A DNA stretch of 64,000 nt from positions 1-64,000 of the forward strand of contig NZ_BBYJ01000023.1 of the NCBI RefSeq assembly GCF_001528665.1. Reading direction: 5' to 3'. The DNA comes from Microtetraspora malaysiensis (GTDB lineage Bacteria; Actinomycetota; Actinomycetes; Streptosporangiales; Streptosporangiaceae). This document shows, one piece after another, positions 1 to 64,000 of the stretch (position 1 is its first letter; each line of letters starts with the position of its first letter). The translations under genes were made by a program, and so were the position numbers. The notes beneath the pieces were generated by a model. It did no database searches, was not told the origin of the DNA, and saw only the letters and a program-made list of their open reading frames with translations.

Positions 1-14
1 ACAAGGAGCACACG

Positions 15-677
15 ATGCAGAAGTTCGCCACCCCCGCCCCGATCTCCGCCGTCCTGGACATCCCCGCCGGACGCGTCCAGTTCATCGCCGCCGACCGGGC
101 CGACACCACCGTCGAGGTCCTGCCCGCCAGCCCCTCCAAGGGCCGTGATGTGAAGGCGGCCGAGCAGACCACGGTCGAATACGCCGACGGCGTCCTGCGG
201 ATCGAGACCTCGATGAAGCACCAGTACCTCGGCCCGACTGGGGCCATCGAGGTGACGGTCAAGCTGCCCGCCGGCTCCCGCATCGAGGCCAAGACGGCCA
301 GCGCCGAACTCCGGACCGTCGGCCGCCTCGGCGACGTCGCCTTCGAAGGCGCATACCGCCAGATCAAGATCGATGAGACCGCAAGCCTCCGCCTCACCGC
401 GACCGACGGCGACGTCGAGGTCGGCCGCCTGGGCGGCCCTGCGGAGATCAGCACCGCAAGGGGCGACATCCGGATCGCCGAGGCCATGGGCGGCAAGGTC
501 GTGCTCCGCACGCAGTCCGGCGACATTTCGGTCGGCGCCGCCGCGGGCGTCTCGGCTTCCCTGGACGCCGGCACCACCCACGGCCGTATCACCAACGCCC
601 TCAAGAACGATGGCACCGCCGAACTCGAGATCCACGCCACCACCTCCAACGGCGACATCACCGCCCGCAGCCTGTAA
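15..677 (+). CDS. DUF4097 family beta-strand repeat protein
   Basis: A 220-aa soluble protein built from repeated short beta strands with recurring G-D-(I/V) turns (e.g. DGDVEVGRL, RGDIRIAEA, SGDISVGAA, NGDITARSL). This is the pattern of the DUF4097/adhesin-like beta-solenoid family. No signal peptide or membrane segment is visible. The ATG at 15 has a good ribosome site (AAGGAG at 3-8). The next gene carries the same leader AAGGAGCACAC and starts 75 bp downstream, so the two may be co-transcribed. DUF4097 proteins in actinomycetes often accompany regulators, but their biochemical role is not known. The family call is from the repeat pattern; the function is open. Confidence 0.85.
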   Translation: MQKFATPAPISAVLDIPAGRVQFIAADRADTTVEVLPASPSKGRDVKAAEQTTVEYADGVLRIETSMKHQYLGPTGAIEVTVKLPAGSRIEAKTASAELRTVGRLGDVAFEGAYRQIKIDETASLRLTATDGDVEVGRLGGPAEISTARGDIRIAEAMGGKVVLRTQSGDISVGAAAGVSASLDAGTTHGRITNALKNDGTAELEIHATTSNGDITARSL

Positions 678-752
678 GAGGGGCACCCCTCAGGCGCGGC
701 GACCCTGTCCGCTCAGTTGAATTTCGTAACAGTTCTAAAGGAGCACACCACC

Positions 753-1883
753 ATGTCCATCACCCATACCGACCAGGACCGCCCGGAGCTGCAGAAGGCC
801 ATCGAGGAGATCGTCGATTCTGGTTTCACCGGGATGACGATGCGCGTGCACGATGAGCGGGGCGAGTGGGTCGGCAGTGCCGGGGTGGCCAAGCTGGGCG
901 AGAGCGCCAAACCGCCGACCAACGGGCGGGTCCGGATCGGCAGCAACACCAAGACCTTCATCGCGACCCTGGTGCTGCAACTGGTGGCCGAGGGCAAGGT
1001 CGGGCTGGACGCCCCGGCGGACGGCTACCTGCCCGAGTTCGGGTTGGACCGGCGGATCACGGTGCGGATGCTGTTGCAGCACACCAGCGGGGTGTTCAAC
1101 TTCACTGGCGAGTTCTACGACGACGGGACGGTCGTGCCGGGGATCCCCGCCACGACCGCGGGCCAGGAGTGGGTGGACAACCGGTTCACGACCTACCGGC
1201 CGGAGGAGCTGGTACGGCTGGCCTTGTCCAAGCCGGCGCGGTTCGCGCCGGGGACGGACTGGAGCTATTCCAACACCAACTACGTGCTGGCCAGGCTGCT
1301 GATCGAGAAGGTCACCGGCCGTTCGGTCGCCGAGGAGATGCAGCGGCTGATCCTGGGGCCGCTCGGGCTGACGGGCACCGTGGCGCCGACCACCCAGTCG
1401 GAGATCTCCGAGCCGCACGCCCACGCCTACTACCGGTACGAGGAGGCCGGCCAGCAGAAGACGGTCGACGTCACCCGCCAGAACCCCTCCTGGATCTCCA
1501 GCGGCGGTGACATGATCTCGACTACCCAGGACCTGCACACGTTCATCTCCGCGCTGGTGGGCGGCAAGCTCCTGCCGGCCCCGCTGCTGGCCGAGATGTG
1601 CACGCCGGAGCCCAAGGTCGGCTACGGCCTGGGAGTGTTCGTGCAGGACGCGGGCGAAAACGGCGGCACCATCATCACCCACAACGGCGGCATGGCGGGC
1701 CACGGGGCGCTGATGTACAGCACGCCCGACGGCAGCAAGACTCTGACCGCCGCGTTCAACTATGTCGACGACGCCGCACTGTCCCTGGGCGAGGCGTTCC
1801 AGAAGGCGACGCAAAGGCTCGTCAAAGAGGTGTTCGGCGGCGGACAGGCCGGGTCGGTTGGCGTGGCCGAGCCGGCTCAGTAG
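753..1883 (+). CDS. Serine hydrolase, class C beta-lactamase / DD-peptidase fold
   Basis: A 376-aa penicillin-binding-like hydrolase of the beta-lactamase class C / D-alanyl-D-alanine carboxypeptidase family. All three active-site motifs are present: SxxK as SNTK (residues 64-67), YxN as YSN (172-174) and HxG as HNG (310-312, replacing KTG). There is no obvious signal peptide, so it may be a cytoplasmic esterase or amidase rather than a wall enzyme. The frame is open from 717, but the ATG at 753 follows a clear AAGGAG (738-743) and is preferred. A decayed paralogue follows directly (about 1935-2345). The substrate cannot be told from sequence. Confidence 0.9.
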   Translation: MSITHTDQDRPELQKAIEEIVDSGFTGMTMRVHDERGEWVGSAGVAKLGESAKPPTNGRVRIGSNTKTFIATLVLQLVAEGKVGLDAPADGYLPEFGLDRRITVRMLLQHTSGVFNFTGEFYDDGTVVPGIPATTAGQEWVDNRFTTYRPEELVRLALSKPARFAPGTDWSYSNTNYVLARLLIEKVTGRSVAEEMQRLILGPLGLTGTVAPTTQSEISEPHAHAYYRYEEAGQQKTVDVTRQNPSWISSGGDMISTTQDLHTFISALVGGKLLPAPLLAEMCTPEPKVGYGLGVFVQDAGENGGTIITHNGGMAGHGALMYSTPDGSKTLTAAFNYVDDAALSLGEAFQKATQRLVKEVFGGGQAGSVGVAEPAQ

Positions 1884-1934
1884 ACAGGGTCGAGCGGCGT
1901 GGACCCGCACGAGCCAAGCCAGCTCGCTCATCCT

Positions 1935-2345
1935 GGCCGACGCTCGCCGGCATGCACGACCAGGTCCACTCGGACCACGCGCTGCGCGATGCCGACAAGA
2001 TCAACGCCACCACCATGCTCGGCGCAGGCGGCGTGGTCTCCACCGCGCGCAACGTCAGCGCCTTCAAGCGCGCCCTCCGCCCGGGCGGGCTCCTGCTGGA
2101 GTCCCTGAACAGACTGCTCGCCGACCCGCCGCCTGGAATGCCGCCGCAGCAGCCCTCGGGCGGCCCGTGCGCGGGCAACCCCGAGTTCGCCCCAGGAGGC
2201 GGGGGCAGCGCCCCGGCTTCTTCGCCTCGACCCATACCTCCTCTGATGGCCGTCTACAGTTCGCCGTGTCCATGACACTGGCCATGGACAATGACGAGCG
2301 CACACCGCGGACCAACGCAGCACCAACGCCCTCAAATCGGTGTTC
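1935..2345 (+). pseudogene. Decayed C-terminal part of a second serine hydrolase
   Basis: Two plus-strand frames together give the end of a beta-lactamase-family protein. Frame 2 (about 1950-2200) reads INATTMLGAGGVVSTARNVS and on to NPEFAPGG. Frame 1 (about 2211-2300) continues with PGFFASTHTSSDGRLQFAVS, the usual C-terminal strand of D-alanyl-D-alanine carboxypeptidase-like proteins. A frameshift lies at about 2190-2211. The N-terminal half with SxxK and YxN is missing. It sits just behind an intact family member, so it is either the rest of a tandem duplicate or a piece brought in with the neighbouring mobile remnants. It is not expected to be functional. Confidence 0.65.
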
Positions 2346-2518
2346 TGCCCCGCGACTTAAGCCGCACATGACACGTTGCAGGTCTTGGGCATGATCGCCG
2401 GGCCATTAGCGGGCCATCAAGGGCGGTCAACAGGGGGCAGTCACGATCCCTCGCGGACTGTCTCTCGCCCAGGTAGCGGCGGTTTCCCCTGAAGATCAGG
2501 CCGATTTGCAAGCAGGAT

Positions 2519-2548
2519 TCAGGAGTTCGAATCTCCTAGGCTCCACCG
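2519..2548 (+). other. tRNA 3'-end fragment, likely integration (att) scar
   Basis: The sequence forms a T-arm (AGGAG, loop TTCGAAT, CTCCT) followed by AGGCTCCA, i.e. the T-stem-loop and the 3' acceptor strand of a tRNA. No matching 5' acceptor strand, D-arm or anticodon arm is found in the preceding 70 bp, so this is not a complete tRNA. Tyrosine recombinases of actinomycete integrative elements commonly recombine in tRNA 3' ends and leave such a copy at one border. An integrase tail runs into this fragment from the other strand, which supports the reading. The source tRNA is not identified and no second copy is seen in the window. Confidence 0.6.
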
Positions 2549-2692
2549 CACGTTTCGCCACCCGGTGCCCCGCTTGTCGGTAGCGTGCTTGTAGATGATC
2601 GCGGCTCTTGTGCTGGAGTGGCCCGTGGCGATCTTGTCGTGACCCGCGCGTGTGCTGGGCCCTACGATGTCCATCACTGTTCGGGGCGGCAC
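2519..2692 (-). pseudogene. C-terminal remnant of a tyrosine-type integrase
   Basis: The minus strand encodes GHSSTRAAIIYKHATDK, the C-terminal box of tyrosine recombinases with the conserved GHSS...R and the nucleophilic tyrosine of IYKHAT. Just before it stands VPPRTVMDIVG, which in other integrases leads into the same box, so the motif occurs one and a half times, as if two integrase tails had recombined. The reading frame ends inside the tRNA 3' fragment, the usual arrangement at an attachment site. Everything upstream (core-binding and most of the catalytic domain) is gone and overlaps the PIN gene on the other strand. It is non-functional. Confidence 0.65.
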
Positions 2693-2764
2693 CCAGGGCG
2701 AGCCGGGCGGCGCCTGCCGTACCAGGTTCCTTGCCGTCTCCGTGTCACAGAGGAGATGGTCACG

Positions 2765-3160
2765 TTGACCAAGTATGTGATCGGGCCGGACGTGGCCCTT
2801 CGATTGGCCCATAACGAGACCGTGATCCCCGACGAACACCAGATCCTGGCTCCAACGCTTCTTCGCTCACAGATGCTGTCGCTTCTCTACCAAGCAGTTT
2901 GCTGCGGTGAGATGACCAAGAAGGACGCCGATCGCCGGCTCAATTACGTGCGAGGGCTACGGATTCGGCTGCTCGGCGACCGCGTCCTTCAGAGCACCGC
3001 GTGGAAGATCGCCGACCAACTCGGGTGGCCGGACACGTTCGCCGCCGAATACATCGCCCTGACCCTGCTGCAAGCCGACGCGTTCATCACACTCGACGCG
3101 GAGCTCGCTCGGGCCGTGCAGGAGCTGGTGACCACGGCACCCATCGAGGCCCTGTCTTAA
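2765..3160 (+). CDS. PIN-domain-like protein (VapC-type toxin family), no antitoxin beside it
   Basis: A protein of about 131 aa starting TKYVIGPDVALRLA and containing LLRSQMLSLLYQAV, YIALTLLQADAFITLD and a C-terminal ELARAVQEL. It fits the PIN ribonuclease fold, with acidic residues near the N-terminus (GPDVA), mid-protein (E before YIALT) and in ITLDAEL. Many PIN proteins are toxins of type II toxin-antitoxin pairs. The start is best placed at the TTG at 2765, 9 nt after AGGAG (2751-2755). The in-frame ATG at 2756 touches that site and is unlikely. The upstream sequence where an antitoxin should lie is the integrase scar, so the protein appears orphaned. Conserved acidic residues suggest it may still be active. 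Confidence 0.7.
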   Translation: MTKYVIGPDVALRLAHNETVIPDEHQILAPTLLRSQMLSLLYQAVCCGEMTKKDADRRLNYVRGLRIRLLGDRVLQSTAWKIADQLGWPDTFAAEYIALTLLQADAFITLDAELARAVQELVTTAPIEALS

Positions 3161-3233
3161 TCGGGCACCGGCACGGTCGGGGTGTAGCGCCAGGTGACCG
3201 ACTCATGGCGAGATCCGGCGCTTGTTCGTTCGT

Positions 3234-3347
3234 CTACTCGACCGGGCCGCCTGCATTGTGCTCGAATGCTTCTCGGGCCAGTGCGGACACCGTTTTTCCT
3301 TCTTGCTCGGCTCGAGCCTTCGCGCGTTCGCGTAGTTCTTCGGGGGG
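3234..3347 (-). pseudogene. Fragment of a ribbon-helix-helix type antitoxin-like protein
   Basis: The minus-strand frame reads PEELRERAKARAEQEGKTVS and on to ALAREAFEHNAGGPVE. This resembles the two helices of CopG/RHH DNA-binding antitoxins (PEELxERAxARAxxEGKTxSxLAREAxE). The initial beta strand and start codon are missing because the frame runs straight into unrelated sequence at about 3347. The fragment lies 75 bp downstream of the PIN gene on the opposite strand, so it was probably not its partner in this arrangement. The identification rests on pattern only. Confidence 0.45.
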
Positions 3348-3540
3348 CGGCCGGTCTCCACCGACCGGCTCGTCGACGACCTGTGGGGCGAGGAGCTGCC
3401 GGGAAACCCCGCCAACGCCCTTCAGGCCAAGGTCTCCCAGCTGCGCCGGGCTCTTGACCGTGACCGTGGCGCCGGGGCATCCCGGCCCTCCGCCTCGGAA
3501 ACCGGCCTTCGTCAACGGCAGGCCCGCCGAACGTCCTGAT
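3338..3540 (+). pseudogene. Fragment of an AfsR/SARP-type regulator (N-terminal DNA-binding region)
   Basis: In the third plus frame the sequence reads GRPVSTDRLVDDLWGEELPG and then NPANALQAKVSQLRRALDRD. This is the end of the OmpR-like DNA-binding domain typical of SARP/AfsR and BTAD-containing regulators. There is no start codon and the frame degenerates after RRALDRD, stopping at about 3540. The 5' end joins an antisense antitoxin-like fragment, so two unrelated gene pieces are fused within a few bases. It is a non-functional relic. Confidence 0.6.
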
Positions 3541-3581
3541 GTGATGAACCCCGGTGATGACAAAGTGGTCTACTTGATCGT

Positions 3582-4538
3582 ATGAGGCTGAAGGAGTTCT
3601 ATCCGCCGATTGAGCCGCATGAGTCCGGTCTGCTCGATACCGGCGACGGCAACGAGATCTACTGGGAGGTCTGCGGGAATCCCGCCGGAAAACCCGCGGT
3701 CTTCCTGCACGGCGGTCCCGGTGGGGGCCTCCTGCCCGGCTTCCGCCGATTCTTCGATCCGGAGGCGTACCGGATCGTGCTGTTCGACCAGCGGAACTGC
3801 GGCGCCAGTCGGCCGAGCGCCGGAGACCCTGGGGTCTCGCTGGAGCGCAACACCACCCCGCACCTCGTCGCCGACATCGAACGGCTCCGTGAGCACCTCT
3901 CCATCGATAGCTGGCTGGTCTTCGGCGGAAGCTGGGGCAGTACGCTCGCCCTCTCGTACGCCCAGGCCCACCCCGGCCGCGTCACCGAACTGGTGTTGCG
4001 CGGCATCTACCTCGTCCGCCCGTCCGATGAGACCTGGAGCTTCACCCCCACCGGCGCCGCCCGCCTCTTCCCGGCGGAGTGGGCCGCGTTCCGCGACGCG
4101 GTTCCCGCCGCCGAGAGGCACGACCTGATGACCGCCTACGGCCGCCGCATCGGTGACCCGGACCCCGCGGTCCACATCCCCGCGGCCCGCGCCTGGATGG
4201 GCTGGGAGTTCTCGGCCAACACCCTGCTCCCCGTCGATCCGCCGGCGGTCGGCGATGCCGACATCCTCACCTTCGCCCGCATCACCCACCACTACATCAG
4301 CAACGGTGGTTTCCTCCCCGAGGAGGGCCTCCTGGCGGGCATCGACCGCATCCGACGCATACCCGCTGTGATCGTCAACGGCCGCTACGACATGAAGACC
4401 CCGCCCGATCAAGCGTGGGACCTGCACCAGGCGTGGCCTGAGGCCGAGTTCCATATCGTCGAGGACGCGGGCCACGGCGGCTCCGAACCGGGGATCCGGC
4501 ACCGCCTGATCGACACCACCGACCGGTTCCGGCCCTGA
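3582..4538 (+). CDS. pip: Proline iminopeptidase (alpha/beta hydrolase, peptidase S33)
   Basis: A 318-aa cytoplasmic alpha/beta hydrolase that releases N-terminal proline from peptides. The oxyanion motif HGGPGG is at residues 43-48, the nucleophile elbow GGSWG has Ser117, and the acid and base are Asp270 (NGRYD) and His298 (DAGHGG). The FDQRNCGASRP segment is diagnostic of prolyl aminopeptidases. Length matches the family. The ATG at 3582 begins MRLKEFYPPIEP, the usual N-terminus; no strong Shine-Dalgarno site is visible. It stands alone within a decayed accessory stretch and looks intact. Confidence 0.9.
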   Translation: MRLKEFYPPIEPHESGLLDTGDGNEIYWEVCGNPAGKPAVFLHGGPGGGLLPGFRRFFDPEAYRIVLFDQRNCGASRPSAGDPGVSLERNTTPHLVADIERLREHLSIDSWLVFGGSWGSTLALSYAQAHPGRVTELVLRGIYLVRPSDETWSFTPTGAARLFPAEWAAFRDAVPAAERHDLMTAYGRRIGDPDPAVHIPAARAWMGWEFSANTLLPVDPPAVGDADILTFARITHHYISNGGFLPEEGLLAGIDRIRRIPAVIVNGRYDMKTPPDQAWDLHQAWPEAEFHIVEDAGHGGSEPGIRHRLIDTTDRFRP

Positions 4539-4591
4539 ACGCCCGTGGGGCGTCCGTGGGACGCCCGCGGAGTCGAGCAGGTGAGCCAGGA

Positions 4592-4935
4592 TCATGGGGC
4601 CACCTCCCCTATGACCGGCACGCGGGTCGCGATGGACGTGGAGTCCAGGGCCGCCCCGTGGTCCGCGACCGGCGCGGTGTCCACAGGCTGCGTGTACTCG
4701 GCGACCATGGTGCGGAGTCGAGCCGGGCGCGATTTTGTCGGGGAACAGGTTGCGGATGTTCATGACCTCATTGCGCGGGTCCTGCAACGCGGCCATGACT
4801 CCGACGCCGACCGCCCGCCCCTGGGTGGTGAGCGTGGCGAGCGCGGCCGTGATCCGCTGACCGCAGGTCAGCCGTGAGGACGGATCAGAACTACGACGTA
4901 TGGTCCCCTCCGGCGATCCGCTGGGCGGAGAGGCA
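4592..4935 (-). pseudogene. Frameshifted gene fragment of unknown family
   Basis: The minus strand has a coherent GC-rich coding stretch. Frame A, from about 4935, reads SPEGTIRRSSDPSSRLT through GVMAALQDPRNEVMNIRNLF to PDKIAPGS. After a shift at about 4705-4726, frame B reads TMVAEYTQPVDTAPVADHGA and ends IATRVPVIGEVAP at a TGA at 4592-4594. Both halves have high G/C at third positions, unlike the plus strand. An in-frame stop at about 4960 and the frameshift mean it is a broken C-terminal piece. I do not recognise the family. Confidence 0.4.
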
Positions 4936-5011
4936 GCGCGTCACCATCGCCGAGTAGCAATGCCAGGACCTCTGCCTTCTCCAGGCATACACCGGTGAAA
5001 GGAGGCCGTCA

Positions 5012-5521
5012 GTGCTTCACACCTGGGTCGAGACCGCAGGAGGGCCGCTAATCGTCGTCCCCAAGTCCGAGCTGGACCATTGGGCGGGCGTAGACCACAA
5101 CGACGGGCCCGTAGAGACCTGGGGTGACTACGGTCGCGCGTGTGCCGCTGAGGGCTACATCGGCCTCGTCACCGTTGGGGCGCAGCAGGCCCTGGTTCTC
5201 GGTGATGAACCGGCCATGACGACCTACCTGACGACCGAACGCCTCTTCTTGCGCTGGGCCGCCGCATACTCCGAAGCCGAGCTGGTTGCGGCGGGCAGGC
5301 GAGCCCTCGCGGGGCAACGGGATTGGGACGATGACGAAGATCTGAACTGGGAGGTACGGGAGCAGGTCATACTCTTCGACTCTGCAATTCCCGGTGCTGA
5401 GCTGGAGTCTGACGAACGACTCACTATTGATCTGGAGCCTGGCCTGTACAGGGTCCGCGCCACCTACAAGAAGGACGAGGATAATTGGATGATCCTCGTC
5501 CAACTCCAGCCGACAACTTGA
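5012..5521 (+). CDS. Imm21-type immunity protein, orphan
   Basis: A 169-aa soluble protein. The start WVETAGGPLIVVPKSELDHW, the DYGRACAAEGYIGLVTVG block and ALVLGDEPAMTTYL match the Imm21 immunity family, whose members neutralise polymorphic toxins delivered between competing bacteria. The GTG at 5012 follows a strong AAAGGAGG (4998-5004). No toxin gene, RHS/WXG100 carrier or secretion gene is next to it, so it may protect against toxins of other strains or be left over from a lost toxin locus. The family call is from remembered motifs. Confidence 0.7.
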   Translation: MLHTWVETAGGPLIVVPKSELDHWAGVDHNDGPVETWGDYGRACAAEGYIGLVTVGAQQALVLGDEPAMTTYLTTERLFLRWAAAYSEAELVAAGRRALAGQRDWDDDEDLNWEVREQVILFDSAIPGAELESDERLTIDLEPGLYRVRATYKKDEDNWMILVQLQPTT

Positions 5522-5649
5522 GCCTGGCGCACTCCGCTCCGACTGGAGACCCTCCGGTGGAACGGTGTTGGGTTGTGTGGTCGATCGGGGGCATTTTTGG
5601 GGCACATGGCTTCGGAAAACGCTGGCAGGCGACACTCTAGGACGAAGGT

Positions 5650-6030
5650 GTGAAGGACGATCGCAGGCTGCGTCGCCTCGTCGACGGCGACACCACATGG
5701 CTTTGGTCGGTGCGCCAGAAGCTCGACAGGAATCGGTATGACAACTGCCGTCTGACTCTGTCGCTCTGGCGGGAGGGCTCACGTTCCTGTCTGTCGATCG
5801 TCTTTCGGCCCGGCCCGGACAGGATCATTTCCAATACCTATTTCGAGGCCGGCACCGTGGTAGCGCTCCCCGAACGGGACTGGTTGAACCTCTACGAGCC
5901 TAAGACGGTTCGCAGCCTCCTGCAGATTGCAACAGCGCGCGGAGAGTTGCCCAGGGGGCCCGGCACCAAGGAAGTCGACGGATGGCATCTCTTTGAAGCT
6001 TTGATGGCTGTCCAGAACGCCGAGGCTTGA
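5650..6030 (+). CDS. Conserved actinobacterial hypothetical protein
   Basis: A 126-aa soluble protein starting MKDDRRLRRLVDGDTTWLWS, with LSLWREGSRSCLSIVFRPGP and a C-terminal LNLYEPKTVRSLL. Similar short proteins (N-terminal DRRLR...GDxxTWLWSVRH, later NLHEPGxVRALxxEA) occur in many actinomycetes without known function. The start is GTG 5650 behind AGGACGAAGG. It follows the Imm21-like gene by 128 bp on the same strand, and together with its compact size this suggests a second immunity-like gene, but no motif proves that. Confidence 0.6.
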   Translation: MKDDRRLRRLVDGDTTWLWSVRQKLDRNRYDNCRLTLSLWREGSRSCLSIVFRPGPDRIISNTYFEAGTVVALPERDWLNLYEPKTVRSLLQIATARGELPRGPGTKEVDGWHLFEALMAVQNAEA

Positions 6031-6315
6031 GGACGTGACCGCTGCACAGCAACGAAGTACATCAACCGGGCCGCGCAAAGGGACCCCTTAAATCGACAGG
6101 CGCCACCACACGTTACAGGCCACCACCTCTCGCCACGGTGTAGCACGATTCGATGCCCGTCGTTGAGGCGCGAAAGAAACCGCCATGTGCGGTGATGCTC
6201 GGTCCGCCGAGGTCGCCGGAGGCCGGACGTACGCCAAAGGCCCCGTACCCGGAGGATACGAAGCCTTTGACATGCCCCCGCCGCTAGATCACCACCGATG
6301 TGGCATCCGGCTCTC

Positions 6316-7521
6316 TCAGCAGGGGATCTTCATGCGCGAGACCTTTGTCGAGAGCGGCGGCAGGGCGTCCGTCAGGTCGACCTTGACCACGGCGGAGGAG
6401 CCGATCACCGCACCCCGCGGCTTGAAGATCGTCGCCGGCTGCTTCTTCTTCCGCAGGGACTCCAGGGTCTTGGTCGCCTCGGCGGGATCCGTGCCCTTTG
6501 CCACCATTTGCCGCTTCAAATCGTCAAATTCCTTATCGGAGATCGGCGGCGGGGCGGGCACTGTGGTGGTCTTGTCCTTGGTCGCCACTTCTCGCTCGCC
6601 TAGATAGTGGTAGGTCTGCTTGTCGAAGATGAGCTCCGACCGGACGCCGTCGTTCTCCAACGCGACGGCGATGCCCCGGCGGCCGGCGGCGTCAACCGCG
6701 TCCGGTACAAGGGTGATCCCGGGGATCTCAGCGGTGATCTGGTAGAGCGCCGCGGTGAGACCGGGGCGGAACACAGTCGAGCGGAGCAGGGTGCCGACCG
6801 CCTCCCACTCGCGGAGCTTCTCCGGCACGGCCGTGTACTTGGCCGCCTTCGCCTGAACCTGCTTGCGCAGGAATGCCACATCGGTCGGCCAGTCGCTCAT
6901 CTGGGCCTCGGTGATGGCGTCCTTGGAGCCGGCGGCACAGGACGACTCGTACAGGGAGTCCTCTGTCTCCATGGTCACTCCCGGAATGGGCCGCTGCGAC
7001 GGCATCGGCACGCCGGGCACCGGCTCGGCCTTGGTCGTCTGCTCCCGCGTGAGCCACTGCTTCGCCCCGTCGGCGGGAACCCACCGCTCCTCGGTGCGGC
7101 TGATGTGCGCGCCGGCGGAGCCGAAGGACCAATAGTTCATGACCCGAGTCTCGGTGTGGATGTACTGACCAGGCCCAGGACGCAGGTCCGGCTCGGCCGC
7201 GGCCGCGTGCGCGGCGACCTTCAGCAGCTGCTGGGCGTTCGCGGGCGGGGCGGCGAGGAGGCCCGCGATGCCGTCCGATCCCTGCGAGTCGCCCAGGCCG
7301 ACCTGGACGACGGTCACGCCGGCGGCCATCGCCGCGGCCAGGCCGCCGGCTATCCCGATGCGCAGGCCGTACCTCCGAAGCCGGGGCACCCGCACCGTCG
7401 GCTTCCCCTGAGCCGGTGTGCGGGCCGCTTCCAGCAGCGCGGTGCGCGCGCCCGCGAGATGCTCCTGTGAGCCGGGGGGCACCTCCTCCCAGAGCCGCTT
7501 GATCTCGGTCAGGTCATTCAT
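6316..7521 (-). CDS. CU044_5270 family membrane protein, sigma-factor partner
   Basis: A 401-aa protein starting MNDLTEIKRLWEEVPPGSQE, with one membrane segment at about residues 47-70 (after RRYGLRIGIAGG) and a large extracytoplasmic domain. This layout matches the CU044_5270 family, encoded next to ECF-type sigma factors and probably acting as anti-sigma or sensor proteins. It starts 13 bp after the sigma gene's stop. The frame is open further upstream, but the ATG at 7521 has AAAGGGA in front and avoids overlap. No zinc anti-sigma (HxxxCxxC) motif is present, so inhibition of the sigma factor is inference from context. Confidence 0.8.
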   Translation of the reverse strand: MNDLTEIKRLWEEVPPGSQEHLAGARTALLEAARTPAQGKPTVRVPRLRRYGLRIGIAGGLAAAMAAGVTVVQVGLGDSQGSDGIAGLLAAPPANAQQLLKVAAHAAAAEPDLRPGPGQYIHTETRVMNYWSFGSAGAHISRTEERWVPADGAKQWLTREQTTKAEPVPGVPMPSQRPIPGVTMETEDSLYESSCAAGSKDAITEAQMSDWPTDVAFLRKQVQAKAAKYTAVPEKLREWEAVGTLLRSTVFRPGLTAALYQITAEIPGITLVPDAVDAAGRRGIAVALENDGVRSELIFDKQTYHYLGEREVATKDKTTTVPAPPPISDKEFDDLKRQMVAKGTDPAEATKTLESLRKKKQPATIFKPRGAVIGSSAVVKVDLTDALPPLSTKVSRMKIPC

Positions 7522-7534
7522 CGTCTTGTCCCTT

Positions 7535-8110
7535 TCAGTGAGTCGCATGGTTCCGGTCCAGTGCCTGACGGACCTTCTTGCGGGCGCGGTTGAGTCGCGA
7601 ACGTACGGTGCCGAGGGGGATGTTCAGCGCCTGCGCGACCTCCTCGTAGGTCAGTTCGACCCAGGCCACGAGCAGCAGCACGTCACGATCTCTCGCCTTG
7701 AGCGCCGCGAGCGCGGAGACGAGCGGGAGGTTCACCGCGAGCGTCGTCACGCCGTCCTCGACGAGGCCGCCGGCCACCTCCGCCGGATGCACCCCGCTCC
7801 GTACGTACGCCCGATAGCGGGTGGTCTCGGCCCGCCGCCGTTTGCCGATCACGTTGGAGGCGATGCCGTAGAGCCACGGCCGGACATCGCCCTGCTCGAC
7901 GTCGTAGCGGTGACGATGCTGGAAGGCGGCCAGGAAGGTCTCCGACACCACATCCTCGGCGGCATCGGGACCGAGCCGCCGGGCGGCGTACCGATGCAGC
8001 AGCGGCGCGTGCCGATCGAAGACGCCGGCGAAGAACTCCGGTTCCTCCCAGGACAGCTGTATCAGCGCCGTGTCGGCGAGCTGCTCATCTGTCGCGGGTA
8101 GCCCGAGCAT
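7535..8110 (-). CDS. ECF-type RNA polymerase sigma-70 factor
   Basis: A 191-aa sigma factor. Region 2 is seen in FDRHAPLLHRYAARRLGPDA followed by AEDVVSETFLAAF, and region 4 in VAWVELTYEEVAQALNIPLG with the helix GTVRSRLNRARKKVRQAL. It directs transcription of a small regulon, most likely including its own operon. The ATG at 8110 follows AAGGAG. The downstream membrane partner (6316-7521) completes the cassette. A second sigma/partner pair lies at 8614-10349 in the same orientation, separated by an IS3 remnant. Confidence 0.92.
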   Translation of the reverse strand: MLGLPATDEQLADTALIQLSWEEPEFFAGVFDRHAPLLHRYAARRLGPDAAEDVVSETFLAAFQHRHRYDVEQGDVRPWLYGIASNVIGKRRRAETTRYRAYVRSGVHPAEVAGGLVEDGVTTLAVNLPLVSALAALKARDRDVLLLVAWVELTYEEVAQALNIPLGTVRSRLNRARKKVRQALDRNHATH

Positions 8111-8184
8111 GGATCGCTTGCTCCTTCATTCGATGCCTTTCGACGCGTGATCACGGTCGCCTGTACTTACCGCTGATTCCGGGA

Positions 8185-8565
8185 ATGGTTCACGTCAGGT
8201 TTGCGGCCGTCGCCGGCCGGCTCGGGGTGCATCGAAAGGCGTTGCGCGGCTGGGTCCGCCAGGCCGGGATCGACGACGGCGGCAGTCCGGCACCTCCAGT
8301 ACGGACGCTCAGCGGATCGCTGAGATTGGCCGGGGTCTGCTCCGTCGGCGCACGCGGAGACAGATACGACAAGGCCCTGGCAGAGAGCGTCATCGGCCAG
8401 TACAAGACGGATGGGAAGGGTGTGAATGATGCGGAGATCGCCACCATGGAATGGGTGGACCGGTACGGCAACCGGCGGCTGCACAGCCCTTGCTGGGATC
8501 TCTCGCCTGCCGATTTCGGAGCGCTCTATCGCGCGGGGATCAACCTGGCGCAGTTCAAGTGGCGG
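8185..8565 (+). pseudogene. IS3-family transposase remnant (fused OrfA/OrfB ends)
   Basis: The plus-strand frame begins with RLGVHRKALRGWVRQAGID, the helix-turn-helix end of an IS3 OrfA, and passes without a stop into SVGARGDRYDKALAESVIGQ, then YKTD and VDRYGNRRLHSPCWDLSPAD, the C-terminal part of the OrfB DDE integrase. The middle of the element, including the first two catalytic acidic residues, has been deleted. No terminal inverted repeats were recognised. It lies between two sigma-factor cassettes and cannot transpose by itself. Confidence 0.75.
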
Positions 8566-8613
8566 GACATTCGCCAGGAGGGGACCACCGGCTCAGCGGC
8601 CTGCCCCGGCCCG

Positions 8614-9819
8614 CTACCTCGGACTGGACATGGGCAGAGGCGTCTGCCACAGCGGCTTTTGAGCCGGATGGTTTTCGTGCCAGATCACGGTGCCTGCCTC
8701 GTCGTAGCCGATGAGCTGGAATCCTTCGAGGTAGATGTCACCGGGCCGCTGGTAGGTGCCGGAGAACAGCCGGACGCCGATTTTCCAGCGGTCGGCTTGT
8801 GCGTTGACGGTCACCCGCCGACCGTCTTTGAAAACCAGTGCGACCCGGACTGTCTGGGGAGTGGTGAGGCCGAACCAGCGGCCGTCACGGTCTCGGAAAT
8901 CAACCGGGTATTTGTCGCCGCCCATGTCGGTCATCAGGTCCTTCGACCGGACCAGGTGCATGCCGACCTCCTGGCCGTCCAGCGTCCAGATCAGCGTCTT
9001 GTCGGGAGTCTCGTAGACGTTCGCGATGAGGCCTCCTGGCATGTGCATGGCCGAGCCGAGGGGTCTGCCGTTGGCTTCAGGCCCGACGTGGTTGGCCTCG
9101 TCTTTCACCCGCTCGATGACCCGCCCTTCGGTGTCGGTGAACTCGAATGCCGTTATGCGCGTCTCCGAGGGCATCGTTACTGTCCAGATCGACAGGGGCG
9201 CGCTCGCGGGCCGCTGGAGGGTACCCGCGATTGTGGAGCCGTCCTTGGCGATGGCCGAGACCCCGGCCACACCGTCACGGGCGCTCCCGTAATACAGCAC
9301 CGTCTCCGGCGGCGGCCATGACTCTGTCGACCCCTCCGCCCAGGCCCGTTCCTCCTGTGGTCGGCTCTCGACGAGAACGTCGTTACAGCCTCCGCCACCT
9401 CCCCCGTTTCTGGACTGCGTGGCCGTACAGAACACCGCACCGGCGACACCTCGCGCGTCCGTCGTCCTGGCGAACCACAGGAGCATCGGTCGGTGTTCTG
9501 AAGGGTTGTCGAGGATCAGCCGGTCACCGAGCGGCGTCTTGTCCCGCATGACATCCGTGTAGACGTCGCCACCGCTTTCTTTGGTGGGGTGGGCGGTGAC
9601 CACACCGGTGCCGATGCCATTCGGTCCGCTCCCTGCGGCCAGGAAGAACGGCAGGGCAGTCGTGGCCGCGGCCGTTGGGACGAGCGCGAGCAGCCAGAAC
9701 CGTCGGCGCTGCGAACGCAGAGTGCGCCTGCGTACCTTGATCCACGCCTGTGGGCTGGCTTCGTAGGTGTGGGCGCGGGCGTCAAGTGCCGAACGCAGAC
9801 GGTCTTCAAGCTCATTCAT
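8614..9819 (-). CDS. Membrane-anchored partner protein of an adjacent sigma factor
   Basis: A 401-aa protein with a charged cytoplasmic N-terminus (MNELEDRLRSALDARAHTYE), one membrane helix at about residues 41-63 (FWLLALVPTAAATTALPFF) and a large exported domain. It overlaps the sigma gene by ATGA at 9816-9819, so the two are translationally coupled. This is the usual layout of an anti-sigma or co-sensor protein, but no anti-sigma domain is recognisable and its C-terminal domain is unfamiliar. The size and topology match the partner at 6316-7521, though sequence similarity between the two looks low. Confidence 0.7.
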   Translation of the reverse strand: MNELEDRLRSALDARAHTYEASPQAWIKVRRRTLRSQRRRFWLLALVPTAAATTALPFFLAAGSGPNGIGTGVVTAHPTKESGGDVYTDVMRDKTPLGDRLILDNPSEHRPMLLWFARTTDARGVAGAVFCTATQSRNGGGGGGCNDVLVESRPQEERAWAEGSTESWPPPETVLYYGSARDGVAGVSAIAKDGSTIAGTLQRPASAPLSIWTVTMPSETRITAFEFTDTEGRVIERVKDEANHVGPEANGRPLGSAMHMPGGLIANVYETPDKTLIWTLDGQEVGMHLVRSKDLMTDMGGDKYPVDFRDRDGRWFGLTTPQTVRVALVFKDGRRVTVNAQADRWKIGVRLFSGTYQRPGDIYLEGFQLIGYDEAGTVIWHENHPAQKPLWQTPLPMSSPR

Positions 9820-10349
9820 GACGTCTCCAATGCCTTGCTGAGGGCGGCGATGCCGCGGCTGGCATGCGTTTTCACCGAGCCCGGCGATACCCCCATCGCC
9901 TCGGCGATCTCACGTTCGGATAGATCCAGCCAATAGCGCAGGACAAGCACCTCGCGCTGACGGCGCGGCAGGCGGTCGAGGGCGGAAAGCAACTCACGAT
10001 GCTCCTCCGCAACGAGTGCGACGTGCTCGCTGCTGGGCATCGGACTGGGTGGCCCGGTGCGATACAGCCGCGCCACACGTAGGTGACGCAGCCGTTTACG
10101 GGTCAGGTTGCAGACGGTGACTCTCAAGTAGCCGAGCGCGGCCCCGTCGTCGCGTAGTCGCCGGGAGTGCAGGCGGGCGAACGCCTCCTGGGCGATGTCC
10201 TCCGGATCATCCGCGCCGAGCAGCCCGGCAAGCCGTACCAACGACTGGTACTGGCCGGCGAACAGCTCCGCGAATGCCGAGACCTCGCTCGTCATCGCCG
10301 ATGTATCTATCACGCCTTCAGGACCCTCGAATGAGCTGGTCGTTGACAC
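9816..10349 (-). CDS. SigE-family (ECF-like) RNA polymerase sigma factor
   Basis: A 177-aa sigma factor: region 2 is FAGQYQSLVRLAGLLGADDP with EDIAQEAFARLHSRR, and region 4 is LPRRQREVLVLRYWLDLSER with EIAEAMGVSPGSVKTHASRG. It controls an unknown regulon that probably includes the coupled membrane partner. The start is uncertain: GTG 10349 (MSTTSSFEG) and ATG 10295 (MTSEVSAF) are both possible and neither has a clear ribosome site. The later start matches usual family length better. Confidence 0.9.
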   Translation of the reverse strand: MSTTSSFEGPEGVIDTSAMTSEVSAFAELFAGQYQSLVRLAGLLGADDPEDIAQEAFARLHSRRLRDDGAALGYLRVTVCNLTRKRLRHLRVARLYRTGPPSPMPSSEHVALVAEEHRELLSALDRLPRRQREVLVLRYWLDLSEREIAEAMGVSPGSVKTHASRGIAALSKALETS

Positions 10350-10457
10350 GTTGAGAGAAGAAGAATGCCGGCGGCGCCGGAGATAGTGGCGACGGGGATT
10401 TCGACGTATGGCCGGACGGCTTGACCCCTACGTGGCGTCAGGCGGCACCGTGGTGGC

Positions 10458-11231
10458 ATGAGCACGGAGGAGTACACAGTCGGCGTCGTCGCCAAGATGG
10501 CCGGAGTGTCGGTACGCACGCTGCACCACTACGACGAGATCGGCCTGCTGGAGCCGGAAGGGCGCAGTTCCACCGGTTACCGGCTCTACACCGGCGACGA
10601 CGTGCGCGAGCTACAACGCATCCTGTTCTACCGGGAGCTGGACTTCGACCTGGAAGCGATCCGGGCGCTCCTGGCCGACCAGGCATCCACTGACGTCGAC
10701 CGGCTCCACCAGCAGCGGCGCCTTCTCACCGAACGGATAGCACGACACCAGGCCATGGTCGCCCTCATCGACAAAGAGCTGAACGCGCGCACGCTCGGCA
10801 TCACGCTCACCTCTCATGAGCGGCTGGAAGTCTTCGGAAGCTCCGTCTTGGAGGAGAACGCCGCGCGTGCCGAGGAGAGGTGGGGCGGATCCGAGTTGTG
10901 GCAGCAGCGGAAGCTCCGCGCCTCGGCCTACTCGGCCGAAGACTGGCTGGAGATCCGCGCAGAACAGTCCCGCATTCATCTACGTTTTCTCGAATCCATG
11001 AACGCGGGAATCCCAGCCACCGACCCGATCGTCATGGATGTGGCCGAAGAGCATCGGCTCCACCTCCACCGGCGTTTTCACGACTGCGACTACGGCACTC
11101 ATCGATCAGTCGCCGAGTCCTACCTCGCTAATGAGCGGATCGGGCTCAATTTCGACGACGTGGCTCCGGGCCTGTCGCGTTACGTCCATGATGCGATCAT
11201 CGCCAATGCCGAACGCATGATGGACGTGTAA
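10458..11231 (+). CDS. MerR-family regulator with TipAS-like domain
   Basis: A 257-aa regulator. The N-terminal MerR winged helix (VGVVAKMAGVSVRTLHHYDE, then YRLYTGDDVRELQRI) is followed by the dimerising coiled coil (about 80-120) and a helical C-terminal domain resembling TipAS, which in Streptomyces TipAL binds thiopeptide antibiotics. The ATG at 10458 is 96 bp from the divergent sigma gene's most distal start, so the regulator may act in that shared intergenic region. The ligand is unknown; multidrug recognition is the family theme. Confidence 0.88.
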   Translation: MSTEEYTVGVVAKMAGVSVRTLHHYDEIGLLEPEGRSSTGYRLYTGDDVRELQRILFYRELDFDLEAIRALLADQASTDVDRLHQQRRLLTERIARHQAMVALIDKELNARTLGITLTSHERLEVFGSSVLEENAARAEERWGGSELWQQRKLRASAYSAEDWLEIRAEQSRIHLRFLESMNAGIPATDPIVMDVAEEHRLHLHRRFHDCDYGTHRSVAESYLANERIGLNFDDVAPGLSRYVHDAIIANAERMMDV

Positions 11232-11486
11232 ACGCTACAGATCCGGTGCTCACCTCTGGCTCCCGCGCTCTTCAGCCCTGTCGGCTCTCCCCGCGGCGTC
11301 GCGGGCCGCCCGGTAGTCGGCGAGCGGGCTTGAGGCGCTGTGGTCACGATGTCCGAGACGGGCAGCGTGGCGTCGCATGCCTGTGTTGTGGACGCCGAAT
11401 TGTCGGTCGGTCCGGCTAGCCTCTATTTCTCCAAGGGAACGGGCTAATCCGTTATTCCTTGTCGCAGACCGCAGGAGAGGAATGCT

Positions 11487-12533
11487 GTGGGCCTATTAGG
11501 GAGAACTGGACGCCGAATCGGGGGGCCGGTGGTCGTTATCGCCCTGGCGTCCGGCACCTTTGTGCCGGCGGCGTATGCCGCCCCGAAATCGTGGAGCACC
11601 GTGTCCGCGTCCACCGCGAACGCCGACACGCCGCCTGAGCAGGGTGATGATCCGACTCAGAACCTCGTCCAGAAGCTCACCATCCACTTCGAGCGGATTA
11701 CCGCGTCGAAGTGCCCGTTGACCTTCAAAATCCACGGCTCCTTCGAGGGTCTTCCCGCCGGCCCGCAGGTCATCCAATATCGCCTCGTCGGCACCGAGGA
11801 GTGGAAGACCGTCAACGTGCCGGCCCACCACAGAGCCGTGTTCACCACCGTGCTGGAGACGCTCGACTGGGAATGGGACTGGGAGACTACGGCCAAGACC
11901 TCGGTGCAGATCGAGATCAGACAGCCGAACGGTCTGACATCCAACACTCTCTACTACTTCAAGTGCGGTTCGCCGGGGGCGGAGGAAACGTTCGGTGCGA
12001 CCGCCGAGAACATCGGGCTGACCGCCAGCGGTGGCCCGCTGGTCGAACTGGTCGCCGATGCCTACCTGGACTCGGTCCAGGCCCTCTCCGGTGCGGAGGT
12101 CGCCCTCGTCAGCAGGTACGGGTTCCGGACGGACCTGAACGCGGGGCCGGTCACCTACGAGGAACTGTGGAACACCCGGCCGGCCGGGCTCGCCGTGGAC
12201 GTGAACGCGATGACCGGCGCGCAGCTCAAGAAGCTGCTGGCGTATCCGAATCCCTCGGGCTGGGTGCTGACCCCGTCGGCCTCGCTTCGCTACACGCTGG
12301 AGGGCGGGGAAGTGACTGAGATCACGTTGAACGGTGCTCCGGTGACCGACACTCAGGTGATCAAGGTCGCGGCCAATTACACGCTGGTGGGCGGCTGGGA
12401 GGGCTTCCCGCAATGGGAGGGAAGCACCACCGTCTACCGCGGCGGGCCGGACGACACCGGCGCGCTGGCGTCCTACATCGTGAAGAACTCGCCGGTTGAG
12501 GCGCCGGAGGGGGATCGCGTCACCATTCGATGA
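11487..12533 (+). CDS. Secreted protein with a 5'-nucleotidase C-terminal-like domain but no catalytic domain
   Basis: A 348-aa exported protein. A signal peptide (residues 1-31, VVVIALASGTFVPAAYA with AYA cleavage) is followed by a beta-rich region (about 55-165) and then a clear 5'-nucleotidase C-domain (about 175-340): GGPLVELVADAYLDSV, GAEVALVSRYGFRTDLNAGP, VTYEELW, MTGAQLKKLL, VAANYTLVGGWEGFPQW. The metal-binding phosphoesterase domain that normally precedes it is absent, and the usual NGG(I)R loop reads SRYGFR. The GTG at 11487 follows AGGAGAGG. It may be a nucleotide-binding or structural wall protein; enzymatic activity is unlikely. Confidence 0.75.
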   Translation: MGLLGRTGRRIGGPVVVIALASGTFVPAAYAAPKSWSTVSASTANADTPPEQGDDPTQNLVQKLTIHFERITASKCPLTFKIHGSFEGLPAGPQVIQYRLVGTEEWKTVNVPAHHRAVFTTVLETLDWEWDWETTAKTSVQIEIRQPNGLTSNTLYYFKCGSPGAEETFGATAENIGLTASGGPLVELVADAYLDSVQALSGAEVALVSRYGFRTDLNAGPVTYEELWNTRPAGLAVDVNAMTGAQLKKLLAYPNPSGWVLTPSASLRYTLEGGEVTEITLNGAPVTDTQVIKVAANYTLVGGWEGFPQWEGSTTVYRGGPDDTGALASYIVKNSPVEAPEGDRVTIR

Positions 12534-12578
12534 GTGACACCCAGCCGGTCGGGCGGGCATAGCGCCTGACTCCGGGAA

Positions 12579-12613
12579 GATCGCCGGGCGGAACGCATTC
12601 CGTCCGGCGATTC
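12579..12613. terminator. Hairpin terminator between convergent genes
   Basis: A stem of ATCGCCGGGCGGAA and its near-complement TTCCGTCCGGCGAT closes a CGCA loop. It lies between the ends of the secreted protein gene and the convergent dihydrofolate-reductase-like gene, so it can stop transcription from either side. There is no U-run, as is common in high-GC actinomycetes. Confidence 0.65.
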
Positions 12614-12693
12614 GTCATCGGTCGGATGACCGCTCGCGTGAAAAGCCGGCCGGGCCGCCAGGCTCCGTCCCTCGGGGCTGACGGCCATGCCGG

Positions 12694-13242
12694 TCACTTC
12701 TCGGCGGGCTGGTAGACGAGGGACAGTACGCCCGTCTCGAAGGTCGTCGAGGAGGTGAGCTTCATCGGGATCTGAACGCCCTCCTCGAACAGCCGCTGGC
12801 CGGTGCCGACCACGATCGGGTGGACGAGCAGTCGGAGCTCGTCGAGCAGGCCGTGCCGCATCAGCGAGTGTACGAGGGTGGTGCTGCCGCTGATGCTGAT
12901 GGTCTTGCCCGGCTCCTGCTTGAGCTTGGTGATCTCCTCGACGAAGTCGCCGCTGATCAGCGTGCAGTTCTGCCACTCGACCTTGTCGAGAGTCGAGGAG
13001 ACGACGTACTTCTGGATGTTGTTGATGAAGGGGGCGAACTCGTCGTCCGCCTCGGTCTTGCCCGGCCAGTAGGCGGCCCAGTCCTGGTACATCACCCGCC
13101 CCATCATCATCGCGTCACTCTCGGACATCTGTGCGCCGATGGCCGCGCCCATCGCGTCGTCGAAGTAGGGGAAGTGCCACTTGTCCGGCGACTCGACGAC
13201 GCCGTCCAGCGAAATGAAGAAAGCCGCGACGATCTTGCGCAT
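12694..13242 (-). CDS. Dihydrofolate-reductase-like (RibD C-terminal domain) protein
   Basis: A 182-aa single-domain protein of the RibD_C/DHFR-like family: start MRKIVAAFFISLDGVVESPD, central MMGRVMYQDWAAYWPG, then ISGSTTLVHSLMRHGLLDEL and LLVHPIVVGTGQRLFEEG. The fold binds NAD(P)H, but physiological substrates of these stand-alone proteins are mostly unknown. The frame opens at 13293, but the ATG at 13242 has GAGGAG upstream and gives the normal N-terminus. An unusually A/T-rich tract (13300-13322) lies in its upstream region and may hold its promoter. Confidence 0.88.
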   Translation of the reverse strand: MRKIVAAFFISLDGVVESPDKWHFPYFDDAMGAAIGAQMSESDAMMMGRVMYQDWAAYWPGKTEADDEFAPFINNIQKYVVSSTLDKVEWQNCTLISGDFVEEITKLKQEPGKTISISGSTTLVHSLMRHGLLDELRLLVHPIVVGTGQRLFEEGVQIPMKLTSSTTFETGVLSLVYQPAEK

Positions 13243-13486
13243 CTTTTGGTCTCCTCTGTCTCTCGTTGTGTGACCCACCTTGGCAGCCGACAACTTCTAC
13301 TGTTAAGACAAAAATTTTTTTCGGTGCGCCGTGTCCCCCCGCCCGGGGGTCCGGAGTAGGTCGTTACCTGCGCGAATGCGCCGAATAGGAACAGACGCGA
13401 TCGGCTTCGCCGGCCCTGGCAGGAAGCGGCCTTCCTCGATCACGGTGCGTACGGGTCAACGTCCAGGCCTTGACGACCCCACCTTG

Positions 13487-13507
13487 TTGTAACAAGATCT
13501 GTTGCAA
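13487..13507. promoter_or_regulatory. Probable operator of the Rrf2 regulator (site 1)
   Basis: An imperfect palindrome, TTGTAACA, 5 bp, TGTTGCAA, lies 12 bp before the Rrf2 start. The same core (AACAAGA, then TGTT) occurs before the next gene at 13993-14013. Two matching palindromes in front of two adjacent genes point to autoregulation and control of the NIPSNAP gene by the Rrf2 protein. Confidence 0.65.
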
Positions 13508-13519
13508 ACGGGAGGTGGG

Positions 13520-13948
13520 ATGGCGGGGAACAGCCGGCTGACGATCGCAACGCACGTGCTGACGTGGATGGCGCTCGCTCGCCGACGTGGGCAGGACCTG
13601 TTGACCTCCGAGCAGGTGGCCGCCAGCGTGAACACCAACCCTGTGATCATCCGGCGCAGCCTGGGCGACCTCCGCCGGGCGGGCCTCGTGGAGGTACGCC
13701 GGGGCGCGGGGGCAGGCTGGACCCTGGCCCGCGCGCCCGAGGAGATCACCTTGCTCGACGTCTACAACGCGGTCGAGCAGCAGCCGCTGTTCGCGATGCA
13801 TCACACCGAGCCCAACCTCGAGTGCCCGGTCGGAAAGGGCATCCGTCCAGCGTTGGATCATGCCTACGACGGTGTCGAGCAGGCGCTATGTCAGGAATTG
13901 CGGCGTACCTCGATCGCCGATGTGCTGAAGCGGACTCTCCGGGAGTAG
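13520..13948 (+). CDS. Rrf2-family transcriptional regulator
   Basis: A 142-aa winged-helix regulator: LTIATHVLTWMALARRRGQD, then LTSEQVAASVNTNPVIIRRS and LRRAGLVEVRRGAGAGWTLA. The IscR/NsrR iron-sulfur cysteine triad is not present (only single Cys residues at ECPVG and LCQEL), so it is probably a YwnA-type member that senses a small molecule or redox signal another way. The ATG at 13520 follows GGGAGGTGGG. The frame is open from TTG 13502, but that would start inside the operator. Confidence 0.88.
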   Translation: MAGNSRLTIATHVLTWMALARRRGQDLLTSEQVAASVNTNPVIIRRSLGDLRRAGLVEVRRGAGAGWTLARAPEEITLLDVYNAVEQQPLFAMHHTEPNLECPVGKGIRPALDHAYDGVEQALCQELRRTSIADVLKRTLRE

Positions 13949-13992
13949 GCAATCCACAGTCAGAACCGGCCGCATCCACAGCACGCACTCAG

Positions 13993-14013
13993 TTGTAACA
14001 AGAATTGTTCTGA
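13993..14013. promoter_or_regulatory. Probable operator of the Rrf2 regulator (site 2)
   Basis: TTGTAACA, 5 bp, TGTTCTGA lies 14 bp before the NIPSNAP start. It shares TTGTAACAAGA and the TGTT half with site 1 at 13487-13507. The centre AACA-5 bp-TGTT is a perfect inverted repeat in both. Confidence 0.65.
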
Positions 14014-14027
14014 GAGGGGCAGGCGGC

Positions 14028-14756
14028 ATGGCGCCGATCGGCGACTATCCGATCATCGAGCTACGGCAGTACGCATTGCACCCTGGCCGACGGGACGTCC
14101 TGATCGAGCTGTTCGACCGGGAGTTCGTCGAAAGCCAGGAAGCCGGTGGTATGGCGGTCATGGGGCAGTTTCGTGACCTCGATGACCCGGACCGGTTCGT
14201 CTGGCTGCGAGGGTTCGGCGACATGCCGTCTCGCGCCGAGGCGCTGGCCGGCTTCTACGGGGGGCCGGTGTGGAAGGCGCACGGCCCCGCGGCCAACGCC
14301 ACGATGATCGACTCCGACAACGTACTGCTGCTGCGTCCGGCGACGACGCGCTCCGGCTTCCCCGCCACGGCCGCCGTACGGCCCCCGATCGGCGGCGCCA
14401 CGCCGCCACCGTCGCTCGTCCTGGCGACGATCTACCGCCGCGACCGGCCGTTCGACGAGGCATTCACCGACTTCTTCGATCGCGAGGTCCGCACGCTGCT
14501 GACCGCGACCGGGGCGCCGCCGCTGACGTGCCTGCGGACGGAGTACGCCGAGAACACCTTCCCCGCGCTTCCGGTACGTACGGGCGAAAACGTCTTCGTG
14601 TGGTTCGCGTGTTTTCCCAGCCAGGCTCACCTCGACGAGCATCTGACCCGGCTGAACAGCTCGGACCGCTGGCGGGACCACGTGGCTCCCGTCGTGGAGC
14701 CGATGGTGCTGCAGCGGTTACGGCTGGCCCCCTCCGCCAGGTCCCTGCTGCGTTGA
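14028..14756 (+). CDS. NIPSNAP-family protein
   Basis: A 242-aa protein with two NIPSNAP-like ferredoxin folds. The first begins IIELRQYALHPGRRDVLIEL and continues with FVWLRGFGDMPSRAEALAGF. The second half has a shorter DEAFTDFFDREVRTLL and NVFVWFACFPSQAHLDEHLT. These proteins resemble dimeric alpha/beta-barrel monooxygenase-like or isomerase-like proteins of unknown substrate. Its upstream operator copy suggests it is the target of the Rrf2 regulator, perhaps for detoxifying a reactive compound. Confidence 0.85.
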   Translation: MAPIGDYPIIELRQYALHPGRRDVLIELFDREFVESQEAGGMAVMGQFRDLDDPDRFVWLRGFGDMPSRAEALAGFYGGPVWKAHGPAANATMIDSDNVLLLRPATTRSGFPATAAVRPPIGGATPPPSLVLATIYRRDRPFDEAFTDFFDREVRTLLTATGAPPLTCLRTEYAENTFPALPVRTGENVFVWFACFPSQAHLDEHLTRLNSSDRWRDHVAPVVEPMVLQRLRLAPSARSLLR

Positions 14757-14820
14757 AACAGGGTCGACCGATCTTGACGTGGTCGTTGTCGGGCAGGCCG
14801 CGGTGCGTCAGCATGAGGCG

Positions 14821-15612
14821 GTGACCGAGCCATCGCCGCACTCTTCTGCCGCCGGACTCCTGGAGGTTCACCGGCTCCGCCTGGTCGAAGTCGCCGCTCC
14901 TCAGCTGTCGCGCGACGAGCGACTCGCTATGGACCGCGCCTGGGAGGAGGCGGTACGGGCGAACCCGAGCCTCTTCGACGGGCCGGTGGTGGCGTCCGCG
15001 GGGCTGACGTGGGAGGGGCCGCACAGCGTGGTCCTCTCCTGGGTGAGGACGACCTACCGGCACTACGCGCTGCGCCGGGTTCCGGGTGCGACCTCGTGGC
15101 TTCCGTCGCTGTTCGCCGCGGTTGTGCAGCCGACCGAGGACGGCCGCCTGCTGGCCGGACGGATGTCGCCGACGACGGCCAGTCCCGGCCGCTGGCAGCT
15201 ACCGGGCGGATCAGTCGAACCGCCGGACGATCATGAGTCTCTCGACGTGGCGGCGCTCCGCCGGCATGCCGCCCGGGAACTGGTCGAGGAGACCGGCGTC
15301 GACACGCCACCCGACGACCTGACCCTCTGGGGCGTCACGCGCGGGAAGAGGAGGAGCGTCGGTGTCCTGTTCCTCGCTCCGTGTCAGCCGGAGGCGCTGC
15401 TGCGCGAGCGGTTCGCGGCTCTGGTGTCCGCGGAAACGGCACTGGGGCGTGAGCCGGAACTGGACCGCATCGCCCTCGTGCGCTCCCCCGCCGAGTTGGC
15501 CGACCTCGGCGGGGCGCGGGTGGACTACCTGGAGCGGGTCGTCCGCCGGTACGCGGAAGAGCGTTCCGGCGCGATGCCCGACCCGGACCGATCCCTCGAT
15601 GACGGCGGATGA
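14821..15612 (+). CDS. NUDIX hydrolase with N-terminal extension
   Basis: A protein of about 263 aa. The NUDIX box is recognisable as GGSVEPP...HAARELVEETGV (the REUxEExGU core is RELVEETGV), with a few extra residues between the glycines and the helix. An N-terminal domain of about 90 residues precedes it. NUDIX enzymes hydrolyse nucleoside diphosphates linked to another group; this one's substrate is unknown. GTG 14821 (VTEPSPHSS) is taken as start, but GTG 14779 is also in frame and neither has a strong ribosome site. Confidence 0.82.
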   Translation: MTEPSPHSSAAGLLEVHRLRLVEVAAPQLSRDERLAMDRAWEEAVRANPSLFDGPVVASAGLTWEGPHSVVLSWVRTTYRHYALRRVPGATSWLPSLFAAVVQPTEDGRLLAGRMSPTTASPGRWQLPGGSVEPPDDHESLDVAALRRHAARELVEETGVDTPPDDLTLWGVTRGKRRSVGVLFLAPCQPEALLRERFAALVSAETALGREPELDRIALVRSPAELADLGGARVDYLERVVRRYAEERSGAMPDPDRSLDDGG

Positions 15613-15622
15613 CCCGGTTGTT

Positions 15623-16012
15623 TCACGTCCCCTGGACATCCGACGGCGCGGCCCGGAGCCCCGTCCCGCTCGCCGACGCCTCAGGTCGTGACGGGACGAA
15701 GGACCGGTCCGGGTTCCAGACGAGCCATTTGCGCTCGACCTCTGCCTCCAGGTCGACGCCGTGATGTCGTGCCATCACCAGGAGCTGACACAGGACGTCG
15801 GCGAGCTCCGCCCGGAACTGCGTTTCCAGTTCGTCCGCGGAGTGCCCTTTGCTCCTGGCCTGCCCCGACCGCATGAGGAACGCCTGGGTCAGCTCGCCGA
15901 TCTCCTCCTGAAGTTTCAGGAGAAACCACGTGTCGTCGCGTTCTATCCCGTGTTTGGCGGCATAGAGCTTCGACACCGCTTCGACTTCTTCAGTGAGCTG
16001 CCGCAGGTACAT
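15623..16012 (-). CDS. MazG-like nucleotide pyrophosphohydrolase
   Basis: A 129-aa all-helical protein with the metal-binding pattern of MazG/dUTPase-like pyrophosphatases: LQEEIGELTQAFL gives the ExxE pair and AELADVLCQLLVMARHHGVD gives the ExxD pair. Such enzymes clear non-canonical nucleoside triphosphates. The C-terminal 25 residues after NPDRSF are low complexity. The ATG at 16012 lacks a clear ribosome site. It is convergent with the NUDIX gene, their stops 11 bp apart. Confidence 0.85.
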   Translation of the reverse strand: MYLRQLTEEVEAVSKLYAAKHGIERDDTWFLLKLQEEIGELTQAFLMRSGQARSKGHSADELETQFRAELADVLCQLLVMARHHGVDLEAEVERKWLVWNPDRSFVPSRPEASASGTGLRAAPSDVQGT

Positions 16013-16056
16013 GCCGGGGAGTGTACGGTCGCGGCGTTGCCGGCCGTGCGGGATCG

Positions 16057-16254
16057 CTACTCGTCGCGGCGGGCGATCAGATGCGTGAGAGCGGCCACCT
16101 GACGGTAGGGATCGGTACGGCCCGCGCGTTCCTCGCAGGCCAGCAGAGCTGCGAAATCCTCGGGGACGGGCACGTCGCGAAGTCCATTTGGTGGCCCTCC
16201 GAAGTCGCGTTGTCGACAGCTCGGCCCTTGAACGCGAAGGCGAGCGCGGTTCAC
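16057..16254 (-). CDS. Small ORF or gene remnant of unknown function
   Basis: A 65-codon minus-strand ORF whose second half looks protein-like: DVPVPEDFAALLACEERAGR, then TDPYRQVAALTHLIARRDE. The first 25 codons have poor codon usage, so the real start may be the internal GTG (VPVPEDF) and the product only about 38 aa, or this is the remaining tail of a larger lost gene. It sits 44 bp upstream of the MazG-like gene on the same strand. I do not recognise a family. Confidence 0.3.
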   Translation of the reverse strand: MNRARLRVQGPSCRQRDFGGPPNGLRDVPVPEDFAALLACEERAGRTDPYRQVAALTHLIARRDE

Positions 16255-16279
16255 CGACGAGAATGGCGATTATCCGAAT

Positions 16280-16897
16280 TCATGCCTTCAGCTCGGAGGC
16301 CTTAGACGGGTTTACCCCGTCCCATTCATCGAGCGGGGCACAGTGCCATTTCCAGCCGACCTGACGCTCATGGCCGGGGAGGTCGGCGCGGCCGTTGGCC
16401 CAAAGCAATGTCGCCCACGGATCAGCGCCGGTGGGAGCCCACGGGAACAGGCGGCGCACGGTGGCGTCACCGAGTTCCGCTGAGGGGACGAACCCGCGAC
16501 CGAGGCCGTGACCCGCGTCGGCCGTGTGAACGAGCATCTCGTCACAGGCCATGGCCGCGAAGCCGGACGCGTCGGCGCGGCCGTGGGGGTGCCATCCGCG
16601 GGACCCCGGCGGCATGCCGTCCACGACGCGGGCCAGCACTCCGGCGGCGGATCTGAGCGTGGCGGCGAGGTCGATCGCCTCAGACTCCGGACGGACCCGC
16701 ATCTCCATCGTGTCGAGCGCCCGCTCGCCCGCGGCCAGGTCGATGGAATACCACAGGACGCATTCGCTCATGTGCGCCACCACCTGGGCGACCGTCCACT
16801 CCATGCCGGGGATCGAGGCCGTCCAGTCCTGGTCCACTGCCGAGTCGAGGAAACCCGCGCATTCGTCGGCCACCCGGAGCACAACTCTTCCGTCCAT
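16280..16897 (-). CDS. Maleylpyruvate-isomerase-type (DinB-like, mycothiol-dependent) protein
   Basis: A 205-aa four-helix-bundle protein: DGRVVLRVADECAGFLDSAV, then IPGMEWTVAQVVAHMSECVL and later AMACDEMLVHTADAGHGLGR. The His residues in VAHM and LVHT lie where these metal-binding bundles (maleylpyruvate isomerase N-terminal domain, TIGR03083 type) hold their metal. Many members use mycothiol or act as S-transferases. The ATG at 16897 (MDGRVV) with GAGGA upstream is preferred over the longer frame from 17089, whose first 64 residues look non-coding. The 16898-17115 stretch holds no gene I can support. Confidence 0.8.
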   Translation of the reverse strand: MDGRVVLRVADECAGFLDSAVDQDWTASIPGMEWTVAQVVAHMSECVLWYSIDLAAGERALDTMEMRVRPESEAIDLAATLRSAAGVLARVVDGMPPGSRGWHPHGRADASGFAAMACDEMLVHTADAGHGLGRGFVPSAELGDATVRRLFPWAPTGADPWATLLWANGRADLPGHERQVGWKWHCAPLDEWDGVNPSKASELKA

Positions 16898-17115
16898 CCC
16901 GGCATCCTCGCATACGGCATCGGACGCTCTCCGCTGGGGGAATTGCCCACTGCGGAGCGGGGTCGAAGCATTCGTCGAGCCGTTCCGGCAGAGCGGCGTA
17001 CGCTCCGGGAAAGTCGCGACGGCCCATTTCTCCACGGCATTCAGGAGCGCCGCTTTCCATGGCGAGGAAAGCGGCGTTCGCGTCGTCAACGGGGTGTCCC
17101 ACCCGCAGCGGGTGA

Positions 17116-18887
17116 TCAGCGGTTGTCGGCGATGTGGTTCGCGGCGATGTAGCCGAAGGTCATGGCGGGGCCGATGGTGGAGCCGGCGCCGGCGTAGCTG
17201 TGGCCCATGACGGCGGCACTGGCGTTCCCGGCCGCGTACAGACCGGGGATGACCGCGCCGGACGGGGAGAGCACCCGGGCCGTGGCGTCGGTGACCATGC
17301 CGCCCTTCGTGCCGAGGTCACCGGGGACGATCTTGAAAGCGTAGAACGGCGGCAGCCACAGCGGAGCCAGACAGGAGTTGGGCAGGATCGCCGGGTCGGT
17401 GTAGTAGTGGTCGTAGGCGCTGTCGCCGCGTTTGAAGTCGGAGTCCTTCCCCTTCAGCGCGAAGCTGTTGAAGCGGGTGATCGTGTTCTGCAGGGCCGCG
17501 GCGGGGACGCCCATCTTGGCGGCCAGGCCGCGATCGTGCTCGACCGGACCAGGGCGCCGTTGCTGTACCACTTGTCCGGGAACGGCAGGGTCGGCGCGAG
17601 ATCCTTGAACAGGTAGCGGTTCCGGTAGTTCTGGTCGATGACCATCCAGGCGGGGATGTGCGGCGCGGTGGCGTTCTTCTCGTACATGACGTGGACCACG
17701 TCGCTGTACGGCGCGGCCTCGTTCACGAAGCGCGCCCCCTGCTGGTTGACGATGATGCTGCCCGGGAGGGTGCGCTCGGACAGGCAGAAGTACGGCTCGT
17801 CGGGCAGCGGGATCACCGGCCCCCACCAGGAGTCGTCCATCAGCGCGACCTCGGCGCCGGCCGCCAGACCGGCCGCGATGCCGTCCCCGGTGTTCGACGA
17901 GGCGCCGACGGTCCAGTCGGTGCCGATGGGCTGCCGCTGGTAGTGGTCGCGCATCTCCCCGTTGTGTTCGAAGCCGCCCGACGCGACCACGACCCCGTAC
18001 TTGGCCCGGATGAGGGTCTGGGTGCCGTCGCGGGTGACCAGTACGCCGGTGACACGGCCCGCGTCCACGCGGAGATCGACGAGCGGGGTGTTCAGCCAGA
18101 CGGGCACGCCGGCCTGCAGCAGTCCGGCCCGCAGCGCTCCGGCCAGCGACTGCCCCATGGTGAGCGGCTTGACGCCCCGCGCGGCGGCCTTGAGCCAGCG
18201 GTCGTACGTTTCGAGCGCGATGGCCGCGCCCTTGACGTTCACCAGGGCGAGATTGAGCCATTTGTAGTCGCCGCTGAACACCACCTGTCCGTTCGGAACC
18301 GGGATGTACGCGGGATTCAGGTTGGCCAGTTCCGCGCCGAGGAGGTTTCCGTCGAACATGTCCGGCTCGACGGATCGGCCGTTCGCCAGGCCGCCGGGTA
18401 ATTCCGGGTAGTAGTCGGAATAGCCCTCCATGAAACGGAAACGCAGCGGGCTGTTCCGCATGACGAACGAGATCATCTCGGGGCCGTTGCCGAGAAACGC
18501 GGCCTGTCGATCCGCGGGGACCTCGCTGCCGACGACCGCCGACAGATAAGCCGCGGCCTTGGCCGGGGTGTCCGGCACGCCCGCGGCGAGGAGCACTTCG
18601 TTGTTCGGAATCCAGATGCCCGCTCCCGAACGGGCCGCCGAGCCGCCGAATTTGGCCGCTTTCTCGACGACCAGCGTGTTCAGCCCCCGTTTGGCCGCGA
18701 CCAGCGCCGCGGTCATCCCGGCCGCGCCGGCCCCGACCACGACGACGTCGTATTCCGGCGCGTCGGCGGTGTCCGCGCGCGCGGCGACACTGCCGAGAAG
18801 CCGTGAGCCGAACGCGATCCCGGCCCCGGCGGCGGCTGCGCCGCGGAGAACCTGCCGGCGGGTCGGTTGAGAACGGTGTGCAGGCAT
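17116..18887 (-). pseudogene. Tat-exported FAD-binding oxidoreductase (KstD / fumarate-reductase-like), frameshifted
   Basis: The two frames together encode about 590 aa. The start MPAHRSQPTRRQVLRG carries a twin-arginine signal. A dinucleotide-binding motif (VVVVGAGAAGM) and GGSAARSGAGIWIPNN follow, as in 3-ketosteroid Delta1-dehydrogenases and related flavoproteins. At about 17523-17533 the frame breaks: one frame gives SSTIAAW, while the next gives GLAAKMGVPAAAL and runs to the intact family C-terminus (YAAGNASAAVMGHSYAGAGS) at 17116. A single missing G (GCGGCC for GCGGGCC) explains it. Both halves are otherwise well preserved, so this is a very recent mutation or a sequencing error. The ATG at 18887 follows GAAGGG. 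Confidence 0.8.
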
Positions 18888-19042
18888 GACGAGACCCTTC
18901 GCGTAAGAAAGCGACCGTGGCGGCACCCCACGTCCGGGTACCTGCTGGTCAAGAGCATGATCTGGCGCCGACGACCAATCATGCGCTTGGTTGGTATAGC
19001 TGTCAACGACGAACCGTGCCGATCTCGGATAGCGTCGGTTCC

Positions 19043-19894
19043 ATGCGGCTTCACGTGGGATGTGCGATGTGGACTCATGCGTCCTGGCAGGGGCGCCTCC
19101 TGCCACATCCGCTGCCCGCCGGGGAGCGCCTGCGGGCGTACGCGACGTGGTGCAACGCGGTGGAGGGCAACACGACCTTCTACGCGGCACCGGCGAGGAG
19201 CGCGGTGGAGTCGTGGGCCGGGCAGACCGACCCCGGCTTCCGCTTCGTGATCAAACTGCCCAAGACGATCACCCACGAGCGCCGCCTCACCGGCGCCGAC
19301 GAGGAGCTCCGCGCGTTTCTCGACACGATGGAGCCGCTGGGGCCGCGGACCCACGCCCTCTGGATCCAACTGCCGGGTTCGTTCGGCCCGACCGACCTCG
19401 GCGCCCTGGCGGGCTTTCTCCGCGGACTCCCCCGCTCGCACAGGTACGCCGTCGAGGTTCGCCACCGCGCGTTCTTCGACGACGCGCGATCCGCGCGGTT
19501 TCTCGAACGGGCCCTCGCCGCCGTCGACGCCGAGTGGATCCCGTTCGACACCACCGCTCTCTTCCAGCGGCCGCCGACCAGCGACGCCGAACGCGACGCG
19601 TGGACGAAGAAACCCCGGGTGCCGCGCCGTTCGTCCGCCCTCACGGAGCGTCCGATCGTCCGCTACATCGGCCGGGACGACACGGCCGGCACGGTCGAGG
19701 GCTGGGGCCACTGGATCGACACGGTCGTGGAATGGCTGCGCGAGGGCCGTTCGCCGACGGTGTTCGTCCACACCCCCGACAACGCCGACGCGCCGGTGCT
19801 CGCCCGCCGCTTCCATGACGAGGTGCGGGAGCGGCTGCCCGAGATCGAGCCGCTGCCCGAGCCCATGCCGTCCGAGCCGCTGACCCTCTTCTGA
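19043..19894 (+). CDS. DUF72 family protein (TIM-barrel, YecE-like)
   Basis: A 283-aa protein starting MRLHVGCAMWTHASWQGRLL, with AVEGNTTFYAAPARSAVESW and FRFVIKLPKTITHERRL, then VFVHTPDNADAPVLARRFHD. These are the conserved blocks of DUF72/YecE proteins, which have a TIM-barrel fold and unknown activity. The ATG at 19043 matches the usual N-terminus; no strong ribosome site is visible. Confidence 0.88.
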   Translation: MRLHVGCAMWTHASWQGRLLPHPLPAGERLRAYATWCNAVEGNTTFYAAPARSAVESWAGQTDPGFRFVIKLPKTITHERRLTGADEELRAFLDTMEPLGPRTHALWIQLPGSFGPTDLGALAGFLRGLPRSHRYAVEVRHRAFFDDARSARFLERALAAVDAEWIPFDTTALFQRPPTSDAERDAWTKKPRVPRRSSALTERPIVRYIGRDDTAGTVEGWGHWIDTVVEWLREGRSPTVFVHTPDNADAPVLARRFHDEVRERLPEIEPLPEPMPSEPLTLF

Positions 19895-19963
19895 GCAGGG
19901 CGCGGACGTCGCGTTCAACCGGTTGTTCAGAGAGCGACAAGTGCAGATCGGTAGCTTCCGGGC

Positions 19964-20572
19964 ATGGTCCAACGATCTTTCGCCCTCGCCCTGGTGGCCG
20001 TCGCCGTGCTGGCCGCTCCCACCGCCGCCTCCGCCGCTACCGGAGCCTCGCCGGCCTCGGCCGCTTCGGCGGCCTCAGGGAGCCGTGACTTCTCCTTCCG
20101 TGGGATGAACCTGAAGCTCCCGTCCGGCTGGAAGGCGCACCGGGACGGTGACCGCATCGTGGTCGTGACCGGAACGTGCGCGAATCCGGAGCCTTTCGCG
20201 CCGAACTGCCAGTCGTTCTGGGTGTTCGGTCCGAAGGCGTTCACCAACCTCCCTGTGGGGGGCGGTTCCCTCACCTATACCGGCAAGTGGCAGTTCCACC
20301 CCTTCAGCGGCGTGGTGCCCTGCCCCTTCAACGCCAAAACGAGCTGGTACCCCGGGGAGAAGCCCAGCTCGACGGGTCTGCGCCAGGTCGGCCGCAGCCA
20401 CAAGGCGCTGTACACCGCCTGGCCCAACCGGTGTGTGACGAACAACGGCGCCCGGCAGACGATGCGCTTCATGCAGCGGGAGTGGTTCCTGCCCGCGTCG
20501 AAGATCCTCATCGTGGACGTCTGGAACACCCCGGAACTGTCCGGCGTGCTCAAGCGGGCCACCTGGAGCTGA
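19964..20572 (+). CDS. Secreted protein of unknown function
   Basis: A 202-aa protein with a classical signal peptide (FALALVAVAVLAAPTAASAA, cleavage near residue 25) and an alanine/serine-rich linker. A globular exported domain follows (FSFRGMNLKLPSGWKAHRDG ... CANPEPFAPNCQSFWVFGP) containing four cysteines that could form disulfides. The frame is not interrupted. I do not recognise a named family. It stands alone between the DUF72 gene and a 71-aa ORF. Confidence 0.72.
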   Translation: MVQRSFALALVAVAVLAAPTAASAATGASPASAASAASGSRDFSFRGMNLKLPSGWKAHRDGDRIVVVTGTCANPEPFAPNCQSFWVFGPKAFTNLPVGGGSLTYTGKWQFHPFSGVVPCPFNAKTSWYPGEKPSSTGLRQVGRSHKALYTAWPNRCVTNNGARQTMRFMQREWFLPASKILIVDVWNTPELSGVLKRATWS

Positions 20573-20635
20573 CCGAACCGGGCCGGGACGCGGGGATAAG
20601 GGCGGTTTGTCACACCCTGGCGGTACGGTCGCCCC

Positions 20636-20851
20636 ATGCGGGACGACCTCGGGAACGGCCTCATCTGGTGGTCCACCGGCCGCGCCACCGTGGGACTGGT
20701 CGTACGCGACGGTGTCGTGGTCGAGGCCCCGCCGTACGCGCGGCGCTGGGCGCAGGGGCGCGCCGCCGGAGAGATCTACCGCGAGGGAGATCGGCGCGCA
20801 GGCGTCACAGTCGTCTGGATCCCGGCGGACGAGCCCGTCACGGCGCCATGA
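20636..20851 (+). CDS. Small conserved protein, phage-gene-like
   Basis: A 71-aa protein with the pattern WWSTGRATVGLVVRDGVVVE, APPYARRWAQGR, then VTVVWIP. Short proteins with WW.T.R.T.G..V.DG.V..APP.AR...GR are common in actinobacteriophages and in actinomycete genomes. The role is unknown. The start is ATG 20636, without a strong ribosome site. A possible phage-derived or domesticated gene. Confidence 0.55.
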   Translation: MRDDLGNGLIWWSTGRATVGLVVRDGVVVEAPPYARRWAQGRAAGEIYREGDRRAGVTVVWIPADEPVTAP

Positions 20852-20888
20852 GGAAAGCGGCGCCGGGCAGGCCTTGGGGGTGACGACC

Positions 20889-20918
20889 GCAGGGCGCCCC
20901 GCGTGTGGGACGCCCTGC
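20889..20918. terminator. Possible hairpin terminator
   Basis: GCAGGGCG and CGCCCTGC form an 8-bp inverted repeat with a 14-nt loop, located between the small plus-strand gene and the end of the convergent MFS gene. A plausible but weak transcription stop. Confidence 0.4.
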
Positions 20919-21013
20919 GCCGCTCGTTCACCCTGCGCCGTGCCGGAGCACCTCCGCCGCTCCGGAGCCGGCATGCCGTACGCGAGGGGTCGGCGATGTC
21001 ACCCGCCGATGTG

Positions 21014-22546
21014 TCACCGGGCGGGGGCCGGCTCCTCCTGCTTCGTCGCCTCGGACAGGTCCACGGTGTCCCGCAGCTTGACCGGCTTGAGGAAGAGGAC
21101 GGCGATGACGCCGACCACCGCGATGCCCGCGGAGATCAGGAAGATGTGCCCGGTCGCGTCGCCGTACGCCGCGCGCACGATCCCCTTGATCGGCTCGGGC
21201 AGGGCCGCGATGTTCAGGCTGCCGGTCCCGGAGCCGGTCGGCTTGACGCCGATCTTGGCCAGGCCCTCGGCGATGTTGGTCGCCACCTGGTTGGCGAGGA
21301 CCGCGCCCAGGACCGAGACGCCGATGGTGCCGCCGAGCGAGCGGAAGAACGTGATGGCGCCGCTGGCCGCGCCCAGCTCGCGCAGCGGGACGGTGTTCTG
21401 GATGGCCAGGACGAGGTTCTGCATCGACATGCCCACCCCGATGCCGACCAGCATCATGAAGCCGCCGATGAGCACGAGCGATGTCTCGTGGTCGATCGTG
21501 GACAGGCACATGAAGCCGATGGTGAGCACGATGGAGCCGGCCACGATGTACGGCTTGATCCGCCCGCTCTGGGAGATGAGCCGCCCCGAGATCGTGGACG
21601 ACACGAGCACGCCGAACATCATCGGGATGGTGAGCAGGCCCGCCTCGGTCGGGCTGTAGCCGCGGCCGATCTGGAAGTACTGCCCGAGGAACACCGAGCC
21701 GCCGAACATCGCCATGCCCACGGCGAGGCTGGCCAGGATGGCGAGGGCGGGGGTGCGCATCCGCACGATGTGCAGCGGAACGACCGGCTCCTTCACGCGG
21801 GACTCGACCAACACCGCGAGGGCGAGGATGATCACCGCGCCGCCGACCATGACGGCCGTCTGCCACGACAGCCAGTCGAAGGAACCACCGACGAAGGTGA
21901 CCCAGATGAGCAGGAGGCTGACGCCCGCGGCGATCAGGGTGGCGCCGGCGTAGTCCACCTTGGCGTCGGGCCGCCGCACCGTCGCGATCTTCAGCGTCTT
22001 GTGCAGCAGGACGAACGCGATCAGCGTGAACGGCACGGCGATGAAGAAGCACCACCGCCAGCCGAGCCAGGAGGTGTCCGCGATCAGGCCGCCGAGCAGC
22101 GGGCCGCCGACGGTCGCGACCGCCATGACGCCGCCCAGGTAGCCGTTGTACTTGCCGCGCTCCTTCGGGGGGATCATCGCGGCGATGATGACCTGGACGA
22201 GGATCTGCAGCGCGCCCATGCCGAGCCCCTGGAAGGCGCGGAAGGCGATGAGCTGCCCGGTGTTCTGGGCGAAGCCCGAGGCCAGCGAGCCGAGCAGGAA
22301 GATCACGATCGAGACCTGCAGCAGCGTCTTCTTGCTGAACAGGTCGGCGAGCTTGCCCCAGATGGGCGTGGACGCGGTCGCCGCGAGCAGGGAGGCGGTG
22401 ACGACCCAGGTGTACTGCGACTGCGTGCCGTTGAGGGCCCCGATGATCTGGGGGAGCGCCACCGACACGATGGTGCTGCTGATCATGGCGACGAACAGCA
22501 CCAGGAGGAGGCCGCTGAGGGCTTCCAGGATCTGCCGGTGGGTCAT
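21014..22546 (-). CDS. MFS multidrug exporter, DHA2 (EmrB/QacA) family
   Basis: A 510-aa membrane protein with about 14 hydrophobic helices. Family motifs: MISSTIVSVALPQIIGAL (helix 1), LLAATASTPIWGKLADLFSK (motif A) and GLGMGALQILVQVIIAAMIP, then GGPLLGGLIADTSWLGWRWC (motif C region). It should export drugs or other amphipathic compounds by proton antiport. The ATG at 22546 is taken as start; an in-frame ATG at 22630 lies beside the TetR operator palindrome and would add 28 residues. It is divergent from a TetR regulator and most likely repressed by it. Confidence 0.92.
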   Translation of the reverse strand: MTHRQILEALSGLLLVLFVAMISSTIVSVALPQIIGALNGTQSQYTWVVTASLLAATASTPIWGKLADLFSKKTLLQVSIVIFLLGSLASGFAQNTGQLIAFRAFQGLGMGALQILVQVIIAAMIPPKERGKYNGYLGGVMAVATVGGPLLGGLIADTSWLGWRWCFFIAVPFTLIAFVLLHKTLKIATVRRPDAKVDYAGATLIAAGVSLLLIWVTFVGGSFDWLSWQTAVMVGGAVIILALAVLVESRVKEPVVPLHIVRMRTPALAILASLAVGMAMFGGSVFLGQYFQIGRGYSPTEAGLLTIPMMFGVLVSSTISGRLISQSGRIKPYIVAGSIVLTIGFMCLSTIDHETSLVLIGGFMMLVGIGVGMSMQNLVLAIQNTVPLRELGAASGAITFFRSLGGTIGVSVLGAVLANQVATNIAEGLAKIGVKPTGSGTGSLNIAALPEPIKGIVRAAYGDATGHIFLISAGIAVVGVIAVLFLKPVKLRDTVDLSEATKQEEPAPAR

Positions 22547-22630
22547 CTGTGTCTGGCCTGGCGGCGAAGCGGTCTGCGCGCTCAAGAGCTGCCTCCGTAG
22601 CAGGTGGAGAGGGGATACGAGCGATCGCAT

Positions 22631-22672
22631 AATATATGCCCACTGAGCAACTTTGCTCAGTGGGCATATATT
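22631..22672. promoter_or_regulatory. Perfect 42-bp palindrome, TetR operator between divergent genes
   Basis: The 20-nt arm AATATATGCCCACTGAGCAA (22631-22650) is repeated as its exact reverse complement at 22653-22672, with only CT between. It lies 24 bp before the TetR start and 84 bp before the MFS start. The inner TTGCTCAGTGGGCA half-sites resemble TetR-family operators, and the A/T-rich outer ends (ATATAT) would serve as -10-like elements for promoters in both directions. The perfect symmetry means one site can control both genes. Confidence 0.85.
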
Positions 22673-22696
22673 CCCGGACGCTAGGATTGCCGGAAC

Positions 22697-23299
22697 ATGG
22701 ACACGACGGTGGGGCTGCGCGAGCGCAAGAAGGCCGAGACCCGGCAGGCCGTCCACGAGGCCGCCATGCGGCTCACGATGGAGCACGGCCTGGACAACGT
22801 CACCGTCGAGGCGATCGCCGACGCGGCCAACATCTCCCGGCGTACGTTCTCGAACTACTTCGCCGGCAAGGAGGACGCCCTCCTGTACGGCGAGCAGCGC
22901 CGCATCTGGTCCCTGGTGGAGGCGTTCCGCGCCCGGCCGGCGGAGGAGTCCACGTGGCAGGCGCTGCTCAACGCGGCACGCGGCCTCTACGAGGAGGTGG
23001 GCGAGCCCAACCGCGAGCTGGCGATCCAGACGCGGCTCGTCAAGCAACACCCGTCCCTGCTGGCCAGGCAGATGGCCAACCACATCCGCGTCGAGCGGGA
23101 GCTGTCGCGGGCCATCGCCGAGCGCGAGGGGCTGGAGCCCGGCGCCTCGCGGCCGCGCGTCCTGGCGGCCGCGTACCTGATGAGCCTCCGCATCGCCGCC
23201 AACCTCTGGATCGACGCTCAGCCGGACGAGTCCCGGCGGCCCAGCCTCCTCGAACTGGCCGAAGAGGTCCTCGCCGAGTTCGCTCAGCCGTTCCGGTAA
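22697..23299 (+). CDS. TetR-family transcriptional repressor
   Basis: A 200-aa repressor. The N-terminal helix-turn-helix is complete: RERKKAETRQAVHEAAMRLT, then VTVEAIADAANISRRTFSNY and FAGKEDALLYGE. The C-terminal ligand domain (about 70-200) is the AcrR-like C-terminal type with a HPSLLARQMANHIRVERELS helix. It probably binds the 42-bp palindrome directly upstream and releases it when a drug-like ligand is present, inducing the MFS exporter and itself. The ATG at 22697 has only a weak ribosome site (TTGCCGGAAC). Confidence 0.92.
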   Translation: MDTTVGLRERKKAETRQAVHEAAMRLTMEHGLDNVTVEAIADAANISRRTFSNYFAGKEDALLYGEQRRIWSLVEAFRARPAEESTWQALLNAARGLYEEVGEPNRELAIQTRLVKQHPSLLARQMANHIRVERELSRAIAEREGLEPGASRPRVLAAAYLMSLRIAANLWIDAQPDESRRPSLLELAEEVLAEFAQPFR

Positions 23300-23328
23300 C
23301 AGGAACGCGTACGCCCGGAGACACCGAC

Positions 23329-23360
23329 GGGGCCCCGATCCCGAGTGGGATCGAGGCCCC
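23329..23360. terminator. Bidirectional hairpin terminator
   Basis: GGGGCC, 2 nt, GATCCC, loop GAGT, GGGATC, 2 nt, GGCCCC forms a strong interrupted stem between the ends of tetR and the convergent transporter gene. Confidence 0.75.
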
Positions 23361-23381
23361 GGCCGCGTGAGGACGCCGCGC

Positions 23382-24668
23382 TCACATGAAGTAACGGAGC
23401 CAGACGTAGATCCAGGCCAGCACGGTGCTGAGGATCGTGACGACGATGCCGTACTTCGTGAACTGCCAGAACGAGATCCGGTGACCGGTCCTGGCCGCGA
23501 TGCCCAGCGCCACGACGTTGGCGCTCGCGGCCACTGCCGTGCCGTTGCCGCCGAAGTCGGCCCCGAGGGCGAAGGCCCACCACAGCGCCTGCCCGATGCC
23601 CGCGTCCGGCGCCTGGGCGACCAGCCCCTCGACGACCGGCGTCATGGTGGCGACGTACGGGATGTTGTCGAAGAACGCGCCGAGCACGGCCGAGCCGAAC
23701 AGCAGGGAGGTCGCCGCACCGAAGAAGTTGTCGCCCACGGCGCTGATCGCCCACGTGCCCACGGCCGAGATGACCCCGGTGTGGACGAGCCCGGCGACCA
23801 TGACGAACAGGCCCATGAAGAACACCAGGGTGGGCCACTCGACCTCGCGGAGCACCTCCGGGACGTCCGGGCGGGCCACCATGATCATCAGCCCGGCGCC
23901 GACCAGGGCCACGATCGAGGGCTCGATGTGGACGACCGCGTGCAGTCCGAAACCGGCGATGACGAGCCCGAGCACGACCAGGCAGCGCGCCAGCAGGCGC
24001 GGGTCGGTGATGGCCCGCCGCTCCTGCAGCGCCATCACCGACGCCACGTTGTCCGGGTTGTACCGCAACGACTTCCGGAACAGCAGGCCGGTGAGCAGCA
24101 CGAACACCACGAAGATCACAACGACGATCGGCGTCATGTGGACGAGGAAGTCGTTGAACGTCAGCCCGGCCCGGCTGCCGATGATGATGTTGGGCGGATC
24201 GCCGATCAGCGTGGCCGCGCCGCCGATGTTCGAGGCGAGGACCTCCGCGATGAGGAACGGCTGGGCGGGGATGCGCAGCCGGTCGCAGACCAGGACGGTG
24301 ACCGGCGCGACCAGCATGATCGTGGTGACGTTGTCCAGGAACGGCGAGGCCACCGCGGTGATGACCATCAGCATCACCATGAGCCGGTACGGCCGGCCGC
24401 GTGACTTCTTGGCCGCCCAGATGGCGAGGAAGTCAAACAACCCCGTCTGCTTGATGATCCCGACGATGATCATCATGCCGAGGAGCAGGAAGACGACGTT
24501 CCAGTCGATGCCCTCGTGCTCGGAGAAGAAGACCTTGGCCCCGGGGATCAGCCCGAGGACGGCCATCGCCCCCGCCGCGACGAGCACGACTTTGACCTTG
24601 TCCACCTTCTCCGTGGCGATGAGGAAGAACGCGACGACGAAGATGGAGAGCGCGGCGACCGAGCTCAT
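23382..24668 (-). CDS. ArsB/NhaD-type ion transporter (ion transporter superfamily)
   Basis: A 428-aa membrane protein with about 11-12 helices: LSIFVVAFFLIATEKVDKVK, WNVVFLLLGMMIIVGIIKQT, SPFLDNVTTIMLVAPVTVLV, EVLASNIGGAATLIGDPPNI. The DNVTT and GGAATLIGDPPN blocks are hallmarks of the ArsB/NhaD/P-protein group, which moves anions or sodium by membrane potential or antiport. The arsenic genes arsR, arsA or arsC are absent, so arsenite export is doubtful. The ATG at 24668 gives the usual start. A CBS protein gene lies 400 bp upstream on the same strand. Confidence 0.85.
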   Translation of the reverse strand: MSSVAALSIFVVAFFLIATEKVDKVKVVLVAAGAMAVLGLIPGAKVFFSEHEGIDWNVVFLLLGMMIIVGIIKQTGLFDFLAIWAAKKSRGRPYRLMVMLMVITAVASPFLDNVTTIMLVAPVTVLVCDRLRIPAQPFLIAEVLASNIGGAATLIGDPPNIIIGSRAGLTFNDFLVHMTPIVVVIFVVFVLLTGLLFRKSLRYNPDNVASVMALQERRAITDPRLLARCLVVLGLVIAGFGLHAVVHIEPSIVALVGAGLMIMVARPDVPEVLREVEWPTLVFFMGLFVMVAGLVHTGVISAVGTWAISAVGDNFFGAATSLLFGSAVLGAFFDNIPYVATMTPVVEGLVAQAPDAGIGQALWWAFALGADFGGNGTAVAASANVVALGIAARTGHRISFWQFTKYGIVVTILSTVLAWIYVWLRYFM

Positions 24669-25070
24669 CCGGTCCACCCCGGCGGGCCGGCCGGCGCGAT
24701 GGTCGCGGCGCGGGCCGCGGGACGCGCGGTCGGTATGGATGGGCGGAGTGACGACGCTGAAGACGCGGTAGAGCGGTGCACGAGAAGGCCTCCGAACGAT
24801 ATGCGGGCATGCGCCACCCACCGCGCCGCCGATTCACGGCGCGGCGTGAGTCCGTACGCGAGCGGAGAACGGCCGTCAGCGGGCGGCGCGCCGGACCGAG
24901 CCGGACCGAGCCGGACCACGCCGGACCACGGGGACCGGTCGTGGGCAAGGCCCGGACACGCGCGAACGCCCCAGGGCGACGCCGTCGACGCCTGGGTGGC
25001 GGTGATTTCAGGGATTCAGGGTGAGATCAGGGGTGAACAACGTGGGGATCGCGGGTTGAGGCGGCGCGGG
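24669..25070. other. Intergenic region with a short tandem repeat; no gene seen
   Basis: These 402 bp between the transporter and the CBS gene carry no supportable ORF on either strand. They contain four head-to-tail copies of a 10-bp unit (24891-24930) and presumably the promoter of the transporter. No terminator or riboswitch was recognised. Confidence 0.6.
24891..24930. repeat. Four tandem copies of a 10-bp unit
   Basis: Units CCGGACCGAG, CCGGACCGAG, CCGGACCACG, CCGGACCACG follow one another without gaps. The site is non-coding. Such arrays can vary in copy number between strains. Confidence 0.8.
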
Positions 25071-25532
25071 TCAGCCGTCCGCGTCCGAGACGGCCATGCC
25101 GGTGAGCAACCCGTCCAGCGTGATCGCCCCGGCGAGCACGCCCGAGCGGTCCACCACTGCCACCAGGGGGCTGCGCATGGACGCCATCACGGCCGCCACC
25201 TCAAGGAGCGTCGCGTCCAGGGGCACGATCACCGGCCGGAGCGACTGCGACGGCAGGCAGTCGCCCACCGTGCGGGCGCCGAGCTCCTGCCAGAAGATGT
25301 CGGCGTGCGCCTCGTCCACCGTCCGGGCGAGGGCCGGATCCTCCTGGTACGTCCGCGGGACCGCCAGACGGAGCACCTGCGTTCCGGGCAGCACCACGCG
25401 TGGGCGGCCCATGCCGTCCACGACGATGAGCCCCGGCAGCCGGCCGAGGGTCATCACCCGGACCGCCCTGGTCACCGGGTCGCCGACGGTGACCGTCGGC
25501 AGTTGTACCGCTATGTCCTGTGCCCGCGTCAT
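25071..25532 (-). CDS. CBS-domain pair protein
   Basis: A 153-aa cytoplasmic protein with two CBS motifs: [20 protein letters not shown] and [18 protein letters not shown] in the first, then [20 protein letters not shown] and [20 protein letters not shown] in the second. Tandem CBS domains bind adenine nucleotides and regulate partner proteins. Stand-alone CBS proteins are often encoded beside ArsB/NhaD-type transporters, as here, suggesting energy-linked gating. The ATG at 25532 follows GAGGAGA and is preferred to upstream starts. Confidence 0.85.
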
Positions 25533-25765
25533 CGCTCTCCTCTCTGCCATCGGCCCCGCGTCGGGGATCCGGGGCGTGGCGACGGGAGCCCGGGCACCCG
25601 CCGCCTCAAGTCTTGCCGCGGGCGGCCCCGGCCGCCATCGGGTCCAGCACCCATCCTGAGTGGGGGACGGCATGTAGAAATCGCAGATGGGAGGGCGCGG
25701 GCCCGCGCGCGGATACGCGACGGGCCGGATGGACAAACACTCCTCGCCGCCACCACGGTGGGGGT

Positions 25766-26812
25766 ATGAGCAATCTCGCCGACCGGCAGACGGGCAGGCC
25801 GCCCCAGGTGTCCCGCTCGCGGTGGAGGGCCCCGCGCACGCTGTTCTGGCGGCTCTTCATGATCAACGGCTTGGTCTTCACCGCGGGCACGCTGATCCTC
25901 GCGGTCTCCCCGGCCACCGTCTCGTCCCCGGTCGTGCTGAAAGAGGTGCCGGTCCTGACGGTCGGGCTGGCGCTGATCCTCGGCGCGAACGCGGTGCTGC
26001 TGCGGGCGAGCCTGGCGCCGCTCGGCGCGCTGGCGACGCTGATGCAGCGGGTCGATCTGCTGCGCTCCAGCGGCGACCGGCTCGCGCTGCGCGGCACCGG
26101 CGACCTGACCCACCTGGTCGAGACCTTCAACGCCATGCTGGACCGCCTGGAGGCCGAGCACAGCACCAGCAGCGCGCACGCGCTGGCGGCGCAGGAGGCC
26201 GAGCGCGGCCGCATCGCCAGGGAACTGCACGACGAGATCGGCCAGACCCTCACGGTCGTGTTGCTCGGGCTCAAGCGCGCCATCGACCGCGCGCCGGAGG
26301 ACCTGCGCGACGACCTGCACGCCGTCCAGGAGACGGTCCGCTCCAGCCTGGACGAGGTACGGCAGATCGCCCGCCGGCTGCGGCCCGGTGTCCTGGAGGA
26401 TCTGGGCCTGCTCAGCGCTCTCAGCTCGCTGGCGACGGACGTCGCCCAGGTCAGCAAGCTGTCGGTGGCGCGCAGGACGGATCCCGACCTGCCCGCCCTG
26501 TCCGGGGACGTAGAGCTCGTCATCTACCGGATCACCCAGGAGAGCCTGACGAACGTGACCCGGCACGCCGGGGCCACCCGGGTGGAGTTGTCGCTGACGG
26601 CCGAGCCCGGCGCCGTGGTCCTGCGCGTCGCCGACAATGGCCGGGGCGGGGTGCTCCAGGAGGGCGCGGGCATCCGGGGCATGCGCGAGCGGGCGCTGCT
26701 CGTCGGCGCGTCGCTGACCGTCACATCGCCTCCCGGAGAAGGCACGGAGATACGGCTCGTCGTCCCCGTCTCGATGGAAAAAACGACAGAAATCACGGCG
26801 AAACGGAGTTGA
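25766..26812 (+). CDS. NarL-type sensor histidine kinase (HisKA_3)
   Basis: A 348-aa membrane kinase. Two helices (about 28-50 and 62-82) flank a very short extracellular loop. A HAMP-like segment (about 83-135), the DHp motif RELHDEIGQ with phospho-acceptor His155, and an HATPase domain ([20 protein letters not shown] for the N-box, VADNGRGG for G1, GIRGMRERA for G2) follow. The short loop suggests sensing in or near the membrane. The gene ends 4 bp before the response regulator start. The start is ATG 25766 with GGTGGGGG before it. Confidence 0.92.
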
Positions 26813-26816
26813 CCCG

Positions 26817-27473
26817 GTGGACACGCCCACGACCCGGATCCTGCTGGCGGACGACCATGCGCTGGTCCGCCAGGGCCTTCGGCTGATCATCGACGCGGAG
26901 CCCGACCTCACGGTTGTCGCGGAGGCTGCCGACGGCGCCGAGGCGGTCGAACGCGCCTCCGAGGAGGAGGTCGACCTGGCGATCCTGGACATCGCGATGC
27001 CGCGGATGACCGGCATCCAGGCGGCGCGCGAGATTTCCCGGCGCGCCCCCGGCATCCGCATCCTGATGCTGTCGATGTACGACAACGAGCAGTACTTCTT
27101 CGAGTCGCTCAAGGCGGGCGCGTCCGGCTACGTGCTGAAGTCGGTCGCCGACCGCGACCTGCTGGAGGCGTGCCGGGCGGCCATGCGCGGAGAGCCGTTC
27201 CTCTATCCGGGCGCGGTCGCCGCGCTGATCCGCGACTACCTGCAGCGCGACCGGCAGGGCGAGGCCATGCCGGACAGCATCCTTACGCCGCGCGAAGAGG
27301 AGATCGTCAAGCTGATCGCCGAGGGGCACTCCTCCAAGGAGATCGCGGAGACCCTCGTCATCAGCGTGAAGACCGTCGACCGGCACCGCGCCAACATCCT
27401 GCAGAAGCTCGGCATGCGCGACCGGCTCGAACTGACCAAGTACGCCATCCGGGCCGGGCTGGTCGAGCCCTGA
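26817..27473 (+). CDS. NarL/FixJ-family response regulator
   Basis: A 218-aa regulator paired with the preceding kinase. The receiver domain has ADDH (11-14), phospho-acceptor Asp58 (LAILDIAMPRMTG) and K at YVLKSV. The LuxR-type HTH is at about 150-210 (LTPREEEIVKLIAEGHSSKE, then SVKTVDRHRANILQKL). GTG 26817 lies 4 bp after the kinase stop with GGAG at 26805-26808, so translation is coupled. Confidence 0.93.
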   Translation: MDTPTTRILLADDHALVRQGLRLIIDAEPDLTVVAEAADGAEAVERASEEEVDLAILDIAMPRMTGIQAAREISRRAPGIRILMLSMYDNEQYFFESLKAGASGYVLKSVADRDLLEACRAAMRGEPFLYPGAVAALIRDYLQRDRQGEAMPDSILTPREEEIVKLIAEGHSSKEIAETLVISVKTVDRHRANILQKLGMRDRLELTKYAIRAGLVEP

Positions 27474-27589
27474 GGGGGCGAAAAACCGAGAACAAGACGA
27501 CGACAAACCGAGGGGAGCGCTGATATCCTCAACCCTCTATGCCTTTGGGCGGCAAACAAAACACCCAACGATAGGATCGTACCAAAACT

Positions 27590-29866
27590 ATGGCGAGTGG
27601 TCAAGTCGCGCAAGCGCTCCAGGAAGAACAGTCCTACGTCTCCATGCTCTACGACCGGCTCGACACCGTGCGGGGCCGCGCCGAGGCGGCGCTGACCACG
27701 GTCCTGGCCCGCGGCGGGTCCGGCGGCACCCGCCAGGCACGCATCGAGCGCGAGGTCTCCGCGGACGAGCGGTTCCGGCGCGTCACGCAGCTCTCCGGCG
27801 TCGAACGCGGCCTGTGCTTCGGCCGGATCGACGACTCCGGCGGCGAGACCTACTACATCGGCCGGATCGGGCTGCGCGACGACGAACACGACTCCGTCCT
27901 CATCGACTGGCGGGCCCCCGCGGCCCGGCCGTTCTACGTCGCCAGCCCCAGCGACCCGGGCGCCCTCGTCCGCCGCCGGCACATCCACACCCGCGGCCGC
28001 GCCGTCACCGGGCTGGACGACGAGGTCTTCGACCTCGACCGGATGGACGACCGCGACCGCAACAACCTCGTCGGCGAGGCGGCCCTGATGGCGGCGCTGC
28101 GCCGCGGCCGCACCGGGCGGATGGGCGACGTCGTCGCCACGATCCAGACCGAGCAGGACCGGGTGATCCGGTCCGGCCTGGGCGGGGCGCTCGTGGTCCA
28201 GGGAGGGCCGGGCACCGGCAAGACCGTCGCCGCCCTCCACCGGGCGGCCTACCTCCTCTACGCGCACCGCACCACGCTGGAGCGCCGAGGCGTGCTCGTG
28301 GTCGGCCCGAACGCCATGTTCAGCCGCTACATCAGCCAGGTGCTGCCCTCGCTCGGCGAGACCGAGGTCGTCCTGTCCAGCGTCGGCGAGCTCCACCGCG
28401 GCGTCCACGCCACCGTGGACGACGCTCCGGCCGTCGCCGCGGTCAAGGGCGACCTGCGGACGGCCGAGGTGATCGAGGCCGCCGTACGCGACCGTCAGCG
28501 CGTCCCGGACGGCGACCTGGAGGTCCTGATCGACGTCCGCACGTCCATCCGCGGCGGAGTCGAGGTCGTCGTCGAGCGGATGGCTCTGCGCCTCGACCAC
28601 GACGCCTGCGTGCGCGCCCGCGACCGGGCCCGTGCCCTCGGCCGGCCGCACAACATGGCTCGCCGGACCTTCGTCAACAAGGTGCTCATGGGCCTCGCCG
28701 TGGATGAGGCCAGGCAACTCGACCGGCCGTACGACGAGGAGGACCTGCGCTACGCGCGCGAGGCGCTCTGGGGGCAGGCGTCGGTGCGGGCGGCGCTGGA
28801 GGAGCTGTGGCCATACCTGACGCCGGAACGGCTGGTCGGTGAGCTCCTCTCGGATCCGGACCGGCTGCGCGCCGCGACGGCCGGCCTGCTTCGCGACGAG
28901 GAGCGTGACGTGCTGCTCCGCCCGGCCGGCTCCCCCTGGACGATCGGGGACGTGCCCCTGCTCGACGAGGCCGCCGAGCTCCTCGGCGAGGACGACGCCG
29001 AAGCCAAGGCGCGCGAGCGGGCGGCGGCCGAGGAACGCGACGACGAGGAGGCCTACGCCAGGGGCGTGCTGGAGATCGCCGACCTCACCGAGCTGATGGA
29101 CGCCACCGCCCTCGCCGCCCGGCACCACGACGGCGGTCCGGTCGTGACCACCGCCCAGCGGGCGCTGGCCGACCGCTCCTGGGCGTACGGACACGTGATC
29201 GTCGACGAGGCGCAGGAGCTGTCCGCGATGGCCTGGCGCGCCGTCATGCGCCGGATCCCGGCCCGGTCCCTCACCGTGGTCGGCGACATCGCCCAGACCG
29301 GATCCGCCGCCGGAGCCCGCTCCTGGGCCGAGATGCTCGACCCGTACGTCGCGGGCCGTTGGCGCGAGGAGCGGCTGCTGGTGAACTACCGGACGCCCGT
29401 GGAGATCATGGACGTCGCCGCCGACGTGCTGAAGGCGGTCGCCCCGGAGCAGGAGCCTCCCGTCTCAGTACGGGACGGCGAGGCGCGCCCGCGTGCCGTG
29501 CCGTACGAGAGGACGGACCTGCGCGCCCTGGTCGAGGAGGAGCTGGAGGCGATCGGGGACGGCCGGCTCGCGGTGCTCACCCCCGACGCCCGGCACTCGG
29601 AGATCGCCGCGCTCTTCCCCCCGGAGGGCGACGACCCGCTGGAGGCGCCGGTCGCCGTGCTCACCGTGAACCGGTGCAAGGGCCTGGAGTTCGACGCGGT
29701 GGTGGTCGTCCGGCCCGCCGAGATCCTCACGCAGTCCCCCAAAGGCGGCCAGGACCTGTACGTCGCGATCACCAGGGCCACCCGGCGGCTCACCGTGCTG
29801 CACGACGGCGACCTGCCCGGCATACTCGCCCGGCTGGACCGCGACGACCAGCGGACGACGGGCTGA
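27590..29866 (+). CDS. helD: HelD-type RNA-polymerase-associated helicase (UvrD-like)
   Basis: A 758-aa superfamily 1 helicase. An N-terminal coiled-coil arm (about 1-60: EEQSYVSMLYDRLDTVRGRA) precedes the HelD signature GLCFGRIDD and YYIGRIGLRD, plus LIDWRAPAARPFY. Walker A is QGGPGTGKTVAALHRAAYLL, Walker B is HVIVDEAQELSAM, and the C-terminal motif is VNRCKGLEFDAVVVV with YVAITRATRRL. Actinobacterial HelD/HelR proteins insert into RNA polymerase channels and release stalled enzyme; some give rifamycin tolerance. No rifamycin-associated element palindrome is seen upstream, so inducible rifampicin resistance is not indicated. The start is ATG 27590. Confidence 0.9.
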   Translation: MASGQVAQALQEEQSYVSMLYDRLDTVRGRAEAALTTVLARGGSGGTRQARIEREVSADERFRRVTQLSGVERGLCFGRIDDSGGETYYIGRIGLRDDEHDSVLIDWRAPAARPFYVASPSDPGALVRRRHIHTRGRAVTGLDDEVFDLDRMDDRDRNNLVGEAALMAALRRGRTGRMGDVVATIQTEQDRVIRSGLGGALVVQGGPGTGKTVAALHRAAYLLYAHRTTLERRGVLVVGPNAMFSRYISQVLPSLGETEVVLSSVGELHRGVHATVDDAPAVAAVKGDLRTAEVIEAAVRDRQRVPDGDLEVLIDVRTSIRGGVEVVVERMALRLDHDACVRARDRARALGRPHNMARRTFVNKVLMGLAVDEARQLDRPYDEEDLRYAREALWGQASVRAALEELWPYLTPERLVGELLSDPDRLRAATAGLLRDEERDVLLRPAGSPWTIGDVPLLDEAAELLGEDDAEAKARERAAAEERDDEEAYARGVLEIADLTELMDATALAARHHDGGPVVTTAQRALADRSWAYGHVIVDEAQELSAMAWRAVMRRIPARSLTVVGDIAQTGSAAGARSWAEMLDPYVAGRWREERLLVNYRTPVEIMDVAADVLKAVAPEQEPPVSVRDGEARPRAVPYERTDLRALVEEELEAIGDGRLAVLTPDARHSEIAALFPPEGDDPLEAPVAVLTVNRCKGLEFDAVVVVRPAEILTQSPKGGQDLYVAITRATRRLTVLHDGDLPGILARLDRDDQRTTG

Positions 29867-29912
29867 ACCGGGGCGCCGCGCGGAACGCCCGGCGCGGTCC
29901 GGGAAACGAGAA

Positions 29913-29941
29913 CGGGCCGCGCGCCCTGAGGCGCCGGCCCG
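29913..29941. terminator. Hairpin terminator after the helicase gene
   Basis: CGGGCCGCGCGCC and GGCGCCGGCCCG form a near-perfect stem with a 4-nt loop, 46 bp after the helicase stop. A second hairpin follows at 29953-29974. Confidence 0.7.
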
Positions 29942-29952
29942 CGGGTGGCAGC

Positions 29953-29974
29953 GGCCGGCGCCGGAGCGCCGGCC
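29953..29974. terminator. Second hairpin before the convergent gene end
   Basis: GGCCGGCG, loop CCGGAG, CGCCGGCC. It lies 8 bp past the end of the minus-strand gene that stops at 29982 and can serve as its terminator. Confidence 0.65.
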
Positions 29975-29981
29975 GTACGCA

Positions 29982-30554
29982 CTATTGGATCTTGCCCGCG
30001 ATCTCGTCGGCCTTGCCGCCGGCCTTCGTGGCGGCCTGCTGTGCCTTGCCACCGGCCCTGGCACCGGCCTGCTCGACCTTCTCGTCGGCCCACCTGGTGG
30101 TCTCGGCCGTGGTCTCCCTCGTGCTCTCGGCCCACCGGCCGGACTTGTTCCGGTACATCAGCGCGCCGGCCACGCCGATCGCCAGACCGGCGAACAGCAT
30201 CAGCATCGGCCAGCGGCGCCGGGGCCGGGCGAAGGATTCGGGTTCGACCCGCCGGGCCGCTTCGTGGAGGAACGAGCTCACGCGAGGGGCGATCTGGTCC
30301 TCGACGGTGCACGCGGCCTGCTCCAGCCTCGGCGCCATCCACACGCGGGCGTCGGTGATTCGGGTCGCGGTGACATCGCGCGCGTTCCCGACCATCGGGG
30401 GCACCTTGCCCATCATGGGCGTCACCTTGTCCGTGATTGGACTCATTTTGGTGACCACCGGACGCATCTGGACCTGCATGCGGCCCTTTATGCGGCCCAG
30501 TCCCCCCTGCGGCACCTCTACCTTGACGCGGTTCCTTCTGAGTGTCAGGGACAC
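29982..30554 (-). CDS. Membrane-anchored alanine/lysine-rich protein, DUF5324-like
   Basis: A 190-aa protein with a basic N-terminal region, repeated VxPMMxKVPPM-type segments, one membrane helix (about 125-145, PMLMLFAGLAIGVAGALMYR) and a charged Ala/Lys/Gly-rich tail (GGKAQQAATKAGGKADEIAG) like LEA-type or DUF5324 proteins. Similar genes stand beside the cyclophilin in other actinomycetes, so position supports the family guess. The GTG at 30554 (VSLTLRRNRV) with GGGGAGG 7 nt upstream is clearly better than the TTG at 30605. Function unknown. Confidence 0.65.
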   Translation of the reverse strand: MSLTLRRNRVKVEVPQGGLGRIKGRMQVQMRPVVTKMSPITDKVTPMMGKVPPMVGNARDVTATRITDARVWMAPRLEQAACTVEDQIAPRVSSFLHEAARRVEPESFARPRRRWPMLMLFAGLAIGVAGALMYRNKSGRWAESTRETTAETTRWADEKVEQAGARAGGKAQQAATKAGGKADEIAGKIQ

Positions 30555-30705
30555 GACAAACCTCCCCGTTGTTGGGGCCCCGTGACGACCCTCTTCCCGT
30601 GTCAAAGCGGCTCAATCATGACGCCGCCTCCCCGGGCGGGGTCGATACGCTGTTCACCGAAGTTCAACGGACAACCGAAACCTGCACGAAAAGGGGGCGG
30701 CCCTC

Positions 30706-31236
30706 GTGGCTGAGAACCTCATCGCGAACCTTCGCACCAATCACGGCACCATCCGGATCAAGCTCTTCCCGTTCCTGGCACCGAAGACCGTGCGCAACTT
30801 CGTCGAGCTGGCCGAAGGCACCCGGGAGTGGACCCACCCCGCGACCGGCGAGAAGACCACCGCCAAGCTGTACGACGGCACGATCTTCCACCGCGTCATC
30901 AACGGGTTCATGATCCAGGGCGGCGACCCGCTCGGCCAGGGCATCGGCGGCCCCGGCTACGACTTCGACGACGAGATCCACCCGGAGAACATCTTCAACC
31001 GGCCCTACCTGCTCGCCATGGCCAACGCCGGCAAGCGCTTCGGCAAGGGCACCAACGGCTCGCAGTTCTTCATCACGGTCGGCCCCACGCCGCACCTCAA
31101 CCAGGGCCACACCATCTTCGGCGAGGTCATCGAGGGCACCGAGGTCGTCGACTCCATCGCCAAGACCCCGACCGGCCGGCAGGACCGGCCCGTCAACGAC
31201 GTGGTGATCGAGGAAGTCACCATCGAGCGTTCGTGA
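30706..31236 (+). CDS. ppiA: Peptidyl-prolyl cis-trans isomerase (cyclophilin)
   Basis: A 176-aa cytoplasmic cyclophilin that speeds proline isomerisation during folding. Active-site blocks are FHRVINGFMIQGGDP (catalytic Arg and Phe), MANAGKRFGKGTNGSQFFIT and HTIFGEVIEGTEVVD. The start is GTG 30706 after AAAGGGGG. It heads the conserved order cyclophilin, rhomboid, CrgA seen near oriC in actinobacteria. No signal peptide, so it is the intracellular form. Confidence 0.95.
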   Translation: MAENLIANLRTNHGTIRIKLFPFLAPKTVRNFVELAEGTREWTHPATGEKTTAKLYDGTIFHRVINGFMIQGGDPLGQGIGGPGYDFDDEIHPENIFNRPYLLAMANAGKRFGKGTNGSQFFITVGPTPHLNQGHTIFGEVIEGTEVVDSIAKTPTGRQDRPVNDVVIEEVTIERS

Positions 31237-31287
31237 AAAACGGCTTATAGGCTGGGGGGTCGTGGACACGCCCTTCGGAAGGACCCC

Positions 31288-32145
31288 ATGACCTCCCAGC
31301 CACCGCCGATGCACCCGGGGGCGGAAGCCGCACCGACCTGCTACCGCCACCCGGAGCGCGAGACCTACGTGCGATGCCAGCGCTGCGAGCGCTCCATCTG
31401 CCCTGACTGCATGCGCGACGCCGCCGTCGGCCACCAGTGCGTCGAATGCGTTGAGCAGGGCAACCGCAGCGTCCGGCCCGCCCGCGCGATGTTCGGCGGG
31501 GCCGTGGTCACCAAACCGCGTGTGACCTGGGCCCTGCTGATCATCAACGTGCTCGCCTACCTCGCCGAGATCGCCGACCCCGAAGGGGTCATCGCGCGCT
31601 TCGCGACGTGGTCCTACGGGATCTACCAAGGCGAGTGGTGGCGCCTCATCACCGGAGCGTTCCTGCACGCCCCGCTGACGTCCAGCTGGTCCCTGTCCCA
31701 CATCCTCTTCAACATGTGGGCGCTGTACGCCATCGGCCCCGAGCTGGAACGGCGGCTCGGCTCCCTCCGCTTCGCCGCGCTGTACCTGCTCTCCGCGCTC
31801 GGAGGATCGGTCGCCGTCTACCTCTTCGGCGAACTGGCCGTCGGCGCGTCCGGCGCGATCTACGGCATGTTCGGCGCGCTCTTCGTGGTGTCCAGGAAGC
31901 TCGGCTTCGACGCCCGCGGCGTCCTCTGGCTGATCGGGATCAACGTCGTCCTGACCTTCGTCGTCTCCGGGATCAGCTGGCAGGGCCACCTCGGCGGCCT
32001 GGTGACCGGCACCATCGTCGCGGCCGCCTTCGTCTACGCGCCGCGCCGATCCCGGAACGCCGTCCAGCTCTCCGCCGTCGCCGCTTTGCTCGCGATCATG
32101 GCGGTGATCCTGCTGACCTTCCCGCCGTACGGCGTAATCGCGTGA
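31288..32145 (+). CDS. Rhomboid-family intramembrane serine protease with zinc-ribbon N-terminus
   Basis: A 285-aa protein. The N-terminal 65 residues form a Cys/His-rich zinc-binding module (CYRHPERETYVRCQRCERSI, then CPDCMRDAAVGHQCVEC). Six or seven membrane helices follow, with the rhomboid dyad: Ser in VGASGAIYG and His in WQGHLGG, and HILFNMWALY supplying the conserved Asn. It should cleave membrane proteins within the bilayer; its substrates are unknown. The fused zinc module is common in actinobacterial homologues. The start is ATG 31288 after GGAAGGA. Confidence 0.93.
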   Translation: MTSQPPPMHPGAEAAPTCYRHPERETYVRCQRCERSICPDCMRDAAVGHQCVECVEQGNRSVRPARAMFGGAVVTKPRVTWALLIINVLAYLAEIADPEGVIARFATWSYGIYQGEWWRLITGAFLHAPLTSSWSLSHILFNMWALYAIGPELERRLGSLRFAALYLLSALGGSVAVYLFGELAVGASGAIYGMFGALFVVSRKLGFDARGVLWLIGINVVLTFVVSGISWQGHLGGLVTGTIVAAAFVYAPRRSRNAVQLSAVAALLAIMAVILLTFPPYGVIA

Positions 32146-32147
32146 TC

Positions 32148-32209
32148 TCGTCCACAGGTGTGGATAATCCTGTGGACAACGATCGTCGTCAGCGCCAGCG
32201 TGTGGACAG
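32148..32209. promoter_or_regulatory. Cluster of DnaA-box-like sequences
   Basis: Four 9-mers lie within 62 bp: TCGTCCACA (32148-32156, one mismatch), TGTGGATAA (32159-32167, exact TTATCCACA on the other strand), TGTGGACAA (32171-32179, exact TTGTCCACA on the other strand, the Streptomyces consensus) and TGTGGACAG (32201-32209, one mismatch). They fill the gap between the rhomboid and crgA genes and the end of crgA. This chromosomal region is near oriC in actinobacteria, so DnaA titration or control of crgA is possible. Confidence 0.6.
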
Positions 32210-32434
32210 GATCACACCGAAGATGATTGCACCGAAACCGATCAGCAGGTTCCAGTTGCCGAGGGCCCCCAGACCCGGCATGTCCGGCGCGATGTAATAC
32301 ACCGCGATCCAGGCGACCCCGAGGATCCAGCACACGACCATGAGCGGAGCGAGCCACCGGGGGCTGACCTTCACCGTCTGCGCCTTCTGCGGCGGCGTGT
32401 AGACGGCCTTCTTACGGATCTTGGACTTCGGCAC
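32189..32434 (-). CDS. crgA: Cell division protein CrgA
   Basis: An 81-aa membrane protein starting MPKSKIRKKAVYTPP, with two helices (about 29-48 and 60-78) and the family ending GVILSTRWR. CrgA coordinates septum formation with FtsZ, FtsI and aerial growth in Streptomyces and mycobacteria. The start is ATG 32434. It is convergent with the rhomboid gene and divergent from pabA, the conserved arrangement. Confidence 0.95.
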   Translation of the reverse strand: MPKSKIRKKAVYTPPQKAQTVKVSPRWLAPLMVVCWILGVAWIAVYYIAPDMPGLGALGNWNLLIGFGAIIFGVILSTRWR

Positions 32435-32481
32435 GGCAGTTCCCTCGTTAGTGGGCGCAGTTCCGAGTAAGGATAGTCTGC

Positions 32482-33069
32482 ATGGTCGACCGACCGCGAT
32501 TCCCCGTTCGTGTCCTCGTGGTGGACAACCACGACAGCTTCGTCCACACCATCGTGCAGTATCTGCGCGAACTCGGAGCCGACTGCGATGTCCGGCCCCG
32601 CGACGACGTCACTGTGGACGACGCCGACCGGTACGACGGCGTGCTCGTCTCCCCCGGCCCCGGCACCCCGGAAGCCGCCGGAGTCAGCGTCCCCATGGTC
32701 CGCCACTGCGCGGAACGCGGCCTCCCCCTGCTCGGCGTCTGCCTCGGCCACCAGGCCATCGCCGTCGCGTACGGCGGCACCGTCGGCCGCGCCCCCGAAC
32801 TCATGCACGGCCGCACCAGCCAGATCGACCACGACGGGAAAGGCGTCTTCACCGGCATCCCCTCACCGGTCACCATGACGCGCTACCACTCCCTCGCCGT
32901 GATCGACGTGCCGCTCGCGCTCGAGGTCAGCGCCACCACGCCCGAGGGCGTCGTCATGGGCCTGCGCCACCGCGACGCCCCCATCGAGGGCATCCAGTTC
33001 CACCCCGAGTCCATCCTGTCCGAGCACGGCCACCGGCTCCTCGGCAACTGGCTCAGCCAGATCGTGTAA
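32482..33069 (+). CDS. pabA: Anthranilate/aminodeoxychorismate synthase glutamine amidotransferase subunit
   Basis: A 195-aa class I glutamine amidotransferase that feeds ammonia to chorismate-using synthases for folate (and possibly tryptophan). It begins VLVVDNHDSFVHTIVQYLRE, has the nucleophile Cys in GVCLGHQAIA, the oxyanion loop SPGPGTPEAAG and the His-Glu pair in GIQFHPESIL. The PabB/TrpE partner is not in the window, which is normal for this lone copy beside crgA and pknB. The start is ATG 32482. Confidence 0.93.
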   Translation: MVDRPRFPVRVLVVDNHDSFVHTIVQYLRELGADCDVRPRDDVTVDDADRYDGVLVSPGPGTPEAAGVSVPMVRHCAERGLPLLGVCLGHQAIAVAYGGTVGRAPELMHGRTSQIDHDGKGVFTGIPSPVTMTRYHSLAVIDVPLALEVSATTPEGVVMGLRHRDAPIEGIQFHPESILSEHGHRLLGNWLSQIV

Positions 33070-33102
33070 CGCTTTCACCCTCGGACACGACTAACAGACG
33101 AG

Positions 33103-33135
33103 GGCTTCCGCCATTGCCCCCGAGTGGCGGAAGCC
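33103..33135. terminator. Strong hairpin terminator after pabA
   Basis: GGCTTCCGCCA and TGGCGGAAGCC make a perfect 11-bp stem around an 11-nt loop, 33 bp after the pabA stop. First of three hairpins between the convergent pabA and pknB genes. Confidence 0.8.
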
Positions 33136-33150
33136 TTCTCCATGTTCCTG

Positions 33151-33171
33151 GGGCAATGGCAGCCATTGCCC
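33151..33171. repeat. Middle inverted repeat between pabA and pknB
   Basis: GGGCAATGG, CAG, CCATTGCCC is a perfect 9-bp inverted repeat. Its right arm CCATTGCCC also occurs in the loop of the pabA terminator at 33111-33119, so alternative pairing between the two hairpins is possible. Confidence 0.7.
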
Positions 33172-33182
33172 GCAGGCAGAAA

Positions 33183-33212
33183 AAGAGGCCCGCTCTGCCG
33201 AGCGGGCCTCTT
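33183..33212. terminator. Strong hairpin terminator after pknB
   Basis: AAGAGGCCCGCTC, loop TGCC, GAGCGGGCCTCTT: a perfect 13-bp stem 27 bp past the end of pknB. Flanking A and T residues make it suitable in both directions. Confidence 0.85.
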
Positions 33213-33238
33213 CTCGTGCTACGCGATGCCGGACGGCG

Positions 33239-35104
33239 TCAGTTGCCGAACGGGTTGTCGCCGTCGGGCAGGTCGATGCCGCCGCCGTCGTCCATGCCGC
33301 CGTTGTCCGTCGGCGGCTCGGTGACCTGGTCGCTCGGTGTGTCGTTCGGCTGCGGCTGCTGCTGGTTGGGGCCGGTGGAGATCGTCAGCGTGATCGTCGT
33401 ACCGGACTGGAGCCTGGCCCCCACGTCCGGACTCTGCGAGATCACGGTCCCTGTGGGAGCTACGTCGCTCGCCTGCTTCACGACCTTGACGAAGAAGCCG
33501 GCGCCTTCCAGCGTCGCCTTGGCGTCCTTGAGGGTGAGGCCGAGCACGCTGGGGACCTCGATGGCCTCCTTCGGCAGGTAGAGCCGCACCGAGCTGTTCT
33601 TGGCGACCTGCTTCCCCGCCTTGGGACTGGTCTCGAAGATCTTGCCCTGCGGCTGGCTGGACGGCTTGTCGACCCTGCTGGCCTTGAGACCCAACGCGTC
33701 CAGCTCGACCTTGGCCTCCTCGAACGTCTTGCCGATGAGGTTGGGGACCTCGACCTGCTCAGGCCCCTTGGAGACGGTGACGGTGACCGCCGAGTTCGGG
33801 GCGACCTCGGTGCCGCCGATCGGGTCAGTGCTGATCACCGAGCCCTTCTCGGCGTCGTCGCTGAACTCCTCCTCGATGGTGGCCTTGAGGCCCTGGTCCT
33901 GCAGGGCCTTCTCGGCCGCCTGCTTGGTCTGGCCCACCACGATCGGAACCTTGATGGTGCCGCCGGTGCCCGAGTCACCCGAGCTCAGGAACTTGTACCC
34001 GATGCCGACGAACGCGCCGATCACCAGCAGCGGGACCAGGATCCACGCGGCGGTCTTCAGCCCGGTGTTCCCGCTCTTGCTGCGCCTGCGCCCGTCGTAC
34101 CGTCCGCCGTCGCGCTCCTCGGGCCCGTAGTCGTACTGCGGGATCGCCCGGGTGCCCTGCGGCGCGCCCATCTGGCCGCCCGCGCTGGTCATGGTGCGGG
34201 TGCGGTCGGCCGGGCCGAACGAGCCGTGGTGGGTGGCCATCGCCATCGTCTGCGGGTCGACCGGCATGCCGGACATCACGCGCTGGATGTCCGCGCGCAT
34301 CTCGGACGCGCTCTGGTAGCGGTTGGCCGGGTCCTTGGCCATGGCCTTGAGGACGATCGCGTCGGCCCACTGGGGGATCTCGTGGTCGATGCCGGACGGC
34401 GGGATCGGGTCCTCACGCACGTGCTGGTACGCGATCGCGACCGGGGAGTCGCCGGTGAAGGGCGGCTGCCCGGTCAGCAGCTCGTACAGCACGCAGCCGG
34501 TGGAGTAGATGTCGCTGCGGGCGTCCACGCGTTCGCCGCGGGCCTGCTCCGGCGAAAGGTACTGCGCGGTGCCGATCACCTGGGCGGTCTGCGTCATGGT
34601 GGCCTCGGACGAGGCCATCGCCCGGGCGATGCCGAAGTCCATGACCTTGACTTCGCCGCTGAGCGTCAACATGATGTTCGCCGGCTTGATGTCCCGGTGG
34701 ACGATGCCGCCGCGGTGGCTGTAGTCCAGCGCCCGCAGGATGCCGTCGACCAGCTCCATCGCCCGCTCGGGCAGCAGCCGCCGGTCCGCGCGCAGCAGGT
34801 CGCGCAGCGTCCGCCCGTCCACAAATTCCATCACGATGTACGGCACGTGCGTGTTGTCCATCGTGTCCTCGCCCGTGTCGTACACGGCGATGATGGACGG
34901 ATGGTTCAGCGAGGCCGCCGACTGGGCTTCCCGGCGGAACCTGGCCTGGAAAGTGGGGTCCCTGGCAAGGTCCGAGCGGAGCGTCTTAATCGCGACAATA
35001 CGGTCCAGCCGGATGTCCCGGGCGCGATACACCTCGGCCATGCCGCCGCGCCCGACGACACCGTCGAGTTCATAGCGACCACCGAGAAGCCGAGGCTGAG
35101 TCAT
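33239..35104 (-). CDS. pknB: Ser/Thr protein kinase PknB with three PASTA domains
   Basis: A 621-aa membrane kinase. Kinase domain at about 10-275: glycine loop VGRGGMAEVY, Lys40 in VAIK, HRDIKPAN (HRD 136-138), DFG at 156-158, and activation-loop Thr171 and Thr173 (TQT), the same numbers as in M. tuberculosis PknB, which supports the ATG at 35104 over GTG 35113. A juxtamembrane linker and one helix (about 355-375) lead to three external PASTA domains beginning KVPIVVGQT, VEVPNLIGKT and IEVPSVLGLT, and a Gly/Asp-rich tail. PASTA domains bind peptidoglycan fragments; the kinase controls division and wall synthesis. Four PASTA domains are usual in mycobacteria, so one fewer here. Confidence 0.95.
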   Translation of the reverse strand: MTQPRLLGGRYELDGVVGRGGMAEVYRARDIRLDRIVAIKTLRSDLARDPTFQARFRREAQSAASLNHPSIIAVYDTGEDTMDNTHVPYIVMEFVDGRTLRDLLRADRRLLPERAMELVDGILRALDYSHRGGIVHRDIKPANIMLTLSGEVKVMDFGIARAMASSEATMTQTAQVIGTAQYLSPEQARGERVDARSDIYSTGCVLYELLTGQPPFTGDSPVAIAYQHVREDPIPPSGIDHEIPQWADAIVLKAMAKDPANRYQSASEMRADIQRVMSGMPVDPQTMAMATHHGSFGPADRTRTMTSAGGQMGAPQGTRAIPQYDYGPEERDGGRYDGRRRSKSGNTGLKTAAWILVPLLVIGAFVGIGYKFLSSGDSGTGGTIKVPIVVGQTKQAAEKALQDQGLKATIEEEFSDDAEKGSVISTDPIGGTEVAPNSAVTVTVSKGPEQVEVPNLIGKTFEEAKVELDALGLKASRVDKPSSQPQGKIFETSPKAGKQVAKNSSVRLYLPKEAIEVPSVLGLTLKDAKATLEGAGFFVKVVKQASDVAPTGTVISQSPDVGARLQSGTTITLTISTGPNQQQPQPNDTPSDQVTEPPTDNGGMDDGGGIDLPDGDNPFGN

Positions 35105-35171
35105 TTCCTGCACTGTCCCTTGCCGTTCATCTTGGGGTGCCGCCGGTGTCCATCATCGACCCCTTTTCGCA

Positions 35172-36614
35172 TCACGTCTCCGTATTAGACGAGTTAGCGG
35201 GAGTTGGGGAGGGTGCGGAAGGTTGAATCTCACTTGGCGTCGGGGTGGGTGTGGGGGTGGGTGTCGGGGTTCTCTGCGGGGTCTGTGTCGGGGATGGCGT
35301 CGGCTTCCGGGTGGGCGAAGCCGACGTACTTACCGTAGCTGACGCGGAAGGGGTCGGCCGGGGTGACGTCGGCCGTGGACGGGGCGGCGGCGCCACCGGT
35401 GCCACTGACCTGGACGGACGCGGCGCGGGGGGTTGGACCGTCGGAGTCGGGTCGGTGACCAAGGTCGCGCGCTCCTCCGGCGGATGCGGCGCCTGCATGC
35501 CGCGTACCACGAGGGCGCCGAGGCCGACGGCCGCCGCGCACCCCGCCGTGGCGAAGACCACGGTCGTGACCCGCCTGCGACGGCGCCTCACCGGTGCGGT
35601 GGTACGCCGGGGCGCCTGCGGCTCGGTGGCCGGGCGTCTCGGACCGGCCGAGGTGGCGGGCGCGGCCGGCCGAGAAGCCGGAGAGGCGCCCAACTGTGGG
35701 GTTGCGGGGCCGCGCGCGGAGGAGGCGCCGGAAGCCCCGCCCACCGCGAACCACGAAGGGTCGGTCAGCGTCCCCAGCATGACGGTGTGCGCGTCGGTCA
35801 GCGACTCGCGGATCGCGATGGCACGCTCGGCCAGCTCGCGCGTACCGGCCGGGCGCGCCTGCGGGTCCTTCGCCAGCATGGCGAGAACCAGCTCGCGTAC
35901 GGGCGCCGGCACCGAGGCGGGCAGCGGCGGCGGCGCGTCGTACAGGTGGTGCAGGGCGATCGCGACCTGGGTCTCGCCGTCGAAGGGCGGACGCCCGGCC
36001 AGGCACTCGTACGCGACGACGCCGAGAGAATAGATGTCGGTGGCCGGGGTCAGCCGCTCGCCGGACGCCTGCTCGGGACTGACGTACTGCGCGGTGCCGA
36101 GCACGACACCGCTCTGGGTCACCGGGGCGGCCTCCAGCGCCCGCGCGATGCCGAAGTCGGTCACCTTGACGGTCCCGGCCTCGGTGATCAGCAGGTTGCC
36201 CGGCTTGATGTCGCGGTGGATGATCCCCGCCCGGTGCGCGGAGTGCAGCGCCTTGGCCACCTGTCCGACCACGTCGAGCGTGATCTCCGGGCTGAGCGTG
36301 CCATGGCGGCCCAGAAGGCCCGACAGCGGCTCGCCCGACACCAGCTCCATGATGAGGTAGGCGACCCCGTCGCTCTCGCCGTAGTCGAAGACCTGGGCGA
36401 CCCCCGGGTCGGTCAGCCCCGCGGTGATGCGCGCCTCGTTCCGGAACCGCTCACGGAAGGCCGGGTCGGCGGCCATGTGCTGCCGCAGCAGCTTCACCGC
36501 CACCTCGCGGCCGAGAAGCTGGTCCGTGGCCTGCCACACCTCGCCCATGCCGCCCGCGGCGATGCGGGACCTCAGGCGATAACGGCCGCCTAGAACGGGG
36601 TTGCCCGATGTCAC
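35172..36614 (-). CDS. pknA: Ser/Thr protein kinase PknA
   Basis: A 480-aa membrane kinase. Catalytic domain at about 9-270 (IAAGGMGEVWQA glycine loop, VAVKLLR Lys, IIHRDIKPGNLLI, VTDFGIARAL, GTAQYVSPEQ activation end). A basic stretch and a single helix (about 350-370, VVFATAGCAAAVGLGALVVR) precede an external tail of Pro, Thr and Ser (repeated PTPTPTPTP) without PASTA domains. The start is GTG 36614, overlapping the pbpA stop as GTGA. The tail probably spans the wall. With PknB it phosphorylates division and peptidoglycan proteins. Confidence 0.94.
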   Translation of the reverse strand: MTSGNPVLGGRYRLRSRIAAGGMGEVWQATDQLLGREVAVKLLRQHMAADPAFRERFRNEARITAGLTDPGVAQVFDYGESDGVAYLIMELVSGEPLSGLLGRHGTLSPEITLDVVGQVAKALHSAHRAGIIHRDIKPGNLLITEAGTVKVTDFGIARALEAAPVTQSGVVLGTAQYVSPEQASGERLTPATDIYSLGVVAYECLAGRPPFDGETQVAIALHHLYDAPPPLPASVPAPVRELVLAMLAKDPQARPAGTRELAERAIAIRESLTDAHTVMLGTLTDPSWFAVGGASGASSARGPATPQLGASPASRPAAPATSAGPRRPATEPQAPRRTTAPVRRRRRRVTTVVFATAGCAAAVGLGALVVRGMQAPHPPEERATLVTDPTPTVQPPAPRPSRSVAPVAPPPRPRPTSPRPTPSASATVSTSASPTRKPTPSPTQTPQRTPTPTPTPTPTPSEIQPSAPSPTPANSSNTET

Positions 36615-38071
36615 TGACCGAGCACCGCCTGCATGACGTCGTGCGCGATCGGGGCCGCGATGGCGCCGCCGGTCGCGTCGTTGCCCGCGCTGCCGGACTC
36701 GACGAAGACCGCGACCGCGACCTTCGGGTCCTCGGCGGGGGCGAACGAGATGAACCACGCGTGCGACGGCTTGCCGGGGGCGGTCTCCGCGGTTCCGGTC
36801 TTACCGGCGACCGTGGTGTTCGGCAGGCCGGCGGCCCGGCCGGTGCCGTTCCGCACCACGTTGATCATCATCGTGGTGAGCTCGGCCGCGACCTCGGGCG
36901 TCACCGCCTCGCTCATCTCTTCGGGGTTGGTGGTGTCGATCTCGCCGCCGTCCGGGCCGGTGATCTTGTTGACCAGGTACGGCTTCATGACCGTGCCCCG
37001 GTTCGCGATGCCGGCCGCGACCATCGCCATCTGCAGCGGGGTCATCTGGTTGCTGCGCTGGCCGATGGCGGTCATGGCGAGGGCGGCTTTGCCCTCGTCC
37101 GGGCCGATGTCGCTCTTCGTGACGCCCAGCGGGATGCTCAGCGGGGTGCCGATGCCGAACTTCTCGGCCTGCTCCTTGAGCTTGTCGTACCCCATCGCCA
37201 TCGCGACGTCGGCGAACGGGGTGTTGCAGGAGATCGTGTACGCGGACAGCAGCGACGCGCGGCCGCCGCAGGACTCGCCGTGGTAGTTCGGCAGCGAGAT
37301 GTTGGTGTCGGGCAGCGGCAGCGCGTCCGGCGCGTTCACCATCGTGTTCACGTCGCGCGACTGGTCGTCCATCAGGAACGCCGCCGACGTGACCGTCTTG
37401 AACGTCGAGCCCGGCGCGTACGTGAGGCCGATCGCCCGGTTGAGCAGCGGCTTGTTCGTCTTGTCCGCGTCGAGCTTGTTGTACGCCTTGTTGACCGTGT
37501 CCTTGTTGGCCACCGCGAGCGGGTTCGGGTCGTACGACGGCACGGACACCATCGTGAGCACCGCGCCCGTCTTCGGGTTGAGCGCCACGACCGCGCCCCG
37601 CTTCCCGGTGTTCGCCAGGTCCTTGTACGCGACCTTCTGCGCCTTGGCGTTCAGCGTGAGGTCGACGTTGGCGCCCTTGTGCGGCTTGCCGCTGACCAGG
37701 TCGATGGCGCGGCGCACCACCAGGTCGGGGTGGCTGCCGTCGAGGTAGCGCCCCTCGGCCCCCTCGATGCCCGAGGAGCTCTCCGGCGCGAAGAAGCCGA
37801 CGACGTGTGCGAAGGGCTTGCCCTCGGGGTACTCCCGCTCGAACCGGAATTTGCGATTGCCGGTGTCCACGCTCTTGGCCAGGGTGACCTTGCCGTTGTC
37901 CGCGGTGATCCACCCACGGTCGACGGCGTACCGCGCGTAGAAGGACCGCTGGTTTCGGGGATCCGTGCGCAGGCCGTCCGCCTGCACGGCACCGAGATAG
38001 GTCACGTTGGCCATGAGCAGGGCGAACATCACGAAGCAGGCGACCGCGACGCGCTTGAGTGGGCTGTTCAT
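36611..38071 (-). CDS. pbpA: Penicillin-binding protein PbpA (class B transpeptidase)
   Basis: A 486-aa transpeptidase that crosslinks peptidoglycan. One N-terminal helix (about 6-28) anchors it. The penicillin-binding motifs are STFK (222-225), SCN (281-283) and KTG (424-426). The dimerisation domain at 35-140 is typical of PbpA/FtsI. It overlaps rodA (ATGA at 38068-38071) and pknA (GTGA). It works with the glycosyltransferase RodA encoded just upstream and is a known target of PknB-family kinases in mycobacteria. Confidence 0.95.
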   Translation of the reverse strand: MNSPLKRVAVACFVMFALLMANVTYLGAVQADGLRTDPRNQRSFYARYAVDRGWITADNGKVTLAKSVDTGNRKFRFEREYPEGKPFAHVVGFFAPESSSGIEGAEGRYLDGSHPDLVVRRAIDLVSGKPHKGANVDLTLNAKAQKVAYKDLANTGKRGAVVALNPKTGAVLTMVSVPSYDPNPLAVANKDTVNKAYNKLDADKTNKPLLNRAIGLTYAPGSTFKTVTSAAFLMDDQSRDVNTMVNAPDALPLPDTNISLPNYHGESCGGRASLLSAYTISCNTPFADVAMAMGYDKLKEQAEKFGIGTPLSIPLGVTKSDIGPDEGKAALAMTAIGQRSNQMTPLQMAMVAAGIANRGTVMKPYLVNKITGPDGGEIDTTNPEEMSEAVTPEVAAELTTMMINVVRNGTGRAAGLPNTTVAGKTGTAETAPGKPSHAWFISFAPAEDPKVAVAVFVESGSAGNDATGGAIAAPIAHDVMQAVLGQ

Positions 38072-39447
38072 CGCTGCATCACCTGGGTGAGTCCTTCGTC
38101 CTGGATCGCCTGCGGCGGCGGCTTGCGCGCCGCGTCTGACATGCGTACCAGCAGCGCGATAAGCATCCAGTTAGCGAGCAGGGCCGAGCCGCCCGCCGAC
38201 ATGAACGGGGTGACCAGGCCGGTCAGCGGGATCAGCCGGGTCACACCGCCGACGATGATGAACACCTGCCAGGCCAGGATGAAGGACAGGCCGCCCGCGA
38301 GGAGCTTGGAGAACGGGTCGCGGGCCGCGAACGCAGTGCGTAGCCCTCGCTGGACGATCAGCGCGTAGACCATGAGGAGGGCCATCAGGCCGGTGAGGCC
38401 GAGCTCCTCGCCGGTGGCGCTGAAAATGAAGTCGGAGAACGACAGCGGGATCTCTCTCGGGTATCCCTGGCCGAGTCCGGTGCCGAGGATGCCGCCGGAG
38501 CCGATCGCGAACAGGCCCTGCATGAGCTGGAAGGTGCTGCCGAAATCGCGGTAGTACATCTCCTGCGAGCTGGCGTTCAGCCAGCCGTCGAAGCGGGCCT
38601 CGACGTGGCTGAAGACCTGCCCGGCCAGCACGGCGCCGCCGATGAACAGCAGGGCGCCGATGAGCACCCACGAGGTGCGCTGGGTCGCGATGTACAGCAT
38701 CGCGATGAAGGCGCCGAACAGCAGCAGCGAGCTGCCGAGGTCCTTCTGCATGACGAGGACGCCCAGGCTGACGGCCCACGTGATGAGGACGGGGCCGAGG
38801 TCGCGGGCGCGCGGCAGGTCGATGAAGAGCAGGCGGCGCCCGGCGAGGGCGAGCACGTCCCGCTTGGCGACGAGGTAGCCGGCGAAGAAGACGACCAGCG
38901 CGATCTTGGCGAACTCGGACGGCTGGATGGAGAAGGGGCCGATGCCCACCCAGATGCGGGCGCCGTTGATCTCCTTGCCGATGAACGGCAGCAGCGGGAG
39001 CAGCAGCAACGCGAGCCCGGCGAAGCCCGCCGTGTATGTGAGGCGCTGCAAGGCGCGATGGTCCTTCAACACGATCAATGTCGCGGAGAACATCACGACG
39101 CCGAGCGCCGTCCACATGAGCTGGGTGGTGGCCGAGGCGCCGCCCTGGCCGGTCTGCTCGATCCGGTAGATCATCACCAGGCCGAGGCCGTTGACCAGGG
39201 TCACCAGCGGGAGAATCAGAGGGTCGGCCCATGGTGCCCACTTGGCGAGCACGAGATAGGCCGCGAGCATGAGCGCGCCCAGGCCGAGGCCGTAGGTCAG
39301 CATGCCGGCGGGGACCGCGCCGTCGATGCCGAGACCCGCACTGGCGTACGCGCACATGACGACGACCACGGCGAAGGCGAGCATGGCGAGCTGCGCCCCA
39401 CGCCGCTTCGCGGTCATGGGGACGGGGGTGGCTTCCGCTGAACTCAC
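38068..39447 (-). CDS. rodA: SEDS peptidoglycan glycosyltransferase RodA/FtsW
   Basis: A 459-aa membrane protein with about ten to twelve helices that polymerises lipid II. SEDS motifs are IGPFSIQPSEFAKIALVVFF, LLVMQKDLGSSLLLFGAF-type segments, FSDFIFSATGEELGLTG and GLVTPFMSAGGSALLANW. The start is GTG 39447, sharing GTGA with the pstP stop, and the gene ends within the pbpA start (ATGA). Partner of PbpA. Confidence 0.95.
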   Translation of the reverse strand: MSSAEATPVPMTAKRRGAQLAMLAFAVVVVMCAYASAGLGIDGAVPAGMLTYGLGLGALMLAAYLVLAKWAPWADPLILPLVTLVNGLGLVMIYRIEQTGQGGASATTQLMWTALGVVMFSATLIVLKDHRALQRLTYTAGFAGLALLLLPLLPFIGKEINGARIWVGIGPFSIQPSEFAKIALVVFFAGYLVAKRDVLALAGRRLLFIDLPRARDLGPVLITWAVSLGVLVMQKDLGSSLLLFGAFIAMLYIATQRTSWVLIGALLFIGGAVLAGQVFSHVEARFDGWLNASSQEMYYRDFGSTFQLMQGLFAIGSGGILGTGLGQGYPREIPLSFSDFIFSATGEELGLTGLMALLMVYALIVQRGLRTAFAARDPFSKLLAGGLSFILAWQVFIIVGGVTRLIPLTGLVTPFMSAGGSALLANWMLIALLVRMSDAARKPPPQAIQDEGLTQVMQR

Positions 39448-40721
39448 TTACCGGATCCCGGTGACGGTGACGGTGACGGGGTCGTGTGCGGTGGGGCCTC
39501 GTCGCCGAAGTTCTTTATGGTCTTTATCCCGGCCGCGAGATCGTCGACCGGGATCCCGCTGCGTATCTGGTCCTGCTGGGCCGCGCTGAGCGAGGAGACC
39601 GGAATGTCGTCGGTGTAGGCGACCTTCTTGAAGGAGACGGGGCCCAGTTCCGCGTCGACGCCGCGGAAGACCACGAGCTGGTCTCCGTCGGCGCCGACGT
39701 AGTACTGGTCCTGAGTCCACTCATAGCCGAAATAGCCGCCGAGCCCGAGCACGGCGGCGACAATCACGAACGAGGTGACCCGAAAGGGCCAGACTCGACG
39801 TTTCTTGGCCCGGCGGCCGGAGGCCTGGGCCTCCGGCGCTGGGTTGTCGTCGAGATCCTCGTCCACGATGACCGGGTGGGGCACGGTGGCGGTGGAGGCC
39901 CGGCCGGGCGGAGCGTCCGGCGGGCCCGATCGCAGCCGTCCCGAGCCGGCCGCCCCGACCACGGCCGCCGCGTACATCGGCGGCTGAGCGTCGTCCACCT
40001 CGATCACGTCGGCGACCACGCAGGTGATGTTGTCCGGCCCGCCGCCCCTGTTGGCCAGGTCGATGAGCTGCCGGACGACGTCCTCGGGGTCGGCCACCGT
40101 GCTGAGGGTGTGGTGCAGGGTCTCGGCGCTGACCACCGCGGACAGGCCGTCCGAACACAGCAGGTACCGGTCGCCCACCTGGGCCTCCCGGTCCTGCAGG
40201 TCGGGATCGACCTCGCCGCTGCCGTCGAGCGCGCGCAGCAGGATCGAGCGTTGCGGATGGTTGGCGGCCTCTTCCAGCGTGATGCGGCCGTCGTCCACCA
40301 GCGACTGCACGAGCGTGTGGTCGTGGGTGATCTGGTACAGCTCCTCGTTGCGCAGCATGTACGCGCGTGAGTCACCGACGTGGATCAGGGCGAACCTCGC
40401 GCCGCTCCAAAGCATCGCGGTCAGCGTGGTGCCCATGCCTTTGAGGCTCGGGTCCCGGGCGACCATCGCGTGCAGTTGACGGTTCGCCTCCCGGACTGCC
40501 GCGTCGATGTCGCTGAGCAGGTCACCCCCGAAGGCGTCCCTGGAGTGATCGAGGGACGACATGGCGGCGATGGCGACCGAGCTGGCCACCTCGCCGTGTG
40601 CGTGCCCGCCCATGCCGTCGGCGACGGCCAGCAGGCGTCCGCTCGCGTACGCCGAGTCCTCGTTCCCTTCGCGGAGGAGGCCGACGTCCGAGCGGGCAGC
40701 GTAACGGAGTGCGATTGTCAT
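39444..40721 (-). CDS. pstP: PP2C-family Ser/Thr phosphatase PstP
   Basis: A 425-aa membrane phosphatase that reverses PknA/PknB phosphorylation. The catalytic domain (about 5-237) has metal ligands in GNEDSAYAS, VADGMGGHAHGE, LCSDGLSA and GGPDNITCVVAD. A linker, one helix (about 312-332) and an external domain of about 90 residues ending in a Pro/Ser-rich tail follow. It overlaps fhaB by ATGA and rodA by GTGA. Confidence 0.95.
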   Translation of the reverse strand: MTIALRYAARSDVGLLREGNEDSAYASGRLLAVADGMGGHAHGEVASSVAIAAMSSLDHSRDAFGGDLLSDIDAAVREANRQLHAMVARDPSLKGMGTTLTAMLWSGARFALIHVGDSRAYMLRNEELYQITHDHTLVQSLVDDGRITLEEAANHPQRSILLRALDGSGEVDPDLQDREAQVGDRYLLCSDGLSAVVSAETLHHTLSTVADPEDVVRQLIDLANRGGGPDNITCVVADVIEVDDAQPPMYAAAVVGAAGSGRLRSGPPDAPPGRASTATVPHPVIVDEDLDDNPAPEAQASGRRAKKRRVWPFRVTSFVIVAAVLGLGGYFGYEWTQDQYYVGADGDQLVVFRGVDAELGPVSFKKVAYTDDIPVSSLSAAQQDQIRSGIPVDDLAAGIKTIKNFGDEAPPHTTPSPSPSPGSGK

Positions 40722-41182
40722 TTGCGCAATTCGATGACGGTCTTGCCGATGCGAATCGGAACTCCGAGAGGCACCGGCGTCGGGCGGGTCACTTTGGAGC
40801 GGTCAAGGTACGTGCCGTTGGTCGAACCGAGGTCTTCCACGATCCACTGGCCGTCCTGTGGGAAGAGCCGGGCATGCCGGCTCGAAGCGTAGTCGTCGCT
40901 CAGCACCAGCGTGGCGTCTGTCGCCCGGCCGATGCTGATCGGCGTCTCCGTAAGGTCGATGACGGTCCCTTGAAGGGGGCCACCCGTGACGACCATCTGA
41001 CGTGGTTCCCCCCTCTTGGGTTTGGACACTGGTTTCGGTGCCTTGGTTGGTTTCCGTGCCGGCGCGGGGGCCGTGCGTGCACCGAACAAGTCTGTCCGGA
41101 TCACGCCGACCGCGGCAATCACAAAGAACCACAGCAACGCCAGGAAGGCGAGCCGGATCAGCAGCAGCGTGAGCTCGGACAT
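40718..41182 (-). CDS. fhaB: FHA-domain protein FhaB (FipA-like), membrane-anchored
   Basis: A 154-aa protein with an N-terminal helix (about 5-28) and a C-terminal FHA domain (about 65-150): PISIGRATDATLVLSDDYAS, SRHARLFPQDG, VEDLGSTNGTYLD. FHA domains bind phosphothreonine, so it reads PknA/PknB marks. In mycobacteria the orthologue is linked to division under stress. First gene of the overlapping chain; the start is ATG 41182, 17 bp after fhaA. Confidence 0.93.
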   Translation of the reverse strand: MSELTLLLIRLAFLALLWFFVIAAVGVIRTDLFGARTAPAPARKPTKAPKPVSKPKRGEPRQMVVTGGPLQGTVIDLTETPISIGRATDATLVLSDDYASSRHARLFPQDGQWIVEDLGSTNGTYLDRSKVTRPTPVPLGVPIRIGKTVIELRK

Positions 41183-41199
41183 GGACCGTCTGTCTACCT

Positions 41200-41940
41200 C
41201 TAATCTCGCCGGAACACCAGGGTCGTGCGCCCCAGTGTCACCCTCGTCCCGTCCTGCATCTCGATCCTGCGGATCGGCTGGCCGTTGACGAAGGTGCCGT
41301 TCGTGGACCCCAGATCGACGAGCACGACCTGCTGCCCTTCAACACGTAGTTCGGCATGATGCCGTGATACGCCCGGATCGACCAGTCGAAGATCACAATC
41401 GGTGCCGCGGCCGAGCAGCGTCACCGGTGTGGTCAGCTCGTACGAACGCTGGCCCTGCGGGTCGTCCTGGGTGGAAACGAGCAGCCGGGGGCGGCCGCCG
41501 AACATCCCCGATCGCGGCGAAGGCATGTCGCTGACCGGCTGACGGATCTCGTCCTGCTCCACCGTCGCGCCACGGATGACGCCCGACCGGATCCTGAACA
41601 GCCCGACCGCGAGGTCGTCGGCGGTCTCGAAACGCACCCGGACAGGTCCTACGAATGAGTACCCCTGCTCCTTGGCGTACTCCCTGGCGAGGTTTGCCAG
41701 CTCGTGGCCGATGCTGTCGGCGTACACCTCCAGCCGCTCGCTGTCGGTCGTGGACAGCTCCACCACGAAGTCGTTCGGTACGAGCGTGCGACCCTGGGCG
41801 ACGATCGCGGCCCGCTCGTCCATCTCTCGCTGGACGGCGCTGGCGACCTCGACCGGCTGAAGGTCAGACTTGAACGCCCGTGCAAAGGCCCCCTCAACCA
41901 AGCCTTCGAGCCTGCGCTCGAAGCGCTGAAGGACTCCCAC
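41200..41940 (-). CDS. fhaA: DUF3662 and FHA-domain protein FhaA
   Basis: A 246-aa protein. The N-terminal DUF3662 domain (about 1-125; VLQRFERRLEGLVEGAFARA, then DFVVELSTTDSERLEVYADS) is followed by a linker and a C-terminal FHA domain (about 155-245; TLLGRGTDCDLRLVDPGVSR, DLGSTNGTFVNGQPI). In mycobacteria FhaA binds the pseudokinase MviN and controls wall synthesis. The GTG at 41940 after AAGGAGG (6 bp spacing) is the clear start; the frame is open further up toward the tRNA. Confidence 0.93.
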   Translation of the reverse strand: MGVLQRFERRLEGLVEGAFARAFKSDLQPVEVASAVQREMDERAAIVAQGRTLVPNDFVVELSTTDSERLEVYADSIGHELANLAREYAKEQGYSFVGPVRVRFETADDLAVGLFRIRSGVIRGATVEQDEIRQPVSDMPSPRSGMFGGRPRLLVSTQDDPQGQRSYELTTPVTLLGRGTDCDLRLVDPGVSRHHAELRVEGQQVVLVDLGSTNGTFVNGQPIRRIEMQDGTRVTLGRTTLVFRRD

Positions 41941-42045
41941 CGGGTACCTCCTTCCTCCATCGTCTAGAGGGATCGTATCCGGGTTCGGTAGTAACGGCGG
42001 ATACGTGCTAACCTTTCCAGGCACCCAGCGATGGGGCACCCGCTA

Positions 42046-42131
42046 GGGCAAGTGGCGGAATGGCAGACGCGCACGGTTCAGGTCCGTGTGTCCGAAAGGA
42101 CGTGGGGGTTCAACTCCCCCCTTGCCCACCA
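42046..42131 (+). tRNA. tRNA-Leu (anticodon CAG)
   Basis: An 86-nt cloverleaf including CCA. The acceptor strands are GGGCAAG at 42046-42052 and CTTGCCC at 42121-42127. The anticodon stem CACGG/CCGTG closes the loop TTCAGGT with CAG at 42079-42081. A long variable arm (class II, TGTCCGAAAGGACG region) and the T-loop GTTCAAC confirm leucine type. It reads CUG, the most used leucine codon here. Its place beside fhaA is conserved in actinobacteria. Confidence 0.95.
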
Positions 42132-42496
42132 AACGACAGACCTTGGTCGGTCGGAAGCCAAGCTTCCCACCCCAGGGTCTTTTCGTTTTTTCCGGGGTCT
42201 CGTTGGTCTAACGGAAACGAGTCTCACGGATTTCGGTTCAGGCACGAGGCCGGGGCGGACCGCCGCCGGGGCCGACATCGCCGTCTTGAGCCCGGCACCG
42301 CCGTCTACGCGAGCATCCGGGCCGGTCTCCTCCACGTGCCGGGAGACGCGCGACCCCGGCCCGACGCGGGCTGATCGAACTCTCTGGAGCGCGGCCTTCG
42401 ATCCACTGGTAATTGGATGATCAGTGTTCTTTGCCATGTGTCTCACTATGCGGTCGAAGATGTCTTGTTTGGTGAGATAGTCCTTATGCTGCCGTC
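42132..42496. other. Intergenic region downstream of tRNA-Leu; no gene seen
   Basis: These 365 bp carry only an antisense artefact of the tRNA and no plausible codon usage on either strand. A T-rich run (TTTTCGTTTTTT, 42180-42191) about 50 bp after the tRNA may end its transcript. No att duplicate of the tRNA 3' end was found. Confidence 0.6.
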
Positions 42497-43639
42497 ATGA
42501 GGACTCCGAACCGCTGGACCATGCTGGGCCTCGGCGTGGCCGCCCAGGCGGCGGGCTGCGTGTTCATGTACGGCCTGCCGTTCCTCCTGCCGGCCTTCCA
42601 GGAGGAGAAGGGGCTGACGCTGGCCGAGGCGGGGCTGCTCGTGGGCGCTCCGAGCGCGGGCATGCTGTTCACGCTGATCGCCTGGGGCTGGGTCGCCGAC
42701 CGGTACGGCGAGCGGCTCGCGATGACCGCCGGTCTCGGCCTGGCGGGCGGATTCCTCGTCGCCGCCGCGTTCGCCGCCCATCCCGGCGTGCTGGCGGCGC
42801 TGCTGGCGCTCGCCGGCGCGTCGGGGGCGTCCGCGAACGCGTCCAGCGGGCGGGTGGTCCTCGGCTGGTTCCCCAAGGAACGGCGCGGTTTCGCCATGGG
42901 CTGGCGGCAGGCGGCGCAGCCGCTCGGCGTCGCGGTGGCCGGGCTGGTCACCCCCGCCGTGGCGCACGTCACCGCCGCGCTCCTCGTCATGGCCGCGATC
43001 TGCCTGGTCACGGCGGTCACCGTCGGCCTGATGGTGGTGGACCCGCCCCGGCCGCCCGTGGCGCCGGGGACGCGGACCTCGTCGCCGTACACGGTGGCGG
43101 CCCTGTGGCGGGTGCACGGCGCGAGCATGCTGCTCGTCGTCCCGCAGTTCGTTACGGCGGGGTTCGCCGTCACCTACCTGGTGTCCGAGCGGCACTGGGA
43201 TCTCGGCACCGCGGCGAGGGTGGTGGCGGTGGCCCAGTTCGCCGGCGCGGCCGGGCGCCTGCTGTGCGGCCGCTGGTCGGATCTGGTCGGCAGCCGGGTG
43301 GGCCCGATGCGGCGGCTGGCTCTGGTCAACGGGGCGGTGATGACTCTCCTGGCGGGGGCTGTACAGGCCGGAAACGGCCTCAGCGCCGCTCTTCTGCTGG
43401 CGGCCCTGGTGATCTCGATGAGCGGCAACGGACTGGCCTTCACGGCCGTCTCAGAGCTCGCGGGGACGTTCTGGGCCGGCCGCGCGCTGGGCGCGCAGAA
43501 CACCGCGCAGAACCTCGTCGCGGCCGCGACCCCGGGGGTGATGGGACTGTTCATCTCCGGTTCCGGGTTCGCGGCCGCTTTCGCGGTGGCGGGGGCGCTC
43601 GCCGTCGCCGCCGCCGCGGCGACGCCGTCAGGGCACTAG
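42497..43639 (+). CDS. MFS transporter
   Basis: A 380-aa protein with about 12 helices: MYGLPFLLPAFQEEKGLTLA, the motif A region WGWVADRYGERLAMTAGL, and RVVLGWFPKERRGFAMGWRQ (seen in oxalate/formate and CynX-like transporters). The substrate is unknown. The start is ATG 42497. Its stop overlaps the convergent membrane-protein gene by 4 bp (43636-43639). Confidence 0.88.
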   Translation: MRTPNRWTMLGLGVAAQAAGCVFMYGLPFLLPAFQEEKGLTLAEAGLLVGAPSAGMLFTLIAWGWVADRYGERLAMTAGLGLAGGFLVAAAFAAHPGVLAALLALAGASGASANASSGRVVLGWFPKERRGFAMGWRQAAQPLGVAVAGLVTPAVAHVTAALLVMAAICLVTAVTVGLMVVDPPRPPVAPGTRTSSPYTVAALWRVHGASMLLVVPQFVTAGFAVTYLVSERHWDLGTAARVVAVAQFAGAAGRLLCGRWSDLVGSRVGPMRRLALVNGAVMTLLAGAVQAGNGLSAALLLAALVISMSGNGLAFTAVSELAGTFWAGRALGAQNTAQNLVAAATPGVMGLFISGSGFAAAFAVAGALAVAAAAATPSGH

Positions 43640-44636
43640 GAGGTCAGGAGCTGGCCGATGAGGGCGGGCAGGCTGACCACTCCGATGACTATGCCGCTCT
43701 CGTCGGTCACCAGGCCGATCTGGGCATGGGCCTCCTGAAGAACGGCGACCGCGTCGGAGATGCTGGTGCTCGGGGCGAGCCGCGGAACGGGCGTGGCCAG
43801 CTCCTCGGGACGCCGTCCCGGCTGCATGAGCGTGTCGCGCACGTGCAGCACGCCCACGACGGACTCCGGCGAGACGACCAGCATCCGCAGGTCGCCGGTG
43901 GCCGCCACGGTGTCCCGTACGACCTGGTCGTCGGCGCCGGCGGGGACGGTGGCGGCGTGCTCGATCGGCACCATGAGCCGCTCCACCGGCTGCAGGTGGA
44001 CACGCAGCGCGCGGGTGAGCAGGTTGTGCTCGTCCCGGTCGAGCATGCCCATCCGGCCCGACTCGGCGACGAGCAGGGCGAGCTGGTGCGGCGTGCGGGT
44101 GGTGGCGAGCTCGTCCTTCGGGTGGACCTTGAACAGGCGGAGCAACCCGTTGGTCATGGCGTTCAGCGCCGCGAGGATCGGGCGGACCAGCCACGCGAAG
44201 CCGCGGAACGGCAGCGCCAGGCCCATCGCCGTCTTCTCGGGGTGGGTGAGCGCCCAGGACTTGGGCGCCATCTCCCCCACGACCATGTGCAGGAAGGTCA
44301 CCAGCGCGAGGGCTATCACGTACGCGACGGGCGTGCGCGCGGTCGCGGGCAGCAGGACGAGGACCGGTTCGAGCAGATGCTCGATGGCCGGCTCGGCCAC
44401 CATGCCGAGCCCGAGCGAGCACAGCGTGATGCCGAGCTGCGCGCCGGCCAGCATGATCGAGAGCTCGCGGGAGCCGCGTACGGCCATGCGTGCGGTGATC
44501 TTGGTGAGCCGGCCGCCGGAGGAGGCGAGCTCCTCAAGCCGGTGCCGCTTGGCCGACACGACCGCGAACTCGGCGGCGACGAAGAAGCCGTTGGCCACGA
44601 GGAGGACGACGCCGAGGAGGATTGCCGCTATCTCGT

Positions 44637-44640
<4 letters not shown>
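43636..44640 (-). CDS. CNNM/CBS membrane protein (hemolysin C / CorC family), second of a pair
   Basis: A 334-aa protein with an N-terminal CNNM transmembrane domain (about 1-200; NGFFVAAEFAVVSAKRHRLE, AGAQLGITLCSLGLGMVAEP, HMVVGEMAPKSWALTHPEKT) and a CBS pair (about 215-330). It lacks the C-terminal CorC_HlyC domain of its upstream neighbour. The CNNM family is linked to magnesium and cobalt efflux. The start is ATG 44640, overlapping the upstream gene's stop (ATGA). Confidence 0.9.
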
Positions 44641-46076
<1,436 letters not shown>

Positions 46077-46339
46077 CGGGCGCCTGCCCGGGGGCGGTAA
46101 GATCCCGTGCCTGAGCACGGGCAGGTACTCCACGAGTCCGAAGCGGACACGACCGTCCTTTCGTGTAGGGGTCTACCACCGTAACGGCTGAATGTGCCGA
46201 AGTGTTTCCCCCAATGCCTTTATTGAGCTCTTAGGGCTCGTCTGGGTACGTTCCAGGGGAAACCTTGGTGCCGCGCCCGCGCTCTCTTGGGTTTACGGCG
46301 TGGATTCCGGCAGTAACGCTGAGCGGCAGGGGAGAAGAC

Positions 46340-47572
46340 GTGGGCCAGGACGACGACCCGACGAGGGCCATGCGCACGCCCGGCACCGCCCGGCCGCCCG
46401 TCCCCGGCATCCCGCCCGGCGGCCGTCCGGCGCAGCCTGTGGGAGGAGCGGGGACGCCGTTCGGCCAGGAACCGCCGCAGGCGTCGTCGTCCGCCTCGCG
46501 CGGCCGCGTGTACGGCAAGCCTCGAGCGGGAACGAGCGCGGTCCGCCCGCTGCGCGGCGGCGGGGGCGAGGGTGGCGGCGGAGGCGACCGCACGGTCGTC
46601 GAGGGCCGCCCCAGGAAGCCCAGGCGGATCGGCCGGACCGTCGTCAAGGTCGTCGCGGGCCTGCTGGTGGTGCTCATCATCGCCGCCGTAGCCATGTATT
46701 TCATGATCAGTTCCAAGCTGCGGCCGGTGGAGTCGCTGTCCGACTACTCGGGCCGGCCCGCGGCCACGCCCGGCCAGGACTGGCTCCTCGTCGGCTCGGA
46801 CAGCCGCGAGGGCCTGACCCGGGCCCAGCGCAAGAAGCTGGCCACCGGCAAGGCGGTCGGCAAGCGCACCGACACGATGATGCTGCTGCACATCCCCGAG
46901 GGGGACGGGCGGCCCACCCTGGTCAGTCTTCCCCGCGACTCGTACGTCCCGATCGAGGGGCACGGCAGCGACAAGCTCAACGCCGCGTACGCCTTCGGAG
47001 GGCCGGAGCTGCTCACCAAGACGGTCGAGCGGGTCACCGGCATCAGGATCGACCACTACATGGAGATCGGGTTCGGCGGGTTCGTCGGCATCGTCGACGC
47101 GATCGGCGGGGTCAACATCTGCGTGAAGCAGAACATCAAGGACCCCAAGGCCGGCATCAACCTGAAGAAGGGCTGCCAGGACATGGACGGGGGCACCGCC
47201 CTCGGCTACGTCCGCACCCGGGCGACCGGCGCGATCCCGGACTTCGAGCGGACCCAGCGGCAGCGCCAGTTCTTCTCGGCTGTGGTGCAGAAGGCGGCGA
47301 GCCCGGGCACCCTCCTCAACCCGTTCACGTCCGTGCCGCTGGGCCTGAGCGCCGCCGAGTCGGTGGCCCTCGACCCGGGGAGCGGCCTGTTCGACCTGCT
47401 TTCGGTCGGCCTCGCGATGAAGGACGGCCCGATCGCCACCGGCGTCCCGACCAGCGGCTTCCCCACGATCAACGGCGCCGCGGTCGTCAAGTGGGACACC
47501 GCGAAGGCCAACCGCCTCTTCGGGGCGCTGGCCCAGGACAAGCCCGCGCCGAAGGACACCATCACCAAGTAG
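46340..47572 (+). CDS. LytR-CpsA-Psr (LCP) family wall-polymer ligase
   Basis: A 410-aa protein. A disordered Pro/Gly-rich cytoplasmic part (about 1-110), one helix (about 118-142, VVAGLLVVLIIAAVAMYFMI) and an external LCP domain (about 165-320) with the conserved Arg/Asp set: VGSDSREGLT, GKRTDTMMLLHI, LVSLPRDSYVPI, YVRTRATGAIPDFERTQRQR. LCP enzymes move polyprenyl-linked glycopolymers onto peptidoglycan. GTG 46340 with GGGGAG upstream is preferred to the open frame from 46265. Confidence 0.92.
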   Translation: MGQDDDPTRAMRTPGTARPPVPGIPPGGRPAQPVGGAGTPFGQEPPQASSSASRGRVYGKPRAGTSAVRPLRGGGGEGGGGGDRTVVEGRPRKPRRIGRTVVKVVAGLLVVLIIAAVAMYFMISSKLRPVESLSDYSGRPAATPGQDWLLVGSDSREGLTRAQRKKLATGKAVGKRTDTMMLLHIPEGDGRPTLVSLPRDSYVPIEGHGSDKLNAAYAFGGPELLTKTVERVTGIRIDHYMEIGFGGFVGIVDAIGGVNICVKQNIKDPKAGINLKKGCQDMDGGTALGYVRTRATGAIPDFERTQRQRQFFSAVVQKAASPGTLLNPFTSVPLGLSAAESVALDPGSGLFDLLSVGLAMKDGPIATGVPTSGFPTINGAAVVKWDTAKANRLFGALAQDKPAPKDTITK

Positions 47573-47575
47573 CCG

Positions 47576-47597
47576 CCGGGCCCCGCGAGGGGCCCGG
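47576..47597. terminator. Hairpin terminator after the LCP gene
   Basis: CCGGGCCCC, GCGA, GGGGCCCGG: a perfect 9-bp stem 4 bp after the stop, before the convergent GPP34 gene. Confidence 0.75.
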
Positions 47598-47630
47598 ACC
47601 GGCGTCGCGCCGCGAGGCGGAGCGGGGCGG

Positions 47631-48275
47631 TCAGCTGGTGGCGGCCACGGCCGCGGCGATGGCTCCCGCGGCGACGGCGGCGTGGATGGACGCGATCGTC
47701 GTCCGCACCGCCGCGCCCGCCCACTCGCCCTCGGCGATCTCCTTGATCCGCCGCCGCGGGGCGTCGGGGAACGCCTTGCGGTCGAGCTTGGCCGCGTGCA
47801 GCACGGCGATGAGGACGCCGGTGCGCTCGTCCGGCGTCGCGCCGTCGAAGACGCTTCGGACCCGCTGCCGGAGCTCACGCTCGGGCGCGGGGTCGAGCTC
47901 GGGATAGCGGGTCGAGGGGAAGATCCCGAGGACCTTCGTCTGCTCCTCGGACAGGACGCCGCGCTCGGCGAGGCGGGACAGCAGGCGGCCCCGGAGCTTA
48001 CGGGAGTCGAGCTTGCCCACCCACCACTCGGGCTTGCGCCGCCTGGTCTCCCCGGCGATGCGGGCGAGGGCCGCGTCCAGCTCGGCGTCGCCCAGCGGGG
48101 CGGCGTCCTTCGCCACGACGGCCTTGCCGTCGAGATCGATGCGGTTGTTCACCGCCAGTTCGGCCAGTACGGCGCCGGCGACCGCCGCGTCCAGCTCGAT
48201 CGAGCCGATCTGCGGCTTGCCGGTGTCCTCGCGGTAGGCGAGGAGGAGGATTTCCTCGGCGATCGTCATCATCAC
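47631..48275 (-). CDS. GPP34 (GOLPH3/VPS74-like) family protein
   Basis: A 214-aa helical protein: TIAEEILLLAYREDTGKPQI, then LDAAVAGAVLAELAVNNRID and LDGKAVVAKD, later ILIAVLHAAKLDRKAFPD. This is the GPP34 domain, known in eukaryotes as the phosphoinositide-binding Golgi protein GOLPH3 and multiplied in actinomycetes. The bacterial role is unknown. GTG 48275 is taken as start; ATG codons follow directly. Confidence 0.85.
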   Translation of the reverse strand: MMMTIAEEILLLAYREDTGKPQIGSIELDAAVAGAVLAELAVNNRIDLDGKAVVAKDAAPLGDAELDAALARIAGETRRRKPEWWVGKLDSRKLRGRLLSRLAERGVLSEEQTKVLGIFPSTRYPELDPAPERELRQRVRSVFDGATPDERTGVLIAVLHAAKLDRKAFPDAPRRRIKEIAEGEWAGAAVRTTIASIHAAVAAGAIAAAVAATS

Positions 48276-48386
48276 GTCTCGACCCTACGAGCCGGCCTGA
48301 CCGGACGCGCGTCCGGACATTCCGGACAGCGGGCCGGGCCCGGTGGCGGTCGGTCCCGCTGCGGATATCGGTAAGAATGACCACTT

Positions 48387-48986
48387 ATGGGGATTTCTCA
48401 GGAACTGCACGTCATCGGTCGTCCGCTGCTGGAGGCCCAGCTCGCGCATCCCACCGTGCGCGGCATCGCCGGCGGGGACCTGCCCGACGAGGTCTTCCGC
48501 TCGTGGCTGGAGCAGGACTACCTGTACCTCCTCGACTACGTCCGGGTCTTCTCCCGGCTGGCGTGGCAGGCCCCCGACGCCCACCTCAGCACGCTGGTCG
48601 ACCTCGCGTACTCGACCTGGCACGAGGAGCTGGACCTGCACCGGTCGCTCTCCGCCGGGTTCGGTGCGGACCTTGGCGGCGCCAAGAAGGGGCCCGCCTG
48701 CGCCGCGTACACGTCGTTCCTGCTGGAGTCGGCCGCCGACTACGGCAACGGCCTGGCCGCGCTCTATCCGTGCATGTGGGGGTATTCGTCCCTGGGGCGG
48801 ATCCTGGCCGAGAACCCGCCGGCCGAGCCGCGGTACAAGGCGTGGGTGGACACCTACGCCGACCCCGCCTTCGCCGCGCTCTCGGAGCGCATCGCGCAGA
48901 TGATCGACGACGTGCGGCCGGAGCGCGCCGAGGAGTTCTTCCTTGAGGGGATGCGGCACGAGCTGGCCTTCTGGGACGTGCCGTGA
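48387..48986 (+). CDS. tenA: TenA-family protein (thiaminase II / aminopyrimidine salvage)
   Basis: A 199-aa helical protein. Blocks: LLEAQLAHPTVRGIAGGDLP, FRSWLEQDYLYLLDYVRVFS, and GLAALYPCMWGYSSLG, whose Cys fits the conserved catalytic Cys region of TenA, and EEFFLEGMRHELAFWD, the C-terminal Glu region. TenA hydrolyses aminopyrimidine breakdown products of thiamine to HMP. A TPP-riboswitch-controlled CytX-type transporter lies 5.2 kb downstream, consistent with HMP salvage. No riboswitch precedes this gene. The start is ATG 48387. Confidence 0.82.
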   Translation: MGISQELHVIGRPLLEAQLAHPTVRGIAGGDLPDEVFRSWLEQDYLYLLDYVRVFSRLAWQAPDAHLSTLVDLAYSTWHEELDLHRSLSAGFGADLGGAKKGPACAAYTSFLLESAADYGNGLAALYPCMWGYSSLGRILAENPPAEPRYKAWVDTYADPAFAALSERIAQMIDDVRPERAEEFFLEGMRHELAFWDVP

Positions 48987-48989
48987 CGC

Positions 48990-49010
48990 CTGTCCACAGC
49001 CTGTGGACAG
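48990..49010. promoter_or_regulatory. Palindromic pair of DnaA-box-like 9-mers
   Basis: CTGTCCACA, GCC, TGTGGACAG: two near-consensus DnaA boxes (one mismatch each to TTGTCCACA) in perfect inverted arrangement directly after the tenA stop. It may also act as a terminator hairpin. Confidence 0.5.
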
Positions 49011-49050
49011 ATGGTGGGTGACGCCCGGGGGCGGCAGCTAATGTGAGGGC

Positions 49051-49929
49051 ATGCCGGAGCTTCCCGAGGTGGAGGCGCTCGCCGAGTTCCTCCGCGAGCG
49101 CGCCGTGGGCCGTGTGATCGCCGCTGTGGACGTGGTCGCCTTCCAGGCGTTGAAGACCGTCGACCCGCCGGTCACCGCGCTGGGCGGGCTGACCGTGACC
49201 GGGGTCGCCCGGCACGGCAAGTTCCTCGACCTCGACTGCGACGGCACGCATCTCGTCACGCACCTCGCCCGCGGCGGATGGCTGCGCTGGAGGGACGACC
49301 TCACGGGCGCGAAGCCGGTCCGCCCGGGCAAGGGCCCGCTCGCGGTCCGGGTGCGGCTCGCCCCCGACGGCGACGGCAGGGCCCCCGGGTTCGAGCTCAC
49401 CGAGGCGGGCACGCAGAAGCGGCTCGCGGTCTACGTGGTGCGCGATCCCGGCGACATCCCCGGGATCGCGAGCCTGGGGCCCGACCCACTGGCCGCCGAC
49501 TTCACGCCCGAGGCGCTCGGGGCGATCCTGGCCGGCAGCCGCACGCAGATCAAGGGTCTGCTCCGCGACCAGAAGGTGATCGCGGGCATCGGCAACGCGT
49601 ACTCCGACGAGGTGCTGCACGTGGCCCGGATGTCGCCGTTCAAGATCGCGGGAACGCTGACGGAGGCGCAGGTCGCCGAGCTGCACGAAGCGATCGTGAC
49701 CACGCTGCGCGACGCCGTCGAGAGGGCCAGGGGGCTGGCCGCGAAGGACCTCAAGGCGGAGAAGAAGTCGGGTCTGCGCGTGCACGGGCGCGCCGGCGAG
49801 AAGTGCGAGGTGTGCGGCGACACGATCAGAGAGGTGTCGTTCGCCGACTCCTCCCTGCAGTACTGCCCGACCTGCCAGACCGGCGGCAAGCCGCTCGCCG
49901 ACCGCCGCCTGTCCAAGCTGCTGAAATAG
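49051..49929 (+). CDS. Fpg/Nei-family DNA glycosylase
   Basis: A 292-aa base-excision repair enzyme. After Met removal the N-terminal Pro-Glu (MPELPEVEAL) is the catalytic pair. The helix-two-turn-helix region has GIGNAYSDEVLHVARMSPFK, and the zinc finger is CEVCGDTIREVSFADS with CPTC. It excises oxidised bases and cuts the abasic strand. The short lysine-rich segment KDLKAEKKSGLRVHGR precedes the finger, as in actinobacterial members. The start is ATG 49051. Confidence 0.93.
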   Translation: MPELPEVEALAEFLRERAVGRVIAAVDVVAFQALKTVDPPVTALGGLTVTGVARHGKFLDLDCDGTHLVTHLARGGWLRWRDDLTGAKPVRPGKGPLAVRVRLAPDGDGRAPGFELTEAGTQKRLAVYVVRDPGDIPGIASLGPDPLAADFTPEALGAILAGSRTQIKGLLRDQKVIAGIGNAYSDEVLHVARMSPFKIAGTLTEAQVAELHEAIVTTLRDAVERARGLAAKDLKAEKKSGLRVHGRAGEKCEVCGDTIREVSFADSSLQYCPTCQTGGKPLADRRLSKLLK

Positions 49930-50091
49930 CGACGCGGGGCCGTCGGGCGCGGAGAAGTCGGGGAGCGGGTCAGGGTTCTCCCTGATTGCCGCGGCGCCGT
50001 CCCGGGTAAAGATGGAGGCGCCCCGCGACCGGCGCGCGGGTGCGGGACACACCATGGGCACACCACGCGGGGCACACCGACTGGGGACGGA

Positions 50092-50769
50092 ATGGCGAGC
50101 ACGAGTGTCATCGACGACTACGTGACCGGGCTGGGCCGTTCCCTGCGCGGGCCCCTGCGGGCCAAGCGCGACCTGCTCGCCGAGGCGCGCGACGGCCTGG
50201 TCGACGCCACCGAGGCGCTGGAGGCGGACGGCCTGCTCCGGCCGGACGCCGAGCGGCTGGCGGTCGAGGAGTTCGGCCCGATCGCCCAGATCGCCCCCGC
50301 GTACCAGGAGGAACTCGCGGTCGGGCAGGGACGCCGGACGGCGCTGCTGCTGTTCCTCTGCGTTCCCTTCACCGCGCTCATGTGGAGCATGATCTGGCGG
50401 ATCTTCCCGGTGGATCCGGTAACGGAGATGGCCCGGTGGCCGGGCTGGTTCCGTCCAGTGTCCCGGATCGTCGACTACACCCAGCTCGCCGTCGGCGTGC
50501 TGGCCGCGGTGGCGCTCCTCGCCTTCGGGCCGGCGCGGCGCAGGCTCGCCCGGCCCTGGCTGGTGACCCGCGCGCTGGGCGTCCTCGTCTGGGTGGAGGT
50601 GCCCCTGGTGGGCGCGCTGTCCCTCCTGCTGTCCATGTCGGCGTCGTTCGACGGCTTCTCGTCGTACCCGCCCGGCGTCGTGGCGACGCTGCTCAGTTGG
50701 GCGTTCATGCTGTGGCAGCTCTCCAGCGCGACCCGCTGCCTGATCTTCACGCCGCGCTCGGCCGCCTGA
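50092..50769 (+). CDS. Permease-prefix-domain membrane protein
   Basis: A 225-aa protein. The N-terminal helical permease prefix domain 1 (about 5-80; YVTGLGRSLRGPLRAKRDLL, then AVEEFGPIAQIAPAYQEELA) is followed by four or five membrane helices. Such genes are typically encoded next to PadR regulators, and here the convergent PadR gene ends 40 bp away. The function is unknown; it is possibly a sensor or a small transporter component. Confidence 0.8.
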   Translation: MASTSVIDDYVTGLGRSLRGPLRAKRDLLAEARDGLVDATEALEADGLLRPDAERLAVEEFGPIAQIAPAYQEELAVGQGRRTALLLFLCVPFTALMWSMIWRIFPVDPVTEMARWPGWFRPVSRIVDYTQLAVGVLAAVALLAFGPARRRLARPWLVTRALGVLVWVEVPLVGALSLLLSMSASFDGFSSYPPGVVATLLSWAFMLWQLSSATRCLIFTPRSAA

Positions 50770-50770
50770 T

Positions 50771-50818
50771 CGGGGCCCGGCCGGTCAGCGGGTGCGGGGC
50801 CCGGCCGGTCACCGGGTG
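50771..50818. repeat. Tandem 24-bp direct repeat with one mismatch
   Basis: Two adjacent copies (50771-50794, 50795-50818) beginning CGGGGCCCGGCCGGTCA differ at one base. The second copy contains the padR stop codon (50809-50811). It probably arose by slippage; it includes GGGGCCCGGCC, which can pair between copies. Confidence 0.85.
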
Positions 50819-51135
50819 CGCGGCTCCAGGACGCTGCCGATCGCGGCGGTGAACTCGCGCCAGGCCGACCGTTCGTCCGCGAGAGCCGTACGGCCCGTGC
50901 CGGTGAGCCGGTATGTGCGGCGTTTGCGCCCGCCGACGGTCGCCCACTCGCCGGCGAGGTAGCCGGCGCGCTCCAGCCTCCGCAGCGCGGGATAGACGGT
51001 GCCGGTCGGGACGGAGAGCGCTCCACCGCTGCGGTCCTGGAGTGCCTCGATGATCGCGTACCCGTGCAGGGGCTCGTGTTCGAGCACGGAGAGCAGCAGA
51101 GCGTCCATGTGCCCATGGAGCGCGTTGGTGTTCAC
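50809..51135 (-). CDS. PadR-family transcriptional regulator
   Basis: A 108-aa winged-helix repressor: DALLLSVLEHEPLHGYAIIE, then GALSVPTGTVYPALRRLERA and GYLAGEWATVGGRKRRTYRL. It lacks the long C-terminal dimer helix of larger PadR proteins (PadR-s1 type). It is divergent from the short cydA gene with a CCTACATGTAGG palindrome between them, so it probably controls cydAB and itself. The start is ATG 51135. Confidence 0.9.
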   Translation of the reverse strand: MNTNALHGHMDALLLSVLEHEPLHGYAIIEALQDRSGGALSVPTGTVYPALRRLERAGYLAGEWATVGGRKRRTYRLTGTGRTALADERSAWREFTAAIGSVLEPRTR

Positions 51136-51169
51136 GGCCTCACCCTAATCCCTGTGTCGTTCTTGTCAT

Positions 51170-51197
51170 CCTACATGTAGGCTCTCTATATGTAGGA
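51170..51197. promoter_or_regulatory. Probable PadR operator between padR and cydA
   Basis: A perfect palindrome CCTACATGTAGG (51170-51181) is followed at 51187 by a second half-site TATATGTAGGA. The ATGT...ACAT theme is typical of PadR operators. It lies 40 bp before cydA and 35 bp from padR. Confidence 0.65.
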
Positions 51198-51221
51198 AGG
51201 CATAACAAGGGGAGTGAGAAC

Positions 51222-52412
51222 ATGAATGTGCTCGATCTGGCACGAGCGCAGTTCGCGGTGACGGGGGTCCTGCACTTCCTGTTCGTCGTGCTCACTCTGG
51301 GCCTGGCCCCCCTTGTTGCGATCATCCAGACGCGGCATGTCATCACCGGAAAGCCGGTCTTCGAGCGGATGGCCCGCTTCTGGGGTCAGATCTACGTGAT
51401 CAACTACGCGCTGGGCGTCTTCACCGGCCTGGTGATGGAGTTCCAGTTCGGGCTGAGCTGGAGCGGGCTCTCCCGGTACGCGGGAGACGTCTTCGGCGCG
51501 CCGCTCGCGGTCGAGACGATGGGGGCCTTCTTCCTGGAGTCCACCTTCCTCGGCCTGTGGATCTTCGGCTGGGGCCGACTGCCCCGATGGCTCCACCTGG
51601 CCTGCATCTGGCTGGTCACCCTGACGGCGTACGCGTCCGCGTTCTGGGTCTTGGTCGCGAACTCGTTCCTGCAGAACCCGGCGGGGGCCGAAGTGCGCGG
51701 CGACCACCTCGTGCTGACCGACTTCGGCGCGCTGCTCACCAACCCCACGCTGGTGTTCGCGCTGCCCCACGTGCTCGGCGCGGGGCTGTTCACCGGCAGC
51801 TCCGTCATCATCGGGGCCAGCGCGTACCAGCTCTTCCGCCGCACCCGCGAGAGGGAGTTCTTCGTCCGCTCGCTGCGCGTCGGCGTAGTGGGGGCGCTCG
51901 TCGGCACCCTGGTCGCGGTGGGCTTCGGTTTCGCCCAGTTCGGCCCGGTCGGGCAGGTCCAGCCAGGCAAGTTCGACGGGAACGTGGTCGTCGGAACGTC
52001 GCTGGGCTTCATGATCCTCATCGGCGAGCTGGCCGTGTTCGGTGTGCTGTTCGTCCTGACCCCGCTGCTCTTCCGCGACTGGCTGGCCCGCTGGCGGTGG
52101 ATCCACCCGCTGCTCATGCTCATGACCCCGATGCCGTTCATCGCGGCGATCCTCGGCTGGCTGGTCCGCGAGATCGGCCGCCAGCCGTGGATCGTGTACG
52201 GCCGGCTGACCGTGAAGGACGCCATGTCCCCCGGGCTCACCCCCGGCATGATCACCGCGTCCTTCGTCGCCTTCACCGCCGTGCTCGGCCTGCTCGCCGT
52301 GATCGACTACGTGCTCATCGCCCGCACGGTACGGCGCGGCCCGGCCGCGGCGACCCTCGGCGACCCCGGGCGGCCCGACCCCGCCGCGTCCGCCCCCGCG
52401 CTGACCCTTTAG
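51222..52412 (+). CDS. cydA: Short cytochrome bd-type oxidase subunit I (CydA-like), Q-loop deleted
   Basis: A 396-aa membrane protein with about nine helices. Haem-ligand regions are kept: GVLHFLFVVLTLGL (first His), VETMGAFFLESTFLGLWIFG (Glu residues), FALPHVLGAGLFTGSS (His) and LMLMTPMPFIAAILGWLVRE with GRQPWIVYG. Between helices 6 and 7, where classical CydA has a quinol-binding loop of some 60-140 residues, only about 20 remain (FGPVGQVQPGKFDGNVVVGT). The enzyme may use another electron donor or bind quinol differently. The start is ATG 51222 after AAGGGGAG. A 20-bp duplication covers the stop codon. Confidence 0.85.
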   Translation: MNVLDLARAQFAVTGVLHFLFVVLTLGLAPLVAIIQTRHVITGKPVFERMARFWGQIYVINYALGVFTGLVMEFQFGLSWSGLSRYAGDVFGAPLAVETMGAFFLESTFLGLWIFGWGRLPRWLHLACIWLVTLTAYASAFWVLVANSFLQNPAGAEVRGDHLVLTDFGALLTNPTLVFALPHVLGAGLFTGSSVIIGASAYQLFRRTREREFFVRSLRVGVVGALVGTLVAVGFGFAQFGPVGQVQPGKFDGNVVVGTSLGFMILIGELAVFGVLFVLTPLLFRDWLARWRWIHPLLMLMTPMPFIAAILGWLVREIGRQPWIVYGRLTVKDAMSPGLTPGMITASFVAFTAVLGLLAVIDYVLIARTVRRGPAAATLGDPGRPDPAASAPALTL

Positions 52413-52432
52413 CCCCCGCGCTGACCCTTTAG
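52393..52432. repeat. Exact 20-bp tandem duplication across the cydA stop codon
   Basis: CCCCCGCGCTGACCCTTTAG occurs at 52393-52412 and again at 52413-52432. The first copy ends in the cydA stop. The second repeats the last six codons and the stop in the non-coding gap before cydB. Confidence 0.95.
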
Positions 52433-52468
52433 CCCCCGCCCCCTAGGCCGCCTTTCTAGGAGAGCACG

Positions 52469-53227
52469 ATGGACATCCTCTGGCTCGGCGTGTTCGCGCT
52501 GCTGCTGATCGGCTATTTCGCCCTGGAGGGCTTCGACATCGGGATCGGGATGTTGCTGCCCGTGCTGGGCCGTACCAGGGAGGAACGGGACCGGCTGGTG
52601 GCGGGCATGGCGCCGTTCGTTCTGGCCGGTGAGGTGTGGCTGGTCGCGGTGGCGGGCGTGCTGTTCGGCGCGTTCCCCCACCTGGAGGGCGAGACGCTGT
52701 TCGCCCTGTACCCCCTGGTCGTCGGGCTGCTCGTGTCCTGGGTGATCCGCGACGCCGGGCTGTGGTTCCGGCGCAGGCTCGACGGCCGGGCCTGGCGGGC
52801 GTTCTGGGACGGCGCCCTCTGCGTCGGCTCGTACGGGCTGGCCCTCACCTGGGGGCTGGCCCTGGCCGCCCTCGTCCAGGGCGGTCCGGTGCTCACCCCA
52901 CTCGGGGTGGGCTACGCGGCGGTGGTCGTCGGGGTGTTCGCGATCCACGGGCGCAGGTTCGCCGCGTGGCGGGCGGGCGGGCCGGGCCGTACCGGCTGGG
53001 CGCTGCTCGGCTCCGCGGCCCTGGCGGCGGTGCCGGTGGCGGTGCCGCTGGTCGTCGCCGCCCCGTGGCTGCTCGACCATGTCGCCCCGTCGAGCACGCT
53101 GGGCGTGCTCACGCTGGTGCTCCTGCCCTGCGTGCCGGTCATGGTCGCGGCCCAGGTATGGGTGTGGCGCGCCTTCGGCCGCCGCGCCCGGACAGGCGTC
53201 GGCGCCCGGGTCCCGTCGTTCTTCTGA
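52469..53227 (+). CDS. cydB: Short cytochrome bd-type oxidase subunit II (CydB-like)
   Basis: A 252-aa membrane protein with about seven helices. The CydB signature is clear: IGYFALEGFDIGIGMLLPVL, then LVAGMAPFVLAGEVWLVAVA, GVLFGAFP. Typical CydB proteins have 330-380 residues, so this one lacks the C-terminal helices. It follows the short cydA by 56 bp with RBS CTAGGAGAG. No cydC/cydD assembly genes follow. Confidence 0.82.
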   Translation: MDILWLGVFALLLIGYFALEGFDIGIGMLLPVLGRTREERDRLVAGMAPFVLAGEVWLVAVAGVLFGAFPHLEGETLFALYPLVVGLLVSWVIRDAGLWFRRRLDGRAWRAFWDGALCVGSYGLALTWGLALAALVQGGPVLTPLGVGYAAVVVGVFAIHGRRFAAWRAGGPGRTGWALLGSAALAAVPVAVPLVVAAPWLLDHVAPSSTLGVLTLVLLPCVPVMVAAQVWVWRAFGRRARTGVGARVPSFF

Positions 53228-53332
53228 CCGCGTGCGCTCGTGCCGTCCTGGCGAGCTCGCACGTCGCGCCCGGATTCATCCGGGAGCTCCCGGATGGCGG
53301 AGCGTGCCCTTCAACGCGGCACAGCTGGAAAA

Positions 53333-53662
53333 ATGGACAGTATGACGTTCCCTGAGATCGACGTGAAATCCCTGCCGGACGGGGCGTACCTGCTCGACGT
53401 TCGCGAGCCGGACGAATGGCGGGCCGGGCACGCGCCGAACGCGTGTCACATCCCCCTTGGTGAGTTGCAGGGCCGAGTCGGCGAGCTGCCGGACGGTACG
53501 ATCTATGTGATCTGCCGGCTCGGTGGTCGCTCCGCCCACGCGGCAGCCTGGCTCAACCACATCGGACGCGAGGCGATCAACGTGGACGGCGGCATGCAGT
53601 CGTGGGCCACCGCCGGCCTCCCCATGGTGAACGACGACGGGGGAACGCCGTTCGTGGCCTGA
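53333..53662 (+). CDS. Rhodanese-like sulfurtransferase
   Basis: A 109-aa single rhodanese domain: AYLLDVREPDEWRAGHAPNA, then the active loop CRLGGRSAHA with Cys61 and the closing NVDGGMQSWATAGLP. It carries sulfane sulfur. The start is ATG 53333 or, 9 bp on, ATG 53342; the second fits the family N-terminus, the first has TGGAA upstream. Confidence 0.88.
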   Translation: MDSMTFPEIDVKSLPDGAYLLDVREPDEWRAGHAPNACHIPLGELQGRVGELPDGTIYVICRLGGRSAHAAAWLNHIGREAINVDGGMQSWATAGLPMVNDDGGTPFVA

Positions 53663-53695
53663 GCTGTGTTTAATTGCCGCGCCTCCGGCGCGGCG

Positions 53696-53802
53696 GGCTC
53701 GGGGCGCGTTCAGTCGATGTCTTCCCTCGTCACTGTGTCTATTTGCGCTCGCTTCGCTCGCGCGGCTCGGGGCGCCTTCAGTCGATGTCTTCCCTCGTCA
53801 CT
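53696..53802. repeat. Pair of 39-bp direct repeats 68 bp apart
   Basis: GGCTCGGGGCGCGTTCAGTC and the following 19 bases at 53696-53734 recur at 53764-53802 with one mismatch (G to C). Both copies end CCTCGTCACT. Confidence 0.85.
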
Positions 53803-53829
53803 CGGGGTCGCTCGTCCCTCGCTCCCCAC

Positions 53830-53946
53830 TCGCTCCTCAGTCCAGACACCGCCGCGCCCCTCGCGGGGTCGCTCCTCAGTCCGGACACCGCCGCGCCCCT
53901 CGCGGAGTCGCTCCTCAGTCCGGACACCGCCGCGCCCCTCGCGGAG
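53830..53946. repeat. Three tandem 39-bp units
   Basis: Units at 53830-53868, 53869-53907 and 53908-53946 begin TCGCTCCTCAGTCC and end CCCCTCGCGG(G/A)G. Only a few bases differ (A/G at unit position 15; G/A near the end). A partial fourth unit may follow. Confidence 0.9.
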
Positions 53947-54087
53947 CCGCTCGTTCCTCGCTCCGGGCGTTCCTCGGCTACTTCACCGCCGCGCCCCGAG
54001 CGTGATGGTTGGGCGCCGCGATGATTGATGGTGCTCGCGCGGGCATTGGACATTTCGCCCATCAATGTCATAATCCGGGGCGACAAC

Positions 54088-54193
54088 TCGATAGCGCGGG
54101 AGCTCGGGCGTAACCGGGCTGAGAGGGCGGCTCCTTGACGAGGCGCGCCGCCGACCGCATGAACCTGTCCGGATAATGCCGGCGTAGGGAGCG
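54088..54193 (+). promoter_or_regulatory. TPP riboswitch (THI element)
   Basis: The conserved core is complete: GGGCTGAGAGGG at 54116-54127, GAACCTG at 54161-54167, and TAATGCCGGCGTAGGGA at 54174-54190. A variable P3a stem (GGCGGC ... GCCGCC) lies between. The terminal AGGGAG overlaps the ribosome site of the following gene, so TPP binding should block translation start. Part of the gene set for thiamine or HMP uptake. Confidence 0.93.
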
Positions 54194-54197
54194 TGTG

Positions 54198-55547
54198 ATG
54201 GCGCCTGCCGTCTTCGACGATGTGGAAGCCCCCCTCACCCTTGAGGAGGAGGCTCCGAAAACCCTCGGAGTGCTCGACCAGGGCGCCTTCTGGGCCAATC
54301 TCGGCGTCAGCCTTCTCGGCTTCTCGGGGGCGCTGTTCCTCCTCGACCCGCTGGGCGGCAAGCCGCTGACCTTCACCGGGGCCATCCTGGCGGCGGTCGT
54401 CGGCAGCCTGATCGGCACCGCCATGGTCGGGCTCGCCGCCATCCCCGGGGCGCGCACCGGGCAGCCCGCGATGGTGCTGCTCAGGGGGCTGTTCGGCGCG
54501 CGGCTGTCATACGCGCCGACCGTGCTCAACATCGTCCAGCTTCTCGGATGGGGGGCGTTCGAGCTCTGGGTGGTCGCCACCGGCGCTGAGGCGATCTTCG
54601 GCGACGCGGTGCCGTACGAGGTCTGGGTGGTGGTGGCCGGGGCACTGACCATCGCGCTGACGATCCGTCCTCTCGGCGCGCTCCGGCTGCTCAGGCGGTA
54701 CGTCACGGTCGGCGTGATCGTCTCGATGGTGTGGCTGTCGGTCGCGCTGTTCAGCCGCGGGCCGTCGCTGGACGCGGGGTCGTGGGACGCGTTCGCGCCC
54801 GCCGTGGACTACGTGATCGCGCTGTCGGTCTCGTGGGTGCCGGTCGCGGCCGACTACGCCCGGCACTCGCGGTCGAGCTCGGGCGCCTTCACGGGCATCG
54901 TCGGCGGCTACACCGTGGCCCAGGTGGCCTGCCTGGCGCTCGGCATCGCGGCCCTGGCCCTGGTCGGGAACGACGCCGACAAGGTCTGGGAGCCGTTCGT
55001 CGCGGCGCCGCTCGGCGCGCTCTTCTTCGGCATGCTGGTGCTGCGCGAGGTGGATCAGTCGTTCGCCAACGTCTACTCCACGTCCGTCTCGATCCAGAAC
55101 TTCGCGCCCCGGGTGGACCGGCGGATCATCTCGGTGTCGATCGGCGTCCTGACCATCGCCATCGCCCTCTTCGCCGACGTGAACTCGTACGGCGCGTTCC
55201 TCAGTGTGATCGGCGCGGTGTTCGTCCCGATGTTCGCCGTACTCGCCGTGGACTACTTCCTGCTCGGCGGGGCGGCCCGGTGGAACATGGCCAAGGACGC
55301 GCCGCTGCGCTGGCTGACCCTGCCCCCGTGGGTCCTCGGCTTCGCCGCGTACTGGATCGTCACGGTCACCCCGACCGTCCCGTGGTGGGACGGCGTGTGG
55401 GCGCGGGTCCGGGACGCGATCGGGTTCGGCCACCAGCCGTGGATGAACGCCGCGCTGGCCGCGTTCCTGGTGTCGGCCCTGACGATGCTCGCGACCGGCC
55501 TGCTCGCCCGCCTGGCCGCCGCCCGGTCCGTACGGCACGGCCGGTGA
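54198..55547 (+). CDS. cytX: CytX-type NCS1 transporter, probable HMP (thiamine precursor) uptake
   Basis: A 449-aa membrane protein with about 12 helices of the purine-cytosine permease (NCS1) family: LGVLDQGAFWANLGVSLLGF, IPGARTGQPAMVLLRGLFGA, NIVQLLGWGAFELWVVATGA and VSWVPVAADYARHSRSSSGA. Under a TPP riboswitch such permeases (CytX) import hydroxymethylpyrimidine. The ATG at 54198 follows AGGGAG inside the riboswitch; the preceding GTG at 54195 is less likely. Confidence 0.88.
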   Translation: MAPAVFDDVEAPLTLEEEAPKTLGVLDQGAFWANLGVSLLGFSGALFLLDPLGGKPLTFTGAILAAVVGSLIGTAMVGLAAIPGARTGQPAMVLLRGLFGARLSYAPTVLNIVQLLGWGAFELWVVATGAEAIFGDAVPYEVWVVVAGALTIALTIRPLGALRLLRRYVTVGVIVSMVWLSVALFSRGPSLDAGSWDAFAPAVDYVIALSVSWVPVAADYARHSRSSSGAFTGIVGGYTVAQVACLALGIAALALVGNDADKVWEPFVAAPLGALFFGMLVLREVDQSFANVYSTSVSIQNFAPRVDRRIISVSIGVLTIAIALFADVNSYGAFLSVIGAVFVPMFAVLAVDYFLLGGAARWNMAKDAPLRWLTLPPWVLGFAAYWIVTVTPTVPWWDGVWARVRDAIGFGHQPWMNAALAAFLVSALTMLATGLLARLAAARSVRHGR

Positions 55548-55554
55548 ACGCCGG

Positions 55555-55590
55555 CCGGGGCTCCGGGCGCCACCCCGCCCGGAGCCCCGG
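55555..55590. terminator. Strong hairpin terminator
   Basis: CCGGGGCTCCGGGCG, loop CCACCC, CGCCCGGAGCCCCGG: a perfect 15-bp stem directly after cytX and before the convergent lipase-like gene; it can stop both. Confidence 0.85.
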
Positions 55591-55599
55591 CACGTTCGA

Positions 55600-56898
55600 T
55601 CAGTCGCCGAACTCGTTCTGCACCCCGGGCGGGGTGAGAGCCGAGACGTAGTGATGCGGCAGGTGGTCGTCGATCGAGTGGACGGCGGGGAGCGACCGGG
55701 CCATCGGGACCACGCGGGCCACGAACGCCGGCGCGGTGATCGCGACCCCCAGCAGGTGCGGCAACTGCCCGGCATGGTGCCCGGCGATGCGCCACACGCC
55801 GGCCCGGCCCGGCAGGTGCGCCTCGGGACGGCCGAGCGCGCCCGCCATGACGTTGCGGAGATGCGGGATCTCGTAGCGGTACTCCCGGCCGAAGTGCCGG
55901 AAGGGCCCCGAGGCCGCGGGCGGAAGGTGCGGAACGACGTCCCGGTCGTAGATGTAGCGGACGACGTTCTCGCGGAGGAAGTCGTCGCGGTCGCACGCCT
56001 CGGCGAACCGCCTGTCGCCGATCATGGGCTGACCGAACGTGTAGACGGCGCGCAGGTGGTCGCCGAGCGCCTCCCGGTACTTCCGCTCCCGCCGGATCAT
56101 CACGCCCATGAGCGCGGCCATCGCCCCGCCGTGGCCGTGCCCGGTGATGTAGAGGGCCTCAAGCCGCCCGTCCACACGCCCGAGGTCGATCCCCGGGGAG
56201 CCGTTCGGCAGCGAGGCGCGCACCGAGTGGCGGTCGGAGGCGTTCCGCAGGGCGTTCATGACCTCGTACCTGGTCGCCCGTACGTTGCGGTAGATGCCCG
56301 CGTGGACGGTGGCCGACGGATGGCAGGCCCGGTACGCGATCCGCTCGGGCTCGCGGTCCGTCGAGGTCAGCCGGTGGGCGAAGTCGGACGGTTCGGCGCC
56401 CCGGTAACAGAGAATGGCGACCCGGCCGCTCTTGCTCTGGATGAGAAAAGCGGTCGATTGAATCCCCATGGCGTCCACGGACGCCTGGATCATCCGGCAC
56501 TGGTTGTCTTCGAGGCCCATTCTCGCCATGATCATCGAGACCGTCTCGGGTCCGGAATAGGCGTAGGCCGCGCACGTGGCCATGACGTGCGCGATTTCCG
56601 GGTCGGGGTGCTCGGCGGCGTTCAGCAGCCGCTGTTCCAGGTCCTTGTATACGGGGAATCCGGAGGTTTCCCGCGGTCCGTAGGGTCGTAGTTCCTCGTA
56701 GGTGGGTGCCTTCGCGTCGCGGGTCCACAGGCCGCCGATCTCCAGGGTGTCCCGCAGCCGCGCCTCCATTTCCAGGGGGCGGAATTCGCCCGTCGTCCTG
56801 GATGATGCTGGCATTTTCCCGGTGCTCGCCTGCTCGGCCGTGGAGGGAACCGACTTTTCCGCCTGGCGGGTATTCCGCGCGGTGTCCACATTCGCCAT
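55600..56898 (-). CDS. Class 3 lipase-like protein with the nucleophile serine replaced by glycine
   Basis: A 432-aa protein. The N-terminal 100 residues are charged and unfamiliar. The lipase_3 fold follows: VAILCYRGAEPSDFAHRLTS (oxyanion strand), LEALYITGHGHGGAMAALMG (nucleophile elbow), AVYTFGQPMIGDRRFAEACD, YIYDRDVVPHLPP (Asp) and IDDHLPHHYVSAL (His412). The elbow should be GHSxGG; here residue 255 (codon 56134-56136) is Gly (GGC), so GHGHGG has no nucleophile. Asp and His remain. It may be a pseudoenzyme. No signal peptide is seen. The ATG at 56898 follows GGAAGG; the frame open to 57072 is not favoured. Confidence 0.78.
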   Translation of the reverse strand: MANVDTARNTRQAEKSVPSTAEQASTGKMPASSRTTGEFRPLEMEARLRDTLEIGGLWTRDAKAPTYEELRPYGPRETSGFPVYKDLEQRLLNAAEHPDPEIAHVMATCAAYAYSGPETVSMIMARMGLEDNQCRMIQASVDAMGIQSTAFLIQSKSGRVAILCYRGAEPSDFAHRLTSTDREPERIAYRACHPSATVHAGIYRNVRATRYEVMNALRNASDRHSVRASLPNGSPGIDLGRVDGRLEALYITGHGHGGAMAALMGVMIRRERKYREALGDHLRAVYTFGQPMIGDRRFAEACDRDDFLRENVVRYIYDRDVVPHLPPAASGPFRHFGREYRYEIPHLRNVMAGALGRPEAHLPGRAGVWRIAGHHAGQLPHLLGVAITAPAFVARVVPMARSLPAVHSIDDHLPHHYVSALTPPGVQNEFGD

Positions 56899-57079
56899 GC
56901 CGTACACCTTCCGGTCACGTGATTTCAGGCGGTGGTTTCGACCATTTCCCGGGTGCCATGAAAAACCGGAACGGCTTGTGCCGTCCCGCGTCGAGCGTGC
57001 CCGTGGGGTCCCGCCTGTCCGTGACAATTTCCGCGACAAAGCGGGACAAATCCCTGCAACTCGCAAACACATTCCCAGG

Positions 57080-57643
57080 TCAGGCGAGGGCGCCCTCCAG
57101 GCGGAGCAGTTCCTCCTTCGCCGCGGGGCCTCCGGCGTACCCGCCGAGCACGCCGGGCGCCTCGATCGCGCGGTGGCAGGGGAAGAGCAGGCACACCGGG
57201 TTCGCGCCGAGCGCGTTGGCGATCGCGCGGAGCGCCTGCGGCCGCCCGATCCGTTCCGCGATGTTCTGATAAGTCGTGACCTGTCCGTACGGCACGGCGG
57301 CCATCATCTGGACGACGGTCCGCCCGAACGCGGAGACGAGCTGGGGGTCCACGGGCGAGGAGAAGGTCCGCAGCCGTCCCTCGAAGTACGCGTCGAGCTC
57401 CCGGCGCACCGGATCGAGACGGCGCGGATCAGGGCCGATGAACGAGCTGACGTCCCGGTGGATGCGGCCGTAGACGGCGTGCTCGTCCTCGTAGCTGCAC
57501 GCCAGGACGCCGCGCCCGGTGGCGGCGAGCGTGAGGCGGCCCACCGGGGCGTCCACGGTGCCGAAGGCGACCTCGGGCGGGGACTCCCCCACGTATCCCC
57601 GCGCGGTCACTCGCAGCAGGGCTTCGAGGTCGGCTGTGGACAT
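57080..57643 (-). CDS. ogt: Methylated-DNA-protein-cysteine methyltransferase
   Basis: A 187-aa suicide repair protein. The N-terminal domain (about 25-95) is followed by the DNA-binding and active-site domain: VPYGQVTTYQNIAERIGRPQ, ALRAIANALGANPV and LLFPCHRAIE with acceptor Cys156, then GGYAGG. It removes methyl groups from O6 of guanine. The ATG at 57643 is used; a start at 57652 is also possible. Confidence 0.93.
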   Translation of the reverse strand: MSTADLEALLRVTARGYVGESPPEVAFGTVDAPVGRLTLAATGRGVLACSYEDEHAVYGRIHRDVSSFIGPDPRRLDPVRRELDAYFEGRLRTFSSPVDPQLVSAFGRTVVQMMAAVPYGQVTTYQNIAERIGRPQALRAIANALGANPVCLLFPCHRAIEAPGVLGGYAGGPAAKEELLRLEGALA

Positions 57644-57729
57644 GCGCCCCACTTCCTCTCAGTGCGTATGCGAAGCGTATCGGATGCAAAACCTCAAGAT
57701 CAGAGAGGGAAAGGGGGCACCATGGGGGA

Positions 57730-59604
57730 GTGGGTGAGGACAGGAGCGACTACGAGGACGGCATAGCGCGGGCTGCCGTCGCCAGCTCCCCCGACGCCAT
57801 CGTGGCCCTGGACCGTGATCTCTCCGTCCTCGGATGGAACCCCGCGGCGGAGCGGCTGTTCGGCTGGACGGCGGAGGAGCTCATGGGCCGGCGGGCACCG
57901 ATCGTCCCGGCCGAGCTGATGGCCGAGCACAACGCCGTCATGGAACGCGTGCGCACCGGCGGCCAGGTGTCGCTGCGGACCAGGCGCTTCCATCGCGACG
58001 GCCGCCTCCTGGAGGTCCGCGCCGACACCAACGCGCTGCGGAGCGACAGCGGGACGCTGCTCGGATACGTCAGCGTCTACCACCTCGCCGAGGACGACGA
58101 GGCGGCGCGGGCGGCGCGCCGGGCCCGGCTGGTCCGGCGGCTGACCGACGTCGTCGCCGACATCAACGCCGCGCTCGACCTGCCGGTCGTGCTCGACCGG
58201 ATCGCGGGCAGCCTCACCGAGCTCACCGGCGCGGACGCCGGCGGCTTCGTGCTGATCGAGGGTGAGCGGCTGCGGCTCGTCAGCGGCCACCACATCCCGT
58301 CCGAGCTGCGCGGCGTCACCGCCGACCTGCACACCAGCCTGGTCGGCAAGCTGCTGCGCACCGGGAAGACGGTCCTGCTTGAGACCAACCCCGCCGGCCT
58401 GGAGGACCTCGTCTGGGCCCGGCTTCCCGGGCTGCACACCGTCGCGGTCGGCATCGCCGCCGTCGGCGGACGGCCGTACGGCGCGCTGTACGCGCTGTTC
58501 GCGAAGGGCAAGGCCGGGCACGTCGAGCTGGAGCTGCTTGAGCTGCTCGCCGGCCACGCGGGCATCGCGGTCGGCAACGCCCAGGCCTACCAGGAGGCGG
58601 TACGGCAGCGCGCGCACGAGCGGGCCGTCTTCGACGCGAGCGCGGACGGCATCGGCGTGCTCGACGAGGCCGGCCGGGTGACCCAGTGGAACCCGGCGGC
58701 GGCCGAGCTGACCGGCTTCCCGGCCGAGCGGGTGATCGGCGGGCCGCCGCCGTTCCCGCTGCCCGAGCCGGGCGAGAAACTCACCATCCAGCTCGATTCC
58801 GGACGCTGGCTGGACGTGCTGTGCGCCACGATCCCGGAGACGGGCGAGGTCGTGGCCGACTTCCGCGACGTGACCAGGGCCAAGGAGCTGGAGGAGGCCA
58901 AGGACCTGTTCCTCGCCACCACCAGCCACGAGCTGCGCACGCCGATCACGATCGTGCACGGCTTCGCCAGCACGCTCGACGCCCGCTGGGACAACCTGTC
59001 CGACGCGGAGCGCCGTTCGGCCGTCCACACCATCGCCGAGCGGGCCAGGATGCTGGGCCGGCTCGTGGACCACCTGCTGCTCGGCGCGCGCACCGGGGCG
59101 GACGAGTTGCGGATCAGGATCGAGACGTTCGACCTGGGCGAGCGGGTCCGCGCGGCCACCCTCGGCCTGCCGGTGCTGTCCGACCGGCACCGCGTCGAGG
59201 TGGGCATCCCGGACGATCTGCCCAAAGTCCACGGCGACTCGCTGGCCACCGACATCCTCCTCGGGCAGCTCCTGGAGAACGCGTTCAAGTACTCCCCGGA
59301 CGGCGGCCTGATCCGGGTCGAGGCGTGGGCGGAGGAGGGCCGGGTCGTCCTCGTGATCGACGACGAGGGGGTGGGCATCGCCCCCGCGGACCGGGAGCGG
59401 ATCTTCGAACGGTTCGTGCAGGCCGACAGCGGCAACCGGCGCCGATTCGGCGGTGTGGGACTCGGGCTCTACATCGCGCGCAACCTGGCCCGCGCGCAGG
59501 GCGGCGACGTGACCGCCCACTCGCGGCCGGGCGGTGGCACCCGGATGCGTTTCGTCCTCAACGAGGCGGCCGCCGTGTCGCGAGGTGAGCATCACATGAT
59601 CTGA
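57730..59604 (+). CDS. Hybrid PAS-GAF-PAS sensor histidine kinase
   Basis: A 624-aa cytoplasmic kinase with no membrane helix. PAS 1 (about 12-118; SPDAIVALDRDLSVLGWNPA), GAF (about 150-290; GADAGGFVLIEGERLRLVSG), PAS 2 (about 296-385; ADGIGVLDEAGRVTQWNPAA), DHp with SHELRTP (His400) and an HATPase domain (about 500-610; LLENAFKYSPDGG, DDEGVGIAPADRERIFERFV, GVGLGLYIARNLA). Likely sensor for cytoplasmic redox, light or ligand cues. The OmpR-type regulator 0.8 kb downstream may be its partner. GTG 57730 is the start; RBS AAAGGGGG is at some distance. Confidence 0.9.
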   Translation: MGEDRSDYEDGIARAAVASSPDAIVALDRDLSVLGWNPAAERLFGWTAEELMGRRAPIVPAELMAEHNAVMERVRTGGQVSLRTRRFHRDGRLLEVRADTNALRSDSGTLLGYVSVYHLAEDDEAARAARRARLVRRLTDVVADINAALDLPVVLDRIAGSLTELTGADAGGFVLIEGERLRLVSGHHIPSELRGVTADLHTSLVGKLLRTGKTVLLETNPAGLEDLVWARLPGLHTVAVGIAAVGGRPYGALYALFAKGKAGHVELELLELLAGHAGIAVGNAQAYQEAVRQRAHERAVFDASADGIGVLDEAGRVTQWNPAAAELTGFPAERVIGGPPPFPLPEPGEKLTIQLDSGRWLDVLCATIPETGEVVADFRDVTRAKELEEAKDLFLATTSHELRTPITIVHGFASTLDARWDNLSDAERRSAVHTIAERARMLGRLVDHLLLGARTGADELRIRIETFDLGERVRAATLGLPVLSDRHRVEVGIPDDLPKVHGDSLATDILLGQLLENAFKYSPDGGLIRVEAWAEEGRVVLVIDDEGVGIAPADRERIFERFVQADSGNRRRFGGVGLGLYIARNLARAQGGDVTAHSRPGGGTRMRFVLNEAAAVSRGEHHMI

Positions 59605-59701
59605 TGTGTGCAACCTGTGATGAAAGGTGCGGTTTCTTGGGCCCCCGAATGGGGCATTTCGGTCCTACTGGGGTGTGTTGTCTCCTTGGGGGAGGGGGAA
59701 A

Positions 59702-60148
59702 GTGAGTCCGTCGAGCGTCGTGATGTTGCCCTACGCGCTGGCGAGCGTCGCCACCGCGCGTCGGCGTCTCAGCTCGGATCTGCTCGCTTCGGGGCTCTTC
59801 AGTACGACCGTGGATGATGCCGTCCTGGTCGTGAGCGAGCTGCTGAGCAATGCGTTGCGGCACGCTCACCCTTTGCCATCGGGGCAGCTCAGGCTCGCCT
59901 GGACGTGCTCGGAAGGCCGGCTGGAGCTCGCGGTGAGCGACGGGGGAGCGACCACCGAACCGCGCGCGGGCCGCCCCACGCTCTCGTCGCTGGGCGGCCG
60001 CGGCCTCGGGATCGTCGAATACCTCGCCGAGCAGTGGGGCGTGCGCCACGAGGGCGAGACGACCACCGTATGGGCGATCCTCGCGCTGCCGCAGCCTGTC
60101 CGAAACGGCCAGGAGCGAGAGCCCGAAATTCACGCCCTGCGAGGATGA
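59702..60148 (+). CDS. ATP-binding anti-sigma-factor-like protein (HATPase_c_2)
   Basis: A 148-aa GHKL ATPase domain resembling RsbW/SpoIIAB-type serine kinases: N-box VSELLSNALRHAHPLPSGQL, G1-like VSDGGATTEP, G2 GGRGLGIVEYLAEQWG. In partner-switching systems such proteins bind sigma factors and phosphorylate a STAS antagonist. A STAS gene lies 1.55 kb downstream. GTG 59702 after GGAGGGGGAAA is clearly better than starts further up (59627). Confidence 0.85.
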   Translation: MSPSSVVMLPYALASVATARRRLSSDLLASGLFSTTVDDAVLVVSELLSNALRHAHPLPSGQLRLAWTCSEGRLELAVSDGGATTEPRAGRPTLSSLGGRGLGIVEYLAEQWGVRHEGETTTVWAILALPQPVRNGQEREPEIHALRG

Positions 60149-60149
60149 C

Positions 60150-60317
60150 TCAGCGGGACATCTTCCCCATGAGCGTGATCGCCGCCACCACGAGGAAGGC
60201 GATGATCGCGAACATGAGCAGGAACTTCAGCGTGGCGAACAGCGCCGGGATGATGAACGCGAAGACCAGCCAGATGGCGAGAACGACAGCCAGGACGGTC
60301 AGTACGGTACGGGCCAT
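60150..60317 (-). CDS. 55-aa single- or two-pass membrane protein
   Basis: A small ORF of 55 codons: MARTVLTVLAVVLAIWLVFA, then FIIPALFATLKFLLMFAIIA and a C-terminal VVAAITLMGKMSR. Two closely spaced hydrophobic stretches with a short Thr-Leu-Lys turn suggest a hairpin membrane peptide. Codon usage is highly G/C at third positions, and its stop is 2 bp past the end of the convergent ATPase gene. Similar tiny hydrophobic proteins occur in Streptomyces. Function unknown. Confidence 0.7.
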   Translation of the reverse strand: MARTVLTVLAVVLAIWLVFAFIIPALFATLKFLLMFAIIAFLVVAAITLMGKMSR

Positions 60318-60414
60318 AGCCACAAGGTACGCGTTGCCGCCCGCCGCCGCGAAGATCTGGACGTTTCACGTGAATCACGACTGACGCCGGCCCGGCGACC
60401 GTGAGAATGGGCGC

Positions 60415-61128
60415 GTGACCGGAAGAACCGCCCGCATCCTGGTGGTCGACGACGACCCGATGGTGGCCGAGGTCGTCGCCCGCTTCCTGGAACGCGACGG
60501 ACACGTCGTGGAGTGCGCGGGCGACGGCGCCGAGGCGCTGGAGCGGGCGCTCGCGGACCCGCCCGACCTGCTCGTCCTCGACCTCGCCCTGTCCGGGGCG
60601 GATGGCCTGCGGCTCTGCGGACGGCTCCGCGAGCACGACCGCGAGCACGGACGCGGCCCGACTCCGGTGATCATGCTCACCACTCTCGGCGCCGAGATCG
60701 ACCGCGTGGTCGGTCTGGAGACCGGCGCCGACGACTACGTGACGAAGCCGTTCAGCCCCCGGGAGCTCGCGCTGCGGGTGCAGGCCGTGCTGCGCCGTAC
60801 CGGGGCGGTGGCGCCCCTGGGCGCCGGCGTGCTCGCCGACGGCGACCTCGTCCTCGACGTCGGCACCCATGAGGTACGGCTCGCGGGCAGGGAGGTCGAC
60901 CTGACCGCGCGGGAGTTCGACCTGCTCGCCCACCTGCTGCGCAACCCCCGTCAGGTGTTCAGCAGGAGCGCGCTGCTCAACCAGGTGTGGGGCTGGTCCT
61001 TCGGCGACTCCTCGACCGTCACCGTGCATGTGCGCAGGCTGAGGGAGAAGGTCGAGACCGACCCCGCCGAGCCGCGGCGCATCGTCACCGTGTGGGGCGT
61101 GGGCTACCGGTACGAGCCCGTCGGCTGA
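60415..61128 (+). CDS. OmpR/PhoB-family response regulator
   Basis: A 237-aa regulator. Receiver domain: VVDDDPMVAEVV, Asp56 in LLVLDLALS, Thr in MLTTLG, Lys in DYVTKPFSP. Winged helix at about 135-235: VDLTAREFDLLAHLLRNPRQ, VTVHVRRLREKVETDP, VWGVGYRYE. There is no kinase directly beside it; the PAS-GAF kinase at 57730 is the closest candidate. The start is GTG 60415. Confidence 0.92.
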   Translation: MTGRTARILVVDDDPMVAEVVARFLERDGHVVECAGDGAEALERALADPPDLLVLDLALSGADGLRLCGRLREHDREHGRGPTPVIMLTTLGAEIDRVVGLETGADDYVTKPFSPRELALRVQAVLRRTGAVAPLGAGVLADGDLVLDVGTHEVRLAGREVDLTAREFDLLAHLLRNPRQVFSRSALLNQVWGWSFGDSSTVTVHVRRLREKVETDPAEPRRIVTVWGVGYRYEPVG

Positions 61129-61163
61129 GCCTGGGAGTCGGCCAGGAGCCGGTCAGGGGCCGA

Positions 61164-61544
61164 TCAGGAGAACGCGTCGTACATCGCGCGAAATGTCGGG
61201 CAGGGCCACCGCCACATGCAACTGCGGCAGCGCAGGATGGGGTTGGCGGTGTCGCTGGTGATGCCGCCCGCGTCCCTCGGCTGGTGGAGGTCGATCAGCC
61301 GGATGCCCAGCTCGGACAGGCTCAGCAGCTCCTCGCGCGCGGCGGCGAGGAATTCGAGGTCCTCCCCGGCCAGCCGCGCCGTGACCGGGACGTACCCCTC
61401 GCGGTTGATGAGCGCCTGGAGGTGTCCGGTGCCGTCGCGCCACGAGGTCGCCTTCTCGGTGCGGATCTGGATGGCCTCCAGCCGCTCGCGCAGCAGCCGT
61501 CGCTGCGGATCCTCGGGGGGTTCCATGCCTGCTGCGCCTGACAC
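61164..61544 (-). CDS. Conserved actinobacterial protein with Cys-rich C-terminus
   Basis: A 126-aa protein: an N-terminal helix QRRLLRERLEAIQIRTEKAT, a middle RDGTGHLQALINREGYVPVT and a C-terminal ILRCRSCMWRWPCPTFRAMY with three Cys that could bind metal (CxxC...C). Not a known enzyme family to me. GTG 61544 follows AAGGGA at 5 bp spacing; ATG 61526 is an alternative. Confidence 0.65.
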   Translation of the reverse strand: MSGAAGMEPPEDPQRRLLRERLEAIQIRTEKATSWRDGTGHLQALINREGYVPVTARLAGEDLEFLAAAREELLSLSELGIRLIDLHQPRDAGGITSDTANPILRCRSCMWRWPCPTFRAMYDAFS

Positions 61545-61699
61545 ACTCGTCCCTTCGCCCCAAGCCGGGTGTCGCTTTCCGTCAAGCTTCCCGCACCGCG
61601 CGTTTCTGTGAGGGCGGAATCGGGGACAAAGCGCGGACGACTCTTCGGTTAGCCTGGGGGAACGTGACCCCAGGCCGGTACGGCGCTAGTGTGCGCGCT

Positions 61700-62041
61700 G
61701 TGGAGCTCAAAGTCGCGACGCAAACCCATGCTGGCCAGGCCATTATGGCTATTGTCGGCGAAATCGACCTATATACCGCGCCTCGCCTACAGGCGGAATT
61801 CACCCGCCTGCTGGAGACCGGGCCGGAGCGAGTGGTGATCGACATGTCGGGAGTGGAGTTCTGTGACTCCACCGGCATGAACGTGTTGCTCTCCGCTCTC
61901 AAGCGGCTGCGCGAGCGCGGCGGCATCCTCGAGGTGGCCTCACCTCGCCCCGCCGTACGGAAGATCCTCCAGGTCACCGGCCTGGACTCGGTCTTCACCG
62001 TCCATGAGAGCGTCCCTGCGGAGGTGGCCGAATTTCTATGA
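61700..62041 (+). CDS. STAS-domain anti-sigma-factor antagonist (BldG/RsbV-like)
   Basis: A protein of about 113 aa: VELKVATQTHAGQAIMAIVG, EIDLYTAPRLQAEF, then VVIDMSGVEFCDSTGMNVLL with the DSTG phospho-acceptor site. In BldG/RsbV proteins phosphorylation of this Ser by an RsbW-type kinase prevents binding. The likely kinase is the ATPase at 59702. Starts are uncertain: GTG 61700 fits the family, while GTG 61664 has GGGGGA upstream. The stop overlaps the next start (ATGA). Confidence 0.88.
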   Translation: MELKVATQTHAGQAIMAIVGEIDLYTAPRLQAEFTRLLETGPERVVIDMSGVEFCDSTGMNVLLSALKRLRERGGILEVASPRPAVRKILQVTGLDSVFTVHESVPAEVAEFL

Positions 62042-62787
62042 GTGACCTGGTGGAGCGGCCTGCGGACACCGCGGTCATCATCCCGGCCAAGGATGAGGCC
62101 GATCGGATCGGAGCCACGGTCGCCGCGGCGATGCGGCTTCCGGGGGTCGACCTCGTCGTCGTCGTCGACGACGGCTCGACCGACGAGACCGGCCGGGTGG
62201 CCAGGGCCGCCGGGGCCCGTGTCGTACGGCACAGCCGGAACGCCGGCAAGGCCTCGGCCATGGAGAGCGGGGCCGAGGCCGTGCGCCTCCTGGACGAGGA
62301 GACGCCTCGGCACCTGCTGTTCCTGGACGCCGACCTGGGCGAGACCGCCCAGCAGGCCGCTCCCCTCATCGCGCCCGTCCGTGCCGGGACGGCCGACATG
62401 ACCATCGCCGTCTTCGCCACCAGGGTGAAGCTCGGCGGCCACGGCATCGTGGTACGGCTGGCCCGCGACGGCATCAAGCGGGCCACCGGTTTCGACGCGA
62501 CCCAGCCGCTCAACGGCCAGCGCTGCCTGACCCGGGCCGCGTTCGACGCGGCGCTTCCGCTCGCCCGCGGGTTCGGCGTGGAGACCGGACTGACGATCGA
62601 CCTGATCCGCAAGGGGTTCCGGGTGCAGGAGGTCGAGGTCGAGATGGCGCACCGGGCCACCGGCGACGACTGGAGGTCCCAGCTTCACCGGGCCAAGCAG
62701 CTCAGAGACGTCGGCTGGGCCCTGGCCGCCAGAGAACCGGCCGTCATGAAGGGAACCGACGCCATCCTCCGGACCATCCGGAGCTGA
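62038..62787 (+). CDS. Family 2 glycosyltransferase
   Basis: A 249-aa GT-A enzyme: VIIPAKDEADRIGATVAAAM, then VVVVDDGSTDETGRVARAAG (nucleotide-binding), HLLFLDADLGE (DxD). It resembles glycosyltransferases that work on phospho- or lipid-linked acceptors; donor unknown. It is coupled by ATGA to the STAS gene, an unusual pairing, and followed by a MptB-like gene. Confidence 0.85.
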   Translation: MSDLVERPADTAVIIPAKDEADRIGATVAAAMRLPGVDLVVVVDDGSTDETGRVARAAGARVVRHSRNAGKASAMESGAEAVRLLDEETPRHLLFLDADLGETAQQAAPLIAPVRAGTADMTIAVFATRVKLGGHGIVVRLARDGIKRATGFDATQPLNGQRCLTRAAFDAALPLARGFGVETGLTIDLIRKGFRVQEVEVEMAHRATGDDWRSQLHRAKQLRDVGWALAAREPAVMKGTDAILRTIRS

Positions 62788-62795
62788 CCGGCCCC

Positions 62796-62810
62796 GGATC
62801 GGATCGGATC
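62796..62810. repeat. Three tandem GGATC units
   Basis: GGATC GGATC GGATC followed by GGAGG, just after the glycosyltransferase stop. A short simple repeat in non-coding DNA. Confidence 0.8.
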
Positions 62811-62880
62811 GGAGGCCGGAGCCCGCGGACGCGTCTCCGGGCTGACCAGCCGTGATCGGCTCCGATCGGAGTCGGCCCGG

Positions 62881-62889
62881 TTGTCCACA
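62881..62889 (+). promoter_or_regulatory. Exact DnaA box match
   Basis: TTGTCCACA matches the Streptomyces consensus DnaA box exactly, 42 bp upstream of the mannosyltransferase start. A single box of this kind can be chance, but it joins other boxes at 32.15-32.21 kb and 48.99 kb. Confidence 0.45.
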
Positions 62890-62930
62890 GCCTCTACGGG
62901 AACGTGCCTCGGCTGTGATGAAATTCGGGG

Positions 62931-64000
62931 GTGAATCGGGAGAGCGCGCGGTGGTCCGCCACGCTGATCGCGCCGGCCTTCGTCGCCGGGGCGATCCTGC
63001 TGACGATCGTCATCGCCGCTCTCGGCCCCTCGGCGATGGTCCCGCCGCTTCCGGGCCCCGGCGGGCAGCCGCCGTACTCCCTTGACCTGCGGCCCGACGG
63101 GCATCTCGTCGTGGCGCTCGCGGCGGTCGCCGTCGTGGGCGGCGCGATCGGGCTCGTCGCCGGGCTCTACGGCCTTCGCCGCCACGCCGCTCCCGATGTC
63201 CGCCGCACCCGCCTGCTGGTCGCGGCCGGGTGCCTGGCGGCGGGCGTGCTGGCGTTCCTACCGCCGGTCGGGTCGGCCGACCACCTGAACTACGCCGCCT
63301 ACGGGCGGATCGCCGTCCTCGGCCTCGATCCGTACGTCACCGTGCCGTCGGCGGTGCCGCACGACCCGGTGGCCGGGGCGGTGGAGGAGTGGCGCAACAC
63401 GCCGAGTGTCTACGGCCCGGTGGCGACGGGGGTGCAGGCCCTCGCCAGCTGGGTCGGCGGCGATTCGGTGCGGCTGACGGTCTTCGTGCTGACCCTGGTC
63501 AACGCCGCCGCGTTCGTCGCCACCGCGCTGCTGCTGCACCGGGTCACCCGCGGCGACCCCAGGCGGCAGCGCCGCGCCGCGCTGCTGTGGGCGGTGAACC
63601 CGCTCGTCGTCTACCAGCTGGCCGCGGGGATGCACGTGGACACGCTGGCCGTGGCCTTCGTGGTCGCCGCCCTGGTCGTGGAGTCGGGGGTGCTCCTCGG
63701 GCTCGGCATCGCGGTCAAGGTGACCGTCGGCCTGGTCGCGCTCGGGCCCGCCTGGCGACATCGGCGCGATCCGCGCCGGCTGCTGCTGATCGCGGGCTCG
63801 GCCATCCTGACCGTGGCGGTGGCGTACTGGCTGGCCGGGCCGCACGCGCTCGACCAGGTGCTGAACGCGAGCAAGTCGGTGTCGTTCGCCACTCCCTGGA
63901 AGCTGGTGCAGCGGGCGCTCCAGGCCGTGTTCGACGACGGCGCCTACCGCGCCTGGATCCAGACCGGGTCGCTGCTCCTCATGGTCGTGCTCTCCTGGCT
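62931..64000 (+). CDS. Polyprenol-phosphomannose-dependent mannosyltransferase, MptB-like (partial)
   Basis: At least 356 codons, open to the window edge. Many hydrophobic helices (LIAPAFVAGAILLTIVIAAL, VALAAVAVVGGAIGLVAGLY) and the motif SADHLNYAAYGRIAVLGLDP fit GT-C enzymes of the MptB (alpha-1,6 mannosyltransferase) family, with WAVNPLVVYQLAAGMHVDTL further on. It would extend lipomannan-like chains on the outer membrane face. The start is GTG 62931; no strong ribosome site. The C-terminus is missing from the window. Confidence 0.8.
   Translation, partial: MNRESARWSATLIAPAFVAGAILLTIVIAALGPSAMVPPLPGPGGQPPYSLDLRPDGHLVVALAAVAVVGGAIGLVAGLYGLRRHAAPDVRRTRLLVAAGCLAAGVLAFLPPVGSADHLNYAAYGRIAVLGLDPYVTVPSAVPHDPVAGAVEEWRNTPSVYGPVATGVQALASWVGGDSVRLTVFVLTLVNAAAFVATALLLHRVTRGDPRRQRRAALLWAVNPLVVYQLAAGMHVDTLAVAFVVAALVVESGVLLGLGIAVKVTVGLVALGPAWRHRRDPRRLLLIAGSAILTVAVAYWLAGPHALDQVLNASKSVSFATPWKLVQRALQAVFDDGAYRAWIQTGSLLLMVVLSW

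Follow-up and report, generated by a model that had tools for sequence, protein, structure and literature searches.

In Escherichia coli cytochrome bd, residue R391 of CydA is essential to quinol oxidation, and the OR-C family of the bd superfamily is associated with heme c. R391, E257 and D239 are reported to line the aurachin site, and D58 and D105 of CydB were proposed from published structures as part of the cytoplasmic proton path of the E. coli enzyme. The qOR1 enzymes with known structures include those of M. smegmatis (7d5i), M. tuberculosis (7nkz) and C. glutamicum (8b4o). The M. tuberculosis dimer is described as having 18 helices in two pseudo-symmetric subunits, and its second menaquinone site is reported to require Trp9. 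Quinol oxidation in short-loop bd enzymes is still debated in print. In Chromobacterium violaceum, a MarR-repressed bd oxidase has been described as conferring protection from NO, sulfide and cyanide. Pairs of HAAS and PadR proteins have been put forward as alternatives to two-component systems, sensing membrane-linked or intracellular signals (PMC11237479).

The cydAB pair considered here was found in a stretch of 64,000 nucleotides (the window), which belongs to contig C23 in an actinobacterial genome of 8.82 Mb. Both products pass the Pfam cut-offs of the cytochrome bd superfamily. CydA (396 aa; 51222..52412, plus strand) was assigned to PF01654 with an E-value of 2.7e-109 (366 bits against a cut-off of 26.2), and CydB (252 aa; 52469..53227, plus strand) to PF02322 with an E-value of 1.6e-38 (133.3 bits against 35.6), covering positions 1–208 of the 302-position profile. 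Besides the ORFs and Pfam, these assignments draw on residue mapping, an AlphaFold2 model and Foldseek for CydA, and on a model and a residue table for CydB. The PF01654 match is split into profile positions 1–245, the main part, and 316–418, so the part of the profile that corresponds to the Q-loop is passed over. By CydA sequence, 7d5i and 7nkz were the best matches in the PDB. When the CydA model was compared with ten bd CydA chains by Foldseek, the TM-scores, normalised by query, were 0.81–0.90.

To express loop length, the distance from K252 to M393 in E. coli CydA numbering (MG1655 sequence) was used. The window CydA has a loop of 14 residues, compared with 72–141 in 40 loop-bearing CydAs. 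Altogether 141 distinct CydAs were aligned (145 rows, with four identical copies collapsed); 101 of them have loops of 11–55 residues and 40 have loops of 72–141, with none between 55 and 72. The boundary of 60 residues separating loopless from loop-bearing proteins was chosen in this analysis. Short gene calls were excluded, namely CydAs of up to 330 aa and, in the first round, CydBs of up to 180 aa, and five of 32 loci (L191, L193, L197, L206 and L208) gave no gene calls under the codon model and are absent from all counts. Outside the window and E. coli, genes were called with our own script, and their start positions may be off.

The AlphaFold2 model of CydA, built from a 49-row alignment, is confident (mean pLDDT 94.2) and agrees with the alignment. 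Residue 246 is the last of helix 6 and residue 255 the first of helix 7; the two are joined by the non-helical residues 247–254 (51960..51983, plus strand), a Q-loop remnant that includes Lys250, the equivalent of K252. The very short loop between these helices, pointed out in the sequence-only reading, was thus borne out, and no equivalent quinol loop was seen elsewhere in the modelled protein. An internal deletion confined to this copy is ruled out by full-length orthologues in six other genera of the same family, which are 69–74% identical and have loops of 12–14 residues.

The earlier suggestion that the heme-binding regions are retained holds for the b558, b595 and heme d residues tested, both in the window copy and in the clade. 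In the window CydA, His18, Glu73, Glu98, Glu106, His183, Met264, Trp313, Glu317 and Arg320 correspond to H19, E74, E99, E107, H186, M393, W441, E445 and R448 of E. coli. All of these except H19 occur in 101/101 loopless CydAs, including both b558 ligands (H186 and M393); H19 occurs in 99, with a gap in the other two. The four b595 and d ligand or active-site positions (H19, E99, E107 and E445) are thus all occupied in the window protein. The conserved quinol site of the qOR family, by contrast, is absent from the loopless CydAs. R391 is found in none of the 101, where H is also missing, while the loop-bearing proteins have R in 25/40 and H in 12/40. E257 is present in 4/101, its placement being uncertain in the gapped loop, against 40/40 loop-bearing CydAs, and D239 in 1/101 against 29/40. 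K252, on the other hand, is kept in 94/101 (lost in seven) and in 40/40. The loss of R391, E257 and D239 argues against canonical quinol oxidation. K57 occurs in 5/101 loopless and 24/40 loop-bearing CydAs. Use of the second menaquinone site known from M. tuberculosis is unsupported, with Trp9 being W in 3/101 loopless and 16/40 loop-bearing proteins.

The loopless proteins have also acquired conserved residues of their own. Y59, Y63 and R444 occur in 101/101 of them and T100 in 100/101; among the 40 loop-bearing CydAs, Y59 was seen once and the other three never. Thr100 adjoins E99, Arg444 adjoins E445, and Tyr59 and Tyr63 lie in helix 2.

Changes in CydB concern the proposed proton channel. 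In the window protein, Leu52 replaces D58, Trp99 replaces D105 and Glu73 replaces Y79. Position 58 is L, F or M in 100/100 loopless partners and D, E or N in 26/26 loop-bearing partners; position 105 is W, Q or L in 100/100 versus E or D in 22/26; and position 79 is E or K in the 100 loopless partners versus Y or F in 26/26. These altered residues, together with the subfamily-specific invariant residues of CydA, go beyond what had been noted from the sequence alone. The shortness of CydB, which had been noted, is reflected in its model (mean pLDDT 93.3), which has seven long helices, whereas an equal split of the 18 helices in the M. tuberculosis dimer would give nine per subunit. Such shortening is not general in the clade, where the 100 partners span 206–352 aa.

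In a 66-row tree from which the Q-loop columns were removed, 34 representative loopless CydAs formed one clade with support of 100/100. Support was 99/94 for its grouping with 13 loop-bearing CydAs from actinobacteria and 97/88 for the wider group in which E. coli CydA is included. A quicker 76-row tree with ten additional CydAs from plasmids of other organisms kept the loopless clade intact (SH-aLRT 100) and placed Enterococcus and Deinococcus CydAs in its sister group (94); Tyr59, Tyr63, Thr100 and Arg444 were found in none of the ten. Relative to the sequences at hand, a set without OR-N, the loopless clade is placed inside the quinol-oxidising qOR1 family. Of the earlier idea that the protein may belong to the superfamily members lacking a quinol site, the absence of a recognisable quinol loop stands, but membership of OR-N or OR-C was not shown. 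The quinol-site and proton-channel losses all fall within this one clade and may represent a single evolutionary event.

Loopless CydAs were found in 16 of 41 genomes searched, namely 15/25 in the family and 1/4 of the others in the order; the negative genomes were judged partly on broken, low-scoring matches, and only some loops were measured. In a phylum survey, at least 4 of 396 genomes (our own and three others) had a loopless-type match, a lower bound given that four candidates were scored per genome. Of 27 CydAs then measured at survey loci, 24 had loops of at least 72 residues, and the three loopless ones were those of the three other genomes. The best 80 loci of a scan of named genomes all came from actinomycetes (Streptosporangiaceae, Amycolatopsis, Saccharothrix, Lentzea, Kibdelosporangium, Micromonospora, Rhodococcus rhodnii, Actinomadura and others), and the loopless subfamily was found only in actinomycetes among the matches listed. 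The closest CydA among the named matches listed, from which records very near the window may have been left out, was that of Microtetraspora glauca (Streptosporangiaceae), with 87% identity. Compared with M. glauca by a simple method, dN/dS was 0.31 for cydA, 0.21 for cydB and 0.43 for the HAAS gene.

The earlier reading had proposed to look for a canonical cydABCD elsewhere in the genome. Three CydAs encoded there are loop-bearing, their loops measuring 84, 73 and 73 residues, and there are two heme-copper oxidase subunit I genes. Three further CydAs are loopless, namely the window copy and two others, on contigs C40 (loop of 40 residues) and C4 (41). The host is a soil actinomycete that has normal bd-type oxygen-consuming enzymes beside the loopless pair. 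Among 18 genomes chosen for their loopless CydA, 17 also gave an unbroken full-profile CydA match, taken as loop-bearing, so respiration there need not rely on the loopless copy; G025, a draft that is 94% complete, has a loopless CydA only.

No cydDC genes follow cydAB in the window, as the sequence-only reading had remarked; this is correct for the locus and does not apply to the lineage. In the orthologous loci and in most of the best 80, cydB is followed by cydD and cydC, and cydD lies near cydA in 68/80, some loci ending at contig ends. In our genome, the cydDC genes stand alone on contig C9, which carries the genome's only CydD over the family cut-off. They are 68–79% identical to those of five relatives and adjoin a pentapeptide-repeat gene, which flanks the block in several relatives; thioredoxin and DAHP-synthase-like genes lie near, as in L048. 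The palindrome core described below was not found upstream of this cydD. That the system as such lacks cydDC is ruled out by the position of these genes beside their ancestral neighbours. It is the cydAB block that has moved away from cydDC in this genome, and M. glauca is also in the moved state. For each of six relatives (G003, G005, G009, G012, G015 and G022), the loopless operon supplies the sole listed CydD that exceeds the cut-off.

The new surroundings of the block include a rhodanese gene (53333..53662, plus strand; Pfam), which we judge to lie outside the system on the basis of gene order in G022. There, fpg and the rhodanese gene behind it, the two genes that border the block in our genome, are separated by about 0.2 kb, and cydAB is absent from the gap. 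The corresponding distance is about 2.3 kb in G003 and about 7.5 kb in G009, and no fpg match over the limit was found in G005, G012 and G015; a clean empty site was thus seen in one of the six relatives. Among the best 80 loci, the rhodanese gene occupies the same place only in M. glauca (L067), and it was rejected as a functional partner in favour of a by-product of relocation.

Upstream of cydA lies a divergent gene for a standalone PadR winged-helix regulator (108 aa; 50809..51135, minus strand), confirmed by PF03551 (E 2.3e-23) and by its conserved position. It is preceded by a gene for a HAAS/permease-prefix domain protein (225 aa; 50092..50769, plus strand), a likely signalling partner of PadR. 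This protein matches NCBIfam NF038403 with 43.8 bits (cut-off 30) and the Pfam HAAS family with 24.3, just under the cut-off of 27; its homologue in L044 reaches 33.4 bits, above that cut-off. A standalone PadR beside a HAAS-domain protein, the feature of the HAAS-PadR dyad, is thus present in the window. The same arrangement of padR with a HAAS gene was found in 63 of the best 80 loci; two had padR only, four HAAS only, four a kinase-regulator pair, five nothing recognised and two no cydA call. The two paralogues on C40 and C4 are instead preceded by a histidine kinase and a LuxR-type response regulator.

Between padR and cydA, the palindrome CCTACATGTAGG (51170..51181) is the predicted PadR operator, and an imperfect second half-site, TATATGTAG, lies downstream of it (51187..51195), with similar repeats in other spacers. 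The core CTACATGTAG occurs in 45 of 56 padR-cydA spacers, or in 42 of 53 when identical spacers are counted once. It is found once in the 8.82-Mb genome, compared with nine occurrences of a reversed control string, pointing to a regulator that acts on one target only. Based on the PadR gene and the conserved palindrome, the cydAB pair is probably separately controlled, as had been supposed from the DNA.

Based on the above results, we tentatively favour the following reading, to which we give a probability slightly short of even. The pair would encode a working member of a distinct bd subfamily derived from a qOR1 ancestor, with a lidless entry at heme b558, weak or no generation of proton-motive force, and a role as a PadR-controlled sink. 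With the known ligands of hemes b558, b595 and d and the oxygen-site acids retained, the enzyme would reduce oxygen and possibly peroxide or NO too. Heme b558, on the outer face, would remain the point of electron entry, the argument being that both b558 ligands are present in every loopless copy. The donor would most likely be menaquinol approaching the open, lidless site; this is preferred in view of the invariant b558 ligands, the mostly kept K252 and the lack of cytochrome c among the genes seen nearby. Against that preference stands the near-complete loss of the other canonical quinol residues tested. Protons may pass by a remodelled route that yields little or no proton-motive force; Tyr59 and Tyr63 could form a replacement path, so the term "uncoupled" is to be read as a prediction. 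PadR would repress from the palindrome, and its HAAS partner would release it upon a membrane-linked signal; the pair would then serve, induced by stress, as a sink for electrons and oxygen alongside the normal bd and heme-copper oxidases. What the sequences themselves show is the pattern of kept, lost and gained residues, the single clade and the conserved predicted operator; we infer which hemes are bound, that oxygen is reduced, that electrons come in through b558, that energy coupling is weak or missing, and that PadR represses and HAAS releases it.

A different donor is the next reading to consider. The protein may be a heme oxidase in which the lid is gone, b558 is open to the exterior and electrons come from a protein or a small reductant, as proposed for OR-N; we hold this to be rather unlikely. 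It would fit the loss of E257, R391 and D239 while the b558 ligands stay invariant, and OR-N enzymes have been proposed to use cytochrome c. However, K252 is kept in most loopless copies, and the CXXCH motif of heme c was found in 0/101 loopless CydAs and 0/100 of their CydB partners. Among 1136 gene calls within six genes of a loopless cydA (a total that includes cydA itself and counts twice the copies from one genome fetched twice), it was seen once, in a ferredoxin-like protein, and no candidate partner cytochrome c was found there. Another reading, in which we place low confidence, is a bd oxidase that evolved from quinol oxidases and performs no quinol oxidation. Its unlidded b558 would be fed from outside the membrane, possibly by reductants exported by CydDC, and oxygen would be reduced without the canonical proton channel, in a non-energy-conserving sink under a membrane-stress regulator.

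Signalling, or detoxification of NO, peroxide, sulfide or cyanide, could also account for the regulatory genes. Here the pair would act as a heme-based sensor or stress detoxifier whose state is passed to the adjacent membrane sensor-regulator pair. The proximity of padR in 65 of the best 80 loci, with a HAAS gene in all but two of these, and the kinase-regulator pairs in four others point in this direction. So do a BlaI-type repressor and an M48/M56-type peptidase before cydA in L202 (Pfam), which have look-alikes, judged by eye, in L203 and in the Micromonospora loci L119 and L142, where cydA was not called. The protective MarR-repressed oxidase of Chromobacterium violaceum offers a described parallel. 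Yet the adjacency is equally consistent with a regulated output, three heme sites are retained, beyond the need of a gas sensor, and neither padR nor a kinase-regulator pair was recognised in 11/80 loci, including the two without a cydA call and some with contig ends. We regard this reading as unlikely.

A conventional menaquinol oxidase with a trimmed Q-loop, in which the missing residues are dispensable, appears very improbable. In its favour, the modelled fold matches canonical CydA, and R391 is not universal even in loop-bearing proteins. In addition, Y243 and R298 are described as conserved only in the long-loop subfamily, so quinol sites vary between subfamilies. Nevertheless, the lack of R or H at 391 in all 101 loopless proteins, the changed proton-channel residues of CydB and the new conserved residues next to E99 and E445 show more than trimming. 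Finally, a decaying or mis-assembled gene pair, which the short proteins and the absence of cydDC beside them here might suggest, is refuted by the full-length orthologues in six other genera, with purifying selection, a conserved predicted operator and a confident fold also against it, and we consider it next to impossible.

The clade is a natural experiment in which the quinol lid and the proton-channel aspartate are replaced and all three heme sites are retained. A loopless complex can reveal if oxygen reduction and charge separation depend on the Q-loop and on Asp58 of CydB, and the clade bears on which residues energy coupling truly requires. The annotation "quinol oxidase" is weakly grounded for these bd-like proteins. 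In a partial literature search, no description of this loopless subfamily was found by title or abstract start among the matches listed, which suggests an apparently undescribed variant of cytochrome bd.

Among the known systems, the HAAS-PadR dyad (PMC11237479) shares with the window the arrangement of a HAAS gene beside a standalone PadR gene; in the part of that report available to us, a bd-oxidase operon is not mentioned as a neighbour. CioAB of Chromobacterium violaceum, which is described as controlled by the MarR-type CioR, is likewise a bd pair with its own local repressor. The regulator in the window belongs to a different family, PadR, and the stress phenotype is described for CioAB. 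The OR-N and OR-C families (Murali et al. 2021), as portrayed in papers citing that work, also have no recognisable quinol site. The window pair differs from them in its PF02322 CydB partner, its b558 ligands, the absence of a heme c motif and the position of its clade inside qOR1, the distinction from OR-N being drawn from those citing papers. With the canonical qOR1 enzymes of M. smegmatis, M. tuberculosis and C. glutamicum, the pair shares its fold, the CydA-CydB pairing and the heme-ligand positions. In contrast to them, the loopless clade has a mere remnant of the Q-loop, no R391, an E257 that is nearly always lost, a rare Trp9, replacements of CydB D58 and D105, and signature residues of its own.

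In the M. malaysiensis genome, two more loopless cydAB pairs were found besides the window copy, on contig C40 (L012:8271-12511) and contig C4 (L013:6721-10743). Both are preceded by genes for a histidine kinase and a LuxR-type response regulator, and their CydB proteins are 320 and 261 aa long, respectively. A distant, loop-bearing cydAB pair lies on contig C31 (L011:6812-15733), and the genes adjoining it are putative ergothioneine biosynthesis genes. In the window, a sequence check confirmed a 20-bp tandem duplication (52400-52439) at the end of cydA, stop codon included.

Loci L051-L057 form a distinct loopless clade, in which K252 is absent from most copies. In L051, a kinase-regulator pair is located 5′ of the loopless cydAB, and the downstream side carries genes for a 119-aa protein with no Pfam match and an FkbM-type methyltransferase; homologues occur at several of the other loci.

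In locus L202 (L202:3536-4922), the genes upstream of the loopless cydA encode a repressor of the BlaI type and a membrane peptidase of the M48/M56 type, a third sort of sensor-regulator pair adjoining a loopless cydAB operon. As judged by eye, the arrangement in L203 and in the Micromonospora loci L119 and L142 resembles this repressor-peptidase one.

In Microbispora hainanensis, two DUF3147 proteins (Pfam annotation) are encoded immediately 5′ of the loopless cydAB (L131:4457-5451). In five Lentzea loci (L116, L122, L132, L141 and L144), the partner CydB was called at just 206–207 aa and, as called, is even smaller than the CydB of the window.
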